From Pseudomonas sp. HOU2 (GTDB lineage Bacteria > Pseudomonadota > Gammaproteobacteria > Pseudomonadales > Pseudomonadaceae), in contig NZ_CP160398.1 in NCBI RefSeq assembly GCF_040729435.1, positions 4,755,001 to 4,819,000 on the forward strand: a stretch of DNA of 64,000 bases. Direction: 5' to 3'. Of this stretch, positions 1 through 64,000 are shown piece by piece. The position numbers and the translations under genes were made by a program. A model generated the notes under the pieces. The model ran no database searches. It worked only from the letters and a program-made list of their open reading frames with translations, and was not told the origin of the DNA. The first letter of the stretch is position 1, and each line of letters opens with the position of its first letter.

Positions 1-103
1 CGAGGTTGATGCCGACGATGGTCAGTTTCAGACCGAGTACCGGGTAGGCCACGGCCCACACCAGCAAGGCACTGAACAGTGCCTGTTTAAGATTCCTAGT
101 CAT
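1..103 (-). CDS. livM: Branched-chain amino-acid ABC transporter permease LivM, N-terminal fragment
   Basis: Only the first 34 codons are inside the window; the rest lies to the left. The peptide begins MTRNLKQALFSALLV and continues with hydrophobic residues, which fits the cytoplasmic start and first membrane helix of a LivM/BraE inner-membrane permease. The start codon overlaps the stop codon of the upstream livH gene in an ATGA arrangement, so the two permeases are translationally coupled. The family call rests mostly on this position after livH and the braC-type binding-protein gene. Confidence 0.85.
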   Translation of the reverse strand, partial: MTRNLKQALFSALLVWAVAYPVLGLKLTIVGINL

Positions 104-1023
104 ACTTTCTCAACCTCCGGACGGCCCAGAATGCCGGTCGGACGGAACAACAGCACCAGAACCAACAAGCCGAAAGCCACGACGTCCTTGTACTGGTCGC
201 CGAAGATATCGGCGCCAAAGGCTTCCGCCACCCCGAGCACCAGCCCACCGAGCATCGCGCCGGGGATGCTGCCGATCCCGCCCAGTACCGCAGCGGTGAA
301 GGCCTTGAGGCCGACGAGGAAACCGGCGTTGGGGTTGATCACGCCGTACTGCATGCTCAGCAGCACAGCAGCGACGGCTGCCAGCGCGGCACCAATGACG
401 AAGGTCAGGGCGATGATGTTGTTGGTGTTGATGCCCAGCAGGTTGGCCATCTTGATGTCTTCGGCACAGGCGCGGCAGGCACGACCCAGGCGAGAACGGG
501 AGATGAACAGCGTGAGGCCGAGCATGGCGACCAGAGTCACCACGAACACCACGATTTGCATGTAGGAAATCAGCACTTCATGTGCGCCACCTGGCCCGAT
601 GGAGAAGTTGCCGGGGATCAGGTTGGGGATGGATTTGTCCTTGGAGTCTTGCGCGAGCAGAACCGTGTTCTGCAGGAAGATCGACATACCGATCGCGGAA
701 ATCAGCGGGATCAGACGGTTGCTGCCGCGCAGGGGGCGGTAGGCGATCCGTTCGATGCTGTAACCGTAGGAACTGGTGACGACGATGCTCGCGATGAACG
801 CGGCGGTCATCAACAGCGGGACGTTGTCGATTCCCATCATGGCCAGCCCGGCGATGGCGATGAACGCCACGTAGGAACCGATCATGTACACCTCGCCGTG
901 GGCGAAGTTGATCATTCCAATGATGCCGTAAACCATCGTATAGCCGATGGCGATCAGGGCATACGTGCTGCCAATGGTCAGGCCATTAACCAGCTGTTGG
1001 AAGAAGTGATAGATGTCAGGCAT
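100..1023 (-). CDS. livH: High-affinity branched-chain amino-acid ABC transporter permease LivH/BraD
   Basis: This 307-residue inner-membrane permease pairs with LivM to move leucine, isoleucine and valine (and often alanine) delivered by the periplasmic binding protein. It has the usual family length, about eight hydrophobic segments, an early 'NGLTIGSTYALIAIGYTMVYG' type start (residues 13-33) and the typical C-terminal end LLFRPTGILGRPE. It lies 230 bp downstream of the binding-protein gene, with a strong hairpin between them, so it is probably expressed at a lower level than that gene by partial readthrough. Its last codon overlaps the livM start. The ATP-binding subunits would be expected further left, outside the window. 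Confidence 0.95.
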   Translation of the reverse strand: MPDIYHFFQQLVNGLTIGSTYALIAIGYTMVYGIIGMINFAHGEVYMIGSYVAFIAIAGLAMMGIDNVPLLMTAAFIASIVVTSSYGYSIERIAYRPLRGSNRLIPLISAIGMSIFLQNTVLLAQDSKDKSIPNLIPGNFSIGPGGAHEVLISYMQIVVFVVTLVAMLGLTLFISRSRLGRACRACAEDIKMANLLGINTNNIIALTFVIGAALAAVAAVLLSMQYGVINPNAGFLVGLKAFTAAVLGGIGSIPGAMLGGLVLGVAEAFGADIFGDQYKDVVAFGLLVLVLLFRPTGILGRPEVEKV

Positions 1024-1203
1024 TACAACGCTCCTAAAAACCTGATACGCATTTCACTGGTGGAGTCATTTTCCCGCCCGGCCCCGTGGATCTTTATCCA
1101 CTTCGAATCCGGGTTTTGCCAGCGAACCGCTGATGACGGTTTTGAGATTTTCAGGTGGGGAGACTGGCGGATCACGCCAGCGCGGCCCATACATTCGTAA
1201 AAC

Positions 1204-1229
1204 AAAGCCCACGGCACGCCGTGGGCTTT
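1204..1229 (-). terminator. Intrinsic terminator after braC (possibly leaky)
   Basis: A perfect 11-bp stem (AAAGCCCACGG with CCGTGGGCTTT) encloses a 4-base loop. Read on the minus strand it is followed by TTTGTTTT. It lies 24 bp beyond the braC stop and about 180 bp before livH. In this arrangement it would favour high binding-protein expression over the permeases. Confidence 0.85.
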
Positions 1230-1253
1230 ATTGGCAGTCAGTCAGGGCGCGCC

Positions 1254-2381
1254 TTACTGAGGCGAAACTTCAGTTTTAGGTTTGCCGAAGTGCCACTCGT
1301 AAACCACGAATTTGAAGTCCTTCAGGTCGCCCTTGGCGTCGAAGCTCAGGTCGCCGGTAGGGGTCTTGAAGGTGCCGGCGTGAATGGCTTCGGCCACTTT
1401 GGCAGGGTCTTCGGATTTGGCAGCGGCGATACCGCCGGCAATCACTTCAACCGCCGAGTAGGAAGGGAACACGAACGGGCCGCTCGGGTCTTCTTTCTTG
1501 GCCTTGAAGGCATCAGCCAGGGCGACGTTGGCCGGATCCTGGTCGAAGGATTTCGGCAGGGTCACCAGCAGGCCTTCGGAAGCGTCCTTGGCGATCTGCG
1601 AAATGGAGTCGTTACCCACGCCTTCCGGCCCCATGAACTTGGCTTTCAGGCCTTTTTCCTGGGATTGACGCAGGATCAGACCCAGCTCCGGGTGGTAGCC
1701 GCCGTAGTAGACGAAGTCGACGTTGGCTTGCTTGAGCTTGGAGATGATCGAGGAGAAGTCCTTGTCGCCGGCGTTGACGCCTTCGAACACGGCGACTTTC
1801 ACGCCTTTCTTCTCCAGGGTCGCCTTGACTGCGGTGGCGATGCCTTCACCGTATTGCTGCTTGTCGTGCAGGACGGCAACGATTTTCGGCTTCACGTGGT
1901 CGGCGATGTAGTTACCGGCGGCAGGGCCCTGGGCGCTGTCCAGACCGATGGTGCGGAAGACCATTTTGTAACCACGGGCGGTGATGTCCGGGCTGGTGGC
2001 AGCCGGGGTGATCATCACGACGCCTTCGTCTTCGTAGATGTCCGAAGCAGGCTGGGTGGAGCTGGAGCACAGGTGACCGACCACGAACTTGACGCCGTCG
2101 TTGACGACCTTGTTCGCAACCGCTACCGCTTGTTTCGGATCGCACGCGTCATCGTATTCAACGGCTTCGAGTTTCTTGCCGTCGACGCCGCCCTTGGCGT
2201 TGATCTGCTCGATGGCCATTTTCGCGCCACTGAACTGCATGTCGCCGTATTGGGCTACCGGGCCGGTTTTAGGGCCGGCAATACCGATCTTGATGGTGTC
2301 AGCTGCGAACGAATGGCTGGCAACCCCGGCCAGAACCATAGCGGCAAACAGTTTGGAAATCTGCTTAGTAGCCTTAGTCAT
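1254..2381 (-). CDS. braC: Branched-chain amino-acid ABC transporter substrate-binding protein
   Basis: This periplasmic binding protein of the LivJ/BraC type has 375 residues. A Sec signal peptide covers residues 1-26, with cleavage expected after SHSFA. The mature chain opens with the family's ADTIKIGIAGPKTGPVAQYG segment and contains the Leu/Ile/Val-binding lobe motifs 'GVDGKKLEAVEYDDACDP' and 'HLCSSSTQPASDIY', including the characteristic disulfide cysteine pair. It presents amino acids to LivH and LivM, encoded downstream. The ATG is well placed directly before the signal peptide. Function is secure; the exact substrate range (leucine, isoleucine, valine, alanine) is inferred from family. 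Confidence 0.95.
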   Translation of the reverse strand: MTKATKQISKLFAAMVLAGVASHSFAADTIKIGIAGPKTGPVAQYGDMQFSGAKMAIEQINAKGGVDGKKLEAVEYDDACDPKQAVAVANKVVNDGVKFVVGHLCSSSTQPASDIYEDEGVVMITPAATSPDITARGYKMVFRTIGLDSAQGPAAGNYIADHVKPKIVAVLHDKQQYGEGIATAVKATLEKKGVKVAVFEGVNAGDKDFSSIISKLKQANVDFVYYGGYHPELGLILRQSQEKGLKAKFMGPEGVGNDSISQIAKDASEGLLVTLPKSFDQDPANVALADAFKAKKEDPSGPFVFPSYSAVEVIAGGIAAAKSEDPAKVAEAIHAGTFKTPTGDLSFDAKGDLKDFKFVVYEWHFGKPKTEVSPQ

Positions 2382-2732
2382 AGTGCTCCACTCTTACTGT
2401 TGTAATTTTTTTGAGTTCTGGCGCCGTAGCAGCAGAACCGGGTCAGATATCTTTGCGATACCCTCCGGAAATGCCCCCGGCAACTGTACCGGTACAGTGT
2501 AGAGCGCCGGTTGTTGGCCTGGGAAGCGGGCGCCGAGGGGCAAAACTTGGGGGTGTCGCATTTTTGAATGAAAAAGACAGAATTGCGGCGGGGCATTCGT
2601 GGGCATATATCCCAATCACCAGCATTCCTTGGCGTTCCTGCTCTTTTCGTTCGGTGAAGCCATTTGCAACCGGGTTTTTCTGCCGGACCACCGACGTTAT
2701 CATTCGCGTCGATTTCTTTTCCGGACAGTCCC
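2382..2732. other. Intergenic region between braC and the DUF2288 gene
   Basis: This 351-bp divergent spacer must hold the promoters of braC (leftward) and the DUF2288 gene (rightward). Open frames here (for example 2443-2703 minus) have no ribosome site or recognisable product and I treat them as spurious. The one notable element is a 16-bp palindrome, listed separately. Confidence 0.6.
2483..2498. promoter_or_regulatory. Perfect 16-bp palindrome upstream of braC
   Basis: ACTGTACCGGTACAGT is a perfect dyad about 100 bp upstream of the braC start. It looks like an operator for a dimeric regulator; the regulator is unknown. No matching second copy was noticed elsewhere in the window. Confidence 0.45.
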
Positions 2733-3053
2733 ATGAATCAAGAACCTAGCACCCTCTATGCCAAGCTGCTTGGTGAAACCGCATCTATTACCTGGAAAGA
2801 GCTGGAGCCGTTCTTCGCCAAGGGTGCCCTATTGTGGGTCGACCCGGCCCTGGATTTGATCGCCGCCGCCGAGGCCGTGGCCGCGGACGATGGCGAGAAA
2901 GTCGCCGCCTGGCTGGCCGAAGACAAGGTCGCCAAGCTGTCTGAAACGCGGGCGCTGGATATTTTCGAGCGTGATCCGCAGCTGTGGGCGGTGGTGGTGA
3001 GTCCGTGGATTCTGATCCAGGAAAGGGCGGGCGATTCCAACGTTGCACCTTGA
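2733..3053 (+). CDS. DUF2288 family protein
   Basis: This small soluble protein has 106 residues and no assigned function; I recognise it as the short DUF2288 family common in gamma-proteobacteria. It starts MNQEPSTLYAKLLGETA, is acidic and alanine-rich, and has a helical middle (residues 40-75) ending in a conserved-looking 'LWAVVVSPWILIQ' stretch. A longer in-frame start at 2664 exists, but the ATG at 2733 gives the normal family length and follows a C/T-rich leader. A hairpin terminator lies 124 bp downstream. It shares its divergent promoter region with braC, which need not mean a shared function. Confidence 0.8.
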   Translation: MNQEPSTLYAKLLGETASITWKELEPFFAKGALLWVDPALDLIAAAEAVAADDGEKVAAWLAEDKVAKLSETRALDIFERDPQLWAVVVSPWILIQERAGDSNVAP

Positions 3054-3176
3054 TGGTGCGAATGGTTGACCGCGAAAAGTGTGTAGCCGAGTAGCGTGAT
3101 GGCACGTTGCCGTAGAGAAAGGCCACAAGCGTGGGTGGCCTCACGGTGACGTAAACGTAACGGGAACAGTTTATTG

Positions 3177-3194
3177 AGCAGCCTGAGGGCTGCT
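3177..3194 (+). terminator. Hairpin downstream of the DUF2288 gene
   Basis: AGCAGCC and GGCTGCT form a 7-bp stem around TGAG, followed by TAATTGTTT. This is a modest rho-independent terminator in the 304-bp gene-free stretch 3054-3357. The rest of that stretch holds a REP pair and otherwise nothing I recognise. Confidence 0.6.
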
Positions 3195-3248
3195 TAATTG
3201 TTTCTGGATGTTGGTTTGACTGAAATCTTCGGGACATTTGCGGGCCTC

Positions 3249-3337
3249 ATCGCTGGCAAGCCAGCTCCCACAGGTTTTGTGGTGTTCACAAATAGTTGTG
3301 TTCACGCAGATCCTGTGGGAGCTGGCTTGCCAGCGAT
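3249..3337. repeat. REP pair, family A, inverted
   Basis: A 26-base unit ending CAGCTCCCACAGG (3249-3274) and its exact inverse (3312-3337) face each other across 37 bp. Each unit is itself palindromic around TGGCAAGCCA. Such doublets are typical Pseudomonas REPINs. The pair sits 20 bp beyond the end of the tubulin-like gene. Confidence 0.9.
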
Positions 3338-3357
3338 AGGCGCTACTCGGTTGCGGA

Positions 3358-5556
3358 TCAGACCGAGTAAGTCTTCCCGGTATGGTTATTCAGGGAAATA
3401 ACCTTGGTCTTGCCGATCCGGTGACGGTAGATCTCGCGCAGGTACTTGATCGACTTCTTCACGCAATCGCGCGACAGGCGAATGTCGTTGATCGAGACGA
3501 ACTTGTCTTTGTCGTTGATCAGCTCGCGGTACTTCTTCTCGTACATCGGTTTGATCGCGTACCAGTTGGTGTCGAGGATCTTCGCCGGATTTTCGAACTC
3601 GTTGAGCAAGTCGTCGATGCGGTCTTCGTCGAAGTCCTCATTAATGATGAAGTCGAGGATCGAGTTGTCCAGGGTTTCGTCGAAACGGTACGGGGTCTTG
3701 GCGAAGCAGCGCTTGATGAACGCCACGATCAGGGTCAGGAAGTCGTCCGACAGACACGGGCTCTTGGCGATCAGAGTGGTCAGCGACAGGTTGGCCGAGG
3801 CGCCGATCACCAGTGCATAGCGCTTGAGCGTGGTGTTGGGGAACAGGCTGTTGAGGTGCGTCTTCAACCGGTTCAGATCCATGTATGACAGCTTGTAGTC
3901 TTTGGGCAGCGAGACGATCGAGACTACCGACGAGCAGTTCTTGAAGAAGTGCAGGTCGTGCAACGCGGCGGCGTCGTAGCCGGAATTCTTGTACTGCTCC
4001 AGCGAGGCGCGATAGCGCTTGGATTCGATCGGCAGCAGGCTGATGCCTTCGATGGCCTGGGTGACCTTGTTGAAGTGCGGCAGATCGATCGAACGGAAGA
4101 ACAGGTCGTCGATGTTCAGGCGCTGCGGCTCTTTGTCGAACACCTTGAACTTGTCGCTGCTCGGCGGCGGGGTTTCCGGTACCACTGATTCGGCGTAGGC
4201 AATCGCCACCGGGCCGGCCAGGCTCATGAACAAGTCGTTGGCATCGAGGCGAATGGTTTCGCCGATGTCGATGCCGGCGCGGCGGAAGTAGTTCTGGTCG
4301 TAGTCGGTGGTCACCGCCTGCGCCGTCAGAATGTTGAAGATTTGCTGCGAGATGTACTGGTTAGCGTGCTTCTCCATCGCATTGACATCAATGTTCTGGA
4401 TGTTGCCGTCATCGCTCTCTTCGGCGTAACGCATGATGTCGTTGGAGATCAGCATCATCGCGTTCCATGGGCGGATACGGCCCATGACGCTGGCTTCGCT
4501 GCTGTCTTCATTGGCGAAGTTGTAGGAGAAATCCCATTCCTCCGACAGGTATTTGCACAGCAGGCGTCCGGCGTTGATGTGCAGCGCCTCGGACATTTCA
4601 CTGCGGTGATCGGAAATGTTCGGCAGCACGCAGATGCCGCTGGTGAAGATCGGCTCGAACACGAACGAATGCCCGCTCTTGCCGTCATGCTCGTCCATCG
4701 GCTTGGTGTCGAACGTCTTGTTCATGTACGAGTGCTGCTGGGCCAGGCCGAACTCCGAAGCCATGCCCGAACCGGTACCGCCGCCGGCACTGAAGATCGA
4801 AAAGTACAGGCGCGACTGGTTGGCCTTGATGCCGCAGCTGTCGATCAGGTACGAGTGGATCATTTTCCAGTCGGGGCTGGAGAAGCGCTGGGTGTCCTTG
4901 TTGAGGATGATCTTCGCCAGATACTGACCGAGGATCGGCGCGTTACCGGCGCCACCGGCGTGGACTTCGGACAAGTCCATGATCTTCATTTTGCTGTAGT
5001 CGCGCAGGAAGCCGCTTTTCTCGCCCTTGCGCGAAAAACGGATGCGCCCGGCGATGTCCTTGTCGAGGTCGCCGAGCATCACCAGCGGTTCGACGAGGAA
5101 CACCGGTTTGCTCGATTTGTTCGGGCCGATCCGCAGATTCTGCTTGATCCACTGCGCCGGGCTGTAGCCCTTGTCGGCCAGACGCCGGTCAGCGGCGCGG
5201 TCTTCGTTGTTGAATTCGTTGAGGTAGAACTTGCGCGCGTTGTACACCAGCTCCGCGACGTCGAGGGCGATGTTCGAGCCGCAGCGACCGAGGCCGATCA
5301 GGCACACCGAGGGAAATTCCTGGTCGTTGTGCTGCTCGTTGTCGCCTTCCAGGTGTGGCGGGCGCGGGAACACCAGATCACGCAGGCCATCGAGGTTGTC
5401 GAGGATGCGGTCGGTGTTGGTTTCGGTGTAGTACAGATATTGCTGAGTGCCCAGCGGGCGCGAAGGAGGCAATGGCTTCATCGGAGCCGGGCTGTTCGCC
5501 GCAGGGCTCAGGGTCAGATCGGATACCGCAGTGGCCGGATTGTTTTTAGAAGTCAT
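3358..5556 (-). CDS. Orphan tubulin/FtsZ-superfamily protein (predicted GTPase)
   Basis: This 732-residue protein has a tubulin-like GTP-binding core. The sequence shows GLGRCGSN (88-95), like the T1 loop of FtsZ; AGGAGNA (200-206), like the tubulin T3 loop SGAGNN; AGGGTGSG (257-264), matching the tubulin signature [SAG]GGTG[SA]G of the T4 loop; an asparagine in LISND (369-373), like the T6/H7 position of FtsZ IPND; and RLDAND (436-441), aligning with the catalytic NxDxxD T7 loop with both aspartates kept. About 80 proline- and charge-rich residues precede the core and about 270 residues follow it. It is far longer than FtsZ (about 390) and has no FtsZ C-terminal tail motif. It may belong to the 'tubulin-like' (Tubulin_2 or FtsZl) group of predicted membrane-remodelling proteins, but that assignment is inference. 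It is transcribed alone, divergently from the next gene, and no partner is visible. Confidence 0.8.
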   Translation of the reverse strand: MTSKNNPATAVSDLTLSPAANSPAPMKPLPPSRPLGTQQYLYYTETNTDRILDNLDGLRDLVFPRPPHLEGDNEQHNDQEFPSVCLIGLGRCGSNIALDVAELVYNARKFYLNEFNNEDRAADRRLADKGYSPAQWIKQNLRIGPNKSSKPVFLVEPLVMLGDLDKDIAGRIRFSRKGEKSGFLRDYSKMKIMDLSEVHAGGAGNAPILGQYLAKIILNKDTQRFSSPDWKMIHSYLIDSCGIKANQSRLYFSIFSAGGGTGSGMASEFGLAQQHSYMNKTFDTKPMDEHDGKSGHSFVFEPIFTSGICVLPNISDHRSEMSEALHINAGRLLCKYLSEEWDFSYNFANEDSSEASVMGRIRPWNAMMLISNDIMRYAEESDDGNIQNIDVNAMEKHANQYISQQIFNILTAQAVTTDYDQNYFRRAGIDIGETIRLDANDLFMSLAGPVAIAYAESVVPETPPPSSDKFKVFDKEPQRLNIDDLFFRSIDLPHFNKVTQAIEGISLLPIESKRYRASLEQYKNSGYDAAALHDLHFFKNCSSVVSIVSLPKDYKLSYMDLNRLKTHLNSLFPNTTLKRYALVIGASANLSLTTLIAKSPCLSDDFLTLIVAFIKRCFAKTPYRFDETLDNSILDFIINEDFDEDRIDDLLNEFENPAKILDTNWYAIKPMYEKKYRELINDKDKFVSINDIRLSRDCVKKSIKYLREIYRHRIGKTKVISLNNHTGKTYSV

Positions 5557-5753
5557 TGTGCGCCATATACCTGGACAGGGTTGGCTCGGCGACCGTTGTC
5601 ATCGAGCCTCACGGAAAGAGGATCTCGCGTCTTTGACTGCGCGTATTTGGCCCGGGCGTCAGGGGCTTGGCCTGATCGTCGCGCGGGGGAATCCTTTCCT
5701 GATCGTTCATGAATCGGCCATTATTCAGTGATCTTTAATCGAAAAGAGGCAAA

Positions 5754-6650
5754 ATGATGTCAACGCTACCTTCGTTGGGCTTTGCCGGAATCGGCCTGAT
5801 GGGCCTGCCGATGTGCCGTCGTCTGCTGGCGGCGGGTTATCCGCTGACCGTGTGGAACCGCAATCCGGCCAAGTGCGCGCCGCTGGTCGAAGCCGGCGCC
5901 CGGCAGGTGGCGAGCCCCGCTGAATTGTGTGAACACGCGGACATGGTGATGCTCTGTCTGGCCGACACGGCAGTGGTGCGCGAGGTGGTGTTTGGCGCCG
6001 GGGGTGTGGCTGAAGGTGCGAAAAACGGCCAGTTGCTGGTGGACTTTTCCAGCCTCGAACCGACGGCAACTCGCGAGATGGCGGCCGAGTTGGCAGGCAA
6101 GACCGGGATGAGCTGGCTCGATTCACCGGTGTCCGGCGGTGTGGTCGGTGCCGAGGCTGGCAGTCTGGCGATCATGGTCGGCGGCGAGGCGGGGGATCTG
6201 GATCGGGTGCGCCCGGTGCTGCTCAACCTCGGTCAACGGGTCACGCACATGGGCGGCATTGGCGCCGGGCAAGTGACCAAGGCCTGCAACCAGATGATCG
6301 TCGCCTGCAATGCGCTGGTGATTGCCGAAGTGGTGGCGCTGGCCGAACAGGCCGGAGTCGATGCGCGCTTGATCGCCGAGGCGCTGGCCGGTGGGTTTGC
6401 CGATTCGAAACCGTTGCAGATCCTCGCGCCGCAAATGGCCGAGAGCCGTTTTCAACCGGTGAAATGGCACGTGCGCACGCTGCTCAAAGACCTCGATACC
6501 GCAGTGAAATTCTCCCGCGAACAAGGCTCGGCCACGCCGATCAGCGGATTGGCCGCACAATTGATGCGCCTGCATGGGGCGCAGGGCTTTTTGCAGAAGG
6601 ATCCAGCGACACTGGTACAAATGTACCGCGCGCCAGACTCAACGGATTGA
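5754..6650 (+). CDS. NAD(P)-dependent oxidoreductase, 3-hydroxyisobutyrate dehydrogenase family
   Basis: This beta-hydroxyacid dehydrogenase has 298 residues. The N-terminal Rossmann motif is GFAGIGLMGLPM (residues 9-20). The substrate-binding signature DSPVSGGVVGAEAG lies near 122-135, and the catalytic lysine is in the motif GQVTKACNQ (about 176-184). The family oxidises or reduces small 3-hydroxyacids such as tartronate semialdehyde, 3-hydroxyisobutyrate or 4-hydroxybutyrate; the substrate here cannot be told from sequence. The ribosome site is AAGAGG before two consecutive ATG codons (5754 and 5757). Its last 110 bp overlap the 3' end of the converging cyclic-di-GMP gene. Confidence 0.88.
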   Translation: MMSTLPSLGFAGIGLMGLPMCRRLLAAGYPLTVWNRNPAKCAPLVEAGARQVASPAELCEHADMVMLCLADTAVVREVVFGAGGVAEGAKNGQLLVDFSSLEPTATREMAAELAGKTGMSWLDSPVSGGVVGAEAGSLAIMVGGEAGDLDRVRPVLLNLGQRVTHMGGIGAGQVTKACNQMIVACNALVIAEVVALAEQAGVDARLIAEALAGGFADSKPLQILAPQMAESRFQPVKWHVRTLLKDLDTAVKFSREQGSATPISGLAAQLMRLHGAQGFLQKDPATLVQMYRAPDSTD

Positions 6651-8823
6651 CCGCATGCGAGTGTTTACGCTGATTGATTTCTTCCAGCACCGGGCGTAAC
6701 TCGTCCAGCGGCACCGGACGGCTGAGCAGGTAGCCCTGAATGAAATCGCAGCCCGAGCGCTCAAGGAATTCGTACTGCTCCAGGCTTTCCACGCCTTCGG
6801 TCACCACCTGCAGATGCAGGGTGTGGGCCATGACGATGATCGCCTGGACGATCTCCATGTCGGCGGTTGCCTTGGGGATGTCGAGGATGAACGAACGGTC
6901 GATCTTCAGTGTGTTGAGCGGCAGGCGCTTGAGGTAGGCCAGCGATGAATAACCGGTGCCGAAGTCGTCGATTGACAGCGACACCCCGAGGGCGCGGATC
7001 TGCCGCAGCAACACCAGGGTGTTGGCGATGTTGCCCATCAGCGCATTTTCGGTGACTTCCAGTTCCAGGCGTTCCGGCGCGACGCCAGCGGTGCGCAGCG
7101 CATTTTCGATTTCATCGGCGAGTTCTTCCCGGGCAAGGTTGAGCGGCGAGCAGTTCCAGGCGATTTTCAGTTCGTCGCAGCCGTGGCGCGTCAGTTCGCC
7201 AAGGTCGGTGCAGGCCCGGCGCAGAACCCAGTTATCCAGTTCGGCAATCAGGCCGTTGGTTTCGGCAATCGCGATGAAACGATCCGGGGCCAGCAAGCCA
7301 TGCACCGGGTGCTGCCAGCGAATCAGCGCTTCGAGTTTGGTCACTCGACCGGTTTTCAGTTCGAAAATCGGCTGGTAGTAGAGCATCAGCCCGTTTTCTT
7401 CGCGCAGGGCGTGGCGCAGTTCTTCTTCCAGTTGCAGTTCGAGGCTGGCGCGGGTCTTCATGTTGGAGCTGAAAAAATGCAGGCCGTTACGCCCGGCGCC
7501 TTTGGATTGATAGAGCGCCAGATCCGCGTGCTTGAGCAGTTCTTCGCAGGTGGTGCCGTCGTCGGGAAACAGGCTGATGCCGATGCTGGTGGTCATCACC
7601 ATACGCCGTCCGGCCAGTTCGATCGGCTCCTTCATTTTCAGCATGATCCGTTGCGCCATGTTGCGCGCTTCTTCGCGGTCATGCAGGCCGATCAGGATGC
7701 AGAACTCGTCGCCGCCGAAGCGCGCAACCACGTCTTCATGGCTGCGCACCGAGCCTTTGATGTGATTGGCGATGACTTTGAGCAGGGCGTCACCGGCGTC
7801 ATGGCCGAGGCTGTCGTTGATCCTTTTGAAGTGGTCGATGTCGAGAAACATCACCGCGAGCATGCCGCCTTCGCTGGTTTTCTGGTTGAGTTTTTCGGCG
7901 AAGATCTGGTTGAAACCGCGGCGGTTGATCAGGTTGGTCAGCGCGTCGTAATTGGCCACTTGCTGCAGTGACATGCGCGCCTGATCGAGCTGGCCGAGCA
8001 GGGCGTTGACCCGGCGCAGGTCGTGCTCCTTGTTCTGCAGTTTCTTGTCGGCGAGTGCCGCACTGATCGCGCTGCCGAGAATCAGCAGGATGATCAGCGC
8101 GACCGTCAGACCCAGTTGCAGATGGCTGGTTTCGCTCGCCATGGTCGGCGCGGTGCCTTCGGGCAAGACCAGATGCAACGCGGCCATGCCGGTGAAGTGC
8201 ATGCTGATGATGCCGGCGCCGAGGATCACTGCGGCGGTGTATTTGAGCAATTGATGAAAACGCCCGCTGCCTTCACGCAGATAACCGGCGACCCACAGTG
8301 CGGCGAAGCTGGCGCCGATGGCAATCACGATCGACAGGCAGAACAGCAGTGGCTGATAGTAGGCAGTGGCCGCCGAGTGCATCGCCGCCATGCCGACGTA
8401 ATGCATGCCGGCGATGCCCAGGCCAATGACGATCGCGGTTTTCAGGTAGTGCACCAGGCTGGGTTGCGGCTCACTCAAGGTGTGCATCGCCAGCCACGAG
8501 GCGAGCAGGGCGATCAGCAGGGAGAACAGGGTAATCGCCAGATCGTAGTGGACTTCGATCGGCGCCTGGAATGCGAGCATGGCGATGAAATGCATGGCCC
8601 AGATGCCGCCGGCCAGGCACGAGGCGCCGATCCAGCGCCACACCCGTTGCGAGCCCGGGTCTTCGGCATGCCCGACCCGCTCGGCCATGTCGAGGGTGGC
8701 AAAACTCGCGGCGCAGGCGACCAGATAGGCCACCAGCACCAGCAAGGGATTATGGGTGCAATCGAGAATGACCTGCCCGCTCTCCGGCAGCTCGGTAACA
8801 AACTGCAAACCAAGCCACTCCAT
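6541..8823 (-). CDS. MHYT-GGDEF-EAL membrane protein, bifunctional cyclic-di-GMP turnover
   Basis: This protein has 760 residues. The N-terminal MHYT sensor (about 1-250) has seven predicted membrane helices and the motifs MHFIAM, MHYVGMAAMH and MHFTGMAALH, thought to bind copper and sense a diatomic gas. A linker helix leads to a GGDEF domain with intact RFGGDEF. The residues aligned with the inhibitory RxxD site read SHED, so feedback inhibition may be lost. The EAL domain keeps EALIRW and DDFGTGYSS, suggesting phosphodiesterase competence. The architecture matches P. aeruginosa MucR and NbdA, but I cannot say which is the ortholog. The last 35 residues are encoded antisense to the oxidoreductase gene and lie beyond the normal EAL end. 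Confidence 0.93.
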   Translation of the reverse strand: MEWLGLQFVTELPESGQVILDCTHNPLLVLVAYLVACAASFATLDMAERVGHAEDPGSQRVWRWIGASCLAGGIWAMHFIAMLAFQAPIEVHYDLAITLFSLLIALLASWLAMHTLSEPQPSLVHYLKTAIVIGLGIAGMHYVGMAAMHSAATAYYQPLLFCLSIVIAIGASFAALWVAGYLREGSGRFHQLLKYTAAVILGAGIISMHFTGMAALHLVLPEGTAPTMASETSHLQLGLTVALIILLILGSAISAALADKKLQNKEHDLRRVNALLGQLDQARMSLQQVANYDALTNLINRRGFNQIFAEKLNQKTSEGGMLAVMFLDIDHFKRINDSLGHDAGDALLKVIANHIKGSVRSHEDVVARFGGDEFCILIGLHDREEARNMAQRIMLKMKEPIELAGRRMVMTTSIGISLFPDDGTTCEELLKHADLALYQSKGAGRNGLHFFSSNMKTRASLELQLEEELRHALREENGLMLYYQPIFELKTGRVTKLEALIRWQHPVHGLLAPDRFIAIAETNGLIAELDNWVLRRACTDLGELTRHGCDELKIAWNCSPLNLAREELADEIENALRTAGVAPERLELEVTENALMGNIANTLVLLRQIRALGVSLSIDDFGTGYSSLAYLKRLPLNTLKIDRSFILDIPKATADMEIVQAIIVMAHTLHLQVVTEGVESLEQYEFLERSGCDFIQGYLLSRPVPLDELRPVLEEINQRKHSHAVNPLSLARGTFVPVSLDPSAKSPAPHAGASIVRPIR

Positions 8824-8970
8824 AGCATCCCCGTCTGTGAAGTCGTCCCTGCTGCGTCAGCAACGCAGGCGAATGAGAGGAGTATAGAGGCGGTTTTTGC
8901 CATGCAAGCGGTAGTGGCACATTGGCGCCAACGATTTCGGCATGAGCTTTATAGCGATTGGCGCTAAATC

Positions 8971-9339
8971 TCAGGCGCTTTGCTCGTAAGGGATCTGATT
9001 CCAGTCAGGCTCAAGCGGCGGCAAGCCGAAGCGGGCGCGCGCCTTGTCGCAATCGACATTCTGTTCGCCGTTTTCCCAGGACGACTCGAATTCGCGGCAG
9101 GGGCTGGAACGCTGTTCGTAAATCGAGCACTGCACCTGGCTGCCCACCTCGCCGACCAACGCCGTACACCGCGGCGATTTGCAGTCGGTGCCGTTCATTG
9201 CCACCCGACTGGGGCTGATCTGGGTGACCAGTTCATCGGGCACCGTTCCGCCGGAGGAGGCGCATTCACCCCAGAAAAAAGACACGCGAAAATGGGAACA
9301 GCAGGCACCGCAATTCAGACACGGACTGACTTCGGACAT
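8971..9339 (-). CDS. YkgJ-type CxxCxxCC cysteine-cluster protein
   Basis: This 122-residue soluble protein starts with the motif CLNCGACC (residues 7-14) and has further cysteines in DCKSPRC, QCSIYE, SPCREF and DCDKAR. That is the zinc- or iron-chelating pattern of the YkgJ/UPF0153 family. The biochemical role of the family is not settled. The gene stands alone, 148 bp upstream of the cyclic-di-GMP gene on the same strand. It ends PPLEPDWNQIPYEQSA, as in many Pseudomonas homologues. Confidence 0.85.
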   Translation of the reverse strand: MSEVSPCLNCGACCSHFRVSFFWGECASSGGTVPDELVTQISPSRVAMNGTDCKSPRCTALVGEVGSQVQCSIYEQRSSPCREFESSWENGEQNVDCDKARARFGLPPLEPDWNQIPYEQSA

Positions 9340-9640
9340 TGGGAGGGCATCAAAGGGGTTGATCGGCGAATCCGGACGGATCCGGCGGCTATTCTAGGCT
9401 TCGCCAAGAACTTGGGAAGGGGGGCGCGAAAGTATTTTTTTGTGGCAGGATTTTGCTGCAAAACCCCCGGTTTATGGGGGATTGCTGCGTTATCAAGGGC
9501 TTACGTTTCTTTACAGTGCCATGGCTCATTATCAGGCTGACGAATGATCACAGACAGCACTGGTCCGCCTGTCTAGATTGCAGGTTCCGGGCTCGGATGC
9601 GTCGGCAGTGAAGCCCTCATAACAATAAAGAGACGGACCC
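9340..9640. other. Intergenic region before the MFS transporter
   Basis: This 301-bp divergent spacer contains promoters for the cysteine-cluster gene (leftward) and the transporter (rightward). A short hairpin (CCCCC/GGGGG around 9464-9480) has no T-tract. I recognise no gene and no operator. Confidence 0.5.
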
Positions 9641-10990
9641 ATGCAGAACTCGACCCAAGCGGCGAATGCCTGGCGCATTCTGTTCCTGTTGTTCCTTGCC
9701 AACCTGTTCAATTTCTTCGACCGCACCATTCCGGCGATCATCATCGAGCCGATCCGCATGGAATGGCACCTCAGCGACTTTCAACTGGGGATCGTCGGCA
9801 CCGCTTTCACCCTGGTTTATGCGATCGCCGGCCTGCCGTTGGGGCGCATGGCTGATACCGGTTCGCGCAGCAAACTGATGGGCTGGGGCCTGGCGACCTG
9901 GAGCGCGCTGACGGCGGTCAACGGTCTGGTCGGCAGCTTCTGGAGTTTTCTGCTGGTGCGCATGGGCATCGGTATTGGCGAGGCCAGTTATGCACCGGCG
10001 GCCAACTCGCTGATCGGTGACCTGTTCCCGGCGCACCGTCGGGCGCGGGCCATGGGTATTTTCATGCTCGGCCTGCCGTTGGGCCTGCTGTTGGCGTTCT
10101 TCACCATCGGCGCGATGGTCAAGGCCTTCGACAGCTGGCGCGCGCCGTTCTTTATCGCGGCGGTGCCGGGGCTGATCCTCGCGGTGTTCATGTTCTTCAT
10201 CAAGGAGCCGAAACGCGGTGCGGCGGAAACCGTCCAGGTCTCGCAGGAAAGAGTCGACAAGCCGATCCGCCGAGTACTCGCGGTGCCGACATTCTTGTGG
10301 CTGGTGATGGCCGGTTTGTGCTTCAACTTCGCCACCTATGCCTGCAACTCGTTCCTGGTGCCGATGCTGCAGCGCTACTTCCTGATGCCGTTGCAGGATG
10401 CGGCGGTGGCGACCGGGGTGATTGTCGGTATCACCGGGCTGATCGGCCTGACCCTCGGCGGCTGGATCGCCGACAAGATTCATCAGCGGGTCGCCAACGG
10501 GCGGCTGCTGTTTGCCGGCTTCAGTCTGATCATCTCGACCCTGTGCACGGCGTGGGCGCTGCATGCCGGACGGGTCGAGATCGGCGTGTTCGTTGCGGTG
10601 TTCAGCGTCGGCTGGCTGTTTGCCTATAACTTCTATACCTGCGTGTACACGGCGATTCAGGACGTGGTCGAACCGCGCCTGCGGGCGACGGCGATGGCGC
10701 TGTTCTTTGCCGGGTTGTACCTGCTCGGTGGCGGCTTGGGTCCGGTGGTGGTGGGAGCCTTGTCCGATCACTTTGCCAAATCGGCGATGCTCTCGGCAGG
10801 CGCCGAACAGATGACCGAGGCATTCAAGGCTGTGGGGCTGCATGATGCGATGTACCTGATTCCGGTGGCGCTGTTTTTCACCATGGTGTTTCTGTTTCTG
10901 GCAGCGCGGTGTTTTGTGCGCGATGCGCAGCGGATGAGGGAGGGGTTGGTGGCTGTGGTTGAGCCTGATGTTTCTGTGGCGACGGCATGA
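9641..10990 (+). CDS. MFS transporter (spinster-like)
   Basis: This inner-membrane permease has 449 residues and about twelve hydrophobic helices. The first ends NLFNFFDRTIPAI, and the MFS signature in the loop between helices 2 and 3 reads GLPLGRMADTGSRSK. The GEASYAPAANSLIGD stretch in helix 4-5 is typical of the Spns/sugar-phosphate-like MFS branch often annotated in proteobacteria. The substrate is unknown. AGAGACGG precedes the ATG. The gene is monocistronic, followed by a REP pair and a bidirectional terminator shared with rapA. Confidence 0.88.
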   Translation: MQNSTQAANAWRILFLLFLANLFNFFDRTIPAIIIEPIRMEWHLSDFQLGIVGTAFTLVYAIAGLPLGRMADTGSRSKLMGWGLATWSALTAVNGLVGSFWSFLLVRMGIGIGEASYAPAANSLIGDLFPAHRRARAMGIFMLGLPLGLLLAFFTIGAMVKAFDSWRAPFFIAAVPGLILAVFMFFIKEPKRGAAETVQVSQERVDKPIRRVLAVPTFLWLVMAGLCFNFATYACNSFLVPMLQRYFLMPLQDAAVATGVIVGITGLIGLTLGGWIADKIHQRVANGRLLFAGFSLIISTLCTAWALHAGRVEIGVFVAVFSVGWLFAYNFYTCVYTAIQDVVEPRLRATAMALFFAGLYLLGGGLGPVVVGALSDHFAKSAMLSAGAEQMTEAFKAVGLHDAMYLIPVALFFTMVFLFLAARCFVRDAQRMREGLVAVVEPDVSVATA

Positions 10991-10994
10991 TTGC

Positions 10995-11085
10995 TATCGC
11001 TGGCAAGCCAGCTCCCACAGTGACCGAGTCATACGCATAATTTGTAAACACTCCAAACCCTGTGGGAGCTGGCTTGCCAGCGATA
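10995..11085. repeat. REP pair, family A, inverted
   Basis: Units at 10995-11020 and 11060-11085 have the same 26-base sequence as the pair at 3249 and face each other across 39 bp. The left unit begins five bases after the MFS stop codon. Confidence 0.9.
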
Positions 11086-11122
11086 AGGCCATCAGCATCA
11101 GCCGATAAATACCAGACAAACA

Positions 11123-11150
11123 AAAAGGCCCGCATCGCTGCGGGCCTTTT
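11123..11150. terminator. Bidirectional intrinsic terminator between the MFS gene and rapA
   Basis: AAAAGGCCCGC and GCGGGCCTTTT pair perfectly over 11 bp around a six-base loop. T-runs result on both strands, serving the two converging genes. Confidence 0.92.
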
Positions 11151-11176
11151 CATTTATAGCGTTGGAGCAGGGCGCT

Positions 11177-14023
11177 TTAACCCGCCACCAACACCCGGAT
11201 CGCTTCCAGACGCAGTGCCGCTTTATCCAGCATCGCCAGGCCCAGTTCACGCTGCTTGCGCAACGCATCCAGTTCGCTGTCGCGTACGGTCGGGTTGACC
11301 GCTTGCAACGCGGTCAGGCGCGCCAGTTCTTCGTCGGTATCGGCGGCCAGACGACGACGGGCCTCGGCCACGCGCTCGGCGTGACGCGGGGTGATCTTGT
11401 CTTCACCGGCGTTGATCCGCGGCGTCAGCTGATCGCGCTGGGCCTGGATGAACTTGTTGGCGCTGGCACGTGGCACGCTTTCCAGTTGATCGTTGAGGGT
11501 TTCGAACGAGACCCGTGGCGACAGGTCGTTGCCGTTGGCGTCGAGCAGGCAGCGTAGCGCAGCCGGCGGCAGGTAGCGGCCCAGTTGCAGCGAACGCGGG
11601 GCCACCACTTCGCTGACGTAGAGCAGTTCCAGCAGCACGGTGCCCGGTTTCAGCGCCTTGTTCTTGATCAGCGCGACGGCGGTATTACCCATCGAACCGG
11701 ACAGCACCAGGTCCATGCCGCCCTGCACCATCGGGTGTTCCCAGGTGATGAACTGCATGTCTTCGCGCGACAGCGCCTGGTTGCGGTCGTAGGTGATGGT
11801 CACGCCTTCGTCGTCGCCCAGCGGGAAGCTGGCGTCGAGCATCTTCTCGCTCGGCTTGAGGATCAGGGCGTTTTCCGAGTGGTCTTCGCTGTCGATACCG
11901 AACGCGTCGAACAGGGTTTCCATGTAGATCGGCAGGGCGAACTGGTCGTCCTGCTCAAGGATCGCCTCGACCAGCGCGTCACCTTCGCCAGCACCGCCGG
12001 AGTTGAGTTCCAGCAGACGGTCGCGACCGGTGTGCAGCTCTTGCTCCAGACGCTCGCGCTCGGCGCGCGCTTCGTCGATCAGGGCTTGCCACTCGCCGTC
12101 ATCGGCTTCTTCAAGCAGTGGCAGCAGGCGCGGGCCGAACTGATGCTGCAAGGCGTTGCCGGTCGGGCAGGTATTGAGGAAGGCGTTCAGCGCTTCGTGG
12201 TACCACTGGAACAGGCGCTCTTGCGGGCTGGTTTCCAGGTACGGCACGTGCAGTTCGATGATGTGCTTCTGGCCGATCCGGTCGAGACGGCCGATACGTT
12301 GCTCGAGCAGGTCCGGGTGCGACGGCAGATCGAACAGCACCAGGTGGTGGGCGAACTGGAAGTTACGACCTTCACTGCCGATTTCCGAGCAGATCAGCAC
12401 CTGTGCGCCAAATTCTTCGTCGGCGAAGTAGGCGGCGGCGCGGTCACGCTCGAGGATGTTCATGCCCTCGTGGAACACCGTGGCCGGAATGCCGGAACGT
12501 ACGCGCAGGGCGTCTTCCAGATCCATGGCGGTTTCTGCGTGGGCGCAGATCACCAGCACTTTGGTGCGCTTGAGCATTTTCAGCTGATCGATCAGCCACT
12601 CGACGCGCGGGTCGAATTTCCACCAGCGCTGTTCTTCGCTGGCGTCCGGCTGGGCCTGGAAGCTGACTTCCGGGTACAGCTCGGCGTGATCGCCCAGCGG
12701 CAGTTCGAGGTATTCGTCCGGGCATGGCAGCGGGTACGGGTGCAGTTTGCGCTCGGGGAAACCCTGCACCGCGGCGCGGGTGTTACGGAACAGCACGCGG
12801 CCGGTGCCGTGGCGGTCGAGCAGCTCGCGCACCAGGCGGGCGCTGGCTTCGGTATCGCCATCGTTGACCGCGGTCAACAGGGCTTCGCCTTCGTTGCCGA
12901 GGAAACCGTGGATGGTCTTGTGTGCTTCCGGCGACAGGCGCCCCTTGTCGAGCAGTTCCTGAACGGCTTCGGCCACCGGGCGATAGTTCTCGCTCTCGGC
13001 GCGGAATGCGGCCAGGTCATGGAAACGGTTCGGGTCGAGCAGGCGCAGACGGGCGAAGTGGCTGTCCTGACCGAGCTGTTCCGGGGTCGCGGTGAGCAGC
13101 AGCACGCCGGGAATCACTTCAGCCAGTTGTTCGACCAGCGAATACTCGGGGCTGGCCTTGTCTTCGTGCCACACCAGGTGGTGGGCTTCGTCGACCACCA
13201 TCAGGTCCCAGCCGGCGGCGAACAAGGCGTCCTGCGCCTTCTCGTCTTCGACCAGCCACTCCAGGGCAACCAATGCCAGCTGGGTGTCTTCGAACGGGTT
13301 GGTGGCATCGCTTTCGATGAAGCGTTCTTCGTCGAACAGCGCGACCTGCAGGTTGAAGCGGCGGCGCATTTCCACCAGCCACTGATGCTGCAGGTTTTCC
13401 GGCACCAGGATCAGCACGCGGTTGGCACGGCCCGAGAGCAGTTGGCGATGGATCACCAGACCGGCTTCGATGGTTTTACCCAGACCCACTTCGTCCGCCA
13501 GCAGAACCCGTGGCGCAATACGGTCGGCGACTTCACGGGCGATGTGCAACTGGTGCGCGATCGGTTGCGCACGCACGCCGCCCAGGCCCCAGAGCGAGGA
13601 CTGCAATTGGCGGCTGGTGTGTTCCAGAGTGTTGTAGCGCAGGGAGAACCACGATAGCGGGTCGATCTGCCCGGCGAACAGACGGTCGCTGGCCAGACGG
13701 AACTGAATGAAGTTCGACAGCTGGGTTTCCGGCAGGGTAACGGCTTCGTTCTGCCCGTTGAGACCGTGATAGACCATCAGTCCGTCGACGTCGTCGACTT
13801 CGCGCACGGTCATCTTCCAGCCTTCGAAGTGCGTAATGGTGTCACCCGGCGAGAACCGCACGCGGGTGAGGGGCGCATTCCGTAGCGCGTACTGGCGGGT
13901 TTCGCCAGTGGCCGGGTAAAGCACGGTCAACAAGCGGCCGTCCTGTGCCAGAACGGTGCCTAAACCAAGCTCTGCTTCGCTGTCACTGATCCAGCGTTGC
14001 CCCGGTTGATACTGCTGCGCCAT
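11177..14023 (-). CDS. rapA: RNA polymerase-associated protein RapA (HepA)
   Basis: This SWI2/SNF2 ATPase binds RNA polymerase core and helps recycle stalled or post-termination polymerase. It has 948 residues, the normal family length. The N-terminal Tudor-like domains (about 1-110) begin [22 protein letters not shown]. The Walker A motif is [10 protein letters not shown] (near 176), Walker B is VDEAHH (near 278), and the C-terminal helicase lobe contains [10 protein letters not shown] and the arginine-finger region [11 protein letters not shown]. The gene is monocistronic and ends at the shared terminator. Its antisense strand carries a 690-codon open frame that is only a reflection of codon bias. 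Confidence 0.97.
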
Positions 14024-14095
14024 GCTGCCTGACTCCCACCTTGAAAAAGCGGGCTATCTTAACGGAATGCAGGCTTCAGGGCCAAAGATTACTGG

Positions 14096-14190
14096 GTAGG
14101 AGCTGCCGCAGGCTGCGATCTTTTGATCTACGGAAACACCTGAGTTCTACGTTGTCCCATTAAAAGATCGCAGCCTGCGGCAGCTCCTAC
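14096..14190. repeat. REP pair, family B, inverted
   Basis: GTAGGAGCTGCCGCAGGCTG at the left end (14096-14128) and its inverse at 14162-14190 are separated by 33 bp, in the spacer between rapA and the next small gene. Family B differs from A in its core (GCCGCAGGC instead of TGGCTTGCCA). Confidence 0.9.
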
Positions 14191-14275
14191 AGTGCCAACC
14201 CGGTCACAAGTTTGCGACCAGTGGCTCAAGGCGCCTTTGCCGCAGCCGATAGCCTGCTGACAGGAGACCCTTTAT

Positions 14276-14617
14276 ATGCTGCCACCGATGCTCCCCCTGA
14301 GCGCTGTGCCGATCACTTCCCAGCAGGATCCGATTCGCCAGCGGCCGGACATTCCTCCGGTGGTGCCGGTGCAGGAGAGCTCCAACGAAAGCACGATCGA
14401 CCTGCAAAAGCGCGATCCGGAAGAGGATCGACTGCTGGCGCGCGAAGAACAGCGTCGCCAGCAGGAGCGTGATCGTCGCCGTCGCGAAGCCGACGAAGAC
14501 CCGGAAGAGCATCTGGCCGTGCCGGGCACCGAGCTGAATGCCGACAACACCGTGCCGGTGGTGCCGCTGATGGAAGATCAGCCGCGTCAGGGCTTGTGGG
14601 TCGATATCGAGATCTGA
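14276..14617 (+). CDS. Small charged hypothetical protein
   Basis: This protein has 113 residues and no recognised domain. A proline-rich start (MLPPMLPLSAVP) is followed by a highly charged, probably helical or coiled segment (residues 40-80) rich in Arg, Glu and Gln, then an acidic tail ending GLWVDIEI. There is no signal peptide or membrane helix. A good ribosome site (AGGAGA) lies 9 bp before the ATG. I believe similar proteins are conserved in Pseudomonas, but I know no function. The last 31 bp overlap the converging aminotransferase gene. Confidence 0.7.
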   Translation: MLPPMLPLSAVPITSQQDPIRQRPDIPPVVPVQESSNESTIDLQKRDPEEDRLLAREEQRRQQERDRRRREADEDPEEHLAVPGTELNADNTVPVVPLMEDQPRQGLWVDIEI

Positions 14618-15798
14618 GGCGAGGCCGCCAGTTCGCCCAGATTGTCCAGCAACGCCTCGATTTCCTCTTCAGTGTTGAGATAACTCACCGCGACCCGCGC
14701 CAGGCTTTCGAGCCCGCGGGCCTGCATGTCGAGGGGCGTGTAGGCCACGCCGTTGGCGCCGATGTTGATTCGCCGTGCAGCCAGCGCCTGTTTCAGTTCG
14801 ACACAATCCCAGCCTTCCAGGGTGAAGGCGATCAGCCCGGACTGTTGGTCCGCCGGACCGAGATTGCGCAGGGTCAGGCCGGGAATGCTCGGCAGGCGTT
14901 GACGCAGGTGATCGCTCAAGCGCTGGATGCGTTGGCGAATCGCCCCTGCGCCGATCCGATTGTGTTCTTCCAGCGCATTGGCCAGCCCGGCCAGCAGGGC
15001 CAGCGACACTTCACTGGTTTCAAAACGGCGCGCATCATCGCGCAAGGTGAAGCGCCGGCCATCCCACGGGGCTGACAACACATCACGTTGCTGTGGCAAC
15101 AGCCGTTGCAGAAACGCCCCCCGGATGTACATCAATGCCGTACCGCGCGGGCCGCGCAAAAACTTGCGCCCGGCGCCCTTGAGCACATCGCACTGCAACG
15201 CTCGAACGTCGCAGGGCAACTGCCCCAGCGCCTGACCGGCGTCGATGAAGTAGGGGACTCCATGTTGTCGCGCGACCTGGCCGATCCGCTCGGCGGGGTT
15301 GATCAGGCCGCCATTGGCCGGCAGCCAGGTCAGGGCGATCAGGCGCACATTGCGGTCGATCATCCGCGCGAGCGCTTGCGGATCGACAGCGCCATCGGTA
15401 TCGCAGGGGATCACCTGCAGTCGCGCACCGGCCTTTACCGCTTCAGCCATGCAGGCCAGATTACCGGCCCATTCGTGACGTCCGACGAGGATCCGCTCGC
15501 CGGGTTGCCATGGCCCCAGCGCATTGAACGCCTGACTCCATGCCGCCGAGCCGCTGCTGGCGAAAGCGACGTCTTCCGGGGCCGCATTGAGCAGTGTCGC
15601 GGCGGCGCTGCGTGCTCTGTGCTGCAGTTGAGTATCAGCGGCCTCCATCGGGCCGCCGAGCGCTTCGCGTTGCAACTGCTCGATGATTGCATCGAGGGTT
15701 GCCTGGCTCGGAAGGGAGGCACCCGCATGGTTGAAGTGAATGATCCGGGCGCAGCCGGGCGTGGCCGCTCGCAGATATCCGACGGCCTCGGCATTCAC
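14587..15798 (-). CDS. Class V aminotransferase-fold PLP-dependent enzyme
   Basis: This soluble enzyme has 403 residues and belongs to the cysteine desulfurase / isopenicillin N epimerase-like branch of class V. The PLP lysine is in GAGRKFLRGPRG (near 210-221), and an upstream 'PYFIDAGQALGQLP' supplies the PLP-binding aspartate. It begins on GTG overlapping the RidA stop codon (GTGA), so it is translated from the ridA message. This coupling suggests its product includes reactive enamine/imine intermediates that RidA hydrolyses, but the substrate is unknown. The next ATG in the region is out of frame, which supports the GTG start. Confidence 0.85.
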   Translation of the reverse strand: MNAEAVGYLRAATPGCARIIHFNHAGASLPSQATLDAIIEQLQREALGGPMEAADTQLQHRARSAAATLLNAAPEDVAFASSGSAAWSQAFNALGPWQPGERILVGRHEWAGNLACMAEAVKAGARLQVIPCDTDGAVDPQALARMIDRNVRLIALTWLPANGGLINPAERIGQVARQHGVPYFIDAGQALGQLPCDVRALQCDVLKGAGRKFLRGPRGTALMYIRGAFLQRLLPQQRDVLSAPWDGRRFTLRDDARRFETSEVSLALLAGLANALEEHNRIGAGAIRQRIQRLSDHLRQRLPSIPGLTLRNLGPADQQSGLIAFTLEGWDCVELKQALAARRINIGANGVAYTPLDMQARGLESLARVAVSYLNTEEEIEALLDNLGELAASPQISISTHKP

Positions 15799-16265
15799 GG
15801 GAGCAGCTCGAAAATCGCATCGACTTCAACCGCCACACCGCTCGGCAGACTGCACACACCCACAGCGGTACGGACATGCCTGCCCTTTTCACCGAGTGCG
15901 TTGACCAGCAGATTCGAAGCACCGTTGGCCACAGCGCCCTGGCGTTGAAAGTCGGGCGTGGTGGCGATAAAAACGCCGAGTCGCAGGATACGTCCCAGCC
16001 TGGACAAATCATCGCCCAAGGCATCACCCAATTGCGCGAGCAGGCCCAAGGCCGCCAGTTCGGCAGCCTTGATCCCTTCCTCTTCGCTGATGGCTTCACC
16101 CAGACGCCCGATGAAGGCCGGTTTGCCGTCAATCAACGGAATTTGTCCGGAGATGTACAGGCGGTTTTGAGTACCGACCTGATTGACGTAATTGGCGATG
16201 GGCTGGCTGGGAGGCGGAAGTTGCAGCCCGAGTTGTTCAACGCGCTTGCTGAGCAGATCTGTCAT
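15795..16265 (-). CDS. RidA family protein
   Basis: This protein has 156 residues of the YjgF/YER057c/UK114 fold, homologous to 2-iminobutanoate/2-iminopropanoate deaminase. Motifs include LYISGQIPLIDGKP (37-50) and a C-terminal VEVDAIFELLP. The segment GVCSLPSGVAVEVDA replaces the usual RVxVxVxxLP motif, and the substrate-binding arginine of canonical RidA is not evident, so it probably belongs to one of the Rid2-7 type subfamilies. A strong Shine-Dalgarno (AGGAGGA) precedes the ATG. It is coupled to the aminotransferase downstream, which fits a role in clearing enzyme-generated imines. Confidence 0.87.
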   Translation of the reverse strand: MTDLLSKRVEQLGLQLPPPSQPIANYVNQVGTQNRLYISGQIPLIDGKPAFIGRLGEAISEEEGIKAAELAALGLLAQLGDALGDDLSRLGRILRLGVFIATTPDFQRQGAVANGASNLLVNALGEKGRHVRTAVGVCSLPSGVAVEVDAIFELLP

Positions 16266-16353
16266 GTTGAGTCCTCCTGAGTGAGGGCATCAGCATGTTG
16301 AAGCGACGGATCACCGACAAACGGATAGATCTAATCCGATGTATCGAAATCGC

Positions 16354-17229
16354 TCATGGGTGGGCCTTTGCATCCAGCCATTGGCTGAAACTCTGCACGT
16401 CTGCCTCGGGCGGGCGCTGGGGAGTGACCAGCCAATAACCGATTTCGCCGTGCAACGGCGGCGTGTCAAAGGCCGGGACCAGCGAGCCCTCCTTGAGCCG
16501 GCGTTCGATCAGGCATTGGCGGCCCATGGCGATGCCCTGACCGGCGACCGCCGCCTCGACGACGATGTTGTAGTCATGGAGCATCACGCTGGGGACGTGG
16601 CTCAGATCGATGCCGCTGTGCTGATACCAGTCTGTCCATTCGAAAGGCTGGTGCGACTTGGCCATCAGCAACGGACCGTTTTTCACGCCATTGGCCTTGA
16701 AGTCGGGGCTGCATACCGGGGTCAGGGTTTCGCTCATGAAGCGTCGGGCCAGGACTTTCGGCCAGCCACCCTTGCCATAGCGGATCGCCAGATCCACCTC
16801 GCCGCCAGCGACATCGGCCAGTTGCACGGAGGGCAGCAGTTCGACGTGGATGTGTGGGTATTTCGTGCTGAAATCCGCCAGTCGCGGTGCCAGCCATAAA
16901 GTGGCGAACGAGGCGAGCAGGCCAATGCGCAAGGTGCTTGGCTGCTCACCGCGCAGTGGCCGGGTGGCGGCAGCGATGGCGGCGAGGGCAGGTTCGATTT
17001 GCTGGTAGTACGCTTGCCCGGCCGGCGTCAGATCGATGGCGCGGGTGCGTCGGACAAACAGGCGCAGGCGGAGAAATTCTTCGAGTTTTTGCACCTGATG
17101 ACTGACCGCACTCTGGGTCACTGACAACTCGTCGGCAGCCTTGATGAAACTCAAATGGCGGGCCACGGCTTCAAAGGCGCGCAGGGCCATCAGCGGTGGC
17201 AGGTCCTGATGCAGGGGCACGGCAAACAT
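16354..17229 (-). CDS. LysR family transcriptional regulator (GcvA-like)
   Basis: This regulator has 291 residues. A winged helix-turn-helix lies at about 12-72 (PPLMALRAFEAVARHLSF, then TQSAVSHQVQKLE as recognition region), followed by the effector-binding domain. The composition and the 'VDLAIRYGKGGWP' segment are typical of GcvA-type LysR proteins. It lies 88 bp upstream of ridA on the same strand and could regulate or be co-transcribed with the ridA-aminotransferase pair. It is not divergent to them, so the target is uncertain. Confidence 0.9.
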   Translation of the reverse strand: MFAVPLHQDLPPLMALRAFEAVARHLSFIKAADELSVTQSAVSHQVQKLEEFLRLRLFVRRTRAIDLTPAGQAYYQQIEPALAAIAAATRPLRGEQPSTLRIGLLASFATLWLAPRLADFSTKYPHIHVELLPSVQLADVAGGEVDLAIRYGKGGWPKVLARRFMSETLTPVCSPDFKANGVKNGPLLMAKSHQPFEWTDWYQHSGIDLSHVPSVMLHDYNIVVEAAVAGQGIAMGRQCLIERRLKEGSLVPAFDTPPLHGEIGYWLVTPQRPPEADVQSFSQWLDAKAHP

Positions 17230-17400
17230 CCTTGGGTTCGCGGCAAAGTGCAGATTGTGCGGTGAAAACCGTCATGCGGTACATCAATTGTTCCAGGTCG
17301 CCAGCGTCGACGGCTGGTCAGGCTCGGCGCCAGGCGGCATTATTGGCGCAGTCCTGCCTTTGATGCGGCAGTTGTGATTCTTTCAAGCGATGCACCCGCC

Positions 17401-17562
17401 ATGAGCCAAGACGACAAACTGATCGACCTCAGCACCGAACGCGCCAAGCGTGTGCATGACCTCAACGAGAAGCGCCTGAACGAAGTGCGCAAGGCCTTCG
17501 AGCAGGCGATGCCGTTGGGAAAAGTTAAGAAAAAGTCGAAAAACAAGCCGAAAAAGCGTTGA
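17401..17562 (+). CDS. Small basic hypothetical protein
   Basis: This protein has 53 residues: an amphipathic, charged N-terminal half (MSQDDKLIDLSTERAKRVHD) and a very lysine-rich tail (KKKSKNKPKKR). No domain is recognised; the tail could bind nucleic acid or ribosomes, but that is speculation. An in-frame start at 17374 exists, but the ATG at 17401 is the first residue of the charged, well-formed peptide. It stands just before the ccoM-like gene and need not be functionally linked. Confidence 0.65.
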   Translation: MSQDDKLIDLSTERAKRVHDLNEKRLNEVRKAFEQAMPLGKVKKKSKNKPKKR

Positions 17563-17629
17563 TCTCCCCCCTGCATCCTTTGATGCAGGTCAGTTATTTT
17601 CCCGCCTTTGCCTTCTGTGTTGACCGGAC

Positions 17630-17643
17630 TTGATCCTGGTCAA
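17630..17643 (+). promoter_or_regulatory. Probable ANR (FNR-type) binding site upstream of ccoM
   Basis: TTGATCCTGGTCAA matches the ANR/FNR consensus TTGAT-N4-ATCAA with one change. A TAACTT -10-like hexamer lies at 17666-17671. A start near 17678 would place the box at about -41.5, the class II activator position. This predicts induction at low oxygen. Confidence 0.65.
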
Positions 17644-17711
17644 TTTCTGCGCCTGCGTGATTGGTTAACTTAGCTCCATCGCAGCAAAGCAGGGGCCAGG
17701 AGGCCACAGTC

Positions 17712-17825
17712 ATGTTTTTCGATAACGTGGTGTTTGCCGGGGTTCTGACCGTAGGTCTCATGGTTCTGTTTTTTGCAGGGTTTGGATTTTTTATCTGGAA
17801 GGATGCGAATAAGCGCAAGAAGTAG
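17712..17825 (+). CDS. ccoM: Probable cbb3-type cytochrome c oxidase small subunit CcoM
   Basis: This 37-residue single-span membrane protein starts MFFDNVVFAGVLTVGLMVLF and ends with the basic tail WKDANKRKK. It closely resembles, from memory, CcoM of P. stutzeri, a one-helix subunit that stabilises cbb3 oxidase and is encoded away from the ccoNOPQ operon. A strong Shine-Dalgarno (AGGAGG) lies 8 bp before the ATG. An ANR-like box lies upstream and an excellent terminator directly downstream, so it is a complete monocistronic unit. It would sit in the inner membrane with a short periplasmic N-terminus. The identity needs a sequence comparison. Confidence 0.8.
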   Translation: MFFDNVVFAGVLTVGLMVLFFAGFGFFIWKDANKRKK

Positions 17826-17860
17826 GTCTTTCCAGGTTTGATGAGCACGCAAGGCATTTT

Positions 17861-17889
17861 GGGGCGACTTCGGTTGCCCCTTTTTTTTT
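17861..17889 (+). terminator. Strong intrinsic terminator after ccoM
   Basis: GGGGCGAC and GTTGCCCC pair around a TTCG tetraloop, followed by nine consecutive T residues. This confirms transcription of the tiny upstream gene on the plus strand. Confidence 0.95.
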
Positions 17890-17937
17890 GTGTCTTGGCG
17901 GCCTTTGGGCCGACCAGACTTTGGGTGTGCTTTGTGA

Positions 17938-18214
17938 ATATCCGTTGCTGCGGTAACGGCGGCTTAGGGTTCCGCCCTTACGGCGGGTCACTTTTGACAA
18001 ACGCCTCAAAAGTAACCAAAAAGGCTTTACCCTGACGTTCGGCCCTCGCTTAGGCTCGGGTTCCTTCGCTGCGGGATTCATCCGGGGGGCAGCGCCTACG
18101 GTTTGCTTCGCTGCACCTCCTCTCGCTGTGTTTGGCTGCGCCAAACGGTCGCTGCGCTCCCACCCCCGGATAAATCCCTTCACTCAGCCTGCCGACGGGC
18201 CTTGAGATCAAAAG
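17938..18214 (+). repeat. Left arm of a large diverged inverted repeat
   Basis: From ATATCCGTTGCTGCGG to GAGATCAAAAGC this segment reappears inverted at 18575-18856, with many substitutions and small indels. Shared blocks include CGCCTACGGTTTGCTTCGCT and GCACCTCCTCTCG. No ribosome site or credible protein is present on either strand. It looks like one of the long non-coding dispersed repeats of Pseudomonas genomes. Part of the 1.1-kb gene-free stretch 17826-18931. Confidence 0.8.
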
Positions 18215-18293
18215 CGGTACTTGAGCTAACGCTCATCGTGTTGAGTGGGGCGGCTTCGCCGCATGGGGTGCACGCTCTCTAAATTGTAGGAGC

Positions 18294-18461
18294 CAGCCTG
18301 CTGGCGATGGCGGCCTACGAGCCGACCAGTCTCTAACTGACTACACCCCATCCAAATGTGGGAGCGAGCTTGCTCGCGAAGGCGGCCTTCCAGCCGACCA
18401 GTCTCTAACTGAAAACACCCAATCCCCTGTAGGAACTGCCGAAGGCTGTGATCTTTTGATC
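18294..18461 (+). repeat. Three REP-like units in direct orientation on a shared tail
   Basis: Three single REP heads of different families start near 18294 (GTAGGAGCCAGCCTGCTGGC), 18356 (GTGGGAGCGAGCTTGCTCGC) and 18427 (GTAGGAACTGCCGAAGGC). The first two are followed by almost the same tail, GGCGGCC-N5-AGCCGACCAG and TCTCTAACTGA. A fourth copy of the tail beginning lies at 17898, before the inverted-repeat arm. Confidence 0.75.
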
Positions 18462-18463
18462 TG

Positions 18464-18571
18464 CTTTGGCTTTGGCTTTGGCTTTGGCTTTGGCTTTGGC
18501 TTTGGCTTTGGCTTTGGCTTTGGCTTTGGCTTTGGCTTTGGCTTTGGCTCTGGCTCTGGCTCTTGCTCTTG
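18464..18571. repeat. Hexanucleotide minisatellite (CTTTGG)14 plus degenerate units
   Basis: There are fourteen perfect tandem CTTTGG units (18464-18547), followed by CTCTGG, CTCTGG, CTCTTG and CTCTTG. Read on the minus strand it would encode Lys-Pro and Glu-Pro repeats within an open frame, but that frame crosses the inverted-repeat arm and REP units and I do not call it a gene. It begins directly at the end of a REP unit (TTTTGATCTG). Confidence 0.95.
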
Positions 18572-18574
18572 ATG

Positions 18575-18856
18575 TGGCTTTTGATCTTCAGCCCCTTCGG
18601 CAGGCCGAGCGAAGGTGTCCATCAGGGGGTTAGGCGCGCAGCGCCATGCGGCGAAGCCGCATACATCGAGAGGAGGTGCAGCGAAGCAAACCGTAGGCGA
18701 TGCCCCCGGATGGACACCGTAGCGAGGGAACACTGAGCCTAAGCGAAGTGCCGTACGCCGGGGCAAAGCCTTTTGGGTTACCTTTTCGGCGTCTGGAAAA
18801 GGTGACTCGCTGTAAGAGCGAAACCGCCAGCGGCAACAACCGCAGCAACGGATATG
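18575..18856 (-). repeat. Right arm of the large diverged inverted repeat
   Basis: The reverse complement matches 17938-18214 from ATATCCGTTGCTGCGG onwards. The two arms enclose the REP series and the hexamer repeat, making a roughly 0.9-kb non-coding mosaic between ccoM and pitA. Confidence 0.8.
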
Positions 18857-18877
18857 CCCCCAATCCAACCAAAGCAA

Positions 18878-18909
18878 AAAAGGCGCGATCCTTTCGAATC
18901 GCGCCTTTT
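18878..18909. terminator. Intrinsic terminator after pitA
   Basis: AAAAGGCGCGAT and ATCGCGCCTTTT pair over 12 bp around an eight-base loop. On the minus strand the stem is followed by further T residues. It lies 23 bp beyond the pitA stop. Confidence 0.93.
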
Positions 18910-18931
18910 CATCAAAGCTTGAAGCGGTCTA

Positions 18932-20407
18932 TCAGCTACCCAACGCTTTGGACGCCAACCAGAACAGCCCAGCCGACAACGCCACAGTCGCCGGCAAGGT
19001 CAGCACCCACGCCAGCAGGATAGTGCGAACAGTCCCACCCTGCAGGCCGCTCTTGTTGGCGACCATGGTGCCCGCCACGCCCGAGGACAGCACGTGAGTG
19101 GTCGATACCGGCAGACTGAAGATGTTGGCCATACCGATCAAACTGGCAGTAGTGATCTGCGCCGACATGCCCTGGGAATAGGTCATGCCTTGCTTGCCGA
19201 TCTTCTCGCCGATGGTCAGTACCACGCGTTTCCAGCCGACCATGGTACCCAGGCCAAGGGCCAGGGCCACCGCGAGAATCACCCAGAACGGGGCGTATTC
19301 AGTGGTGGTGGTCAGGTCTTTGCGCAGTTTGTCCAGGTCAGCCTTTTCACGGGCTTCAAGGCCCGGCAGCTTGCCGACTTTCTTCGCGGTGTCATCCAGG
19401 CACAACAGATAGCGACGCACTTCGATGCGGCTTTCCGAGGACAGCGAATGGTAGTCCGCTACACCTTTAAGGGTGCCAAGCAGGGCGTTGATGGTCGGTT
19501 CGGTCTGCTGCGGGTTGCAGCGGAATTTCTCCGGCAGGTCGCCTTCGACGCTTTTGCCCAGGGCCAGGAATTCGCCCAGGGAGTCGGCATTGCGTTTGTA
19601 GAACTGGCTCAGGTGCAGGGTCGCGTCGCGGGTGCGTTCGATCTGGTAGGTGGTGCTGCTCAGGTCGAGTACGAACTGCGCAGGCACGATACCGATCAGC
19701 ACCAGCATGATCAGGCCGATGCCTTTCTGACCATCGTTGGAACCGTGCACGAAGCTCACGGCCATGGCCGAGATCACCAGGACCAGGCGGTTCCAGAACG
19801 GTGGGTGCTTCTTGTCGTCGATCTTGCGGCGCTGTTCCGGGGTCTTGTGCATCTTTGACAGCGGGCGCCACCACTTCAGGCCGATCAGGATCAGCGCGGC
19901 GATCAGGAAACCGGCCATTGGCGAGAACACCAGCGAGGCGCCGATGTCGATCGCTTTCTGCCAGTTCACGCCGTCGGCCAACGGGATGTTGTTGATCAGG
20001 GCGTTGGCCAGGCCGACACCGAGGATCGAGCCGATCAGGGTGTGGGAACTGGAGGCCGGGATACCGAAGTACCAGGTGCCCAGGTTCCAGGTGATCGCCG
20101 CGGCGAGCAACGAGAACACCATCGCCAGGCCATGGCCGGTGTTCACATTGATCAGCAGTTCTACCGGCAGCAGGTGAACAATGGCATACGCCACGCCAAC
20201 GCCGCCCAGCAACACGCCGAGGAAGTTGAACACACCGGAGAAGAACACCGCCAGGTGAGGCGGCATGGCTTTGGTGTAGATAACAGTGGCTACCGCGTTA
20301 GCGGTGTCATGAAATCCATTGATGAACTCGAAGGCGAGGACAAACGTCAGGGCGAGCAAGAGGCTCACAAGCACCCAAGCATCCAGTCCGCTGAATAAAT
20401 CGATCAT
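18932..20407 (-). CDS. pitA: Low-affinity inorganic phosphate transporter, Pit/PHO4 family
   Basis: This inner-membrane symporter has 491 residues and takes up metal-phosphate with protons. The duplicated PHO4 signatures are visible as GFHDTANAVATV (31-42) and FVHGSNDGQKGIGL (near 225). A hydrophilic central loop (about 195-360) separates two blocks of membrane helices. The length matches E. coli PitA (499). The gene is monocistronic with its own terminator. No Pho box is evident upstream, consistent with constitutive low-affinity uptake. Confidence 0.95.
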   Translation of the reverse strand: MIDLFSGLDAWVLVSLLLALTFVLAFEFINGFHDTANAVATVIYTKAMPPHLAVFFSGVFNFLGVLLGGVGVAYAIVHLLPVELLINVNTGHGLAMVFSLLAAAITWNLGTWYFGIPASSSHTLIGSILGVGLANALINNIPLADGVNWQKAIDIGASLVFSPMAGFLIAALILIGLKWWRPLSKMHKTPEQRRKIDDKKHPPFWNRLVLVISAMAVSFVHGSNDGQKGIGLIMLVLIGIVPAQFVLDLSSTTYQIERTRDATLHLSQFYKRNADSLGEFLALGKSVEGDLPEKFRCNPQQTEPTINALLGTLKGVADYHSLSSESRIEVRRYLLCLDDTAKKVGKLPGLEAREKADLDKLRKDLTTTTEYAPFWVILAVALALGLGTMVGWKRVVLTIGEKIGKQGMTYSQGMSAQITTASLIGMANIFSLPVSTTHVLSSGVAGTMVANKSGLQGGTVRTILLAWVLTLPATVALSAGLFWLASKALGS

Positions 20408-20783
20408 GAAGGTTTTCTGACCCGGTCATAAGGGGGCGCGATTATGCCAGAAAAGACTGGAAATCGATCCCCTACCTGCTCATCGGTAGCAATCAATGTC
20501 GAATTAAATTGTTGCAAGGTGCAAAGCCCCAGCGTGTTGCAGGGTTTTTCAAGTCATTGATTAGCTTGGAAAAACCTTCAGGCAGCTGGCATTTTGTCGA
20601 GTGCGCGAGGCCCTCAAACGTCTGTGTGAAATATCTCTGAAACGAGTCAGACACGCTCCTTTCCCGTTCAGGCCGGGGGAGGTGGGCCGCTGCCCGCGGG
20701 TAGCGGGCGCGCAAGGCATGGTCGGGTCACCGCGCTTTTAGCCGGTGGCGACGCAGACCCTCGAAAATCTCAGGATCGCCCGG
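20408..20783. other. Intergenic region upstream of pitA
   Basis: This 376-bp stretch lies between the pitA start and the end of the small gene at 20784. It must contain the pitA promoter. I see G+C-rich imperfect palindromes around 20675-20710 but no T-tract, RNA gene, operator or credible coding frame. Confidence 0.5.
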
Positions 20784-20984
20784 TCATGGCTCTTCGGTTT
20801 TGAGTTCTTCTTCCATCTTTTTCAGTTCTTGCTGGAAAACCTGATCCTGAACGGTCGGGCGTTTGCGCCATGCCTTGCGTTCCGGTTCGGGTTGCGCGGC
20901 GTAGGTGGTGACTTCCCCGCCGTAAACTTCCTTGTAACGTTGTTCCTGGCGCTCAAGTTCCGCGCGCAGTTCGTCTTTCGTCAC
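20784..20984 (-). CDS. Small charged hypothetical protein
   Basis: This protein has 66 residues starting on GTG (first residues [17 protein letters not shown]). The start is supported by AGGTAG seven bases upstream; an in-frame ATG further up would add an implausible Pro/Arg-rich leader. The protein is strongly charged and probably helical, with the C-terminal repeat-like [14 protein letters not shown]. No domain is recognised. It stands alone on the minus strand. Confidence 0.6.
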
Positions 20985-21639
20985 AGTGCTACCTGTTTGA
21001 GTTGAGATAAATATCTGGTGAAACGCACGGCAACGAGTCGATTGAACACGTCCAACGAAGGGCCATGCCGGTTCAGGCATTGGCGTTATCGGCAGGGCGA
21101 TCAAGACTTCCATGTTGCAGGCGGCTACGGCACCAGACTAAAACTGACGCAGCATCAGTTTCCTGTTTCAGCAAGCGCGCTGGCGGTGCATGAATAAAGA
21201 GCGTCAGGCGCTGGCCGGGGCTGACGGCAATAGGCATCGGGTCAGCAGGCGGCACCCTCGGCCAATGAAAACGCGGCGCCACTGAGGTGCATTATAGCGG
21301 TCGATTCGGGAATGACTATCTTTGCCAAGTTAAAAACGGTTCGGGATGTGTGATCGTTTTGTTACTGACAAGTTTTATCGCTAGTTGAAATTCGCCGAAA
21401 CCTTTTAAGGACTCGCGTTCAGTTTCTGGCGCCATTAAGTCGATCAACTAATGGGGCATGCAAAGTTGGATGAACAGGTCAGGCGAAGGATTGAAGACGC
21501 TGCGAAGGACAGCGGGTGATGGATTGCGATAATCGGTCGGCGGTTCGATAATCGCCCAATCTTGGCGTCTCGACTCTTGTGCATCCGCTGGCGAGTCGCT
21601 TGTATAGCCATTGATCCGTGCCGCAAAAAAGGACAAGAA
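20985..21639. other. Intergenic region upstream of pcaR
   Basis: This 655-bp gene-poor stretch carries the promoter of the small gene (leftward) and of pcaR (rightward), and a PcaR-like box at 21543-21557. Frames such as 21073-21282 and 21448-21651 (minus) have no supporting features and I reject them. A CCATTA-N11-TAATGG dyad lies at 21432-21454; its meaning is unknown. Confidence 0.5.
21543..21557 (+). promoter_or_regulatory. PcaR-type box upstream of pcaR
   Basis: GTTCGATAATCGCCC differs in one base from the P. putida PcaR box as I recall it (GTTCGATAATCGCAC). A second, weaker half (TGCGATAATCGG) lies at 21525-21536. The site is about 85 bp upstream of the pcaR start, consistent with autoregulation. 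Confidence 0.75.
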
Positions 21640-22482
21640 ATGAACGATCAAATGCGCAACTCCTTCACCTCCGTGGCGCCGCCGATCGTCGCTTCGCCGG
21701 CCAAACGCATCCAGGCGCTGACCGGCGATCCGGATTTCATGACCTCGCTGGCCCGTGGCCTAGCGGTGGTGCAGGCATTTCAGGAGCGCAAGCGGCACCT
21801 GACCATCGCCCAGATCAGCCATCGCACGGAAATTCCCCGCGCCGCCGTGCGCCGTTGTCTGCACACACTGATCAAACTGGGTTACGCCACCACTGATGGC
21901 CGTACTTACTCGTTGCTGCCCAAAGTGCTGACCCTCGGCCACGCGTATCTGTCTTCGACGCCGCTGGCGGTGTCGGCCCAGCCGTATCTTGACCGCATGA
22001 GCGAGCAACTGCACGAAGCCTGCAACATGGCCACGCTCGAAGGTGACGACATTCTGTACATCGCCCGTTCGGCGACCACGCAACGGCTGATCTCGGTGGA
22101 CCTGTCGGTGGGCGGGCGGCTGCCGGCCTATTGCACATCGATGGGCCGCATCCTGCTGGCTGCGCTCGACGACACCTCGCTGCGCGAATACCTCGACCAT
22201 GCCGAACTGGTGGCCAAGACCAGCCGTACGCTGCACACCCCGGAAAGCCTGCTCGAATGCCTGCAGGAAGTACGGCAGCAGGGCTGGTGCATCGTCGATC
22301 AGGAACTCGAACAGGGCCTGCGTTCGATTGCCGTGCCGGTCTACGACGCGTCCGGCCAGGTAGTCGCGGCGCTCAACGTCAGTACCCACGCCGGTCGCGT
22401 CAGCCGTACCGAACTGGAACAACGCTTTCTGCCGGGCCTGCTCAGCGCCAGCCGCGACCTCAGCGCGCAGTTGTTCGCCTGA
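21640..22482 (+). CDS. pcaR: Beta-ketoadipate pathway regulator PcaR (IclR family)
   Basis: This regulator has 280 residues and is nearly identical to remembered P. putida PcaR over the conserved core (SPAKRIQALTGDPDFMTSL, near 25-43). An IclR-type winged helix covers about 45-105 and the C-terminal effector domain about 120-280. PcaR activates pcaIJF and pcaK in response to beta-ketoadipate. I chose the ATG at 21640, preceded by AGGACAAG, over the upstream in-frame start at 21562, which would put the PcaR box close to the coding region. It lies directly upstream of its target pcaK. Confidence 0.95.
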   Translation: MNDQMRNSFTSVAPPIVASPAKRIQALTGDPDFMTSLARGLAVVQAFQERKRHLTIAQISHRTEIPRAAVRRCLHTLIKLGYATTDGRTYSLLPKVLTLGHAYLSSTPLAVSAQPYLDRMSEQLHEACNMATLEGDDILYIARSATTQRLISVDLSVGGRLPAYCTSMGRILLAALDDTSLREYLDHAELVAKTSRTLHTPESLLECLQEVRQQGWCIVDQELEQGLRSIAVPVYDASGQVVAALNVSTHAGRVSRTELEQRFLPGLLSASRDLSAQLFA

Positions 22483-22490
22483 GGAAGCTG

Positions 22491-22522
22491 TTCGATAAAC
22501 GCACAGTGTTGCGTTTATCGAA
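22491..22522. promoter_or_regulatory. Perfect inverted repeat of PcaR-like half-sites before pcaK
   Basis: TTCGATAAACGCA and its exact inverse TGCGTTTATCGAA are separated by six bases, starting nine bases after the pcaR stop. Each arm resembles the PcaR box. There is no T-tract, so it is unlikely to be only a terminator. It lies about 255 bp upstream of the pcaK start. Confidence 0.65.
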
Positions 22523-22776
22523 TTGACGCTAAAAGCCTCGGATCATTAATGTCGCGGCAGCGTCATCCGGCGCAGATGTGAATGAGCCTGCCGGATTGTC
22601 GACTCCCATAATAATGACAAGAGGCAATTCATCATGCGCATGCTCCCCGACTGTCTCAGCCCCATTCCCTGTTGCCGGATTCACCGCAACATCTGATTTC
22701 AGCCTTCTATTCTTGTGACCGTGCCGCTCATTGGCCGGCCGCCGTTCGACTGCGTTTTTTGCGTGGAATAAAAATA

Positions 22777-24123
22777 ATGAACCAGCCTCAGTCCGCTGTA
22801 GGTAACTGCCTCGACGTGCAGACCTTCATCAATGCCCAACCGATCTCGCGCTATCAGTGGCGCGTGGTGATCCTGTGTTTCTTGATCGTGTTTCTCGATG
22901 GCCTCGACACCGCCGCGATGGGCTTCATCGCGCCAGCGCTGTCCCAGGACTGGGGCATCGACCGCGCGAGCCTCGGCCCGGTGATGAGTGCCGCGTTGAT
23001 CGGCATGGTCTTCGGTGCATTGGGTTCCGGCCCACTGGCTGACCGCTTCGGGCGCAAAGTGGTGCTGGTTGGCGCGGTGCTGCTGTTCGGCGCTTTCAGC
23101 CTGGCCTCGGCCTACAGCACCAACGTCGAGCAACTGCTGGTGTTGCGTTTCCTTACCGGCCTCGGTCTGGGCGCCGGCATGCCCAACGCCACCACGTTGC
23201 TCTCGGAATACACCCCGGAGCGTAAGAAATCCTTGCTGGTGACCAGCATGTTCTGCGGCTTCAACCTCGGCATGGCCGGTGGCGGATTCATTTCGGCGAA
23301 GCTGATCCCGGCGTTCGGCTGGCACAGCCTGCTGCTGATCGGCGGGATTCTGCCGCTGATCCTCGCGGTGGTGCTGCTGTTCTGGCTGCCGGAGTCGGCG
23401 CGTTTTCTGGTGGTGCGCAATCGCGGCACCGACAAAGTGCGCAAGACCCTGTCGCCGATCGATCCGGTCGCCGTCGCGCAGGCCTCGAGTTTCAGCGTGC
23501 CGGAACAGAAAACCGTCAAGGCGCGCAACGTGTTCGCGGTGATTTTCTCCGGCACCTACAGCGTCGGCACCTTGCTGCTGTGGCTGACCTACTTCATGGG
23601 CCTGGTCATCGTTTACCTGCTGACCAGTTGGCTGCCGACCCTGATGCGTGACAGCGGCGCGAGCATGGAGCAGGCAGCGTTCATCGGCGCGCTGTTCCAG
23701 TTCGGCGGGGTATTGAGCGCGGTCGCTGTGGGTTGGGCGATGGATCGCTTCAATCCGCACAAGGTCATCGGCACGTTCTACCTGCTGGCCGGGGTGTTTG
23801 CCTACGCGGTAGGGCAGAGCCTGGGCAATATCACGCTGCTCGCGACCTTGGTGCTGGTGGCGGGGATGTGCGTCAACGGTGCGCAATCGGCGATGCCTTC
23901 GCTGGCGGCGCGGTTCTATCCGACTCAGGGGCGGGCGACCGGGGTGTCGTGGATGCTCGGGATTGGCCGCTTTGGCGCGATTCTCGGGGCGTGGATGGGC
24001 GCGACGTTGCTGGGGTTGGGCTGGAATTTCGAGCAGGTGCTGACGGCGTTGGTGATTCCGGCGGGGCTGGCGACGGCGGCGGTGGTGATCAAAGGCATGG
24101 TCAGTCATGCGGATGCGACCTGA
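22777..24123 (+). CDS. pcaK: 4-hydroxybenzoate/protocatechuate MFS transporter PcaK
   Basis: This aromatic acid:proton symporter has 448 residues, the same length as P. putida PcaK. Twelve membrane helices are expected. The family motifs DGLDTAAMGFIAPAL (helix 1) and GPLADRFGRKVVL (loop 2-3) are present; the aspartates of DGxD in helix 1 are essential in studied PcaK. The start at 22777 follows GGAATAAAAATA; a longer frame from 22672 is discarded because of the PcaK alignment and length. PcaK also acts as a chemoreceptor for 4-hydroxybenzoate in P. putida. Confidence 0.93.
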   Translation: MNQPQSAVGNCLDVQTFINAQPISRYQWRVVILCFLIVFLDGLDTAAMGFIAPALSQDWGIDRASLGPVMSAALIGMVFGALGSGPLADRFGRKVVLVGAVLLFGAFSLASAYSTNVEQLLVLRFLTGLGLGAGMPNATTLLSEYTPERKKSLLVTSMFCGFNLGMAGGGFISAKLIPAFGWHSLLLIGGILPLILAVVLLFWLPESARFLVVRNRGTDKVRKTLSPIDPVAVAQASSFSVPEQKTVKARNVFAVIFSGTYSVGTLLLWLTYFMGLVIVYLLTSWLPTLMRDSGASMEQAAFIGALFQFGGVLSAVAVGWAMDRFNPHKVIGTFYLLAGVFAYAVGQSLGNITLLATLVLVAGMCVNGAQSAMPSLAARFYPTQGRATGVSWMLGIGRFGAILGAWMGATLLGLGWNFEQVLTALVIPAGLATAAVVIKGMVSHADAT

Positions 24124-24140
24124 TATCGCGGTTTAAGCCG

Positions 24141-24216
24141 AAAAGATCGCAGCCTTCGGCAGCTCCTACATTGGAATGCGTACACCTGTAGGAGCTGCCG
24201 CAGGCTGCGATCTTTT
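24141..24216. repeat. REP pair, family B, inverted
   Basis: Units at 24141-24170 (variant core GCCTTCGGC) and 24187-24216 (core GCCGCAGGC) face each other across 16 bp. The pair lies between pcaK and the pcaI promoter. Confidence 0.9.
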
Positions 24217-24251
24217 GCCGACAACACAGAACGATAGGTTGATAACAATCC

Positions 24252-24282
24252 GTTCGATAAACGAACACTCAGTCGATTATCG
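24252..24282 (+). promoter_or_regulatory. PcaR-type boxes in the pcaI promoter region
   Basis: GTTCGATAAACGAAC (24252-24266) is followed by CGATTATCG (24274-24282). Together they resemble the tandem PcaR binding sites of the P. putida pcaIJ promoter. They lie about 105-135 bp upstream of the pcaI start. Confidence 0.7.
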
Positions 24283-24385
24283 GATTGTTTGGCGTTTTTC
24301 AGCGGCTTAATCTGCAGTGACTCCGGCGCTGAACCTCGCGCCTTTTTATCACTGGCGATTCACTACAAAAACGGGAGCCTGCTCC

Positions 24386-25243
24386 ATGGCTGAGATCCTT
24401 TCGCTGCACGACGCGGTGAAGCAATTCGTCAACGACGGCGACACCGTCGCGCTCGAAGGCTTCACTCACCTGATCCCTACGGCGGCAGGTCATGAAATCA
24501 TTCGTCAGGGCAAGAAAGATCTGACCCTGGTGCGGATGACGCCTGACCTGATCTACGACCAACTGATCGGTGCCGGTTGTGCACGCAAGCTGATCTTTTC
24601 CTGGGGCGGCAACCCGGGTGTGGGTTCGCTGCACCGACTGCGCGATGCGGTCGAAAAGCAATGGCCGCATGCCCTGGAAATCGAAGAGCACAGCCACGCC
24701 GACCTGGCCAATGCCTATGTCGCCGGTGCTTCCGGCCTGCCTTTCGCCGTGCTGCGAGCCTACGCCGGTTCCGACCTGCCGAAGGTCAACCCGCTGATCA
24801 AATCCGTGACCTGCCCGTTCACCGGTGAAGTGTTGGCGGCAGTGCCGTCGGTGCGTCCGGACGTCACCGTGATCCACGCACAGAAAGCCGACCGTCAAGG
24901 TAACGTACTGCTGTGGGGCATTCTCGGAGTGCAGAAAGAAGCGGCACTGGCGGCCAGGCGCTGCATCGTCACCGTCGAGGAAATCGTCGACAACCTCAAC
25001 GCCCCGATGAACGCCTGCGTGCTGCCGACCTGGGCTTTGAGCGCGGTCTGCCACGTACCCGGCGGCGCGCATCCGTCTTACGCCCACGGTTACACCGAAC
25101 GTGACAATCGTTTCTATCAGGCGTGGGATCCGATCGCTCGCGACCGTGAGACGTTTACCGCGTGGATCAACGAATACATCCATGGCTGCGCTGACTTCAG
25201 CGAGTTCCAGGCCAAACTGGCTGCTGCTTCGGAGGCCAAGTAA
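24386..25243 (+). CDS. pcaI: 3-oxoadipate CoA-transferase subunit A
   Basis: This protein has 285 residues and is the alpha subunit of the class I CoA-transferase that moves CoA from succinyl-CoA to 3-oxoadipate. Features are ALEGFTHLIPTAAGHE (near 21-36), WGGNPGVGSLHR and a CoA-transferase alpha fold. The ATG at 24386 is preceded by GGGAGCCTG and gives the expected start MAEILSLHDAVKQF; a frame extending to 24317 is discarded. The stop overlaps the pcaJ start (TAATG), so subunits are co-translated. Confidence 0.95.
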   Translation: MAEILSLHDAVKQFVNDGDTVALEGFTHLIPTAAGHEIIRQGKKDLTLVRMTPDLIYDQLIGAGCARKLIFSWGGNPGVGSLHRLRDAVEKQWPHALEIEEHSHADLANAYVAGASGLPFAVLRAYAGSDLPKVNPLIKSVTCPFTGEVLAAVPSVRPDVTVIHAQKADRQGNVLLWGILGVQKEAALAARRCIVTVEEIVDNLNAPMNACVLPTWALSAVCHVPGGAHPSYAHGYTERDNRFYQAWDPIARDRETFTAWINEYIHGCADFSEFQAKLAAASEAK

Positions 25244-26022
25244 TGACTTACACCACCAATGAAATGATGACCGTTGCAGCGGCCCGTCGCCTGAAGAACG
25301 GCTCGGTGTGCTTCGTCGGCATCGGCCTGCCATCGAAAGCCGCCAACCTCGCGCGTCTGACGTCGTCGCCGGACGTGGTACTGATCTACGAATCCGGCCC
25401 GATTGGCGCCAAGCCCAGCGTGCTGCCGCTGTCGATCGGTGATGGTGAACTGGCGGAGACGGCCGACACCGTCGTCCCGACCGGTGAGATTTTTCGCTAC
25501 TGGCTGCAGGGCGGGCGCATCGACGTCGGTTTTCTCGGCGCGGCGCAGGTCGACCGTTTCGGCAACATCAACACCACGGTGGTCGGCGACTATCACGCGC
25601 CGAAAGTGCGCCTGCCGGGTGCCGGTGGCGCGCCGGAAATCGCCGGTTCGGCGAAGAGCGTGTTGATCATCCTCAAGCAGTCGGCGCGCTCGTTCGTCGA
25701 CAAGCTCGACTTCATTACCTCGGTCGGTCACGGCGAGGGCGGTGATTCGCGCAAGCGTCTGGGCCTGCCGGGTGCCGGCCCGGTCGGGATCATCACCGAT
25801 CTGTGCATCATGGAACCGGAGCAGGGCACCCACGAATTCGTGGTCACCGCCCTGCACCCGGGCGTGACCCGCGAGCAAGTGGTCGCCGCCACCGGTTGGG
25901 CGATCCGCTTTGCCGACAACGTTGAAACCACGGCGGCGCCGACCGAGGTCGAACTGACTGCACTGCGCGATCTCGAAGCGCGCACCGCCGCCGCCCACGG
26001 CCAGGCACCGGGAGAAGCATGA
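25243..26022 (+). CDS. pcaJ: 3-oxoadipate CoA-transferase subunit B
   Basis: This beta subunit has 259 residues. It contains the glycine-rich 'VCFVGIGLPSKAANLAR' stretch and the segment YESGPIGAKP (near 46-55), which carries the glutamate expected to form the covalent CoA thioester. Together with PcaI it makes 3-oxoadipyl-CoA. The start codon overlaps the pcaI stop and its own stop overlaps or abuts the pcaF start, so pcaIJF is a tight transcription and translation unit. Confidence 0.95.
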   Translation: MTYTTNEMMTVAAARRLKNGSVCFVGIGLPSKAANLARLTSSPDVVLIYESGPIGAKPSVLPLSIGDGELAETADTVVPTGEIFRYWLQGGRIDVGFLGAAQVDRFGNINTTVVGDYHAPKVRLPGAGGAPEIAGSAKSVLIILKQSARSFVDKLDFITSVGHGEGGDSRKRLGLPGAGPVGIITDLCIMEPEQGTHEFVVTALHPGVTREQVVAATGWAIRFADNVETTAAPTEVELTALRDLEARTAAAHGQAPGEA

Positions 26023-27224
26023 TGCGTGACGTGTATATCTGCGACGCGATTCGCACACCCATCGGCCGTTTTGGCGGCGGTTTGTCCGCCGTTCGTGCCG
26101 ACGATCTGGCCGCGGTGCCGATCAAGGCGCTGATGGAGCGCAATCCCTCGGTGGACTGGAATGCAATCGACGAAGTGTTCCTCGGCTGCGCCAACCAGGC
26201 CGGCGAAGACAACCGCAACGTGGCGCGCATGGCGCTGCTGCTGGCGGGCCTGCCGGAGAGCGTGCCGGGGGTGACCCTCAACCGTCTCTGCGCTTCGGGC
26301 ATGGACGCGATCGGCACGGCGTTCCGTGCGATTGCCAGCGGCGAGATGGAGCTGGCGATTGCCGGTGGCGTCGAGTCGATGTCCCGCGCGCCGTTCGTGA
26401 TGGGCAAGGCGGACGCAGCGTTCTCGCGCAACATGAAACTGGAAGACACCACCATCGGCTGGCGTTTCATCAACCCGTTGATGAAAGCTCAATACGGCGT
26501 CGATGCGATGCCGCAGACCGCCGACAACGTCGCTGACGACTATAAAGTCTCGCGCGCCGACCAGGACGCGTTCGCCCTACGCAGTCAGCAACGCACGGCC
26601 GCCGCGCAGGCTGCGGGTTACTTCGCCGAGGAAATCGTCGAAGTGCGGATCGCCCACAAGAAGGGCGAAACGGTGGTCAGCCAGGACGAACATCCACGCG
26701 CCGACACCACGCTTGAAGCGCTGACCAAACTCAAACCGGTCAACGGCCCGGACAAGACCGTCACCGCCGGCAACGCGTCCGGCGTCAACGACGGTGCTGC
26801 CGCGCTGATTCTCGCTTCGGCGGAAGCGGTGAAAAAACACGGCCTGACTGCCCGCGCCAAAGTGCTGGGCATGGCCAGCGCCGGGGTTGCGCCGCGCGTC
26901 ATGGGCATCGGCCCGGTGCCGGCGGTGCGCAAACTGATCGAGCGTCTCGGTGTGGCGGTCAGCGATTTCGATGTGATCGAACTCAACGAAGCCTTCGCCA
27001 GCCAGGGTCTGGCGGTGCTGCGTGAATTGGGCCTGACCGACGATGCGCCGCAGGTCAACCCGAACGGTGGCGCGATTGCCTTGGGCCACCCGTTGGGCAT
27101 GAGCGGGGCGCGACTGGTGCTGACTGCGCTGCATCAACTGGAAAAGACTGGCGGCAAGAAAGGTCTGGCGACCATGTGCGTCGGCGTCGGGCAGGGTCTG
27201 GCCCTGGCCATCGAACGCGTCTGA
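26022..27224 (+). CDS. pcaF: 3-oxoadipyl-CoA thiolase
   Basis: This thiolase has 400 residues and splits 3-oxoadipyl-CoA into succinyl-CoA and acetyl-CoA. The acyl-accepting cysteine is in NRLCASGMDA (near 90), the general-base histidine in GHPLGMSGAR (near 356) and the second cysteine in MCVGVGQG (near 386). Two ATGs lie in tandem (26019 and 26022). I prefer the second because GGAG is then seven bases away and the protein starts MRDVYICDAIRTPIGRFGG, as in P. putida. Confidence 0.96.
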   Translation: MRDVYICDAIRTPIGRFGGGLSAVRADDLAAVPIKALMERNPSVDWNAIDEVFLGCANQAGEDNRNVARMALLLAGLPESVPGVTLNRLCASGMDAIGTAFRAIASGEMELAIAGGVESMSRAPFVMGKADAAFSRNMKLEDTTIGWRFINPLMKAQYGVDAMPQTADNVADDYKVSRADQDAFALRSQQRTAAAQAAGYFAEEIVEVRIAHKKGETVVSQDEHPRADTTLEALTKLKPVNGPDKTVTAGNASGVNDGAAALILASAEAVKKHGLTARAKVLGMASAGVAPRVMGIGPVPAVRKLIERLGVAVSDFDVIELNEAFASQGLAVLRELGLTDDAPQVNPNGGAIALGHPLGMSGARLVLTALHQLEKTGGKKGLATMCVGVGQGLALAIERV

Positions 27225-27260
27225 CGCACAGCTACACGAATAAGAACTGAGGAAAGCGAA

Positions 27261-27965
27261 ATGACTGACAAGCCTGGCTACCGTCGTCCGCAGGAAGGCA
27301 CCCAGCCCGAGTACCTGCACCCGACGTATCAATCCACCAACCTGCGCTCGCCGTCCAAGCCGTTGGTGTTTCTGCCGCATTCGTTGTCGGAGATCACCGG
27401 CCCGACCATCGGTGCCGAACGCGTCGCCGACAAGGACAACGACCTGACCGCCCAGCACGACGGCGAGCCGTTGGGCGAGCGCATCATCATTCACGGCCGT
27501 GTGCTCGACGAAAACGGTCTGCCGGTGCCGGGAATTCTGGTGGAGATCTGGCAGGCCAACGCCGCCGGCCGCTACAACCACCAGCGTGATCTGCACGACG
27601 CGCCGCTGGACCCGAACTTCACCGGCACCGGCCGCACCGTGACCGACGCCGACGGCTGGTATCAGTTCCAGACCATCAAGCCCGGCGCCTATCCGTGGGG
27701 CAACCACCACAACGCGTGGCGCCCGGCGCACATCCATTTCTCGCTGTTCGGGCCGAGCATCCTCACCCGTCTGGTGACGCAGATGTATTTCCCCGGCGAT
27801 CCGCTGCTGGCTTATGACCCGATCTACAACTGCGTGCCGGACACTTCGGCGAAAGAACGTCTGATCGCCGCTTTCGATCTGGAAAAAACCATTCCGTCCT
27901 ACGCCCTCGGCTATCGCTGGGACATCGTCTTGCGCGGCCGCGACGCCACGCCGATGGAGAAATAA
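27261..27965 (+). CDS. pcaH: Protocatechuate 3,4-dioxygenase beta subunit
   Basis: This subunit has 234 residues and carries the non-haem Fe(III) centre that ring-cleaves protocatechuate to 3-carboxy-cis,cis-muconate. The iron ligands can be placed in NAAGRYNHQ (tyrosine), GAYPWGNHHNAWRPAHIHFS (tyrosine and the HIH histidines). It lies 36 bp after pcaF and is probably part of the same PcaR-driven operon. GAGGAAAGCG precedes the ATG. The pcaG start lies two bases after its stop. Confidence 0.96.
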   Translation: MTDKPGYRRPQEGTQPEYLHPTYQSTNLRSPSKPLVFLPHSLSEITGPTIGAERVADKDNDLTAQHDGEPLGERIIIHGRVLDENGLPVPGILVEIWQANAAGRYNHQRDLHDAPLDPNFTGTGRTVTDADGWYQFQTIKPGAYPWGNHHNAWRPAHIHFSLFGPSILTRLVTQMYFPGDPLLAYDPIYNCVPDTSAKERLIAAFDLEKTIPSYALGYRWDIVLRGRDATPMEK

Positions 27966-27966
27966 G

Positions 27967-28533
27967 ATGACGCTGACTGCCACCACGTCCCACACCGTCG
28001 GGCCGTACTACCACATCGGCCTGACCTGGCTGAATCGCGAAAACCTCGCCGTCGAACAAACCCTCGGCGAGCGCGTAGCGATCACCGGCCAGGTCGTTGA
28101 CGGCAACGGCGATGTGGTCAACGACGCGATGCTCGAAGTCTGGCAGGCCAACGCCGCCGGCAAGTATGCGCACCCGGAAGACGAGCAGGACAAACCGCTG
28201 GATCCGCACTTCGAAGGTTTTGGCCGAGTGCCGGTGGACGCCGAAGGGCGCTTCCGTTTCACCACGATCAAACCGGGCACGGTCGAAGGCCTGAAGGGCT
28301 CGACCCAGGCGCCGCATCTGGTGGTGCTGGTGTTTGCCCGTGGTCTGGTCAAGCACTTGCTGACACGCATCTACTTCGAAGGCGATCCGGCGAACGTCAA
28401 TGATCCGCTGCTCGAATGTGTGCCCGCCGAGCGTCGCGGGACGTTGCTGGCGAAGCCGGATGCGGCGGGGGTGTATCAGTGGAATGTGATTTTGCAGGGC
28501 ACTGAGGCGGAGACGGTGTTCTTCGATTATTAA
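27967..28533 (+). CDS. pcaG: Protocatechuate 3,4-dioxygenase alpha subunit
   Basis: This protein has 188 residues. The alpha subunit has the same intradiol-dioxygenase fold as PcaH, including EVWQANAAGKYAHPED, but lacks the full iron-ligand set and shapes the active-site pocket at the alpha-beta interface. It begins MTLTATTSHTVGPYYHIGL, which is diagnostic of PcaG. It starts one base after the pcaH stop. The gene ends directly before a REP unit. Confidence 0.96.
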   Translation: MTLTATTSHTVGPYYHIGLTWLNRENLAVEQTLGERVAITGQVVDGNGDVVNDAMLEVWQANAAGKYAHPEDEQDKPLDPHFEGFGRVPVDAEGRFRFTTIKPGTVEGLKGSTQAPHLVVLVFARGLVKHLLTRIYFEGDPANVNDPLLECVPAERRGTLLAKPDAAGVYQWNVILQGTEAETVFFDY

Positions 28534-28537
28534 AAGC

Positions 28538-28721
28538 AAAAGATCGCAGCCTGCGGCAGCTCCTACACAGAGCAACTGTTGATCTACCTGTGGCGAGGGA
28601 GCTTGCTCCCGCTGGCTTGCGAAGCAAGCCCAAATCCTGTGAATGCGGTGATTCATATCACCGTGTTTTCCGGTTTTACGACTGCTTCGCAGCCGAGCGG
28701 GAGCAAGCTCCCTCGCCACAG
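28538..28721. repeat. Single family-B REP followed by an inverted family-C REP pair
   Basis: A solitary family-B unit lies at 28538-28567, five bases after the pcaG stop. A family-C pair follows: 28589-28626 (CTGTGGCGAGGGAGCTTGCT at its start) and its inverse 28684-28721. The cluster separates pcaHG from pcaT, and the large hairpins may limit readthrough or protect the pcaG mRNA end. Confidence 0.88.
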
Positions 28722-28812
28722 TGTCGTGCGGTGCCCTTGACGATGTATCTGTGGAACGGGACTGTTGCGAAGTGTGTCTAGACTCTCACCTGTCCCTTCA
28801 GAGTAAAAAACA

Positions 28813-30108
28813 ATGACAACTACCACCGCTCATTACACCGGCGAGGAGCGCAGCAAGCGCATCTTCGCCATTGTCGGTGCCTCGTCCGGCAACCTTGTCG
28901 AATGGTTCGACTTCTACGTGTATGCCTTCTGCGCGATCTATTTCGCCCCGGCGTTTTTCCCCTCCGACAACCCCACGGTGCAACTGGTCAACACGGCCGG
29001 GGTGTTCGCTGCCGGGTTTCTGATGCGCCCGATCGGCGGCTGGATCTTCGGGCGGCTGGCGGACAAGAAGGGCCGCAAGACCTCGATGATGATTTCGGTG
29101 CTGATGATGTGCTTCGGCTCATTGCTCATCGCCTGCCTGCCGACTTACGCCAGCATCGGCGTCTGGGCACCGCTGCTGTTGCTGTTCGCGCGACTGCTGC
29201 AAGGCCTGTCGGTGGGCGGCGAATATGGCACCACCGCGACCTACATGAGTGAAGTCGCGCTCAAGGGCCAGCGCGGCTTTTTCGCCTCGTTCCAGTACGT
29301 GACCCTGATCGGCGGCCAACTGCTGGCGGTGTTGCTGGTGGTGATCCTGCAGCAGTTCCTCAGCGAAGACGAATTGCGTGCCTACGGCTGGCGGATTCCG
29401 TTTGTGGTCGGTGCGGTGGCGGCGGTGATTTCGCTGTTCCTGCGCCGTTCGCTGGAAGAAACCACCAGTAAGGAAATGCGCGAGAACAAGGACGCCGGCA
29501 GCATCAGTGCACTGTTCCGCGATCACAAAGCGGCGTTCATCACCGTGCTCGGTTACACCGCCGGTGGCTCGCTGATTTTCTACACCTTCACCACGTACAT
29601 GCAGAAGTACCTGGTGAACACCGCCGGCATGCACGCCAAGACCGCCAGCTACATCATGACTGGCGCGCTGTTCCTGTATATGTGCATGCAGCCGCTGTTC
29701 GGCATGCTCGCCGACAAGATCGGCCGACGTAATTCGATGCTCTGGTTCGGCGCGCTCGGCACGCTGTTCACCGTGCCGATCCTGTTGAGCCTGAAAAGCA
29801 TCAGCAGCCCGATTCTGGCCTTTGTGCTGATCACCGTGGCGCTGGCAATCGTCAGTTTCTACACCTCGATCAGCGGCCTGGTGAAAGCCGAAATGTTCCC
29901 GCCGGAAGTCCGCGCCCTTGGCGTCGGTCTGGCCTATGCGGTGGCCAACGCGATCTTCGGCGGTTCGGCGGAATACGTGGCTCTGAGCCTGAAAGCCGGG
30001 GGCATGGAAAACGCCTTCTACTGGTACGTCACGGTGATGATGGCGGTGGCGTTCCTGTTCAGCTTGCGCCTGCCGAAACAGGCGGCGTACTTGCACCACG
30101 ATCTGTAA
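28813..30108 (+). CDS. pcaT: MFS dicarboxylate/beta-ketoadipate transporter PcaT
   Basis: This permease has 431 residues and belongs to the metabolite:proton symporter (KgtP/ProP-like) group. [13 protein letters not shown] (helix 1), [14 protein letters not shown] (loop 2-3) and [17 protein letters not shown] (helix 4) are typical. Its position heading pcaBDC matches PcaT of P. putida, which takes up beta-ketoadipate and related dicarboxylates. The gene begins after the REP cluster, so it probably has its own promoter. The pcaB start follows 46 bp later. Confidence 0.9.
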
Positions 30109-30154
30109 ACCGATGAGCGCGGGCCGCATTGACCCGCGCCGGCAAGGACTGTTT

Positions 30155-31519
30155 ATGACTCAGCGACCGGGCAATCAATTGTTCGATGCCTATTTCACGG
30201 CCCGCGATATGCGCGAGGTGTTCTGCGATCAGGGCCGGGTGCAGGCGATGCTCGATTTCGAAGCGGCGCTGGCCCGGGCCGAGGCGCGGGTCGGGGGGAT
30301 TCCGGCGTCTGCCGTCGCGCCGATTGCCGCCGCTTGCAATGCCGGTCTGTATGACTTCGCGGCGCTGGGCGAGGCGATTGCCACGGCCGGTAACTCGGCG
30401 ATTCCACTGGTCAAGGCATTGGGCAAGCAGATCGCCGCGAGCAGCGCCGAGGCCGAGCGCTATGTGCATCTGGGGGCGACCAGTCAGGACGTGATGGATT
30501 CCGGGCTGGTGCTGCAATTGCGGCAGGCGCTGGAGCTGATTGAAAGCGATTTGGCAGCGCTGGCCGATTTGCTCGCCACCCAAGCCCAACGGCATGCGGC
30601 GACGCCACTGGCCGGGCGCACCTGGCTGCAGCACGCCACGCCCGTCACCCTCGGGATGAAGATCGCCGGTTGGCTCGGCGCGGTGACCCGCAGCCGTCAG
30701 CGTCTGCGCGAACTCAAGCCGCGGCTGCTGGTGCTGCAATTCGGCGGTGCTTCCGGCACCCTCGCGGCGCTCGGCGAGCAAGCGCTGCCGATCGCCCAGG
30801 CGTTGGCCGAAGAGCTGCAACTGACGTTGCCTGAGCAACCGTGGCACACCCAGCGGGATCGCATCGTCGAGTTCGGCGCGGTGCTCGGTTTGATCGCCGG
30901 CAGCCTCGGCAAACTCGGGCGCGACGTCAGCCTGTTGATGCAGACCGAAGCGGCGGAGGTGTTCGAGCCGTCGGCGCCGGGCAAGGGCGGTTCGTCGACC
31001 ATGCCGCACAAGCGCAATCCGGTCGGCGCGGCGGTGTTGATCGGCGCGGCGACACGGGTGCCGGGGCTGGTCTCGACGTTGTTCAGCGCCATGCCCCAGG
31101 AGCACGAACGCAGCCTTGGCTTGTGGCATGCCGAATGGGAAACCCTGCCGGACATCTGCTGCCTGGTGTCCGGTGCGCTGCAACAGGCACGCCTTTTGGC
31201 CGATGGTCTGGAGGTCGATGCCGAGCGCATGGCGCGCAACCTCCAATTGACCCAAGGGCTGGTGCTGGCCGAAGCGGTGAGCATCGTCCTCGCGCAACGG
31301 GTCGGCCGCGACACCGCACATCACCTGCTCGAACAATGCTGCAAACGCGCGGTGGCCGAACAGCGCCACCTGCGTGCGGTGCTCGGCGACGAGCCGCAAG
31401 TGACCGCCGAACTGAGCAGCGCTGAACTGGATCATCTGCTCGACCCTGCGCACTACCTCGGCCAGGCACAAGTCTGGGTCGAGCGCGCAGTGGCCGAACA
31501 CAACGCATTGTCTGTCTGA
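30155..31519 (+). CDS. pcaB: 3-carboxy-cis,cis-muconate cycloisomerase
   Basis: This enzyme has 454 residues and belongs to the fumarase/aspartase superfamily. The signature GGSSTMPHKRNP lies near residues 281-292, and the GATSQDVMDSG segment near 106 supplies active-site residues. It converts 3-carboxymuconate to 4-carboxymuconolactone. The ATG at 30155 follows AAGGACTGTTT; a longer frame from 30113 overlaps the pcaT-pcaB spacer and is discarded. It is followed closely by pcaD and pcaC. Confidence 0.95.
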   Translation: MTQRPGNQLFDAYFTARDMREVFCDQGRVQAMLDFEAALARAEARVGGIPASAVAPIAAACNAGLYDFAALGEAIATAGNSAIPLVKALGKQIAASSAEAERYVHLGATSQDVMDSGLVLQLRQALELIESDLAALADLLATQAQRHAATPLAGRTWLQHATPVTLGMKIAGWLGAVTRSRQRLRELKPRLLVLQFGGASGTLAALGEQALPIAQALAEELQLTLPEQPWHTQRDRIVEFGAVLGLIAGSLGKLGRDVSLLMQTEAAEVFEPSAPGKGGSSTMPHKRNPVGAAVLIGAATRVPGLVSTLFSAMPQEHERSLGLWHAEWETLPDICCLVSGALQQARLLADGLEVDAERMARNLQLTQGLVLAEAVSIVLAQRVGRDTAHHLLEQCCKRAVAEQRHLRAVLGDEPQVTAELSSAELDHLLDPAHYLGQAQVWVERAVAEHNALSV

Positions 31520-31530
31520 AGGAGAGGGCT

Positions 31531-32322
31531 GTGGCTTTCGTTCAACTCGCCGATGGCGAACTGCACTATCAATGGGACGGCCGGGTCGATGCACCGGTGC
31601 TGGTGCTGTCCAACTCGCTGGGCACCGACCTGCACATGTGGGACGCGCAGATCCCAGCGTTCACCGAGCACTTCCGGGTGCTGCGTTTCGACACCCGTGG
31701 TCACGGGCAATCGCTGGTGACAGCGGGGCCGTACAGCATCGAGCAACTGGGCCGCGACGTGCTGGGTCTGCTGGATGCGCTGCACATCGAACGTGCGCAT
31801 TTCTGCGGATTGTCGATGGGTGGCTTGATCGGTCAGTGGCTGGGGATCAATGCCGGTCACCGTCTGCACAAACTGATTGTGTGCAATACCGCCGCAAAAA
31901 TTGGCGACCCGTCGGTGTGGAACCCGCGTATTGAAACTGTGCTGCGTGACGGCCCGGCAGCGATGGTCGCCCTGCGTGATGCATCGATTGCGCGCTGGTT
32001 TACTCCGGACTTTTCCGCGGCCAATCCGGCTGCAGCGAAGAAGATCACCGACATGCTCGCAGCCACTTCGCCGGAAGGTTATGCGGCCAATTGCGCGGCG
32101 GTGCGTGATGCCGATTTCCGTGAGCAACTGGCCTCGATCAACCTGCCGCTGCTGGTCATCGCGGGTACCGAAGATGCGGTAACGCCACCGTCTGGTGGGC
32201 ATTTCATTCAGGAGCATGTGCGCGGCGCCGAGTACGCCGAGTTCCATGCCGCGCACCTGTCCAACGTGCAGGCCGGTGCCGATTTCAGTGATCGGGTGTT
32301 GGCGTTTCTGAACGCTCAGTGA
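31531..32322 (+). CDS. pcaD: 3-oxoadipate enol-lactonase
   Basis: This alpha/beta-hydrolase has 263 residues and opens 3-oxoadipate enol-lactone. The nucleophile elbow is GLSMGG (serine near 92). The acid is likely the aspartate of GTEDAVTPP and the base the histidine of AAHLSN. It starts on GTG, supported by GGAGAGG seven bases upstream. In some bacteria PcaD is fused to PcaC; here the two are separate adjacent genes. Confidence 0.95.
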   Translation: MAFVQLADGELHYQWDGRVDAPVLVLSNSLGTDLHMWDAQIPAFTEHFRVLRFDTRGHGQSLVTAGPYSIEQLGRDVLGLLDALHIERAHFCGLSMGGLIGQWLGINAGHRLHKLIVCNTAAKIGDPSVWNPRIETVLRDGPAAMVALRDASIARWFTPDFSAANPAAAKKITDMLAATSPEGYAANCAAVRDADFREQLASINLPLLVIAGTEDAVTPPSGGHFIQEHVRGAEYAEFHAAHLSNVQAGADFSDRVLAFLNAQ

Positions 32323-32332
32323 GGGAAGATTT

Positions 32333-32725
32333 GTGGACGAGAAACAACGTTACGACGAAGGCCTGCAAGTGCGCCGTGCGGTGTTGGGCGATGCTCACGT
32401 CGATCGCAGCCTGAATGCGCTGACCGAGTTCAATTCGGAATTCCAGGAGATGATCACCCGTCATGCCTGGGGTGACATCTGGACCCGCCCGGGCCTGCCA
32501 CGGCATACCCGTAGCCTGATCACCATCGCCATGCTGATCGGGATGAACCGCGAGGCCGAGCTGAAACTGCATTTGCGTGCGGCGGCCAACAACGGTGTGA
32601 GCCGGGGCGAGATCAAGGAAGTGATCATGCAGAGCGCGATTTATTGCGGGATCCCGGCGGCGAATGCGACGTTTCATCTGGCGGAGTCGGTGTGGGATGA
32701 GCTGGGCGTCGAATCCCGGGAGTAG
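32333..32725 (+). CDS. pcaC: 4-carboxymuconolactone decarboxylase
   Basis: This small AhpD-like helical protein has 130 residues and decarboxylates 4-carboxymuconolactone to the enol-lactone used by PcaD. It starts on GTG (MDEKQRYDEGLQVRRAVLGD), 10 bp after pcaD, with GGGAAG upstream. The active-site region HAWGDIWTRPGL and the tail 'IYCGIPAANATFHLAE' are typical. It is the last gene of the pca cluster; a REP pair follows at once. Confidence 0.95.
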   Translation: MDEKQRYDEGLQVRRAVLGDAHVDRSLNALTEFNSEFQEMITRHAWGDIWTRPGLPRHTRSLITIAMLIGMNREAELKLHLRAAANNGVSRGEIKEVIMQSAIYCGIPAANATFHLAESVWDELGVESRE

Positions 32726-32736
32726 GCATCAGAATC

Positions 32737-32817
32737 AAAAGATCGCAGCCTGCGGCAGCTCCTACATTTGGAATGCGTTTCCCTGTAAGAGCTGGCGCAG
32801 GCTGCGATCTTTTGATC
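32737..32817. repeat. REP pair, family B, inverted
   Basis: Units at 32737-32766 and 32784-32817 face each other across 17 bp. The right unit is degenerate (GTAAGAGCTGGCGCAGG). The pair fills the space between the converging pcaC and Tam-like genes and touches the stop codon of the latter. Confidence 0.9.
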
Positions 32818-32818
32818 T

Positions 32819-33637
32819 TCAAACCCTGGCAACAATGAAAATCCGCTTGAACGGAAACAGCGTATGCCCGTTTTTCTCCGGCGGGTAATGCTCGTGCACC
32901 CGCATCAGGAAGTGATAGATAAACCGCGCCTGTTCCTCTGAATCCAGCGCCTGCATCACCGGCCGCAGCGCCGAAACCTTCACCCAGTCGTACACCGGTG
33001 ACTTGCCGTCAACCACCTGCAATTGCTCGGTTTCCCAGATATCCAACGACGTGGTCAGCGGCGCCAGCAAGCGGTAGTAGTCCTCCAGCGTCAACAACGG
33101 CCGCGCCGCCATGCGCCGGCGCAGTTCTGCTGTGCCGATGGGGGTGTGTCCCGGGCCGGCATCGTCGAGGGTGTCGAGCATCAATCGATACCACGGGGCA
33201 TCGCGCCAGTCCGGCATGTGCGCCGCCAGACAGCCGCCGGGGGTGAGATGCCCCAGCAGGCGCGGCAGCAGCTGTTGATGATCGCCGATGAAATGCAGCA
33301 CCGCCGCCGCGAGCAGCAGGTCGGCGGGTTGTCCGGGTTGCCAATCGAGCAGGTCGCACTCTTGCCATTGGGCGTTGATCGGCAGGCAACGAGCCTGATC
33401 AAGCATTTGCCGCGAGCTGTCGACTCCCAGCAACTGCGCACGCGGCCAGCGCTCGGCCAGCAACTGCGTGGCGATGCCGGTGCCGCAGCCCAGGTCATAA
33501 ATGCGCTTGGGGTCGTGCAGATCGACACGGTCGAGCAATTCGTGGACCGGGCGTTGCCTGAGACGGGAAAACTGCTGGTACGCCTTGGCGTCCCAGTGAG
33601 TGCAGGCGTTCCCTGCCGTTTCGAGTTTGGCGCTCAT
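32819..33637 (-). CDS. SAM-dependent methyltransferase, trans-aconitate 2-methyltransferase-like
   Basis: This class I methyltransferase has 272 residues. Motif I is YDLGCGTGIATQLL (near 47-60), followed by LLGVDSS and a C-terminal 'NGHTLFPFKRIFIVARV'. Overall layout and the end of the chain align well with E. coli Tam, which methyl-esterifies trans-aconitate that forms spontaneously and inhibits aconitase. It is the last gene of a three-gene minus-strand operon after the SQR-like and DUF1641 genes, a neighbourhood that does not itself suggest aconitate, so the substrate remains inferred. Confidence 0.8.
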   Translation of the reverse strand: MSAKLETAGNACTHWDAKAYQQFSRLRQRPVHELLDRVDLHDPKRIYDLGCGTGIATQLLAERWPRAQLLGVDSSRQMLDQARCLPINAQWQECDLLDWQPGQPADLLLAAAVLHFIGDHQQLLPRLLGHLTPGGCLAAHMPDWRDAPWYRLMLDTLDDAGPGHTPIGTAELRRRMAARPLLTLEDYYRLLAPLTTSLDIWETEQLQVVDGKSPVYDWVKVSALRPVMQALDSEEQARFIYHFLMRVHEHYPPEKNGHTLFPFKRIFIVARV

Positions 33638-33658
33638 GAGGAGGTCCTCTCTGGCGGA

Positions 33659-34015
33659 TTACAGTTGTCGTCCAATGACGTTGAGGGTTTTCAGAACAAC
33701 GGCCACGCCTTTGCGTGTGTCCTCTTCATTCAGCAGTTTGAGTAACGCCAGAGTGCCCGGCGCCTCTGACTGTGCCGATACTTCGGCTTTGGCCTTGCGC
33801 ACTGCATTACTGACTGTCCAGGTGGCGGCAGTGCCGCTCTCGAACAATTGCGCGAGTTTTTCCACCATGGCCGTGTCGAGCAGATCGGCGATGTCGGAAA
33901 CCAGTGAAAGCAGGTCGACAATATTCTCCAGGCGTCCGCCGTCGATTAACGGCTGCAGTTTTGCCATCAAGGCAGTGAACCCGGGCGTGGCTGACATTTC
34001 CTCGGGCATGTTCAT
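33659..34015 (-). CDS. DUF1641 family protein
   Basis: This helical, leucine-rich protein has 118 residues and a central segment VDLLSLVSDIADLLDTAMVE (about 38-57). DUF1641 proteins are frequently encoded beside sulfide:quinone-reductase-like flavoproteins, as here (26 bp downstream of one), and may bind them, but no function is established. I chose the ATG at 34015 over the TTG six bases earlier; GGAGG lies upstream of both. It is 21 bp before the Tam-like gene. Confidence 0.85.
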   Translation of the reverse strand: MNMPEEMSATPGFTALMAKLQPLIDGGRLENIVDLLSLVSDIADLLDTAMVEKLAQLFESGTAATWTVSNAVRKAKAEVSAQSEAPGTLALLKLLNEEDTRKGVAVVLKTLNVIGRQL

Positions 34016-34041
34016 GAGCAATCACTCCTCCCTGTGCAGGG

Positions 34042-35232
34042 TCAAAGCATTCCCCGGGCCACCGCCCAGTAAAGACCGCGATTGAAACCGTTTCTGAGCA
34101 GGCCGCCCAATTTGGTCGGGGGTGTCGGCAATACATCGTGGGTGTAGTCGTACCACAGTGGCATCCCGGCATTCAGGCCCATTTGTGCTACCGCCTGTAC
34201 CCGACCGTCGTATACCGAGTTGGGTGCGCCAAGACGGATCTGGGCGGTGATGTTGTTGGCGATCACCGGCGCCTGGTTATGACAGGCGCCGCCGGCCTTG
34301 CTGACCGGCAGATCGACGGTGTCGCCGATCACGTAGACATTCTCCAGGCCGTAGACCTGCAGCGTTTCGTGATTGGTCGGCAGCCATCCTTCATCATTGG
34401 CGGCTTGTGAGATGCCGCATTCACGCACCACCTCGACGGCCTGGATTGGCGGAGTAGCCATCAGGATATCGAAGGGTTGCGCATCGCCCTCGGCCGAGTA
34501 GGCGACTTTTGCATCGGGATCCACATGGCTCAGGGTGAAGCCGCGCTGAAATTGAATGTTTTTCCGGGCAAAAATGCTCGGCAGGATTTCACCCGTGGGA
34601 CGCTGCAAGAACAGACAATTGCGCAATAGCTGGGCAACCGTCGGGTAGGTGTAGATGATTTCCACTTGCTCGCGAACGCCCCGGCGACGCAACAAATCAT
34701 CCAGCATCAATGTCGTTTCCACGGGCGCGATTCCGCATTGGTGCGGGACGTTCGGTGTCTGCGGGAAGGACACGGTAATGAAAATCCGGCCTTTTTCGAT
34801 GGTGTTCAGGCGTTGCGCCAGCTGCCGGGCAGGAAGGTATTGATAGAAGTGGTCGCCGGCTTCTTGCAGACCCTCGATGCGTTCCGGCGCCGGCACGCAG
34901 CCGGTGGCGATCACCAGAAAATCATAGTCGAAGCGCTTGCCGGTTCGGGTGCGCAATTGCTGCCCGGAAAAGTCGAAACGGGTGACTTCTTCAACGTGGA
35001 AACTGATTTCCGGGCGCAACAATGAGCGTTCCGCACGTTTGAGTTCCTCTTCGAAGAACTGACTGAACGCCACGTACATGAACGCAGGTTTGTAGTAATG
35101 ATCGGGGGAACTGGACAGCAATGTGATCGAGACGTCGCCGCGTAGAACTTCGGGATACAGCTTGCCGACCAGTTGATTGGCCAGCATGGTTCCACCTACA
35201 CCGCCACCGACGATAACTATTCGCTTGCTCAT
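34042..35232 (-). CDS. FAD-dependent oxidoreductase, sulfide:quinone reductase-like
   Basis: This flavoprotein has 396 residues. The dinucleotide-binding motif is GGGVGGTMLA (9-18), a second lies near VIATG, and the FAD-end motif is VYVIGDTVDLPVSKAGG (299-315). Cys166 in QCGIAPVE fits the central redox cysteine of SQR, but no cysteine follows Cys317 (GGACHNQAP), so the usual C-terminal redox cysteine is missing or shifted. It may oxidise sulfide, another sulfur species or a different donor to quinone. The start at 35232 begins MSKRIVIVGGG; a 13-residue upstream extension is discarded. Confidence 0.8.
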   Translation of the reverse strand: MSKRIVIVGGGVGGTMLANQLVGKLYPEVLRGDVSITLLSSSPDHYYKPAFMYVAFSQFFEEELKRAERSLLRPEISFHVEEVTRFDFSGQQLRTRTGKRFDYDFLVIATGCVPAPERIEGLQEAGDHFYQYLPARQLAQRLNTIEKGRIFITVSFPQTPNVPHQCGIAPVETTLMLDDLLRRRGVREQVEIIYTYPTVAQLLRNCLFLQRPTGEILPSIFARKNIQFQRGFTLSHVDPDAKVAYSAEGDAQPFDILMATPPIQAVEVVRECGISQAANDEGWLPTNHETLQVYGLENVYVIGDTVDLPVSKAGGACHNQAPVIANNITAQIRLGAPNSVYDGRVQAVAQMGLNAGMPLWYDYTHDVLPTPPTKLGGLLRNGFNRGLYWAVARGML

Positions 35233-35414
35233 ACCTGACCTCCGTGGCCAAGGCGGCTTCGCGTACAGCATCCGGAGATAACGGAAGAAAACTAAGGGCT
35301 CCTACAGCAGGCTGGAGAATTTACACACTCTGTTGACTGTATCTGCGCCTCGACAAATCGCCAGTCCGGGCTGACCAATGGTTGATGCCGGCGCCGTAGC
35401 GCCGGCGTGCGGGT

Positions 35415-36674
35415 TCAGAGCAGGCTGATCGGATAGCTGATGATCAGACGGTTTTCGTCGAACTCGTTGTTGCTGAAGTCGCGGCGCAGGGTCGAGTTGC
35501 GCCAGCGTACGTTGAGGTCGCGCAGGGTGCCGCTCTGCACGGTGTAGCCCAGTTCCGATTCGCGGCCCCACTCCTTGCCATCGGTGATGGTTCCGGTGTG
35601 CACGTTGTCGCCGCTGATGTAGCGGTTCATCAGGGTCAGGCCGGGGATGCCCAGGGCGGCGAAGTTGTAGTCGTGGCGCACCTGCCAGGATCGCTCCTGA
35701 GCGTTGTCGTAGCTGGAGTTGTAACTGTCGTTGGCCAGGGTGCCGCCGCTGGTGCCGTTGACGCGCATCCAGGCGCTGTCGCCGGTGAGTTTTTGCAGGC
35801 CGACGTAGAAGGTGTTGCCGCCGTAGCGAGCCGAGAACATCCCCGACCAGGTCTTGTTGTCGAGTTCGCCAGCGCGGGCGCTGCCATCGTCCTTGCCGTA
35901 GAAGAAGCCCAGGTTGGCGCCCAGCGTCCAGTCGCCGAGTGGCTGGCTGTGTGTCAGGTTGAGGTATTGCTGGCTGTAGATGTCCTTGAGTTCGGCGTTC
36001 CACAGGCCGATCTGCGTGCGTTTTTCGTTGAACTGGTATTCACCGCCCTGAAAGTTGAAGCGATCGGAGGTGAACGCCGCTTTGCCGAACATCGACATGT
36101 CGCTCATGCTGCTGTCATCGCGCGGGCTGTTGGCGCGGAACTGCCCGCCATACAGGGTCAGACCGTTGATCTCCTTCGAGGTGATCTGCCCGCCACGGAA
36201 GGTTTGCGGCAGCGAGCGGCCGTCGTCCGAGCGCAGGATCGGCAGCACCGGCATCCATTCGCCGACCTTCACTTCGGTCTGAGAGAGCTTGGCCTTGAAC
36301 GCGACGTTGGTGCGACCGAAGTTGTCCGCCGGACGCCCGTCGTGATCCAGCGGCAACAGTTGCGTGCCACCGGTGCCTTTGCCGCCATCGAGCTTTACCG
36401 AGTACAGGCCGAGCACGTCCATGCCGAAGCCGACGGTGCCCTGGGTAAAGCCGGATTTGGCGTCGAGAATGAAGTTCTGCGTCCACTCTTCAGCCTTGCC
36501 CTGAGCCTTGGTCGGGTTGGTGAAGTTGCGGTTGATGTAGAAGTTGCGCAGGTTCAGGTTGGCGCTGGCGCCTTCGACAAAACCGGCTTCTTCGGCTGCG
36601 GCGGGCAGGGCGACGCCGGTCAGGGCCAGGGCGATCAGGCCGGGGAGGGCGTACGGCGCGGTTGGATGAGTCAT
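35415..36674 (-). CDS. OprD family outer-membrane porin
   Basis: This outer-membrane beta-barrel has 419 residues. A signal peptide covers residues 1-27 (cleavage after LPAAA). The mature chain begins EEAGFVEGASANLNLRNFYI, as in OprD/OccD-OccK channels, and ends with a hydrophobic, Leu-terminated strand (IISYPISLL). Members import basic amino acids or small carboxylates and aromatics. Proximity to the pca cluster suggests an aromatic or carboxylate substrate, but this is inference. An open frame within it in another phase (35302-36003) is a shadow. Confidence 0.92.
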   Translation of the reverse strand: MTHPTAPYALPGLIALALTGVALPAAAEEAGFVEGASANLNLRNFYINRNFTNPTKAQGKAEEWTQNFILDAKSGFTQGTVGFGMDVLGLYSVKLDGGKGTGGTQLLPLDHDGRPADNFGRTNVAFKAKLSQTEVKVGEWMPVLPILRSDDGRSLPQTFRGGQITSKEINGLTLYGGQFRANSPRDDSSMSDMSMFGKAAFTSDRFNFQGGEYQFNEKRTQIGLWNAELKDIYSQQYLNLTHSQPLGDWTLGANLGFFYGKDDGSARAGELDNKTWSGMFSARYGGNTFYVGLQKLTGDSAWMRVNGTSGGTLANDSYNSSYDNAQERSWQVRHDYNFAALGIPGLTLMNRYISGDNVHTGTITDGKEWGRESELGYTVQSGTLRDLNVRWRNSTLRRDFSNNEFDENRLIISYPISLL

Positions 36675-36903
36675 CGCAGGGTCTCTTGTTATTTTTTTAG
36701 GGCGAACGGGTTCGTTGCGCCGCTTTCGGGGCGGGCAAGAAATTGCAGATTCAGGGATAAGGCGGCGGTGATCAGCCGGGCGAGGCAGGGCGCGTGAGCA
36801 TGGTGTCGAACCTGTTGTTATTGGTGTTGTGGAGCGAATGGTGCGGGGCGCGGTGGGCGGGATTCAATCGGTGAAAGCGGGTTTTGGGCGATTATCGAAC
36901 AGC

Positions 36904-36983
36904 AAAAGATCGCAGTCTTGGGCAGCTCCTACAGGGGAACGCATTTCAAATGTAGGAGCTGCCGAAGGCTGCGATCTTTTGAT
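36904..36983. repeat. REP pair, family B, inverted
   Basis: Units at 36904-36933 (degenerate core AGTCTTGGGC) and 36951-36983 (core GCCGAAGGC) face each other across 17 bp. Confidence 0.88.
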
Positions 36984-36998
36984 TTTCAGGCAACAAAA

Positions 36999-37018
36999 AG
37001 CCCGCCAAATGGTGGGCT
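36999..37018 (-). terminator. Intrinsic terminator beyond the duplicated ttgC end
   Basis: AGCCCGCC and GGTGGGCT pair with one G-T wobble around AAAT. On the minus strand the stem is followed by TTTTTG. It resembles the terminator at 37983 and lies at the corresponding place relative to the duplicated ttgC 3' end. Confidence 0.75.
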
Positions 37019-37035
37019 CCTTGTGTTCACCGGAT

Positions 37036-37206
37036 GATCAGAACAGCTTCATCTTCGGCGCTTCTTCTTTCAGCGGTTCGTTCTGCGCGGTCTGCGCATT
37101 CCAGCCACCGCCCAGGGCCTTGTACAGGTTGACCGCACTGGTCAGCTGCGCGAGGCGGTCGGTGATCAGTGCCTGTTGCGCGCTGAACAACTGACGCTGG
37201 GCGTCG
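37036..37206 (-). pseudogene. Perfect 171-bp duplicate of the 3' end of ttgC
   Basis: Every base from GATCAGAACAGCTTC to GACGCTGGGCGTCG is identical to 38024-38194, in the same orientation. It encodes the last 56 residues of the outer-membrane factor, from [11 protein letters not shown] to KMKLF, plus the stop. Upstream on the minus strand the frame runs into unrelated A+T-rich sequence (37207-37340) without a promoter or start context. It is therefore a gene fragment. It flanks the inserted orphan gene. Confidence 0.95.
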
Positions 37207-37366
37207 CATGTGAATTTCAGTACCAACGTTGTGCCCCGGATGTAGCGGCTTTTGCAAATCTCTGAATATTCTGAACTTGTTGGGCGCGGCGATTGCAGAA
37301 AGTGGCACCAGGAGTTTTTGCTTTCTATAACATATTTCATGCTGATTGCAGTGGTATAAAAAAGTC

Positions 37367-37386
37367 AACTGTCAGTAGTGACAGTT
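37367..37386. promoter_or_regulatory. Perfect dyad upstream of the orphan gene
   Basis: AACTGTCA and TGACAGTT are exact inverses around GTAG, 61 bp before the ATG at 37448. The size and position fit an operator or a small hairpin in the leader. The flanking sequence is A+T-rich. Confidence 0.45.
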
Positions 37387-37447
37387 GTGCGTGAGAGAGA
37401 AAGTGGCGTAAATTTTTTGCTCTTGTTATGGAAGGGAAGGGCTTGTT

Positions 37448-37945
37448 ATGAAAGGTTCGAGTGGTGTTGATGTTGGTGAAGTTAAAAAATTTGGTGAAAA
37501 TTTAAAGCTGGTAAAATCTACAAGTGGGTTCATTGAACTTCGTGTCAAGCGAGAGGGGCAGGAGGATGAAAAGCTGCAGACGGGATGGTTCAACTTCTAT
37601 ATTGAGAGTTGGCGTACTGTAGTTGAGGCCTACTTTGGGGAGGATACGGGCGCCAGAGTACCAGCAGTCATGCTGCTGGCTAATCATAAGTTGCAAAAAA
37701 AGACCTACGAAATTAAGAATCCTTTCGACGACGACTGGGAAGTTTGCGCTATGTTTGGAACCGGAAGGCCGAATGGAGGAATTAGTGGGGATGCATTTGG
37801 TAAGGGCATACTGAAAGTTCACGGCATTGTTGATAATGACGTGAAGCAACGCATTGATGGAACTTTTTCGTTTAATTATGTAGATCGTGATGGGCAGGTA
37901 GTAAAAGTAGAAGCTGATGATTTTTGGGCTGAGTTTGAATATTGA
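37448..37945 (+). CDS. Orphan protein of unknown function in a duplication-flanked insert
   Basis: This protein has 165 residues and no family I recognise. It is soluble-looking, acidic, rich in aromatic residues and predicted to be mostly beta-strand; it starts MKGSSGVDVGEVKKFGENLK and ends DDFWAEFEY. There is no signal peptide or membrane helix. GAAGGG lies before the ATG. The codon usage and base composition are clearly more A+T-rich than the neighbours (43% G+C in 37381-37440 by count). It is transcribed opposite to ttgABC and ends at a bidirectional terminator. The 171-bp repeats on both sides indicate acquisition by insertion. Confidence 0.75.
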   Translation: MKGSSGVDVGEVKKFGENLKLVKSTSGFIELRVKREGQEDEKLQTGWFNFYIESWRTVVEAYFGEDTGARVPAVMLLANHKLQKKTYEIKNPFDDDWEVCAMFGTGRPNGGISGDAFGKGILKVHGIVDNDVKQRIDGTFSFNYVDRDGQVVKVEADDFWAEFEY

Positions 37946-37982
37946 TATTTCTGAACGTTTGTTGAGAGATTCTTTCATGCAA

Positions 37983-38013
37983 AAAAAAGCCCGCCTGGAT
38001 AGCGGGCTTTTTT
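37983..38013. terminator. Bidirectional terminator between the orphan gene and ttgC
   Basis: AAAAAAGCCCGC and GCGGGCTTTTTT pair perfectly over 12 bp around a seven-base loop, giving T-runs on both strands. It ends ttgABC from the right and the orphan gene from the left. Confidence 0.95.
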
Positions 38014-38023
38014 CTCAACCAAA

Positions 38024-38194
38024 GATCAGAACAGCTTCATCTTCGGCGCTTCTTCTTTCAGCGGTTCGTTCTGCGCGGTCTGCGCATTCCAGCCACCGCC
38101 CAGGGCCTTGTACAGGTTGACCGCACTGGTCAGCTGCGCGAGGCGGTCGGTGATCAGTGCCTGTTGCGCGCTGAACAACTGACGCTGGGCGTCG
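38024..38194. repeat. Second copy of the 171-bp direct repeat (in ttgC)
   Basis: This is the 3' terminal part of intact ttgC, identical to 37036-37206. The repeat units are 988 bp apart, start to start. Confidence 0.97.
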
Positions 38195-39486
38195 AGGAAG
38201 GTCAGGTTGCTGTCGACACCGATACGGTAACGACGCTCGGCCAGGCGGTAGTAATCCTGGTTGGCCGCGACAAAGTCACGCTGCGCTTGCAGTTGCTCGG
38301 TGTAGGTCTGGCGCGCGGCCAGGCCGTCGGCGACTTCCTGGAAGGCGGTTTGAATCGACTTCTCGTAGTTCGCCACGCCAATGTCCTTCTGGATCTTGGC
38401 GTAGTCGAGGCTGGCGCGCAGGCTGCCGGCGTTGAAGATCGGCAGGTTGATCTGCGGCTGGAACAGCCAGGTCCCCGAACCGCCCTTGAACAGACCGGAC
38501 AGGTCCGGGCTCAGGCTGCCCGCGTTGGCGGTCAGGCTGATGCTCGGGAAGAACGCTGCACGGGCGGCGCCGATGTTGGCGTTGGCCGCTTTCAGGTTGT
38601 ACTCGGCCTGCAGGATGTCCGGACGACGCTGCAGCAGGTCCGAAGGCAGACCGGCCGGTACGTCGCTGAGCAGATCATCCGACAGCGGTTTGGCCGCTTG
38701 CAGATTGGCCGGGATGCCGGTGCCGAGCAGCAGGGTAAGGCTGTTTTCGTCCTGAGCCACCTGACGGGTGTACTTGGCCAGTTGCGCCCGGGCGTTTTCC
38801 ACCGAGGTACGCGACTGCGCCAGGTCCAGCGCCGAGGCCACACCGACTTCGTTGCTGCGGCTGGTCAGCTTATAGCTTTCTTCAAACGCACCGAGGGTGT
38901 CTTGCGTCAGCTTGAGCAGTTCCTTGTCGGCCTGCCAGGTCATGTACGCGTTGGCCACGCTGGCCACCAGACTGATCTGCGTGCTGCGACGCGCTTCTTC
39001 GGTGGCGAAGTATTGTTGCAGCGCTTGTTCGCTCAGGCTGCGCACCCGACCGAACAGGTCAAGTTCGTAGGCGCTGATGCCGACGGTCGCGGTGTAGGAG
39101 CTGGTGATGCCCGCTTCACCGGTCTGCGAAGCCCGTGCCGGAACGCGCTGGCGACTGCCGGTGGCGTTCGCCGAAACGGCCGGGAACAGGTCGGCACGCT
39201 GGATGCGGTACTGAGCCGCATAGGCGTCGATGTTCAACGCCGCGACACGCAGGTCGCGGTTGTTTTCCAGCGATACCTGGATCAGTTGCTGCAGGGCCGG
39301 GTCATGGAAAAACTGCTTCCAGCCCTGCTCGGCAGCGGCTTGCGCCGGTGCCTGGGCCGGCGAGTAAGCCGGGCCCTGCGGGAACTGGTTCGCAACCGGT
39401 GCTTCTGGCCGCTGATAGTCAGGAATCAGCGAACAACCGCTCAGCACGAAGGCGGCGACTGCGATGGAGAGTAGCGACTTGCTCAT
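38026..39486 (-). CDS. ttgC: RND efflux outer-membrane factor TtgC/EmhC (OprM family)
   Basis: This outer-membrane lipoprotein channel has 486 residues and forms the trimeric exit duct of the pump. The lipobox is LSGC (cysteine at about 18). Two repeated OEP domains follow, each with long helices (for example [18 protein letters not shown] and [19 protein letters not shown]). Close relatives are TtgC, EmhC and OprM. Its start overlaps the end of ttgB by 4 bp. The last 171 bp are duplicated at 37036. Confidence 0.95.
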
Positions 39487-42400
39487 TGGCCAGCCTCTTT
39501 AGGAGTTTCAGTCGTCTCATCCTGGTCGGCGATTTTACGCTGGCCCATGGACGAAACCGTGACGAAGAACAGTGGGACCCAGAAGATCGCCAGAATCGTA
39601 GCCGTGAGCATACCGCCAATCACGCCCGTACCGATCGCATGCTGGCTGCCCGAACCTGCGCCAGTGGAGATAGCCAACGGTACTACACCGAGGACGAACG
39701 CCAGCGAGGTCATGATGATCGGTCGCAGACGCATGCGGCACGCTTCGATCGCCGCATCGCGCAGACTGCGCCCTTGTTCATGCAGCTCCTTGGCGAACTC
39801 GACGATCAGAATGGCGTTTTTAGCCGCAAGACCGATGGTCGTCAACAGGCCCACCTGGAAGTACACGTCGTTGGACAGCCCACGCAGGCTGGTGGCCATC
39901 AACGCACCGATGATCCCCAGCGGTACCACGAGCATGACCGCAATCGGAATCGACCAGCTTTCATACAGCGCCGCCAGACACAGGAACACCATCAGCAGCG
40001 ACAGGGCGTACAGCGCTGGCGCCTGCGAGCCGGACAGACGTTCCTCGTAGGACAGACCGGTCCAGGAGATACCGACACCGGCCGGCAGCTTCTTGGCAAT
40101 CGCTTCGACTTCGGCCATCGCTTCACCGGTGGAGTAACCCGGCGCCGGAGACCCGAGAATCTCCATCGCTTCCACACCGTTGTAACGCGCCAGTTTCGGC
40201 GAGCCGTAGATCCACTCGCCCTTGGCGAATGCGGAGAACGGCACCATGGTCCCGGCGCTGTTGCGCACGTACCACTTCTTCAAGTCTTCCGGGCTCATCC
40301 GCGAGCCGGCCTGGCCCTGGATGTACACCTTCTTGACGCGACCGCGGTCGATGAAGTCGTTGACGTAGCTACTACCGAAGGAGATCGACAGGGTGCTGTT
40401 GATGTCGGAAATGCTCACGCCCAGGGCGCGGGCCTTCGCATCGTCGATTTCCAGATGATATTGCGGCTCGTCGTTCAGCCCGTTCGGACGCACCTGGTAG
40501 AGCACCTTGCTCTGCGCAGCCATGCCGAGGAACTGGTTACGCGCTTCCATCAGTTTTTCGTGACCGATACCGGCGCGGTCCTGCAGGAACACGTCGAAAC
40601 CGGTGGCGTTACCCAGCTCCAGTACTGCCGGCGGAGCAAAGGCGAACACCATCGCATCGCGGAAGCTGAAGAAGTGCTGCTGGGCGCGCTGGGCCAGGGC
40701 AAACACGCTGTTGTTCGAATCACGTTCGTGCCACGGCTTGAGCATGATGAACGCCAGACCCGAGCTCTGCCCACGACCGGCGAAGTTGAAGCCGTTCACG
40801 GTGAACACCGACGCCACTGCGCCCGCTTCCTTATCCAGCAGATAGGAACGCATTTCGTCGATCACGACTTGCGTACGTTCGGCGCTGGAGCCGGCCGGGG
40901 TCTGCACCTGAGCGAACAGTACGCCCTGGTCTTCTTCCGGCAGGAACGCGGTCGGAATGCGGGTGAACAGCCAGATCATGCCGACCACGATCAGGACGTA
41001 GGCCAGCAGGTAAGGCGCTTTGCGCGACAGCATGTTGCCGACACCGCGCTCGTAGCTTTTCACGCCACGGTCGAAGCTACGGTTGAACCAGCCGAAGAAA
41101 CCTTTTTTCGGCGTGCCGTGCTCGCCTTTCGGGATGGCCTTGAGCATGGTGGCGCACAATGCCGGGGTGAAGATCAGGGCAACCATTACCGACAGGGCCA
41201 TGGCCGAAACGATGGTGATCGAGAACTGCTTGTAGATCACACCGGTGGAGCCGCTGAAGAACGCCATTGGCAGCAGTACCGCCGACAGCACCAGCGCGAT
41301 ACCGACCAGAGCGCCCTGGATCTGGCCCATGGACTTTTTGGTCGCTTCCTTCGGTGACAAGCCTTCTTCGCTCATCACCCGCTCGACGTTCTCCACCACG
41401 ACGATGGCGTCGTCCACCAGCAAGCCGATAGCCAGCACCATACCGAACATGGTCAGGGTGTTGATGCTGAAGCCGAACGCCGCGAGGATGCCGAAGGTAC
41501 CGAGCAATACCACCGGCACGGTCATCGTGGTGATGACCGTGGCACGGAAGTTCTGCAGGAACAGGAACATCACCAGGAACACCAGCACGATCGCTTCGAC
41601 CAGGGTTTCAACCACACCCTTGATCGATTCGGTCACCACCGGGGTGGTGTCGTACGGGAACACCACTTCCATGCCTTGCGGGAAGAACGGCTTGAGTTCG
41701 TCAATCGTCTTGCGTAGCGCCTTGGCGGTGTCGAGGGCGTTGGCGCCGTTGGCCAGTTTTACCGCCAGACCGGACGATGGCTTGCCGTTGAACTGCGCCG
41801 AGATGGTCGAGTTTTCGCCACCCAGACCGACGTCGGCGACATCGCCGATGTGCACTTGCGAACCGTCCTGGTTGACCTTCAGCAGAATCGCCTTGAACTG
41901 CTCGGCGGTCTGCAGACGGGTCTTGCCGATGATCGTGGCGTTCAGTTGCTGGCCAGGCAGCGCCGGCAGACCGCCGAGCTGACCGGAAGACACCTGAACG
42001 TTCTGCGCCGAGATCGCGCTGCTGACATCAGCCGGAGTCAGGTTGTACTTGTTCAGCTTGGCCGGGTCGAGCCAGATGCGCATCGCGTACTGGGCACCGA
42101 AGACCTGGAAGTCACCGACACCGGCGGTCCGCGAGATCGGGTCCTGCATGTTCGACACGATGTAGTTGGACAGGTCGTCCTTGGTCATGCTGCCGTCACG
42201 CGACACCACGCCGATCACCAGCAGGAAGTTTTTCACTGCCTTGGTCACGCGGATACCCTGTTGCTGCACTTCCTGCGGCAGCAGCGGGGTGGCCAGGTTC
42301 AGCTTGTTCTGAACCTGAACCTGCGCGGTGTCGGAGTTGGTGCCTTGCTCGAAGGTCGCGGTGATGGTCATGCTGCCGTCGGAGTTACTTTCCGAGGACA

Positions 42401-42632
42401 CATAACGCAGGTTGTCGATACCGTTGAGCTGCTGTTCGATCACCTGGACCACGGTGTCCTGAACCGTCTGTGCCGAAGCACCCGGGTAGGTTACGGAGAT
42501 CGCGATGGCCGGAGGCGCAATGCTCGGGTACTGGTTGATCGGCAATTTCAGGATCGATAGTGCCCCGACCAACATGATCACCAGGGCAATTACCCAGGCG
42601 AAAATCGGACGGTCGATAAAAAATTTCGACAT
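39483..42632 (-). CDS. ttgB: RND efflux inner-membrane transporter TtgB/EmhB
   Basis: This proton-driven multidrug transporter has 1049 residues and is a MexB/AcrB homologue. It begins [20 protein letters not shown]; the proton-relay aspartates lie in [17 protein letters not shown] (near 405-420), and the symmetric second half contains '[16 protein letters not shown]'. Two large periplasmic loops carry the drug-binding and docking regions. It extrudes antibiotics, solvents and aromatic compounds together with TtgA and TtgC. It lies three bases after ttgA and overlaps ttgC. Confidence 0.96.
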
Positions 42633-42635
42633 GAG

Positions 42636-43790
42636 TTACTCCCCTTTGCCGCCAGCGGCTTTGTCAGCTGCTTGAGCGGGGGCCGGGTTCTTGGCTACGT
42701 TGGTCGCTTCGGTCGGATTGACCTGAACACCTGGGCGAACGTACTGCAGACCTTCGGTGATCAGACGATCGCCGGCTTTCAGGCCATCCTCGATCAGCCA
42801 CTGGCTGCCGACGGTACGGCTGGCCTTGAGCTGACGCAGTTCAACCTTGTTGTCCGCGCCGACAACCAGCGCGGTCGGCGTACCTTTGAGGTCGCGGGTC
42901 ACGCCTTGCTGCGGCGCCAGAATGGCCGCGGCGTTGACGCCGGCCTGCAACTGGGCACGGACGAACATGCCTGGCAGCAGGGTGTGATCCGGGTTCGGGA
43001 ACACGGCGCGCAAGGTCACGGAACCGGTAGTCGGATCCACCGATACTTCGGAGAATTCCAGCTTGCCGTCGAGCTTGTACTGGCTGCCGTCTTCCAGGGT
43101 CAGCTTGACCGCTGCCGAGTTGTCGCCGGCCTTCTGCAGACGACCGCTTTCCAGCTCGCGGCGCAGTTCGAGCAGTTCAACCGAGGACTGGGTGACGTCG
43201 ACGTAGATCGGGTCCAGTTGCTGGATCGTCGCCATCGCGTCGGCCTGACCATTGCTGACCAGCGCGCCTTCGGTCACCGAAGAACGGCCAATGCGGCCGG
43301 AGATCGGCGCGTAGACCTTGGTGTATTTCACGTTGATCTGCGCGCTCTGAAGCGACGCTTCCGATTCCATGCGATTGGCGACGGCGGTGTCGAATTCCTG
43401 GCGGCTCACGGCCTGCTCATCGACCAGTTGCTTGTAGCGGTCGGAGATCGACTTGGTCGAACGCAGGTTGGCCTCAGCGCTTTTCAGGGTCGCTTCATAG
43501 ACTGCCGGATCGATCTGATACAGCTGCTGGCCGGCTTTGACGTCGCCGCCTTCCTTGAACAGACGCTTGAGAATGATGCCGTTGACCTGTGGTCGAACTT
43601 CAGCGATGCGGTACGCACTGGTGCGGCCCGGCAGTTCCGACGTGAGGGTGAACGCTTGTGGTTGCAGGGTGACGACGCCGACCTGAGGAGGCGGAGCGGC
43701 TGGAGCCGCTTCTTCCTTTTTACATCCGCTGAGCAGCGATGCCAGGGCGACGGCAGTGACCAGAGCGGTAACAGCTGGCTTGAATTGCAT
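42636..43790 (-). CDS. ttgA: RND efflux periplasmic adaptor TtgA/EmhA
   Basis: This membrane-fusion lipoprotein has 384 residues, as in TtgA. The lipobox is LLSGC (cysteine at 23). The order is beta-barrel, lipoyl and hairpin domains typical of HlyD-like adaptors: PQVNGIILKRLFKEGGDVKAG marks the first lipoyl half and YAPISGRIGRSSVTEGALV the second. The start at 43790 (MQFKPAVTALV) gives a correct signal peptide; the 12-residue upstream extension is discarded. It is the first gene of ttgABC, 92 bp from the TtgR operator. Confidence 0.95.
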   Translation of the reverse strand: MQFKPAVTALVTAVALASLLSGCKKEEAAPAAPPPQVGVVTLQPQAFTLTSELPGRTSAYRIAEVRPQVNGIILKRLFKEGGDVKAGQQLYQIDPAVYEATLKSAEANLRSTKSISDRYKQLVDEQAVSRQEFDTAVANRMESEASLQSAQINVKYTKVYAPISGRIGRSSVTEGALVSNGQADAMATIQQLDPIYVDVTQSSVELLELRRELESGRLQKAGDNSAAVKLTLEDGSQYKLDGKLEFSEVSVDPTTGSVTLRAVFPNPDHTLLPGMFVRAQLQAGVNAAAILAPQQGVTRDLKGTPTALVVGADNKVELRQLKASRTVGSQWLIEDGLKAGDRLITEGLQYVRPGVQVNPTEATNVAKNPAPAQAADKAAGGKGE

Positions 43791-43881
43791 GAAGATCCTC
43801 GGGTCAGGCGCGCACATTGCGCACAAGAAGTGTGAAAGGGTAAAAAAATCGGGTCGAGTGGATAAGTAGCTTGCTAAGGAA

Positions 43882-43911
43882 TATACTTACGTTCATGGTT
43901 GTTTGTAAATA
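43882..43911. promoter_or_regulatory. TtgR-type operator in the ttgA-ttgR intergenic region
   Basis: Read on the minus strand, TATTTACAAACAACCATGAA followed by CGTAAGTATA is almost identical to the P. putida TtgR operator as I remember it. It lies between the divergent ttgA and ttgR starts (267-bp spacer). Repression of both genes, relieved by aromatic effectors or antibiotics, is expected. Confidence 0.85.
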
Positions 43912-44057
43912 GCTTGGCGTCGTACCCACCCTGTTACAAAATGCGTCGCAAGGTTTGAAATTGTAGGCCGGGGAGCTGATTCGTGAGAGATCAGCCCCCT
44001 CTTTATTCAGCGGATATTCAGCCATCCCTGAAACATCCCGTTTGAGGTTTTACTGCC

Positions 44058-44690
44058 ATGGTCCGTCGTACCAAAGAGGAAGCTCAGGAAACGCGCAGCC
44101 AGATTCTCGAAGCGGCCGAGAAAGCGTTTTATGAAAGGGGCGTGGCCCGCACGACCCTGGCGGATATCGCGACAATGGCCGGCGTCACGCGCGGGGCCAT
44201 CTATTGGCATTTCAGCAACAAGGCTGATCTGGTGCAGGCGATGCTCGACAGCCTGCATGAACCGCTGGATGAATTGGCCAAGGCCAGCGAGAGCGAGGAT
44301 GAACTCGACCCGTTGGGGTGCATGCGCAAGCTGTTGATCCATCTGTTCCATCAGGTAGCCCTGGATCCGAAGACCCGTCGCATCAACGAGATTCTGTTTC
44401 ATAAGTGCGAATTCACCGATGAAATGTGCGATCTGCGCCAGCAGCGCCGCACGGCCAGTCTCGATTGCAACCTGCGCATCGGCCTGACCCTGCGTAATGC
44501 GGTCAATCGCGGCCAGTTGCCGGAAGATCTCGACACTGCCCGGGCGGCCATCAGCATTCATGCGTATATCGATGGCCTCCTGTATGGATGGCTGTTGGCG
44601 CCGGACAGCTTTCAATTGCATGCCGAAGCCGAGCGCTGGGTCGATACAGGGCTGGATATGCTGCGCCTGAGCCCCAGTCTGCGCAAATGA
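44058..44690 (+). CDS. ttgR: TetR-family repressor TtgR/EmhR
   Basis: This repressor has 210 residues. The N-terminal helix-turn-helix (residues 10-57) reads [20 protein letters not shown], and the opening [13 protein letters not shown] and closing [13 protein letters not shown] are the same as in TtgR. The ligand domain keeps [16 protein letters not shown], near the drug pocket. It represses ttgABC and itself at the operator at 43882. It is divergent from ttgA and ends in a hairpin terminator. Confidence 0.95.
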
Positions 44691-45034
44691 AACAAAATGC
44701 GTAATTGAATCTATCCGTGTCAAGACTTGAAGCGGGGAAATGTCCCTGCTTCAAGACTTTCTGTAATGGGGTGCTTTTATATACGTACGTCGGCCGGGTT
44801 GATAGGTAGCGAGCTACGTATTTTGTAGGGGTTTTGTGTCGACTGTGTGAATGAGTGTTAACGCTCGGGCTAAAAGGGCGCCGAGCAGCCGATACGCACC
44901 AACCGGTCCGTTTTGTTTCTGTGTCCCCTGTGCCCGATTTTTACCACTGGGCTGCGTCACTTCCGATGGGCTGGAGCCACGGTGGTGAGTTGCCTTGCGC
45001 CTTTACCGTTACTGCATGAGGGGGTAACTCTCTA
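44691..45034. other. Intergenic region between ttgR and the A+T-rich orphan
   Basis: This 344-bp stretch separates two converging genes. It contains the ttgR terminator and, further on, sequence without a recognisable gene, RNA or repeat. A short palindrome TACGTACGTA-like segment lies near 44781-44790. Confidence 0.5.
44726..44755 (+). terminator. Hairpin terminator after ttgR
   Basis: CTTGAAGCGGGGA and TCCCTGCTTCAAG pair over 13 bp with one G-T wobble, loop AATG, followed by ACTTTCTG. The T-tract is weak but the stem is strong. Confidence 0.75.
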
Positions 45035-45484
45035 TCAGTCCGATGGCGTCATAAATGCGACCATCTTATTACTGTAAGGATAAACCGGGTTTTCATTTGC
45101 CAATAATGCGTCGCAGGTGATGGGTTCGGCGCCAATAGAGAAAGCATTTTTATCCCAGAAGAGTTCGAATTTTGGAGCCCGGTGCCCCGCCATTTTCCTG
45201 TAGCAATAACTGAGCGAGGTGTCGAACTGTACTTTCTGTTTGTAGTTGGTGTAACAGACGTAAGTGCTGAATATCTCTTTTTTGATATCGTAATCAATAA
45301 CAATGTCCTGCTTCAGATGAGGATCTCCCTCAAACATCATAAAGACGGTCTGGTAAGGAAGGATCTTATCGATAGGGGTCAAGGGTGGGTGCTTTGGAGA
45401 GGAATCATCAAGCCAGAAAGTAGAGTCCGTGGCATTGGTGATTTGCAGGAGAAATGTAAGTTTATTTGGGTCTATATTGTTCAT
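45035..45484 (-). CDS. A+T-rich orphan protein of unknown function
   Basis: This protein has 149 residues and no family I recognise. It starts MNNIDPNKLTFLLQITNATD and looks like a soluble beta-rich protein with many aromatic residues (SYCYRKMAG, FELFWDKNAF). There is no signal peptide. The ATG at 45484 is preceded by AAGGATATATAAAA, a good ribosome site; a longer frame to 45538 lacks one. The base composition is far more A+T-rich than the efflux and xenB genes on either side, pointing to horizontal acquisition. The 'NxT...' start and strand pattern recall small secreted or immunity-type proteins, but I make no functional claim. Confidence 0.7.
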   Translation of the reverse strand: MNNIDPNKLTFLLQITNATDSTFWLDDSSPKHPPLTPIDKILPYQTVFMMFEGDPHLKQDIVIDYDIKKEIFSTYVCYTNYKQKVQFDTSLSYCYRKMAGHRAPKFELFWDKNAFSIGAEPITCDALLANENPVYPYSNKMVAFMTPSD

Positions 45485-45596
45485 TTTTATATATCCTTGC
45501 TTGATTAAGTTGGTTGATGTGCAAGTGGTAAATTGCAAGGCGAAGCTTAGGTTTATATTCTTTCTAAGGCGAATCTTTAAATGTGTGCAAATAAAA

Positions 45597-45624
45597 AAGC
45601 CCTGACTCTTTCGAGGCAGGGCTT
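45597..45624. terminator. Intrinsic terminator after xenB
   Basis: AAGCCCTG and CAGGGCTT pair around a 12-base loop; on the minus strand the stem runs into TTTTTT. It lies 20 bp beyond the xenB stop. Confidence 0.85.
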
Positions 45625-45643
45625 ACTTGTTGGTTGATGTTTT

Positions 45644-46693
45644 TTACAGCGCTGGATAATCGATATAGCCGACCGGGCCTTTGCCGTAGAACAGTTCAGG
45701 ACGCGCATCGTTGAGCGGTGCATCGGCCTTCAGGCGGGCCGGCAGATCCGGGTTGGCAATGAACGGTACGCCGAACGCCACCGCGTCTGCCTTGCCTTCA
45801 GCCAGCCAGGCATTGGCGCTGTCCTTGGTGAAGCGTTCGTTGGCGATGTACGCACCACCGAAGGCTTCTTTCAATTGTGGGCCGAGGCTGTCGGCGCCTT
45901 CTTTCTCACGGGAGCAGATGAAGGCGATGCCGCGCTTGCCCAGCTCGCGAGCCACATAAGTGAAGGTCTCGGCCAGATTGTCGTCGCCCATGTCGTGGGA
46001 GTCGGCGCGGGGTGCCAGGTGCACGCCGACACGGCCGGCGCCCCAGACGTCGATCGCCGCGTCAGTCACTTCCAGCAGCAGACGTGCACGGTTCTCCAGG
46101 GAGCCGCCGTAGTTGTCGGTGCGCTGGTTGGTGCTGCTTTGCAGGAACTGGTCGAGCAGGTAACCGTTGGCGCCATGGATTTCCACACCGTCGAAGCCGG
46201 CGGCTTTGGCGTTTTCGGCACCGGTGCGGTAGGCCTCGACGATCTCGGCGATTTCAGCGGTTTCCAGAGCGCGCGGGGTCGGATAGTCGGCCAATGGGCG
46301 CACCAGACTGACGTGACCCTTAGGCTGGATGGCGCTCGGCGCGACCGGAGTTTCGCCATTGAGGTACGACGGGTGCGAGATGCGGCCGACGTGCCACAGT
46401 TGCAGAACGATCTTGCCGCCGGCCGCATGCACCGCTTTGGTTACGTTGGTCCAGCCGCGCACCTGGTCGTTGGACCAGATGCCCGGAGTGTCAGGGTAAC
46501 CGACGCCCATCGGGGTGACCGAAGTAGCTTCGGACAGGATCAGGCCGGCAGAGGCGCGTTGCACGTAGTACTCGGCCATCAGGGCGTTCGGTACGCGGCC
46601 TTCATCAGCGCGGCAGCGGGTCAGCGGGGCCATGATGATGCGGTTGGACAGCTCGAGGTCGCCCAGTTTGATCGGATCGAAAATAGTTGCCAT
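45644..46693 (-). CDS. xenB: Old yellow enzyme family ene reductase XenB
   Basis: This FMN-dependent oxidoreductase has 349 residues, the same length and nearly the same sequence I recall for xenobiotic reductase B of P. fluorescens I-C. Key elements are MAPLTRCRADEGRVPNALMA (24-43), the active-site HGANGYLLDQFL (near 176-187) and the C-terminal FMN-binding FGVPFIANPDLP. XenB reduces nitrate esters, nitroaromatics and activated alkenes with NADPH. It is the third gene of an arsR-MFS-xenB operon, 30 bp after the MFS gene. Confidence 0.95.
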   Translation of the reverse strand: MATIFDPIKLGDLELSNRIIMAPLTRCRADEGRVPNALMAEYYVQRASAGLILSEATSVTPMGVGYPDTPGIWSNDQVRGWTNVTKAVHAAGGKIVLQLWHVGRISHPSYLNGETPVAPSAIQPKGHVSLVRPLADYPTPRALETAEIAEIVEAYRTGAENAKAAGFDGVEIHGANGYLLDQFLQSSTNQRTDNYGGSLENRARLLLEVTDAAIDVWGAGRVGVHLAPRADSHDMGDDNLAETFTYVARELGKRGIAFICSREKEGADSLGPQLKEAFGGAYIANERFTKDSANAWLAEGKADAVAFGVPFIANPDLPARLKADAPLNDARPELFYGKGPVGYIDYPAL

Positions 46694-46723
46694 GTGTACA
46701 ACCCTCGTCAGTGAAGTGGTTAA

Positions 46724-47890
46724 TCAGTGGGTAGCAGGGGCCAGGCCGGCATCGCCGTTCTGACGGAAAGTGATCAGGGTCACCAGCAGCGCGAGTACCG
46801 CCAGGGCTGCTGCGGCCAGGGGCACGCTGGTCAGGCCGAAACCGTGGGCGATGACGCTGCCACCGACCCAGGCGCCCAGGGCGTTGCCGATGTTGAAAGC
46901 GCCGATGTTCAGGGTCGACACCAGGTTCGGTGCGGCCTTGCCGAAGGTCACCACGTTGACTTGCAGCGCCGGGACGGCGGCAAAGGAGGCGGTGGCCCAG
47001 AGGAACAGGGTGATCTCCGTCGGGATCAGCGCAACGCTGGTCCAGCTCAGTACGGTGGAGACCACCGCCATCGCCACGAACACGCCGATCAGGGTCGCGC
47101 CGAGACGCTTGTCCGCCAATTTGCCGCCGATGATGTTGCCCACCGTCAGGCCGAGGCCGATCAGCAGCAGGGTCCAGGTCACGCCTTTTGGCGAGACGCC
47201 GGTGACGTCACCGAGCAGCGGTGCGACATAGGTGAAGAGGGTGAACATCGACGCGGCGAACAGCGCGGTCATGCTCAGCGACAGCCAGATGCCGGCGCCT
47301 TTGAGGGCGGCGAGTTCGGCGCGCATGTCGAGTTTTTCCTCGTCACGCTTGGCCGGCAGGAAGCGGATCAGACCGATCAGCGCTACCACACCGATCACGG
47401 TCACCGCCCAGAAAGTCGAACGCCAGCCGGCTTCCTGACCCAGCGCCGTACCCAGCGGTACACCGAGGACGTTGGCCAGGGTCAGGCCGGTGAACATCAG
47501 CGCCACGGCGGATGCACGCTTGTTCGGCGCCACCAGCCCGGCAGCTACCACAGAACCGATACCGAAGAACGCACCGTGGCACAGCGCGGTGACGACACGG
47601 GCAAACATCAGCACGTTGTAGTCACTGGCGATGGCGCACAGCAGGTTACCGACGATGAAAATCCCCATCAGCGCTACCAGTGCAGCCTTGCGCGGCAGTT
47701 TTGCGGTGGCCAGTGCCATGAACGGCGCACCGATGGCCACGCCCAGGGCGTAACCGGTCACCAGCCAGCCAGCGCCGGGGATCGACACACCAAGGTCGGC
47801 CGCCACATCGGGCAGCAGGCCCATGATGACGAACTCGGTGGTGCCGATGGCGAAGGCGCTCAAGGCCAGAATGAGTAGCGAGAGGGGCAT
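46724..47890 (-). CDS. MFS transporter, DHA1 (AraJ-like) family
   Basis: This inner-membrane drug:proton antiporter-type protein has 388 residues and twelve helices. It starts MPLSLLILALSAFAIGTTEFVIMGLLP, a hallmark of the AraJ/YdhP branch, and has the motif C-like GLTLANVLGVPLGTALGQ in helix 5. The start at 47890 is chosen for that family start; a 31-residue extension to 47983 overlaps arsR and is discarded. It lies 5 bp after the ArsR gene, which probably represses it. The substrate is unknown, possibly an electrophile or aromatic linked to XenB. Confidence 0.9.
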   Translation of the reverse strand: MPLSLLILALSAFAIGTTEFVIMGLLPDVAADLGVSIPGAGWLVTGYALGVAIGAPFMALATAKLPRKAALVALMGIFIVGNLLCAIASDYNVLMFARVVTALCHGAFFGIGSVVAAGLVAPNKRASAVALMFTGLTLANVLGVPLGTALGQEAGWRSTFWAVTVIGVVALIGLIRFLPAKRDEEKLDMRAELAALKGAGIWLSLSMTALFAASMFTLFTYVAPLLGDVTGVSPKGVTWTLLLIGLGLTVGNIIGGKLADKRLGATLIGVFVAMAVVSTVLSWTSVALIPTEITLFLWATASFAAVPALQVNVVTFGKAAPNLVSTLNIGAFNIGNALGAWVGGSVIAHGFGLTSVPLAAAALAVLALLVTLITFRQNGDAGLAPATH

Positions 47891-47895
47891 TTGAG

Positions 47896-48216
47896 TCAAT
47901 TCCTTGTGGGAGCGCTGAGCTCTTTGACGATGGCGTCGAGGAACGCCTGGATCACGTCCTCGTTGCGTTTGAAGAAGTGCCACTGGCCGGCTTTCTGGCT
48001 GCTGATCAAACCTGCACGCTGCAGGGTTGCCAGGTGGGCGGAGACGGTCGACTGCGACAGGCCGCAGCGTTGATCGATCTGCCCGGCGCAGATGCCGTAC
48101 TCGTGGTTGTGAATCTGCTCAGGAAACTGGGCTTTGGGGTCTTTCAGCCAGATGAGAATGTCTCGCCGTACTGGGTGTGCCAGGGCTTTTATTATTTCGT
48201 CGAGGTCGAGGTTCAT
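47896..48216 (-). CDS. ArsR-family helix-turn-helix repressor
   Basis: This regulator has 106 residues. A winged helix-turn-helix lies in the middle (CGLSQSTVSAHLATLQRAGL, about 56-75), preceded by ALAHPVRRDILIWLKD. Two cysteines (in GICAGQIDQRCGLS) could sense an electrophile or metal; the canonical ArsR metal motif ELCVCD is absent. The start at 48216 gives the standard domain; a 33-residue extension runs across the promoter and is discarded. It heads the MFS-xenB operon and has dyad operators directly upstream. Confidence 0.88.
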   Translation of the reverse strand: MNLDLDEIIKALAHPVRRDILIWLKDPKAQFPEQIHNHEYGICAGQIDQRCGLSQSTVSAHLATLQRAGLISSQKAGQWHFFKRNEDVIQAFLDAIVKELSAPTRN

Positions 48217-48237
48217 GGCTTTATGCTCGTGATCTGT

Positions 48238-48341
48238 AGCGCTATATCGCGATGAGGCAAACTTTAAATCGGTATTTCGCGATATACCAATATGAATTTG
48301 ATCTGACGACCGCATAAATCGGTATATCGGGTTATAACGAT
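48238..48341. promoter_or_regulatory. Three related dyad elements upstream of the ArsR gene
   Basis: GGTATTTCGCGATATACC (48271-48288) is a palindrome with one mismatched base pair. Related sequences are GCTATATCGCGATGAGG (48241-48257) and GGTATATCGGGTTATAAC (48321-48338). Their regular spacing upstream of the arsR-MFS-xenB operon and of acpH suggests operators for the ArsR-type repressor. Confidence 0.65.
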
Positions 48342-48385
48342 ACGTGTGGTGTAACGATGAAAGCGCGCAGTGCTAAGCTGCGCCC

Positions 48386-49276
48386 ATGAACTATCTCGCA
48401 CATTTACACCTCGGAGGCCAGCGCCCCGAGCAATTACTCGGCAGTCTGTATGGCGATTTCGTCAAAGGACGCCTGCAAGGGCAGTTTGCGCCGCCGATTG
48501 AAGCGGCGATTCAGCTGCATCGGCGCATTGATGTGTTCACCGATCGCCACCCGTTGGTGGACATCGCCCTCGGGCGTTTCACCGCGACCCGGCGGCGTTA
48601 TGCCGGGATCGTCCTCGACGTGTTTTTCGACCATTGTCTGGCGCGGGACTGGACGCTGTACGCCGATCAACCGCTGGAGCAGTTCACCCGTGACGTGTAC
48701 CGGGTGCTGTCGAATGAGCGGCAATTGCCCGAACGCCTGGCGCAAATCGCGCCGCACATGGTTGCCAATGACTGGCTGGGTTCGTATCAGGAGTTTGAAG
48801 TGCTGGAGCAGGTGCTGCGCGGGATCTCGCGGCGTCTGACGCGGCCTGAGGAGCTGGCGGGGGCGATGCAGGAATTGCGGCGGTTGTATGAGCCGCTGAG
48901 TGAGGATTTCGCGTTGTTCTACCCGCAATTGCAAGACTTCGCACAATCCTCAACAGCTCCCACAGGGGCCGGCGGTGATTTTAGCGGTTGTATTTCAGGC
49001 GGCGATGGCCGGGCGCATCGGGTTTTTCTGCTTTTCCAGAATCGCGCCAAACAACGCCTTCTGCACCGCCTGCTGCGCGTCGAATGCCAGCGCCGCACGC
49101 TCGCGATCCTGACAGGCGATCGGCTTGAGCAGGTGCACTTCGACATCGCCGCAATCATGGCTGAACAGCCGCATCAGGTGCGACAACAGATCATCGTCGC
49201 CAATGAACGGTGCCAGCGTGTCGATCTCGCCATCGCGCAGATAACGGATCGCCACCGGTTGCAGCATCACCTCTGA
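48386..49276 (+). CDS. acpH: Acyl carrier protein phosphodiesterase AcpH with aberrant C-terminal extension
   Basis: The first ~190 residues are a normal AcpH (MNYLAHLHLGGQRPEQLLGS, LHRRIDVFTDRHP with the HD-like metal residues, VFFDHCLARDW), which removes the 4'-phosphopantetheine arm from ACP. E. coli AcpH is 193 residues; here the frame continues to 296. The extension begins at a REP-like remnant (CAGCTCCCACAGGGG, 48955-48969) and then runs 282 bp antisense through olsA. The extra part has no sense of its own, so loss of the original stop is the likely cause. Whether the tail is tolerated or clipped is unknown. Confidence 0.82.
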   Translation: MNYLAHLHLGGQRPEQLLGSLYGDFVKGRLQGQFAPPIEAAIQLHRRIDVFTDRHPLVDIALGRFTATRRRYAGIVLDVFFDHCLARDWTLYADQPLEQFTRDVYRVLSNERQLPERLAQIAPHMVANDWLGSYQEFEVLEQVLRGISRRLTRPEELAGAMQELRRLYEPLSEDFALFYPQLQDFAQSSTAPTGAGGDFSGCISGGDGRAHRVFLLFQNRAKQRLLHRLLRVECQRRTLAILTGDRLEQVHFDIAAIMAEQPHQVRQQIIVANERCQRVDLAIAQITDRHRLQHHL

Positions 49277-49786
49277 ATCAATCGCCGCCGACAGCAGGCG
49301 ACCATGAAAGGTGCGCAGCGAGCGGCCATCGGTGGTGGTGCCTTCCGGGAACATCAGCAGCGGATGCTGCGTCTGCAAATGGCGGGTCATCTGTTTGCGG
49401 ATCAACTGGCTGTCACCCGAGCCGCGACGGATGAACAGACTGCCAGCCTTGGCCGCCAGCCAACCCGCCACCGGCCAGGTGCGCACTTCGGCCTTGGACA
49501 GAAACGACTGCGGCGTGAGCATGCCCAGCAGCGGAATGTCAGTCCATGACACATGATTGCTGACCCACAGCATCGGCTGCTTCGGCAATTCGCCATGCAC
49601 AGTCACGCGAAAGGGCAGGGCATGGCTCAGGCGCGCCATGAAAAACCGCGACCAGCGCTGTCGACGTTGCATCGAATGCGCCAGGCCCAGGCGTTCGAAC
49701 ACGCCGAAGACGCTGGCCATGGTCAGGCCCAGCGCCACCACCAGCAGCACCCGCGCGATCCGCGCGTACACCCGCAACCGGCTCAT
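48995..49786 (-). CDS. olsA: Lysophospholipid acyltransferase, ornithine-lipid synthesis OlsA
   Basis: This membrane-bound PlsC-type O-acyltransferase has 263 residues. The acyltransferase motif NHVSWTD (HX4D) lies near residue 80 and FPEGTTTDG near 154, after an N-terminal hydrophobic anchor (VLLVVALGLTMASVFGVF). Next to olsB it most likely acylates lyso-ornithine lipid. The start ATG overlaps the olsB stop by one base (TGATG), so it is translationally coupled. A 100-residue upstream extension in the same frame is a shadow of olsB. Its 3' end is overlapped antisense by the acpH tail. Confidence 0.88.
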   Translation of the reverse strand: MSRLRVYARIARVLLVVALGLTMASVFGVFERLGLAHSMQRRQRWSRFFMARLSHALPFRVTVHGELPKQPMLWVSNHVSWTDIPLLGMLTPQSFLSKAEVRTWPVAGWLAAKAGSLFIRRGSGDSQLIRKQMTRHLQTQHPLLMFPEGTTTDGRSLRTFHGRLLSAAIDSEVMLQPVAIRYLRDGEIDTLAPFIGDDDLLSHLMRLFSHDCGDVEVHLLKPIACQDRERAALAFDAQQAVQKALFGAILEKQKNPMRPAIAA

Positions 49787-50541
49787 CACACGGCCGCCTT
49801 GAAGTGCTTGGCGTAGCGCGGGCAGAGTTCGTCGCGCTTGAGCAGGATGAACACATCGGCGACCTGGAAGTCTTCGTCCCAGCATGGCTCGCCGCAGATC
49901 TTCGCACCCAGACGCATGTAGGCCTTGAGCAGCGGCGGCATCTCGGCGATCACGTTCGACGGGATATCCAGCGACGGCAACGGATTTTTCGGTTCGGCGC
50001 GCAAATGTTCGGTGCACAGATAACGTTCGCGCAGACGCTGCATGATCGCGTGGGCCTGCACGCCGCCGTCCTGCATTGGAATGCTCGCGCAACCCATCAG
50101 GTAGCTGTAGCCGCCCTGATTCAGCACTTCGGCCAGTTCACCCCACAGCACGGCGATGGTGCCGCCGTTGCGGTAGGCCGGGTCGACGCAGGTGCGGCCG
50201 ATTTCGAGAATCGGGCCTTGCAGATGCGCCAGGCCATGCAGGCTGAATTCTTCTTCACTGTAGAACTTGCCCAGGCTGCTGGCGGCGGTGTGATCGAGCA
50301 AACGGGTGGTGGCGACCAGACGCCCGGTGTTCAGGTCACGCACGCCGATGTGGCTGCAGTGAACATCATAGTCATCCATGTCCAGACCCAGTTCCGCGCC
50401 TTTCAGCTTGGCGTTGAACTCGCCGCTGAATACGCTGAAGCGCAAGGCCTGGGCTTGCTGCAAGGCCTCGGCGCCGATCAGGCGTTCGGCTTGCAGGCGG
50501 CGTTCATTGCCGGTGTCGCTGATGCGGGCGATCTGAGTCAT
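49786..50541 (-). CDS. olsB: L-ornithine N(alpha)-acyltransferase OlsB
   Basis: This GNAT-like acyltransferase has 251 residues and makes lyso-ornithine lipid from ornithine and 3-hydroxyacyl-ACP. Family features are [14 protein letters not shown] (about 32-45), [17 protein letters not shown] (near 112-128) and [13 protein letters not shown]. It is the first gene of olsBA. In pseudomonads these phosphorus-free lipids replace phospholipids under phosphate limitation, but no clear Pho box was found in the short upstream region (50542-50694). Confidence 0.9.
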
Positions 50542-50694
50542 TTGAATCTCCGTACGGGCCTTGAACCCGTCGTGGGTTGCAGCCGATCGACTTTCTTTAT
50601 GCAGCCATGTTGTGCAAAGTCAGGCTATGTAGCCCCGGTGTCATCGCCATGAACGTTTGGTGATGCTTGTATGACAGCCCACAAGGAGCCTCTT

Positions 50695-51576
50695 ATGCCC
50701 TGGCCCAGCCTGCTCGAAAGCCATGAACGCCTGCCCGCCGTGACTGATCTGGCGGAAGGTTTCGCCACCTTGCTGCATCAATTGGGCAACGTGACGCCGT
50801 TCGAACTGGCAGTGGCCGGAGGGCGGCGGATGGCGACGCCGGGGCTGGCATTTCTGGTGGGGTATCAGGCGGCGTTGCGCATGCTCTGGCCGAGCGCGCC
50901 GCCAAGTCTCGGCGCGTTGTGTGCGACCGAGCAGCGCAGCCTGCGCCCGGCGGACATGCAGACGCGTCTCAGTGATTTGCGCTTGAGCGGGCGCAAGGAT
51001 TTCGTCACCGCCGGGGATGCGGCGGACTGGCTATTGATCGCCGCGCGCACTGAAGAGCCCGGCGAAACGCCGCGCCTGAGTCTGGCGGTGGTCTATCCCG
51101 GCGAACCCGGTGTACGTGTGGAAAAACTCCCGGCGCTGCCGCTGATGCCGGACATCAGTCATGGTCGGCTGCATCTGGATGGCGCACTGTGCGAGCTCCT
51201 CGCGGGCGATGGCTGGGATGCTTATGTGAAGCCGTTTCGCACCCTGGAAGATATCTACGTGCTGAGCGCGATGACCGCGTGGTTGTATGGCGTCGGTCAG
51301 GACAGCGGCTGGTCGCAGCCGCTGCTGTTGCGCTTGCTGGCGCTGTTGGCCGGGTGCGCGGAGGCGAGCCGCCAGCCGCCGAACAATCCGGCGGGGCATG
51401 TGTTGCTGGGTGGGTTGTTTGCGCAGTTTGATGCACTCAAACCCGAGATCGATCAGGTGTTGGCCGAGGGTAATCCGGAGTGGGCGCAGATGTGGCAGCG
51501 TGATCAGGGGGTGATGCAGTTGGCGGCCGGTGCGCGGGCCAAGCGCTTGGCCAAAGCCCTGCACATTTCCCTGTAG
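50695..51576 (+). CDS. Acyl-CoA-dehydrogenase-like protein (degenerate)
   Basis: This protein has 293 residues. The middle contains an acyl-CoA-dehydrogenase beta-domain pattern: SGRKDFVTAGDAADWLLIAAR corresponds to the family's 'KxxITxGxxADxxLVxA'. The following SLAVVYPGEPGVRV and LHLDGA also fit. The N- and C-terminal helical parts are shorter than in true acyl-CoA dehydrogenases (about 380) and I do not see a catalytic glutamate with confidence. It may be an inactive or specialised relative. The ATG at 50695 follows AAGGAGCC. The stop codon lies inside a REP unit (CTGTAGGAGC). Confidence 0.7.
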   Translation: MPWPSLLESHERLPAVTDLAEGFATLLHQLGNVTPFELAVAGGRRMATPGLAFLVGYQAALRMLWPSAPPSLGALCATEQRSLRPADMQTRLSDLRLSGRKDFVTAGDAADWLLIAARTEEPGETPRLSLAVVYPGEPGVRVEKLPALPLMPDISHGRLHLDGALCELLAGDGWDAYVKPFRTLEDIYVLSAMTAWLYGVGQDSGWSQPLLLRLLALLAGCAEASRQPPNNPAGHVLLGGLFAQFDALKPEIDQVLAEGNPEWAQMWQRDQGVMQLAAGARAKRLAKALHISL

Positions 51577-51650
51577 GAGCTGCCGCAGGCTGCGATCTTC
51601 TGATCTTTAAAAGCACAAGCAAAAGATCGCAGCCTGCGGCAGCTCCTACA
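51572..51650. repeat. REP pair, family B, inverted, containing a gene stop codon
   Basis: Units at 51572-51605 and 51621-51650 face each other across 15 bp. The TAG at 51574-51576 within the left unit is the stop codon of the upstream gene. Confidence 0.9.
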
Positions 51651-51713
51651 GTGATCGGCATATTGTCATTTGTCTGGGCCATGATTTTTGCATCCATCGG
51701 TTGAGACTTTTCC

Positions 51714-52793
51714 ATGTGCAAAGGCCTGTCCCTGTTTCTGCTGCTGATCAGCTTCACGGTCCAGGCCGGGCAATGGCCCGGTGAGCAATGGCCGGCTGGC
51801 GCAAAAATCAGCGGCGCAGCAGTCGAGGCATTGGAGAGCTACGCCTTCCCACCCCGCGACGACACTACCCGCCAAGGCATCCGCACCGACGCTCTGCTGA
51901 TCATCCGCGACGGCCGGTTGATCTACGAACGCTACGCCGGCCCGACCCGTGCCGAGACCCCGCACCTGACCTGGTCGATCAGCAAAAGCCTGATGGCCAC
52001 CGTGCTGGGTGTGGCCTATGGCGAAGGCCTGTTCAAACTGGATGATCCGGTCGCGAAGTTTTATCCGGCACTGGAAAAACACCCGGCGATCACCATAGCG
52101 GATCTGCTGCACTGGGCCTCCGGGCTGGACTGGCAGGAAGACTACGAATACGCCCCGCTGAAATCCTCGGTGGTGGCGATGCTCTACACCCGTGGGCACC
52201 GCGACATGCCCGCGTTCACTGCCAATCACGACGCTTATGCGCCGCCGGGGCAGACGTTCCGTTACTCCAGTGGCGACAGCAATCTGCTGGCGGCGGCGCT
52301 GAAGAACATGGTTGGCCCGCAGCGTTATCCCGACTATCCATGGACAGCGCTGTTCGAGCCGTTGGGCATCCGCCACGCCGTGTGGGAAACCGATGCCGGC
52401 GGCACGTTTGTCGCGTCCTCTTATGCCTATCTCACGGCGCGGGATCTGGCGCGGGTCGGTCTGCTGATGGCCCGCGACGGGCGCTGGAATGATCGACAGT
52501 TGTTACCCAAGGATTGGGTCGCCTTCAACCGCGAGGCTTTTGCCGGCTACAAGGCGCACCAAGACGAAGCGGTGCCCGGTGGCCAGTGGTGGCTCAATCG
52601 CCCGGCGGATGGCGCCGCCGCGCCATGGCCTGACGCGCCACCCGACACCTTCGCTGCCCTCGGCCATTGGGGCCAGGCGCTGTATGTGATCCCCAGCGAG
52701 AAACTGGTGATCGTGCGTTACGCCGATGATCGCGACGGCAGTTATCGCCACAACGAACTGCTCAAGCGCGTGCTCAAAGCGGTGCAGCCATGA
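51714..52793 (+). CDS. Beta-lactamase-family (class C fold) serine hydrolase
   Basis: This exported protein has 359 residues with a signal peptide over residues 1-18 (cleavage near VQAG). The catalytic tetrad SISK lies at 88-91, a YSS motif in FRYSSGDSNLLA serves as the second element, and GHWGQAL replaces the KTG-like motif. The family includes esterases, peptidases and true beta-lactamases; similarity is to the 6-aminohexanoate-dimer-hydrolase/EstB type. It overlaps the following small gene by 4 bp (ATGA). Confidence 0.88.
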   Translation: MCKGLSLFLLLISFTVQAGQWPGEQWPAGAKISGAAVEALESYAFPPRDDTTRQGIRTDALLIIRDGRLIYERYAGPTRAETPHLTWSISKSLMATVLGVAYGEGLFKLDDPVAKFYPALEKHPAITIADLLHWASGLDWQEDYEYAPLKSSVVAMLYTRGHRDMPAFTANHDAYAPPGQTFRYSSGDSNLLAAALKNMVGPQRYPDYPWTALFEPLGIRHAVWETDAGGTFVASSYAYLTARDLARVGLLMARDGRWNDRQLLPKDWVAFNREAFAGYKAHQDEAVPGGQWWLNRPADGAAAPWPDAPPDTFAALGHWGQALYVIPSEKLVIVRYADDRDGSYRHNELLKRVLKAVQP

Positions 52794-53095
52794 AGCTGGT
52801 CAAGCGGATTCTGCTGCTGGCGCTGATCGTGCTGCTGGGCTGGATCTGGCTCGAACGGGACAACCTGTGGGCGTTCCCCGACATCATCAGCGCGTACACG
52901 GCGAAGGAATATTGTTCGTGTCGCTACGTGATGAACAACGATGCCGAGTATTGCCGGGGCTATGTGAAACAGTGGCTGCCGACCAGCGAATTCAGCGATG
53001 ACAGCGCGAGCAAAACCATCATCGTCAGTGGCATGGGCCGTAGCAATCGTGCCCAGTGGCTGGGTGAACGCCAAGGTTGCCGCCTAAATCCCTGA
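52790..53095 (+). CDS. Small membrane-anchored cysteine-containing hypothetical protein
   Basis: This protein has 101 residues. An N-terminal hydrophobic anchor (ILLLALIVLLGWIWL, about 7-21) is followed by a small periplasmic-side domain with four cysteines (EYCSCRYV, EYCRGY, QGCRLNP). The spacing suggests two disulfides. I do not recognise a family. The ATGA overlap with the serine hydrolase implies a shared function, perhaps as its membrane partner. Confidence 0.75.
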   Translation: MKLVKRILLLALIVLLGWIWLERDNLWAFPDIISAYTAKEYCSCRYVMNNDAEYCRGYVKQWLPTSEFSDDSASKTIIVSGMGRSNRAQWLGERQGCRLNP

Positions 53096-53124
53096 AACCC
53101 TCGATCCTCCAGTCAATAGATAAC

Positions 53125-53218
53125 CCTGTGGGAGCTGGCTTGCCAGCGATGACGGTGTGTCAGTCAACAGAGATATAGCCTGTCCCGCCGCTATCGCTGG
53201 CAAGCCAGCTCCCACAGG
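53125..53218. repeat. REP pair, family A, inverted
   Basis: Units at 53125-53150 and 53193-53218 face each other across 42 bp, between the small membrane gene and the YceI gene. Confidence 0.9.
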
Positions 53219-53312
53219 GACTTTCACCAATCGATAGATTTGCGGCGATCAGTTTGCAATAACGGCGTGGGCGGTTAAGGTTCGTGCAGGTTTATCGCCC
53301 AACGAGTGTTCA

Positions 53313-53903
53313 ATGTTCAACCGCTCCCTCTACAAAGCCTTCGCCAGTCTGCTGCTGGCCGCTGCCGCGTTGCCGGCGCAGGCCAATTGGTATCTGGACG
53401 GCGAATCATCGCGGCTGTCGTTTGTCAGCACCAAGAATGCCCACATTTCCGAAGTGCAACGCTTTCTGGTGCTGCACGGCAAGGTCGATCCGGATGGCCG
53501 CGCCGAGGTCGAAGTCGAGCTGGAATCGATCAACAGCGGCATCCCGCTGCGCGACGAGCGCATGCGCAAGGAGCTGTTCCAGATCGAGCAGTTCCCCGAA
53601 GCGACCATCAGCACCCGGATCGACCTGCGCCCGATCAACGATCTGGCCCCCGGTGCGCAGCTGGAATTGCGCTTGCCGCTGACCGTCAACCTGCACGGCA
53701 AGCAACATGAATACCCGGCGGAGTTGCTGGCCACCCGTCTCGATGACCGGCGTTTTCAAGTGGTGACCCTGGAACCGCTGGTGATCAACGCCGAGGATTT
53801 CGACCTGGTGCCGGGCCTGGAAACTCTGCGTAATCTGGCCGGCCTGTCGGCCATCAGTCTGTCGGTGCCGGTGGGTGCGGTGCTGATTTTCACGGCGCGC
53901 TGA
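53313..53903 (+). CDS. YceI family periplasmic lipid-binding protein
   Basis: This secreted lipocalin-like protein has 196 residues. A signal peptide covers residues 1-24 (cleavage after PAQA). The mature start is NWYLDGESSRLSFVSTKNAH, followed by YceI beta-strands and the motif ERMRKELFQIEQFPEATI. The family binds isoprenoid or fatty-acyl chains; isoprenoid quinone binding is known for TT1927b. It sits one base before a cardiolipin synthase gene, so a lipid-related role is plausible. Confidence 0.9.
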   Translation: MFNRSLYKAFASLLLAAAALPAQANWYLDGESSRLSFVSTKNAHISEVQRFLVLHGKVDPDGRAEVEVELESINSGIPLRDERMRKELFQIEQFPEATISTRIDLRPINDLAPGAQLELRLPLTVNLHGKQHEYPAELLATRLDDRRFQVVTLEPLVINAEDFDLVPGLETLRNLAGLSAISLSVPVGAVLIFTAR

Positions 53904-53904
53904 C

Positions 53905-55062
53905 ATGCGCGGCGCGGTGTTTCCATGGCGTGACGGCAACCGTTTCGAACTGTTGATCGACGGCCCGCAATTCTTCCCGCGCATGCTGGTGGAGATTGCC
54001 CGCGCCGAAGAGCAGGTTGAACTGGAGCTGTATCTGGTGGAGGCGGGCGCCTGCGCCGAAGCCGTGGTTCAGGCGCTGGTCCAGGCTGCCGAGCGCGGCG
54101 TGCGGGTACGCTGCCTGTTCGATGACTACGGCAGTCTCGCGTTTACCCTGCACCTGCGTCAGCGCCTGACCAAGGCCGGGGTCGAATTGCGTTTCTACAA
54201 TCGCCTGAACTGGCGGCGCTGGGTCGGCAATTTCTATCGCGATCACCGCAAATTGCTGCTGGTCGATCAGCGTCTGGCAGTGGTCGGCGGTACCGGTGTC
54301 ACCGATGAGTTCTGGACCCCGGGGCAGGACACCAGCGAGTGGCATGAAGTGATGGTGGAAATTCGCGGCCCGCTGGTACTCGACTGGCAAGTGCTGTTCG
54401 ACCGCCAATGGATTGCCAACCGCCATCGCCGGGCGTGGAAACCTACGGCGCATGTCGGCCTGCCACGCTTGCCCAAGGTCCCGGACATGGGCGAGGGCAT
54501 GGGCCGCGTGGCCTACGCCGATGCGCGTCAGCATCGCGACATTCTGCAATCGTTGTTTCGCGCCCTCAACAGCGGGCAAAAACGCATCTGGATGGCCACC
54601 CCGTATTTCCTGCCGACCTGGAAAATCCGCCGCTCGCTGCGCAAGGCTGCGGCCCGTGGTGTCGATGTGCGGCTATTGCTGACCGGGCCGCGCACCGATC
54701 ACCCGTCGGTACGCTATGCCGGCCATCGCTACTACCCGCGCCTGCTCAAGGCCGGGGTGCAGATCTTCGAATACCAGCCGTGTTTCCTGCACTTGAAAAT
54801 GGTCCTGGTGGATGAGTGGGTGAGCATCGGTTCGTGCAACTTCGATCACTGGAACCTGCGCTTCAATCTGGAGGCGAATCTGGAGGCGCTGGACCCGGCG
54901 TTGACGGCAGCGGTGGCGGAGAGTTTCGAGAGGGACTTCGGCCTGAGTCAGCAGGTCAGTCTGGAAGAGTGGCAGCGCCGGCCGTTGTGGCGGCGAGTGA
55001 AGCAGCGGATCTGGGGCTGGGTGGATCGGCTGGTAGTCAATATTCTCGATCGACGCGGATAA
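53905..55062 (+). CDS. clsB: Cardiolipin synthase B (ClsB/YbhO-type phospholipase D protein)
   Basis: This protein has 385 residues and two HKD motifs: DHRKLLLVD (near 113-121) and LHLKMVLVD with GSCNFD (near 298). It begins FPWRDGNRFELLIDGPQFF, as in ClsB, and lacks the N-terminal membrane helices of ClsA. It would make cardiolipin from phosphatidylglycerol or phosphatidylethanolamine. It is immediately downstream of the YceI gene, so the two form an operon. A REP pair follows its stop. Confidence 0.9.
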   Translation: MRGAVFPWRDGNRFELLIDGPQFFPRMLVEIARAEEQVELELYLVEAGACAEAVVQALVQAAERGVRVRCLFDDYGSLAFTLHLRQRLTKAGVELRFYNRLNWRRWVGNFYRDHRKLLLVDQRLAVVGGTGVTDEFWTPGQDTSEWHEVMVEIRGPLVLDWQVLFDRQWIANRHRRAWKPTAHVGLPRLPKVPDMGEGMGRVAYADARQHRDILQSLFRALNSGQKRIWMATPYFLPTWKIRRSLRKAAARGVDVRLLLTGPRTDHPSVRYAGHRYYPRLLKAGVQIFEYQPCFLHLKMVLVDEWVSIGSCNFDHWNLRFNLEANLEALDPALTAAVAESFERDFGLSQQVSLEEWQRRPLWRRVKQRIWGWVDRLVVNILDRRG

Positions 55063-55080
55063 CCGCCAAACACCATTCCC

Positions 55081-55172
55081 CTGTAGGAGCTGCCGAAGGC
55101 TGCGATCTTTTGATCTTGTGTTTCTAAACCAAATCAAGATCAAAAGATCGCAGCCTTCGGCAGCTCCTACAG
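55081..55172. repeat. REP pair, family B, inverted
   Basis: Two perfect inverse 35-base units (55081-55115 and 55138-55172; core GCCGAAGGC) lie 22 bp apart. They fill the space between the converging clsB and bglX genes. Confidence 0.92.
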
Positions 55173-55188
55173 GGTATTGCGGTGTTTG

Positions 55189-57480
55189 TTACAGCAACTC
55201 AAAACTCTGCTGCGTCACATCCTGCGAATCCAGGCCGATCTGCACGTTGAACTTGCCAGGCTCGGCCGCGTACTTGAGCTGGGCGTTGTAGAACTTCAGG
55301 TCATCTTCGGTGATGGTGAAGTGCACGACTTTCTGTTCGCCGGCCTTGAGCATGATTTTCTGGAAGTTCTTCAGTTCCTTCACCGGGCGAATCATCGAAC
55401 CGGCGACGTCCTGGATGTACAACTGCACCACGGTTTCGCCGTCACGCTGGCCGGTGTTTTTCAGGGTGACACTGGCATCGAGCTTGCCGGTCTTGTTCAG
55501 CGTGGTTGACGACAGCGCCATGTCGCTCAGCGTGAACCGGGTGTAGCTCAGGCCGTAACCGAACGGGAACAGCGGGCCGGTGGTGTCATCGAAATACTGC
55601 GAGGTGTAGTTGCCCGGTTTGCCCGGCGTGAACGGCCGGCCAATGCTCAGGTGGTTGTAGTAGGTCGGGATCTGGCCCACGGAGCGCGGGAAGGTCACCG
55701 GCAGTTTGCCCGACGGGTTGTAGTCGCCGAACAGCACGTCGGCGATGGCGTTGCCGCCCTCGGTGCCGCTGAACCAGGTTTCCAGAATCGCATCAGCCGA
55801 CTGATTCTCTTCGAGAATGGTCAGCGGACGGCCGTTCATCAACACCAGTACCAGTGGTTTGCCGGTGGCTTTCAAGGCGCGGATCAGTTCGCGCTGGTTT
55901 TCCGGGATGTTCAGGTCGGTGCGGCTGGAGGACTCGTGGGACATGCCACGGGACTCGCCAACGGCGGCGACGATCACGTCGGCGTCCTTGGCCGCTTTTA
56001 CCGCTTCGTCGATCAACACGTTGGCCGGGCGCGGATCATCGACCACTTCCGGGGCGTCGAAGTTGAGGAAGTTCAGGTAATCCAGAACCTTCTTGTCGCT
56101 GGTGATGTTCGCGCCACGGGCGTAGATCAGGTTGGCCTTGTCGCCGATCACCGAGCTCATGCCGTCGAACAGCGTGACCGACTGCGCAGGTTTGCCCGCA
56201 GCGGCCCAGCTGCCCATCATGTCGATGGGTGCCTTGGCCAATGGGCCGACCAGCATGACTTTTGCGTCTTTCTTCAGCGGCAGGGTGTCGTTCTGGTTCT
56301 TCAGCAGCACCATGCTGCGACGTGCCACGTCACGCGCTTCGGCGCGGTGCAGACGGCTTTCGGCGTAGGTGTCGGCCGGATCATCCTCGGCCTTGCCGAT
56401 GCGCAGGTACGGGTCCTTGAACAGGCCCATGTCGTACTTGGCGGCGAGCACTTCGCGCACCGCGTTGTCGATGTCTTTCTGTTCGATCTCGCCGGACTTG
56501 AGCAGCCCCGGCAGCTCTTTGCCGTACAGGGTGTCGTTCATGCTCATGTCGATGCCGGCCTTGATCGCCAGCTTCGCCGCTTCACGACCGTCGGCGGCCA
56601 CGCCGTGCTTGATCAGTTCGAAGATCGCGCCGTGGTCGCTGACGGCCAGGCCCTTGAAGCCCCAGTCCTTGCGCAGCAGGTCGTTCATCAGCCAGGTGTT
56701 GGCGGTGGCCGGAATGCCGTTGATCGAGTTCAACGCCACCATGACCCCACCGGCACCGGCGTCGATCGCCGCACGGTACGGTGGCAGGTAGTCCTGGTAC
56801 ATCTTCACCGGGCTCATGTCGACGACGTTGTAGTCGCGACCGCCCTCGACCGCGCCATACAGGGCGAAGTGCTTGACGCTGGCCATGATGCTGTCGGCTG
56901 CGCTCGGCGTGTCGCCCTGATAGGCCTTGACCATCACTTTGGCAATGCGCGAGGTCAGGTAGGTGTCTTCACCGAACCCTTCGGAGCTGCGGCCCCAGCG
57001 CGGATCGCGGGAGATGTCGACCATCGGCGCGAAGGTGATGTCGAGGCTGTCGGCCGCAGCTTCTTTGGCGGCAACGCGCCCGGACTGGCCGATGGCGTCC
57101 ATGTCCCAGCTCGAGGCCAGGGCCAGCGGAATCGGGAAAATCGTACGGTGACCGTGGATCACGTCGTACGCAAAAAACATCGGAATCTTCAGGCGACTGC
57201 GCATCGCCGCGTCCTGCATCGGACGGTTTTCCGGGCGAGTGATCGAGTTGAACGTGCCGCCGATGTTGCCGGCGGCGATCTCTTTGCGGATCAACTCGCG
57301 AGGCATTTCCGGGCCGATGCTGATCAGGCGCAACTGGCCGATCTTTTCATCGAGGGTCATTTGCTTCATCAGATTGCTGATGAACGCGTCCTTGTTTTCC
57401 AGGGGTGCCGGGGTCGTGGCGGCCAATACTTGATGACTGGCCAGGCTGACGAACAGACCCAGCAAACACAGCTTCTTCAT
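55189..57480 (-). CDS. bglX: Periplasmic beta-glucosidase BglX (GH3)
   Basis: This exported glycoside hydrolase has 763 residues with a signal peptide over residues 1-20 (MKKLCLLGLFVSLASHQVLA). The nucleophile aspartate is in GLAVSDHGAI, and KHFALYGAVEGGRDYN and GRSSEGFGED are BglX-type. A C-terminal fibronectin-like domain follows (VSVTLKNTG region). It releases glucose from cellobiose and other beta-glucosides. The start at 57480 gives a proper signal peptide; an upstream extension is discarded. It is monocistronic. Its antisense strand has a 659-codon frame that I reject. Confidence 0.95.
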   Translation of the reverse strand: MKKLCLLGLFVSLASHQVLAATTPAPLENKDAFISNLMKQMTLDEKIGQLRLISIGPEMPRELIRKEIAAGNIGGTFNSITRPENRPMQDAAMRSRLKIPMFFAYDVIHGHRTIFPIPLALASSWDMDAIGQSGRVAAKEAAADSLDITFAPMVDISRDPRWGRSSEGFGEDTYLTSRIAKVMVKAYQGDTPSAADSIMASVKHFALYGAVEGGRDYNVVDMSPVKMYQDYLPPYRAAIDAGAGGVMVALNSINGIPATANTWLMNDLLRKDWGFKGLAVSDHGAIFELIKHGVAADGREAAKLAIKAGIDMSMNDTLYGKELPGLLKSGEIEQKDIDNAVREVLAAKYDMGLFKDPYLRIGKAEDDPADTYAESRLHRAEARDVARRSMVLLKNQNDTLPLKKDAKVMLVGPLAKAPIDMMGSWAAAGKPAQSVTLFDGMSSVIGDKANLIYARGANITSDKKVLDYLNFLNFDAPEVVDDPRPANVLIDEAVKAAKDADVIVAAVGESRGMSHESSSRTDLNIPENQRELIRALKATGKPLVLVLMNGRPLTILEENQSADAILETWFSGTEGGNAIADVLFGDYNPSGKLPVTFPRSVGQIPTYYNHLSIGRPFTPGKPGNYTSQYFDDTTGPLFPFGYGLSYTRFTLSDMALSSTTLNKTGKLDASVTLKNTGQRDGETVVQLYIQDVAGSMIRPVKELKNFQKIMLKAGEQKVVHFTITEDDLKFYNAQLKYAAEPGKFNVQIGLDSQDVTQQSFELL

Positions 57481-57738
57481 GAATATTTTTCTCAAGGGCC
57501 CAAGCGGCAATGCAATGCCGGCCAGCCAAAAGTTAGGGAGCGACTATTGTTGTTCGGGTGCAGGCTCAAAATGACCGAGCCAAAAACGCCCGCCGACACT
57601 CGGCAGCGTTTGCGCAGGGCCTCTTTTTAGCCCATCGGCCCGTTGCAATCCAGTGGCGCGGCCGATTATGCCCCAACCGCCGATGCAGAAGGTTTCACGG
57701 TCGGTTTTTTATGAAATACGCCAGGGAGCATCACTTTG

Positions 57739-58347
57739 ATGAATGTCAGTCCAACCTACCGTTCGCGTTTGCAGGTCGCCACGCTGCTGGTCCTCGCCAC
57801 CTTGTTGACCGCGTGCGGCATCAACAATATCCCGACCCTTGATGAACAGGCGAAAGCCGCCTGGGGCCAGGTCCAGAACCAGTATCAGCGCCGTGCCGAC
57901 CTGATCCCCAACCTGGTGGAGACTGTCAGAGGCTACGCCAAGCATGAAGAAGCAACGCTGACCGCAGTGGTCGAGGCGCGGGCCAAGGCGACGTCGATCC
58001 AGGTCGATGCCAGCACCCTCGACAACCCGGAAAAACTCAAGCAGTTCCAGCAGGCCCAGGATCAGTTGAGCGGTGCGCTCAGCCGTCTGATGGTGGTCTC
58101 CGAACGTTATCCGGACCTGAAGGCCAACCAGAACTTTCTCGCCCTGCAATCGCAGCTCGAAGGCACGGAAAACCGGATTGCCGTGGCGCGGCGCGATTTC
58201 ATTCTGGCGGTGCAGAAGTACAACACCGAGATCCGCACCTTCCCCGGTCGCCTCTGGCACAGCGTGATGTACAGCGACCTGCCGATTCGCGAAACCTTCG
58301 AAGCCACCACCCCCGGTGCGGAAAAGGCCCCGGAAGTGAAGTTCTGA
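57739..58347 (+). CDS. lemA: LemA family lipoprotein
   Basis: This protein has 202 residues with an N-terminal signal and lipobox LLTACG (cysteine near 27). A long helical domain follows, with the family motif NQYQRRADLIPNLVETVRGYA near residues 47-67. LemA proteins are envelope proteins of unclear role, often beside TPM-domain proteins, as here. The ATG at 57739 is used; the TTG three bases earlier is unlikely. It starts a three-gene operon. Confidence 0.92.
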   Translation: MNVSPTYRSRLQVATLLVLATLLTACGINNIPTLDEQAKAAWGQVQNQYQRRADLIPNLVETVRGYAKHEEATLTAVVEARAKATSIQVDASTLDNPEKLKQFQQAQDQLSGALSRLMVVSERYPDLKANQNFLALQSQLEGTENRIAVARRDFILAVQKYNTEIRTFPGRLWHSVMYSDLPIRETFEATTPGAEKAPEVKF

Positions 58348-58360
58348 CCCGAGGTTATTC

Positions 58361-59113
58361 ATGCGTGTGTTGAAGATAGGCCTGGTGCTGATGCTCTGGC
58401 TGTTCGCCGTCAGCGCCCGGGCCGAGTTGACGTTCCCGGCGCTGAGCGGGCGGGTGGTGGACGGAGCGCAGATGATCGAGCCGTCGGTGCGCGCCCAGTT
58501 GAGCCAGCAATTGCAGGCTCACGAGCAGGCCACCGGCGAGCAACTGGTGGTGGTCACGGTGCCTGATCTGCAGGGCACCACCATCGAGGATTACGGCGTG
58601 CAATTGGGCCGGCACTGGGGCATCGGCCAGAAAGACAAGAACAACGGCGCGCTGCTGATCGTTGCCCGTGACGAGCGCAAGCTGCGCATCGAAGTCGGCT
58701 ACGGTCTGGAGGATCGGCTGACCGATGCGCAGACCTCGGTGATCATCCATCAAGTGATCACCCCGGCGTTCAAGGCTGGCAATTTCAGCAAGGGCATCAG
58801 CGACGGCGTGGCGGCGATGCTGGTGGTGCTTGGCGGCAATCCGCTGGACGAGCCGTCGACGGTGTATGAGTCGAGCGGCGATCCGCAGAGCGATTTTGTC
58901 TCGCGTCACCCGCTGTTGTTCGTTTTTCTGGTGGTGTTGTTCATCCTGACCGTGTTTGTCTGCCAGATGCTCGGTATCCTTCCCGCCGGCCGGGGTGGCT
59001 CCGGTGGCGGAGGCGGTTTCGGTGGTGGTGGTTTTGGCGGCGGTGGTGGAGGTGGGGGCTTCAGCGGCGGCGGGGGCAGTTTCGGCGGCGGCGGTTCGTC
59101 CGGCGGCTGGTGA
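58361..59113 (+). CDS. TPM-domain protein (YgcG family) with glycine-rich tail
   Basis: This protein has 250 residues: a signal peptide (1-21), a periplasmic TPM domain (LTFPALSGRVVDGAQMIEPS to about 160, with 'VEVGYGLEDRLTD' typical of the fold), one transmembrane helix (near 185-208) and a glycine/serine-rich tail (FGGGGFGGGGGG-type). TPM domains occur with LemA in many bacteria and may act in membrane quality control. It starts 13 bp after lemA. Confidence 0.9.
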   Translation: MRVLKIGLVLMLWLFAVSARAELTFPALSGRVVDGAQMIEPSVRAQLSQQLQAHEQATGEQLVVVTVPDLQGTTIEDYGVQLGRHWGIGQKDKNNGALLIVARDERKLRIEVGYGLEDRLTDAQTSVIIHQVITPAFKAGNFSKGISDGVAAMLVVLGGNPLDEPSTVYESSGDPQSDFVSRHPLLFVFLVVLFILTVFVCQMLGILPAGRGGSGGGGGFGGGGFGGGGGGGGFSGGGGSFGGGGSSGGW

Positions 59114-59146
59114 ACACACAACAATAATGATCAGGCACTTTTCGAC

Positions 59147-59764
59147 ATGGCATTACTGACTGAACACGAACAACGCAAAGTCGCCGAGGCGATCGCCCGG
59201 GTCGAGCGCGACACCGACGCCGAACTGGTCACCGTGCTGGCGGCCCGCGCCGATGACTACGCGTACATTCCGCTGCTGTGGGCCAGCCTGCTGGCGCTGC
59301 TGGTGCCGGGCATCGTTCATTACCTGACGGGCTGGCTGACCATGCGCAGCCTGCTGCTGGTGCAGTGGGGGTTGTTCATCGTCCTGTGCCTGCTATTTCG
59401 TCTGCCGAAAATCACCACTCATCTGATCCCGCGCCGCGTGCGCCACTGGCGCGCATCGAACCTGGCGCGGCGGCAGTTCCTCGAACAGAACCTGCACCAC
59501 ACCGTCGGCAGCACCGGGATGCTGATCTTTGTCTGCGAGGCCGAGCGCTACGTGGAGATTCTGGTGGACGAGGGGATTTCCCGACGGCTGGACAACAACA
59601 GCTGGGACACGATTGTCGCCGCGTTCACCGAGCAGGTGCGCCAGGGCCGCACGCTTGAAGGGTTCGTGACCTGCATCGAGGCCTGCGGTGAACTGCTCAA
59701 GGTGCACGTGCCGGTGACGCAGGTGAGGAATGAATTGCCCAATCGGTTGATCGTGTTGGGTTGA
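59147..59764 (+). CDS. TPM-domain membrane protein
   Basis: This protein has 205 residues. The N-terminal part (EHEQRKVAEAIARVERDTDAELV) and C-terminal part belong to one TPM-like domain, interrupted by two transmembrane helices (about 40-60 and 68-88). The motif 'YVEILVDEGISRRLDNNSWD' is characteristic. It lies 33 bp after the glycine-rich TPM protein and is the last gene of the lemA operon. A REP pair follows. Confidence 0.88.
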   Translation: MALLTEHEQRKVAEAIARVERDTDAELVTVLAARADDYAYIPLLWASLLALLVPGIVHYLTGWLTMRSLLLVQWGLFIVLCLLFRLPKITTHLIPRRVRHWRASNLARRQFLEQNLHHTVGSTGMLIFVCEAERYVEILVDEGISRRLDNNSWDTIVAAFTEQVRQGRTLEGFVTCIEACGELLKVHVPVTQVRNELPNRLIVLG

Positions 59765-59785
59765 GTCTCTGGGCGCAGTCATTCC

Positions 59786-59919
59786 CTGTGGCGAGGGAGC
59801 TTGCTCCCGCTGGGGCGCGAAGCGGCCCTGAACCCGGTAAACGCGGTTTGTCTGGAGTAAGTAGTCGCCTGTTTTAACGACTGCTGCGCAGCCGAGCGGG
59901 AGCAAGCTCCCTCGCCACA
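59786..59919. repeat. REP pair, family C, inverted
   Basis: Units at 59786-59825 and 59882-59919 (GCGAGGGAGCTTGCTCCCGC core) face each other across 56 bp, between the TPM operon and the methyltransferase gene. Confidence 0.9.
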
Positions 59920-60035
59920 AAAGACCCGGTGCAATAGGTTCTGGTGCCGTTGGGTAAATAAGAGCGTGTCCCCAACCGCCATCCCCCCTAAAATACCCGC
60001 CACTTCCGATTTCGCCCGTTCGAGGCCGCTTGTCC

Positions 60036-61259
60036 ATGTCCGTTACCGCCCCATCCGCGCCGTCTGCCAAACCCACGCCAGACCATCACGCCCAGTTCAT
60101 CGAGCTGCTGCAAACCAGCCTCGAACAGAACGGTTTCATCAAACTGGTGCTGGCCAAATACGTGGGCGAAGAGGCGGATCTGCAGCGGATCATCATCAAG
60201 GCGGTGACGGTCAAGGCGCAGCCCAACCTGTCGTTCGTCTATCGCTACAAGACCCGCGACATCACCAAGAACCTGCCGCTGAGCGAAGGTGTGGCGGTGA
60301 TTGCCGAGCTGTTGCCGGCCGCGTTCAAGAATGCGCATCTGCTGACCGTGACCGACGAAGCCCAGCTCGAATACAGCAAAAAGGGCAAGAGTTCGCTGTT
60401 CAAGAGCAAGCCTCAGCAATTGCGTGAAGCACCGTCCGCCGAGCACAACCGTGAGAAAAACCGTTTTCTGGACCTGAGCCGGCCGTTCCTCAAGGATCTG
60501 GGCGTGACCAACGCGCAGCATGAGCTGATCCCGGCGATGTCGCGCAAGTGGAAGCAGATCAACAAGTTCATCGAAGTCTTCAGCCACGCCCTGACCTCCT
60601 CACCGCTGGCGCTGGACAAGCCGGTGCGGGTGGCGGATTTCGGTTCGGGCAAGGGCTACCTGACGTTCGCGATTCACGATTACCTGCGCAACACGCTCAA
60701 GGCCGAAGGCGAAGTCACCGGCGTCGAGCTGCGCGAAGAAATGGTCAACCTGTGCAACGCCGCTGCGGCCAAGCTGGAACACCCGGGGCTGGTGTTCAAG
60801 TGCGGTGACGTGCGCAGCGTGGCGCCAAGCGAACTGGACGTGATGATCGCCCTGCATGCCTGCGACATCGCCACCGACTACGCGATCCACACCGGCATCC
60901 GTTCCGGCGCGTCGATCATCATGTGCTCGCCGTGCTGCCACAAGCAGATCCGCCTGCAGATCCAGAGCCCGGCGCTGCTCAAGCCGATGTTGCAATATGG
61001 TCTGCACCTGGGCCAGCAGGCGGAAATGGTCACCGACAGCCTGCGCGCGTTGTTCCTCGAAGCCTGCGGTTACGAAACCAAAGTGTTCGAGTTCATCTCG
61101 CTGGAACACACCAACAAGAACAAGATGATTCTGGCGGTGAAACGCGCCGAGCCGGTCGACCCGGCCCAGTTGCTGGTGAAGATTGCCGAGTTGAAAGCGT
61201 TCTACAACATCAGCGAGCACTGTCTGGAAACGCTGCTGCGTTCGGATGGATACCTCTGA
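60036..61259 (+). CDS. SAM-dependent methyltransferase (class I)
   Basis: This protein has 407 residues. An N-terminal domain (about 1-180) precedes a Rossmann-type methyltransferase whose SAM motif is VADFGSGKGYLTFA (near 202-215), followed by GVELREEMV. A cysteine-rich segment MCSPCCHKQI lies near 293-302. It resembles the Methyltransf_32 group that includes human GSTCD-like domains; possible substrates are RNA or small molecules. The ATG at 60036 is preferred over a TTG at 60030. Confidence 0.82.
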   Translation: MSVTAPSAPSAKPTPDHHAQFIELLQTSLEQNGFIKLVLAKYVGEEADLQRIIIKAVTVKAQPNLSFVYRYKTRDITKNLPLSEGVAVIAELLPAAFKNAHLLTVTDEAQLEYSKKGKSSLFKSKPQQLREAPSAEHNREKNRFLDLSRPFLKDLGVTNAQHELIPAMSRKWKQINKFIEVFSHALTSSPLALDKPVRVADFGSGKGYLTFAIHDYLRNTLKAEGEVTGVELREEMVNLCNAAAAKLEHPGLVFKCGDVRSVAPSELDVMIALHACDIATDYAIHTGIRSGASIIMCSPCCHKQIRLQIQSPALLKPMLQYGLHLGQQAEMVTDSLRALFLEACGYETKVFEFISLEHTNKNKMILAVKRAEPVDPAQLLVKIAELKAFYNISEHCLETLLRSDGYL

Positions 61260-61260
61260 T

Positions 61261-61353
61261 CCTGTGGGAGCGAGCTTGCTCGCGAAAGCGGACTGACAGT
61301 CAACGATGATGTCGACTGTTACGGCCCCTTCGCGAGCAAGCTCGCTCCCACAT
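61261..61353. repeat. REP pair, family D, inverted, extending into the EamA gene end
   Basis: Units at 61261-61291 and 61323-61353 (GAGCGAGCTTGCTCGCGAA core) face each other across 31 bp. The right unit encodes the C-terminus of the converging transporter gene. Confidence 0.9.
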
Positions 61354-62224
61354 TTGATTTTACTGCGGTCTTGCGCCCGAGCATCACCGTCGCGATCACC
61401 CCACAGGCAAACACCCAGGTGATCGGCTCGACATGTTCGCCAAAGAACAGCGCCGAAAACGCGATGGTGAAAAAGATCTGCAGTAACTGGATCTGACTGA
61501 CCCGCGCGATCCCGCCCATCGCCAGCCCGGCGTACCAGGCGAAGAACCCGAGGAACTGCGAAAACAGCGCCACATAGCCGAACGCCCACCAGGCCTTGGC
61601 TGACACTGCACCGTGATGTTGCAGCGCCAGATACAAGACTGGCCCGATCAGCAGCGGCGTCGACAGCACCAGCGCCCAGCAGATCACCTGCCAGCCGCCC
61701 ATTTCCCTGGCCAACCGGCCACCCTCGGCATAGCCCAGACCACCGACGGCAATTGCGCCGAGCATCAACAAGTCACCGGCCTGAATGCTGCCGGCACCGG
61801 TGTACAGCGCGTAGCCGAGCACCAGCGCACTGCCCAGCGCGGCACAGGCCCAGAAGGCTTTTGACGGACGCTCGTGTGATAACCACGCCGCATACAGCGC
61901 CACGCACAGCGGCTGCAAACCGTTGACCAGTGCGCCATGGGACGCCGGCAAGGTCTGCATGGCCCACGCCGACAGCACCGGAAAGCCGAGAATCACCCCG
62001 GCGATTACCAGGCTCAGGCCTTTGACCTGCTGCCAGGTCGGCCACTTCTCGCGCCGCCATAACAACAGCGCCGCCGCCGGAATTGCCGCAAACAGCGCGC
62101 GGCCGAGGCCGTTGAGCAACGGATGCAGTTCCTGCACCACAATCCGGGTGAAGGGCAGGGTCAGGCTGAAAATCACAACCCCGAGCAGGCCGAGGGCCAT
62201 GCCGGTGTTTTCGCGCGAGGACAT
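61319..62224 (-). CDS. DMT-family EamA transporter
   Basis: This inner-membrane exporter-like protein has 301 residues and ten helices in two EamA repeats (LGLLGVVIFSLTLPFTRI at the start, ALFFGEHVEPITWVFACGVI near the end). The substrate is unknown. The last ten residues (VGASLLAKGP) and the stop codon come from a REP unit, so the original C-terminus was probably different. It stands alone, with REP pairs on both sides. Confidence 0.88.
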   Translation of the reverse strand: MSSRENTGMALGLLGVVIFSLTLPFTRIVVQELHPLLNGLGRALFAAIPAAALLLWRREKWPTWQQVKGLSLVIAGVILGFPVLSAWAMQTLPASHGALVNGLQPLCVALYAAWLSHERPSKAFWACAALGSALVLGYALYTGAGSIQAGDLLMLGAIAVGGLGYAEGGRLAREMGGWQVICWALVLSTPLLIGPVLYLALQHHGAVSAKAWWAFGYVALFSQFLGFFAWYAGLAMGGIARVSQIQLLQIFFTIAFSALFFGEHVEPITWVFACGVIATVMLGRKTAVKSNVGASLLAKGP

Positions 62225-62332
62225 GATGAGAACCAGAATAGAAGGTGGCAGGGGATTGCCTTAATCAAGCCATAAACCGGGGCGCTCGGGCTGGTACAGC
62301 CAGGCAAAGAGTTATCCATACAGTTGGATCCC

Positions 62333-62453
62333 CTGTGGCGAGGGAGCTTGCTCCCGCTGGGCTGCGAAGCGGCCCCCGCTTTTTTCAGGAAAACTGTGCA
62401 AACAGGTTTTGCGCCTGCTGCGCAGTCGAGCGGGAGCAAGCTCCCTCGCCACA
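62333..62453. repeat. REP pair, family C, inverted
   Basis: Units at 62333-62372 and 62415-62453 face each other across 42 bp, in the divergent spacer between the EamA and PfpI genes. Confidence 0.9.
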
Positions 62454-62549
62454 AAGGCGGGGAGGCGTAGTAGCCGGTTGTTACCCGCCCCAACGGATAA
62501 GGTCTACCTTGAATACTCCTGCAAGCCGTTTCCCAGAGGAGTCCTCCCC

Positions 62550-63131
62550 ATGGCCGCGAAAAAAATCCTGATGCTGGTCGGCGATTACGTCGAAGACTAC
62601 GAAGTGATGGTGCCGTTCCAGGCCCTGCAAATGGTCGGTCACACCGTGCACGCCGTGTGCCCGGACAAGGTCGCGGGCAAGACCGTACGCACCGCGATCC
62701 ATGACTTCGAAGGCGACCAGACCTACAGCGAGAAACCCGGACACCTGTTCGCCCTCAACTTCGACTTCGCCAAGGTCGCCGAGGCCGATTACGACGCGCT
62801 GCTGATTCCCGGCGGTCGTGCGCCGGAATACCTGCGCCTGAATGAAAAGGTGCTGGCGCTGATAAGAGCATTCGACAAGGCTGGCAAACCGATTGCCGCT
62901 GTGTGCCACGGCGCGCAATTGCTGGCAGCAGCAGGGGTTCTGGAAGGTCGCGAATGCAGCGCCTATCCGGCCTGCGCCCCGGAAGTGCGACTGGCTGGCG
63001 GCACGTTCATCGATATCGCGGTGACCGACGGCCACGTTCAAGGCAATCTGGCGACTGCACCAGCATGGCCGGCGCATCCGAACTGGCTGGCCGGTTTCCT
63101 CGGCCTGCTCGGCACCCAAATCACCCTGTAA
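62550..63131 (+). CDS. DJ-1/PfpI family protein
   Basis: This protein has 193 residues with the flavodoxin-like fold of PfpI/YhbO. The nucleophile cysteine is in AVCHGAQLL (near 116), and an N-terminal glutamate lies in [11 protein letters not shown] (near 12-22). The family has been given protease, chaperone and glyoxalase/deglycase roles. The start at 62550 is preceded by GAGGAGTCC; a longer frame to 62409 runs into the REP pair and is discarded. It is followed 13 bp later by the ribbon-helix-helix gene. Confidence 0.9.
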
Positions 63132-63144
63132 CGAGGATCCGCCG

Positions 63145-63450
63145 ATGTGCGAGCTCTACGTCAAGGCCGACCCGATTCTCTACGAATCCCGCTCGCGCTC
63201 GCTGCGCATCTGCGGCGTGGTGACGACGCTGCGCCTGGAAAACCAGTTCTGGGACATTCTCAGCGAAATCGCCGAAGTCGATGGCATGACCACCAATCAA
63301 CTGATCGCCAAGCTGTATGAAGAGGTGATGGATTATCGTGGCGAGGTGGTGAATTTTGCTTCGTTTTTGCGGGTGAGCTGTACGCGGTATCTGGGCCAGC
63401 GGCGCACGTCTGCGTCGGCGTTGTCGGTGGTACGGGCGGGGGTAAAATAG
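63145..63450 (+). CDS. Ribbon-helix-helix domain protein
   Basis: This protein has 101 residues. The C-terminal two thirds fit an Arc/RHH_4-type domain: RICGVVTTLRLENQFWDILSE as strand-helix 1 and MTTNQLIAKLYEEVMDYRG as helix 2. Such proteins bind DNA as dimers. It starts MCELYVKADPILYESRSRS and lies 13 bp after the PfpI gene, so they are likely co-transcribed. Confidence 0.82.
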   Translation: MCELYVKADPILYESRSRSLRICGVVTTLRLENQFWDILSEIAEVDGMTTNQLIAKLYEEVMDYRGEVVNFASFLRVSCTRYLGQRRTSASALSVVRAGVK

Positions 63451-63468
63451 CCCCGACCGAGTTGACCC

Positions 63469-63564
63469 CATCGCGGGCAAGCCCGCTCCCACAGGTTTCT
63501 CTGATGCTCACAAAATTTTGTGGTCGCTGAAGAACTCTGTGGGAGCGGGCTTGCCCGCGATGGC
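63469..63564. repeat. REP pair, family E, inverted
   Basis: Units at 63469-63495 and 63537-63564 (core GCGGGCAAGCCCGC) face each other across 41 bp. This is the only pair of this family in the window. Confidence 0.9.
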
Positions 63565-63643
63565 GCTGGTACAGGCGACAGAAGTCCTGGGCTGGTCTTT
63601 ACTCACTGGCGCAAAACCTCTCAACCGCCAAGGAGAATTGAGC

Positions 63644-63988
63644 ATGTCCGGATGGTACGAAGTGAGCAAAAGCAGCAACGGCCAGTTCAGGTTTGTGCTG
63701 AAGGCCGCCAACGCCGAAACCATTCTCACCAGCGAGCTCTACACCACCCGCGCGGCTGCCGACAGCGGCATTGCTTCGGTGCAGACCAATAGCCCGCTGG
63801 ATGAGCGCTACGAGAAAAAGACCACCAAGGATGGTCATCCTTACTTCAACCTGAAGGCTGCCAACCACCAGATTATCGGCAGCAGCGAGTCGTACTCCAA
63901 TGACGCCGCGTGTGCCAAAGGCATCGCCAGCGTCAAGGCCAACGGGCCGAGCAAAGTGATCAAGGACAAGACTTTGCCGGTGCTCTGA
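63644..63988 (+). CDS. YegP family protein (two DUF1508 repeats)
   Basis: This protein has 114 residues. Two repeats of the DUF1508/YegP unit are visible: SGWYEVSKSSNGQFRFVLKA-ANAETIL (2-28) and the related DERYEKKTTKDGHPYFNLKA-ANHQII (about 53-78), each ending in a serine-rich SELYTTRAAADSGIASV or SESYSNDAACAKGIASV segment. The role of the family is unclear. The ATG at 63644 follows AGGAGAATT; a frame reaching into the REP pair from 63518 is discarded. Confidence 0.9.
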   Translation: MSGWYEVSKSSNGQFRFVLKAANAETILTSELYTTRAAADSGIASVQTNSPLDERYEKKTTKDGHPYFNLKAANHQIIGSSESYSNDAACAKGIASVKANGPSKVIKDKTLPVL

Positions 63989-64000
63989 ACCCGGCACATC

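Follow-up and report, generated by a model that had tools for sequence, protein, structure and literature searches.

A predicted tubulin-superfamily protein of the FtsZl2 family in Pseudomonas sp. HOU2, carried beside the usual FtsZ and patchily distributed

The FtsZl2 locus

The window, meaning the whole stretch of DNA that was analyzed, comprises 64,000 nucleotides of the Pseudomonas sp. HOU2 genome (contig NZ_CP160398.1, positions 4,755,001–4,819,000). A single open frame of 732 codons occupies window positions 3358–5556 on the minus strand, with its start codon at 5556. Based on the open frame, an alignment of its homologues and a paper from 2010, it was assigned to a tubulin/FtsZ-superfamily protein and is called the FtsZl2 gene below. 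The translated protein contained five nucleotide-loop motifs, all at the residues given in the initial annotation: a T1 loop, GLGRCGSN, at residues 88–95 (5272–5295, minus strand, as are those that follow); a T3 loop, AGGAGNA, at 200–206 (4939–4959); a T4 signature, AGGGTGSG, at 257–264 (4765–4788); a T6 motif, LISND, at 369–373 (4438–4452); and a T7 motif, RLDAND, at 436–441 (4234–4251), which includes D438 and D441. This is the order of the corresponding loops in the tubulin/FtsZ superfamily. By analogy with tubulin and FtsZ, Asn372 in T6 is proposed to contact the guanine base. Helix H7 was placed by eye at about residues 390–416, with N399 as the proposed H7 residue.

The region after T7 (residues 442–732, window positions 3361–4233) is 291 residues long. 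Judged by eye, residues ≈540–600 could form the superfamily's second domain (S8-H10-S9-S10). The Pfam scan of FtsZl2 members listed 22 families, and both FtsZ_C and Tubulin_C were absent from that list; AlphaFold modeled this region with low confidence. The protein had no transmembrane-like stretch, the highest mean hydropathy over 19 residues being 1.4.

The division FtsZ of this organism was found as a separate gene in the same genome (G000:C1:2139502-2140695), encoding 398 amino acids, as had been expected from the annotation. Compared with this FtsZ, the FtsZl2 protein has ≈70 more residues ahead of T1, 82 more between T1 and T4 (a distance of 169 residues versus 87), 76 more between T4 and T7, and ≈106 more after T7. 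The extra length is thus distributed along the protein, and the ≈270 extra C-terminal residues initially ascribed to it overstate the tail.

Upstream, an intergenic region (5557–5753), in which the repeat search showed no iteron array, separates the FtsZl2 gene from a divergently transcribed NAD-binding, 3-hydroxyisobutyrate-dehydrogenase-like oxidoreductase gene (5754–6650, plus strand), which was observed next to FtsZl2 in Pseudomonas; the divergent arrangement had been noted before. Beyond it lies a gene annotated as an MHYT-GGDEF-EAL c-di-GMP enzyme (6541–8823, minus strand), which we treat solely as a lead. On the other side, a DUF2288 gene with an uncertain start codon (2664–3053, plus strand) converges on the FtsZl2 gene. 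The window also held four inverted pairs of a 23-nt element, GTGGGAGC(T/G)GGCTTGCC, at 3249–3337, 10996–11084, 53128–53215 and 63470–63561 (eight matches versus zero expected), one pair lying directly downstream of the FtsZl2 gene. We take these to be REP/REPIN-like repeats typical of Pseudomonas.

Conserved motifs and profile matches

Searches with three queries returned 659, 647 and 623 homologues at E ≤ 0.001. The best 120 matches of each query were listed, and the named homologues among them were called hypothetical or uncharacterized. When 114 homologues were aligned, the motifs proved almost invariant. Identical in all 114 were G88, G90, C92, G93, S94 and N95 in T1, with slight variation at L89 and R91; H199–G202 and G204–P207 in T3 (AGGxGNAP), with A203 replaced by serine in 25; S256–A266 in T4 (SAGGGTGSGMA); S371, N372 and D373 in T6, together with N399; and R436–F443 in T7 (RLDANDLF). 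Such invariance shows that the five motifs are not due to chance. The key residues of the GTP site were complete and both T7 aspartates kept throughout, and no aligned homologue lacked GGGTG or the aspartates.

The motifs had originally been divided into a tubulin-type T3 and T4 and an FtsZ-type T1 and T7. That split is not clean: GAGNAPxxG in T3 also resembles the GAGANPxxG of FtsZ, and GRCGSN in T1 is similar to the GQCGNQ of tubulin.

Profile searches gave weak but universal support for the superfamily. The HOU2 protein matched Pfam Tubulin (PF00091) at E = 0.0027 and Tubulin_2 (PF13809) at E = 0.005, both below the cut-offs (PF00091, 18.5 bits for P0001 versus 33; PF13809, 16.6 bits for this protein versus 27). 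At E ≤ 1, PF00091 matched 63/63 scanned FtsZl2 members (best 1.1e-4) and PF13809 matched 59/63 (best 0.001); for the two members whose scores were displayed, both were under the curated cut-offs. One relative, P0228, carried a precomputed PF13809 label, yet reached 18.8 of the 27 bits in our own scan. In the same scan, the probably unrelated DUF6562 matched 23 of the 63 members with E-values down to 4e-4, so that the Pfam E-values by themselves are no proof of superfamily membership. Nothing credible was found for the protein in NCBIfam, PADLOC or PHROGs. The single sequence matched no PDB chain at E ≤ 1, and the family profile matched no FtsZ or tubulin in the PDB at E ≤ 10, giving chance L23 matches only. 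When the profile was aligned by hhalign with profiles of 30 and 60 proteobacterial FtsZ proteins, the T4 region alone aligned.

Two AlphaFold models were poor, one from an 83-row alignment (pLDDT 46.1, pTM 0.35) and one from a 114-row alignment that amounted to only ≈16 effective sequences at 80% (pLDDT 52.7, pTM 0.41). Structure searches with both returned no matches, which is not meaningful with such models, and the tubulin fold was neither confirmed nor refuted by them.

Assignment to the FtsZl2 family

Makarova and Koonin (2010; PMC2875224) named two families, FtsZl1 and FtsZl2. The type protein of FtsZl2 is PFL_1302 from P. fluorescens Pf-5, and the family was named at the time with no clue to its function. 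In that paper, FtsZl2 is described as having a GGGTG(S/T)G signature, every T loop including T7, an H7 helix, inserts between T1 and T4, and a C-terminal region of ≈300 residues with mixed alpha/beta structure and no coiled coil. It is reported from Proteobacteria including P. fluorescens, with no associated genes, and the type protein was linked to PF00091 by HHpred (E = 0.0033).

By comparison with this description, the HOU2 protein is assigned to the FtsZl2 family. The testable features agree and none was found to differ: GGGTGSG lies at residues 258–264 in 114/114 homologues; the nucleotide-domain motifs T1, T4, T6, T7 and H7 are present by sequence, H7 as placed by eye; the 169 residues between T1 and T4, versus 87 in the organism's own FtsZ, correspond to the inserts; and across 56 loci no neighbor cluster occurred in more than three of 11 families. 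Loci named P. fluorescens were found with homologues at 96–98% identity. A tubulin/FtsZ-superfamily protein distinct from FtsZ, as initially proposed, is supported by motif order, invariance, the Pfam matches and the 2010 publication. The label "orphan" holds in that the gene has no conserved neighbor, and fails in that the family was already known.

We found no experimental or biochemical work on FtsZl2 in the open-licence literature searched. A phylogeny of FtsZ and tubulin from 2023 (PMC9871819) set aside a Tubulin_2 "FtsZ-like" group, and the word Pseudomonas does not occur in its main text.

Distribution, integrity and transfer

FtsZl2 is carried by many Pseudomonas and by some other gamma-proteobacteria, beside the usual FtsZ; exactly one FtsZ match was present in each of the 30 FtsZl2-bearing genomes tested. 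With the HOU2 genome included in the counts, FtsZl2 was found in 27 of 36 genomes of its own genus and absent from the other nine, and in 1/21 other genomes of the order. Broader samples gave 9/398 genomes (phylum sample), 16/293 (order sample) and 2/369 (class sample). It was present in one of three genomes from the order of G724 and in 28 of 295 from the order of G438, spread over 12 of 99 genera. FtsZl2 is thus patchy within its own genus and rarer elsewhere. Across these genome searches, no genome with a whole copy had a second one.

Two of the 28 copies in the order of G438 were broken, consisting of pieces with several stops (L140 in G438 and L215 in G1154), which shows that the gene can be lost. 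In Pseudomonas, the frame was intact in all 80 of the best loci (of 567 found). Eleven pairs were compared for dN/dS, and the three closest gave values of 0.037–0.063, which were as low past residue 460 as ahead of it; seven more distant pairs (0.065–0.244) were left out as their dS values look unreliable, and the remaining pair (L189) yielded no value. FtsZl2 is under purifying selection. No match was found in 72,556 plasmid records, in 50,697 phage records or in viral-contig collections.

FtsZl2 was compared with FtsZ from 30 genomes having one FtsZ match apiece. Within the genus, FtsZl2 divergence was about twice that of FtsZ (median ratio 2.0, 21 pairs), and between families it was smaller than that of FtsZ (median ratio 0.84, 391 pairs). 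In the FtsZl2 tree, in which four rows, G048 above all, were long-branched, G1172 (family f54) grouped with family f25 of another order (support 100/99), G724 (f159) was nested in the genus Pseudomonas (97/85 and 95/91), and f50 was nested in f41 (94/90). The FtsZ tree had none of these placements. On the FtsZl2 data, AU tests rejected the order of HOU2 as one clade (p-AU 1e-32), as well as the order of G438 (p = 0.0015); of three groups chosen post hoc, with the data already seen, the f54 rows were rejected (p = 0.0036), f1 barely so (p = 0.046) and f41 not (p = 0.27). Judged from these trees and the comparison with FtsZ, FtsZl2 has been transferred across orders as a solitary gene.

Neighboring genes

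Among the 80 closest Pseudomonas loci, 76 carried the GGDEF-EAL, oxidoreductase, FtsZl2 and DUF2288 genes in one order; in the remaining four, at least one was missing from the stretch covered. Beyond the closest 80, the arrangement around FtsZl2 differed, the oxidoreductase often lying near FtsZl2 within Pseudomonas on either side. A close orthologue of the oxidoreductase (at least 71%) was also present in 4/13 Pseudomonas lacking FtsZl2, and in 3/3 tested that carry it. In one Pseudomonas without FtsZl2 (G003), the DUF2288 and oxidoreductase matches were ≈0.16 kb apart, a gap that looks like an empty FtsZl2 site.

Sixty loci with flanks were collected across families, 56 of which yielded the FtsZl2 gene; of the other four, L147 and L153 were missed by the ORF picker though their frames had no stops, and L140 and L215 are the broken copies. 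Among the 56, which represent 17 genus groups, no neighboring cluster was present in more than three of the 11 families. There was no iteron array in the flanks, and no vWA, kinase, GTPase or OmpA-like gene near FtsZl2 in 12 loci read by eye. In family f14, a lipoprotein-like gene of 461–479 amino acids was divergent to FtsZl2 in both loci (L137:164-1549 and L138:3311-4750); the one in L137 had no Pfam match at E ≤ 1e-4.

A GGDEF motif was found in 18/203 ORFs within 2.5 kb of FtsZl2 and in 1/376 ORFs farther away in the same loci, the nearby ones being from 5/17 genus groups and 5/11 families. Their architectures differed: MHYT type in f1 (8/16 loci), PAS type in f159, and by motif only in f306 and in f41 (1/4 loci). 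In f25, a large GGDEF gene lay beside FtsZl2 in 7/10 loci (L126, L128, L130–L133 and L135), and the only one of these scanned, in L126, was an ammonium transporter-PAS-GGDEF-EAL fusion. A random control of 40 stretches of 20 kb from 10 genomes, half of the 80 intended, had the motif in 3/609 ORFs, and 2.7% of positions were within 2.5 kb of one (4.0% as the mean of groups). Binomial values for the 17 groups were 7e-5 and 4e-4, which are too optimistic, since the GGDEF family was picked post hoc, groups with multiple loci had several chances, and the control was half-sized. The occurrence of c-di-GMP enzymes of differing architecture near FtsZl2 is consequently a weak, post hoc lead.

Discussion

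FtsZl2 shares with FtsZ the order of the T1, T3, T4, T6 and T7 motifs, T7 reading LDANDL versus VDFADV. It differs in its length (732 versus 398 amino acids), is absent from 9/36 genomes of the genus, has been transferred horizontally and coexists with FtsZ in 30/30 genomes tested. The relationship to FtsZl1/Tubulin_2 (PF13809) is one of weak profile similarity (59/63 members at E ≤ 1), and PF13809 was found in 7/398 phylum-sample genomes (six over the cut-off), none of them among the nine with FtsZl2. According to the 2010 paper (PMC2875224), it is FtsZl1, not FtsZl2, that has a coiled coil, lacks a recognizable T6-H7 and occurs in vWA/kinase/OmpA operons. The same paper rests the idea of membrane remodeling on FtsZl1, and the membrane-remodeling role initially suggested for the HOU2 protein is not supported.

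Some other matches turned up in the searches. Tubulin_2 matches in two short frames, of 462 codons in L318 (G391) and 524 in L319 (G449), perhaps represent further tubulin-like families, the four strongest matches being in frames of more than 1100 codons. Besides its normal FtsZ match, genome G061 had a second, short PF00091 match in a 194-codon frame (G061:C13:2257-2679).

In the tubulin superfamily, GTP is bound by loops T1–T6 of one subunit, and the acidic T7 residues of the next subunit complete the catalytic site. We consider it likely that the FtsZl2 protein is a chromosomally encoded, soluble, GTP-binding protein that acts as an accessory, GTP-driven, self-assembling cytoskeletal filament or switch, serving neither division nor plasmid or phage segregation. 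One FtsZl2 subunit would hold GTP by its T1, T3, T4 and T6, the following subunit would supply the T7 aspartates that complete the active site, and hydrolysis would occur upon head-to-tail assembly. The identity of these aspartates in 114/114 homologues argues for such assembly-coupled hydrolysis. The filament or switch would work with no co-transcribed partner, its gene being acquired and lost singly. Against a role in division are the presence of FtsZ alongside, the loss in some lineages and the single-gene transfer; against a role in segregation are the absence from plasmid and phage collections and the lack of centromere repeats and of a conserved partner.

The chief rival, which we regard as unlikely, is a tubulin-superfamily GTPase that retained the pocket but forms no filaments and serves as a switch or an enzyme, either as a monomer or as a dimer, with the inserts and the long C-terminal part blocking the longitudinal contacts. 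The family-specific inserts between T1 and T7, the ≈106 more residues than FtsZ after T7, and a C-terminal part as constrained as the GTPase part would all be consistent with such a protein. However, T7 in the superfamily acts across the subunit interface, and its strict conservation, with both aspartates, would be hard to explain in a monomer.

FtsZl2 might also act on its own in defence or stress, for instance by sensing phage takeover of the cytoskeleton, as its patchiness, horizontal transfer, solitary nature and losses (broken in G438 and G1154) could suggest. We find this improbable in light of the lack of a PADLOC match, the one fixed position of the gene across the closest 80 Pseudomonas loci (other Pseudomonas differ), the purifying selection and the almost invariant core. 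It is very improbable that the motifs arose by convergence in an unrelated, Rossmann-type nucleotide-binding protein. Neither AlphaFold nor the profile searches confirmed the fold, but five motifs, including GGGTG[ST]G and T7, occur in the right order family-wide, Pfam Tubulin matched 63/63 members (E ≤ 1), and the 2010 paper links the type protein to PF00091 by HHpred.

TubZ and PhuZ are bacterial tubulins that do not function in division. A segregation tubulin of this kind, stranded on the chromosome, could account for the horizontal transfer and patchiness, but is already disfavored and hardly credible, given the absence of matches in the plasmid, phage and viral-contig collections, neighbor clusters in at most three of 11 families, flanks with no iteron array or other centromere-like repeats, and one arrangement in 76/80 of the closest Pseudomonas loci.

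More tentatively, the accessory filament or switch favored above might be a bacterial tubulin of a third functional class, a self-sufficient, GTP-driven filament that spreads between chromosomes as a single gene. It is possibly tied to surface life governed by c-di-GMP, a suggestion that comes from the recurrence of GGDEF(-EAL) genes of different architecture beside FtsZl2.

Because the gene is solitary, losable and intact in 80/80 of the closest loci, and its product appears soluble, one deletion and one purified protein should be informative. FtsZl2 is a second, conserved tubulin-like protein of common bacteria that grow readily in the laboratory, seemingly uncharacterized in the open-licence literature since 2010. 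If the more tentative reading is true, it would stand as a tubulin class beside the FtsZ of division and the DNA-segregating TubZ and PhuZ, and it could reveal whether bacteria use tubulin filaments beyond division or DNA segregation.
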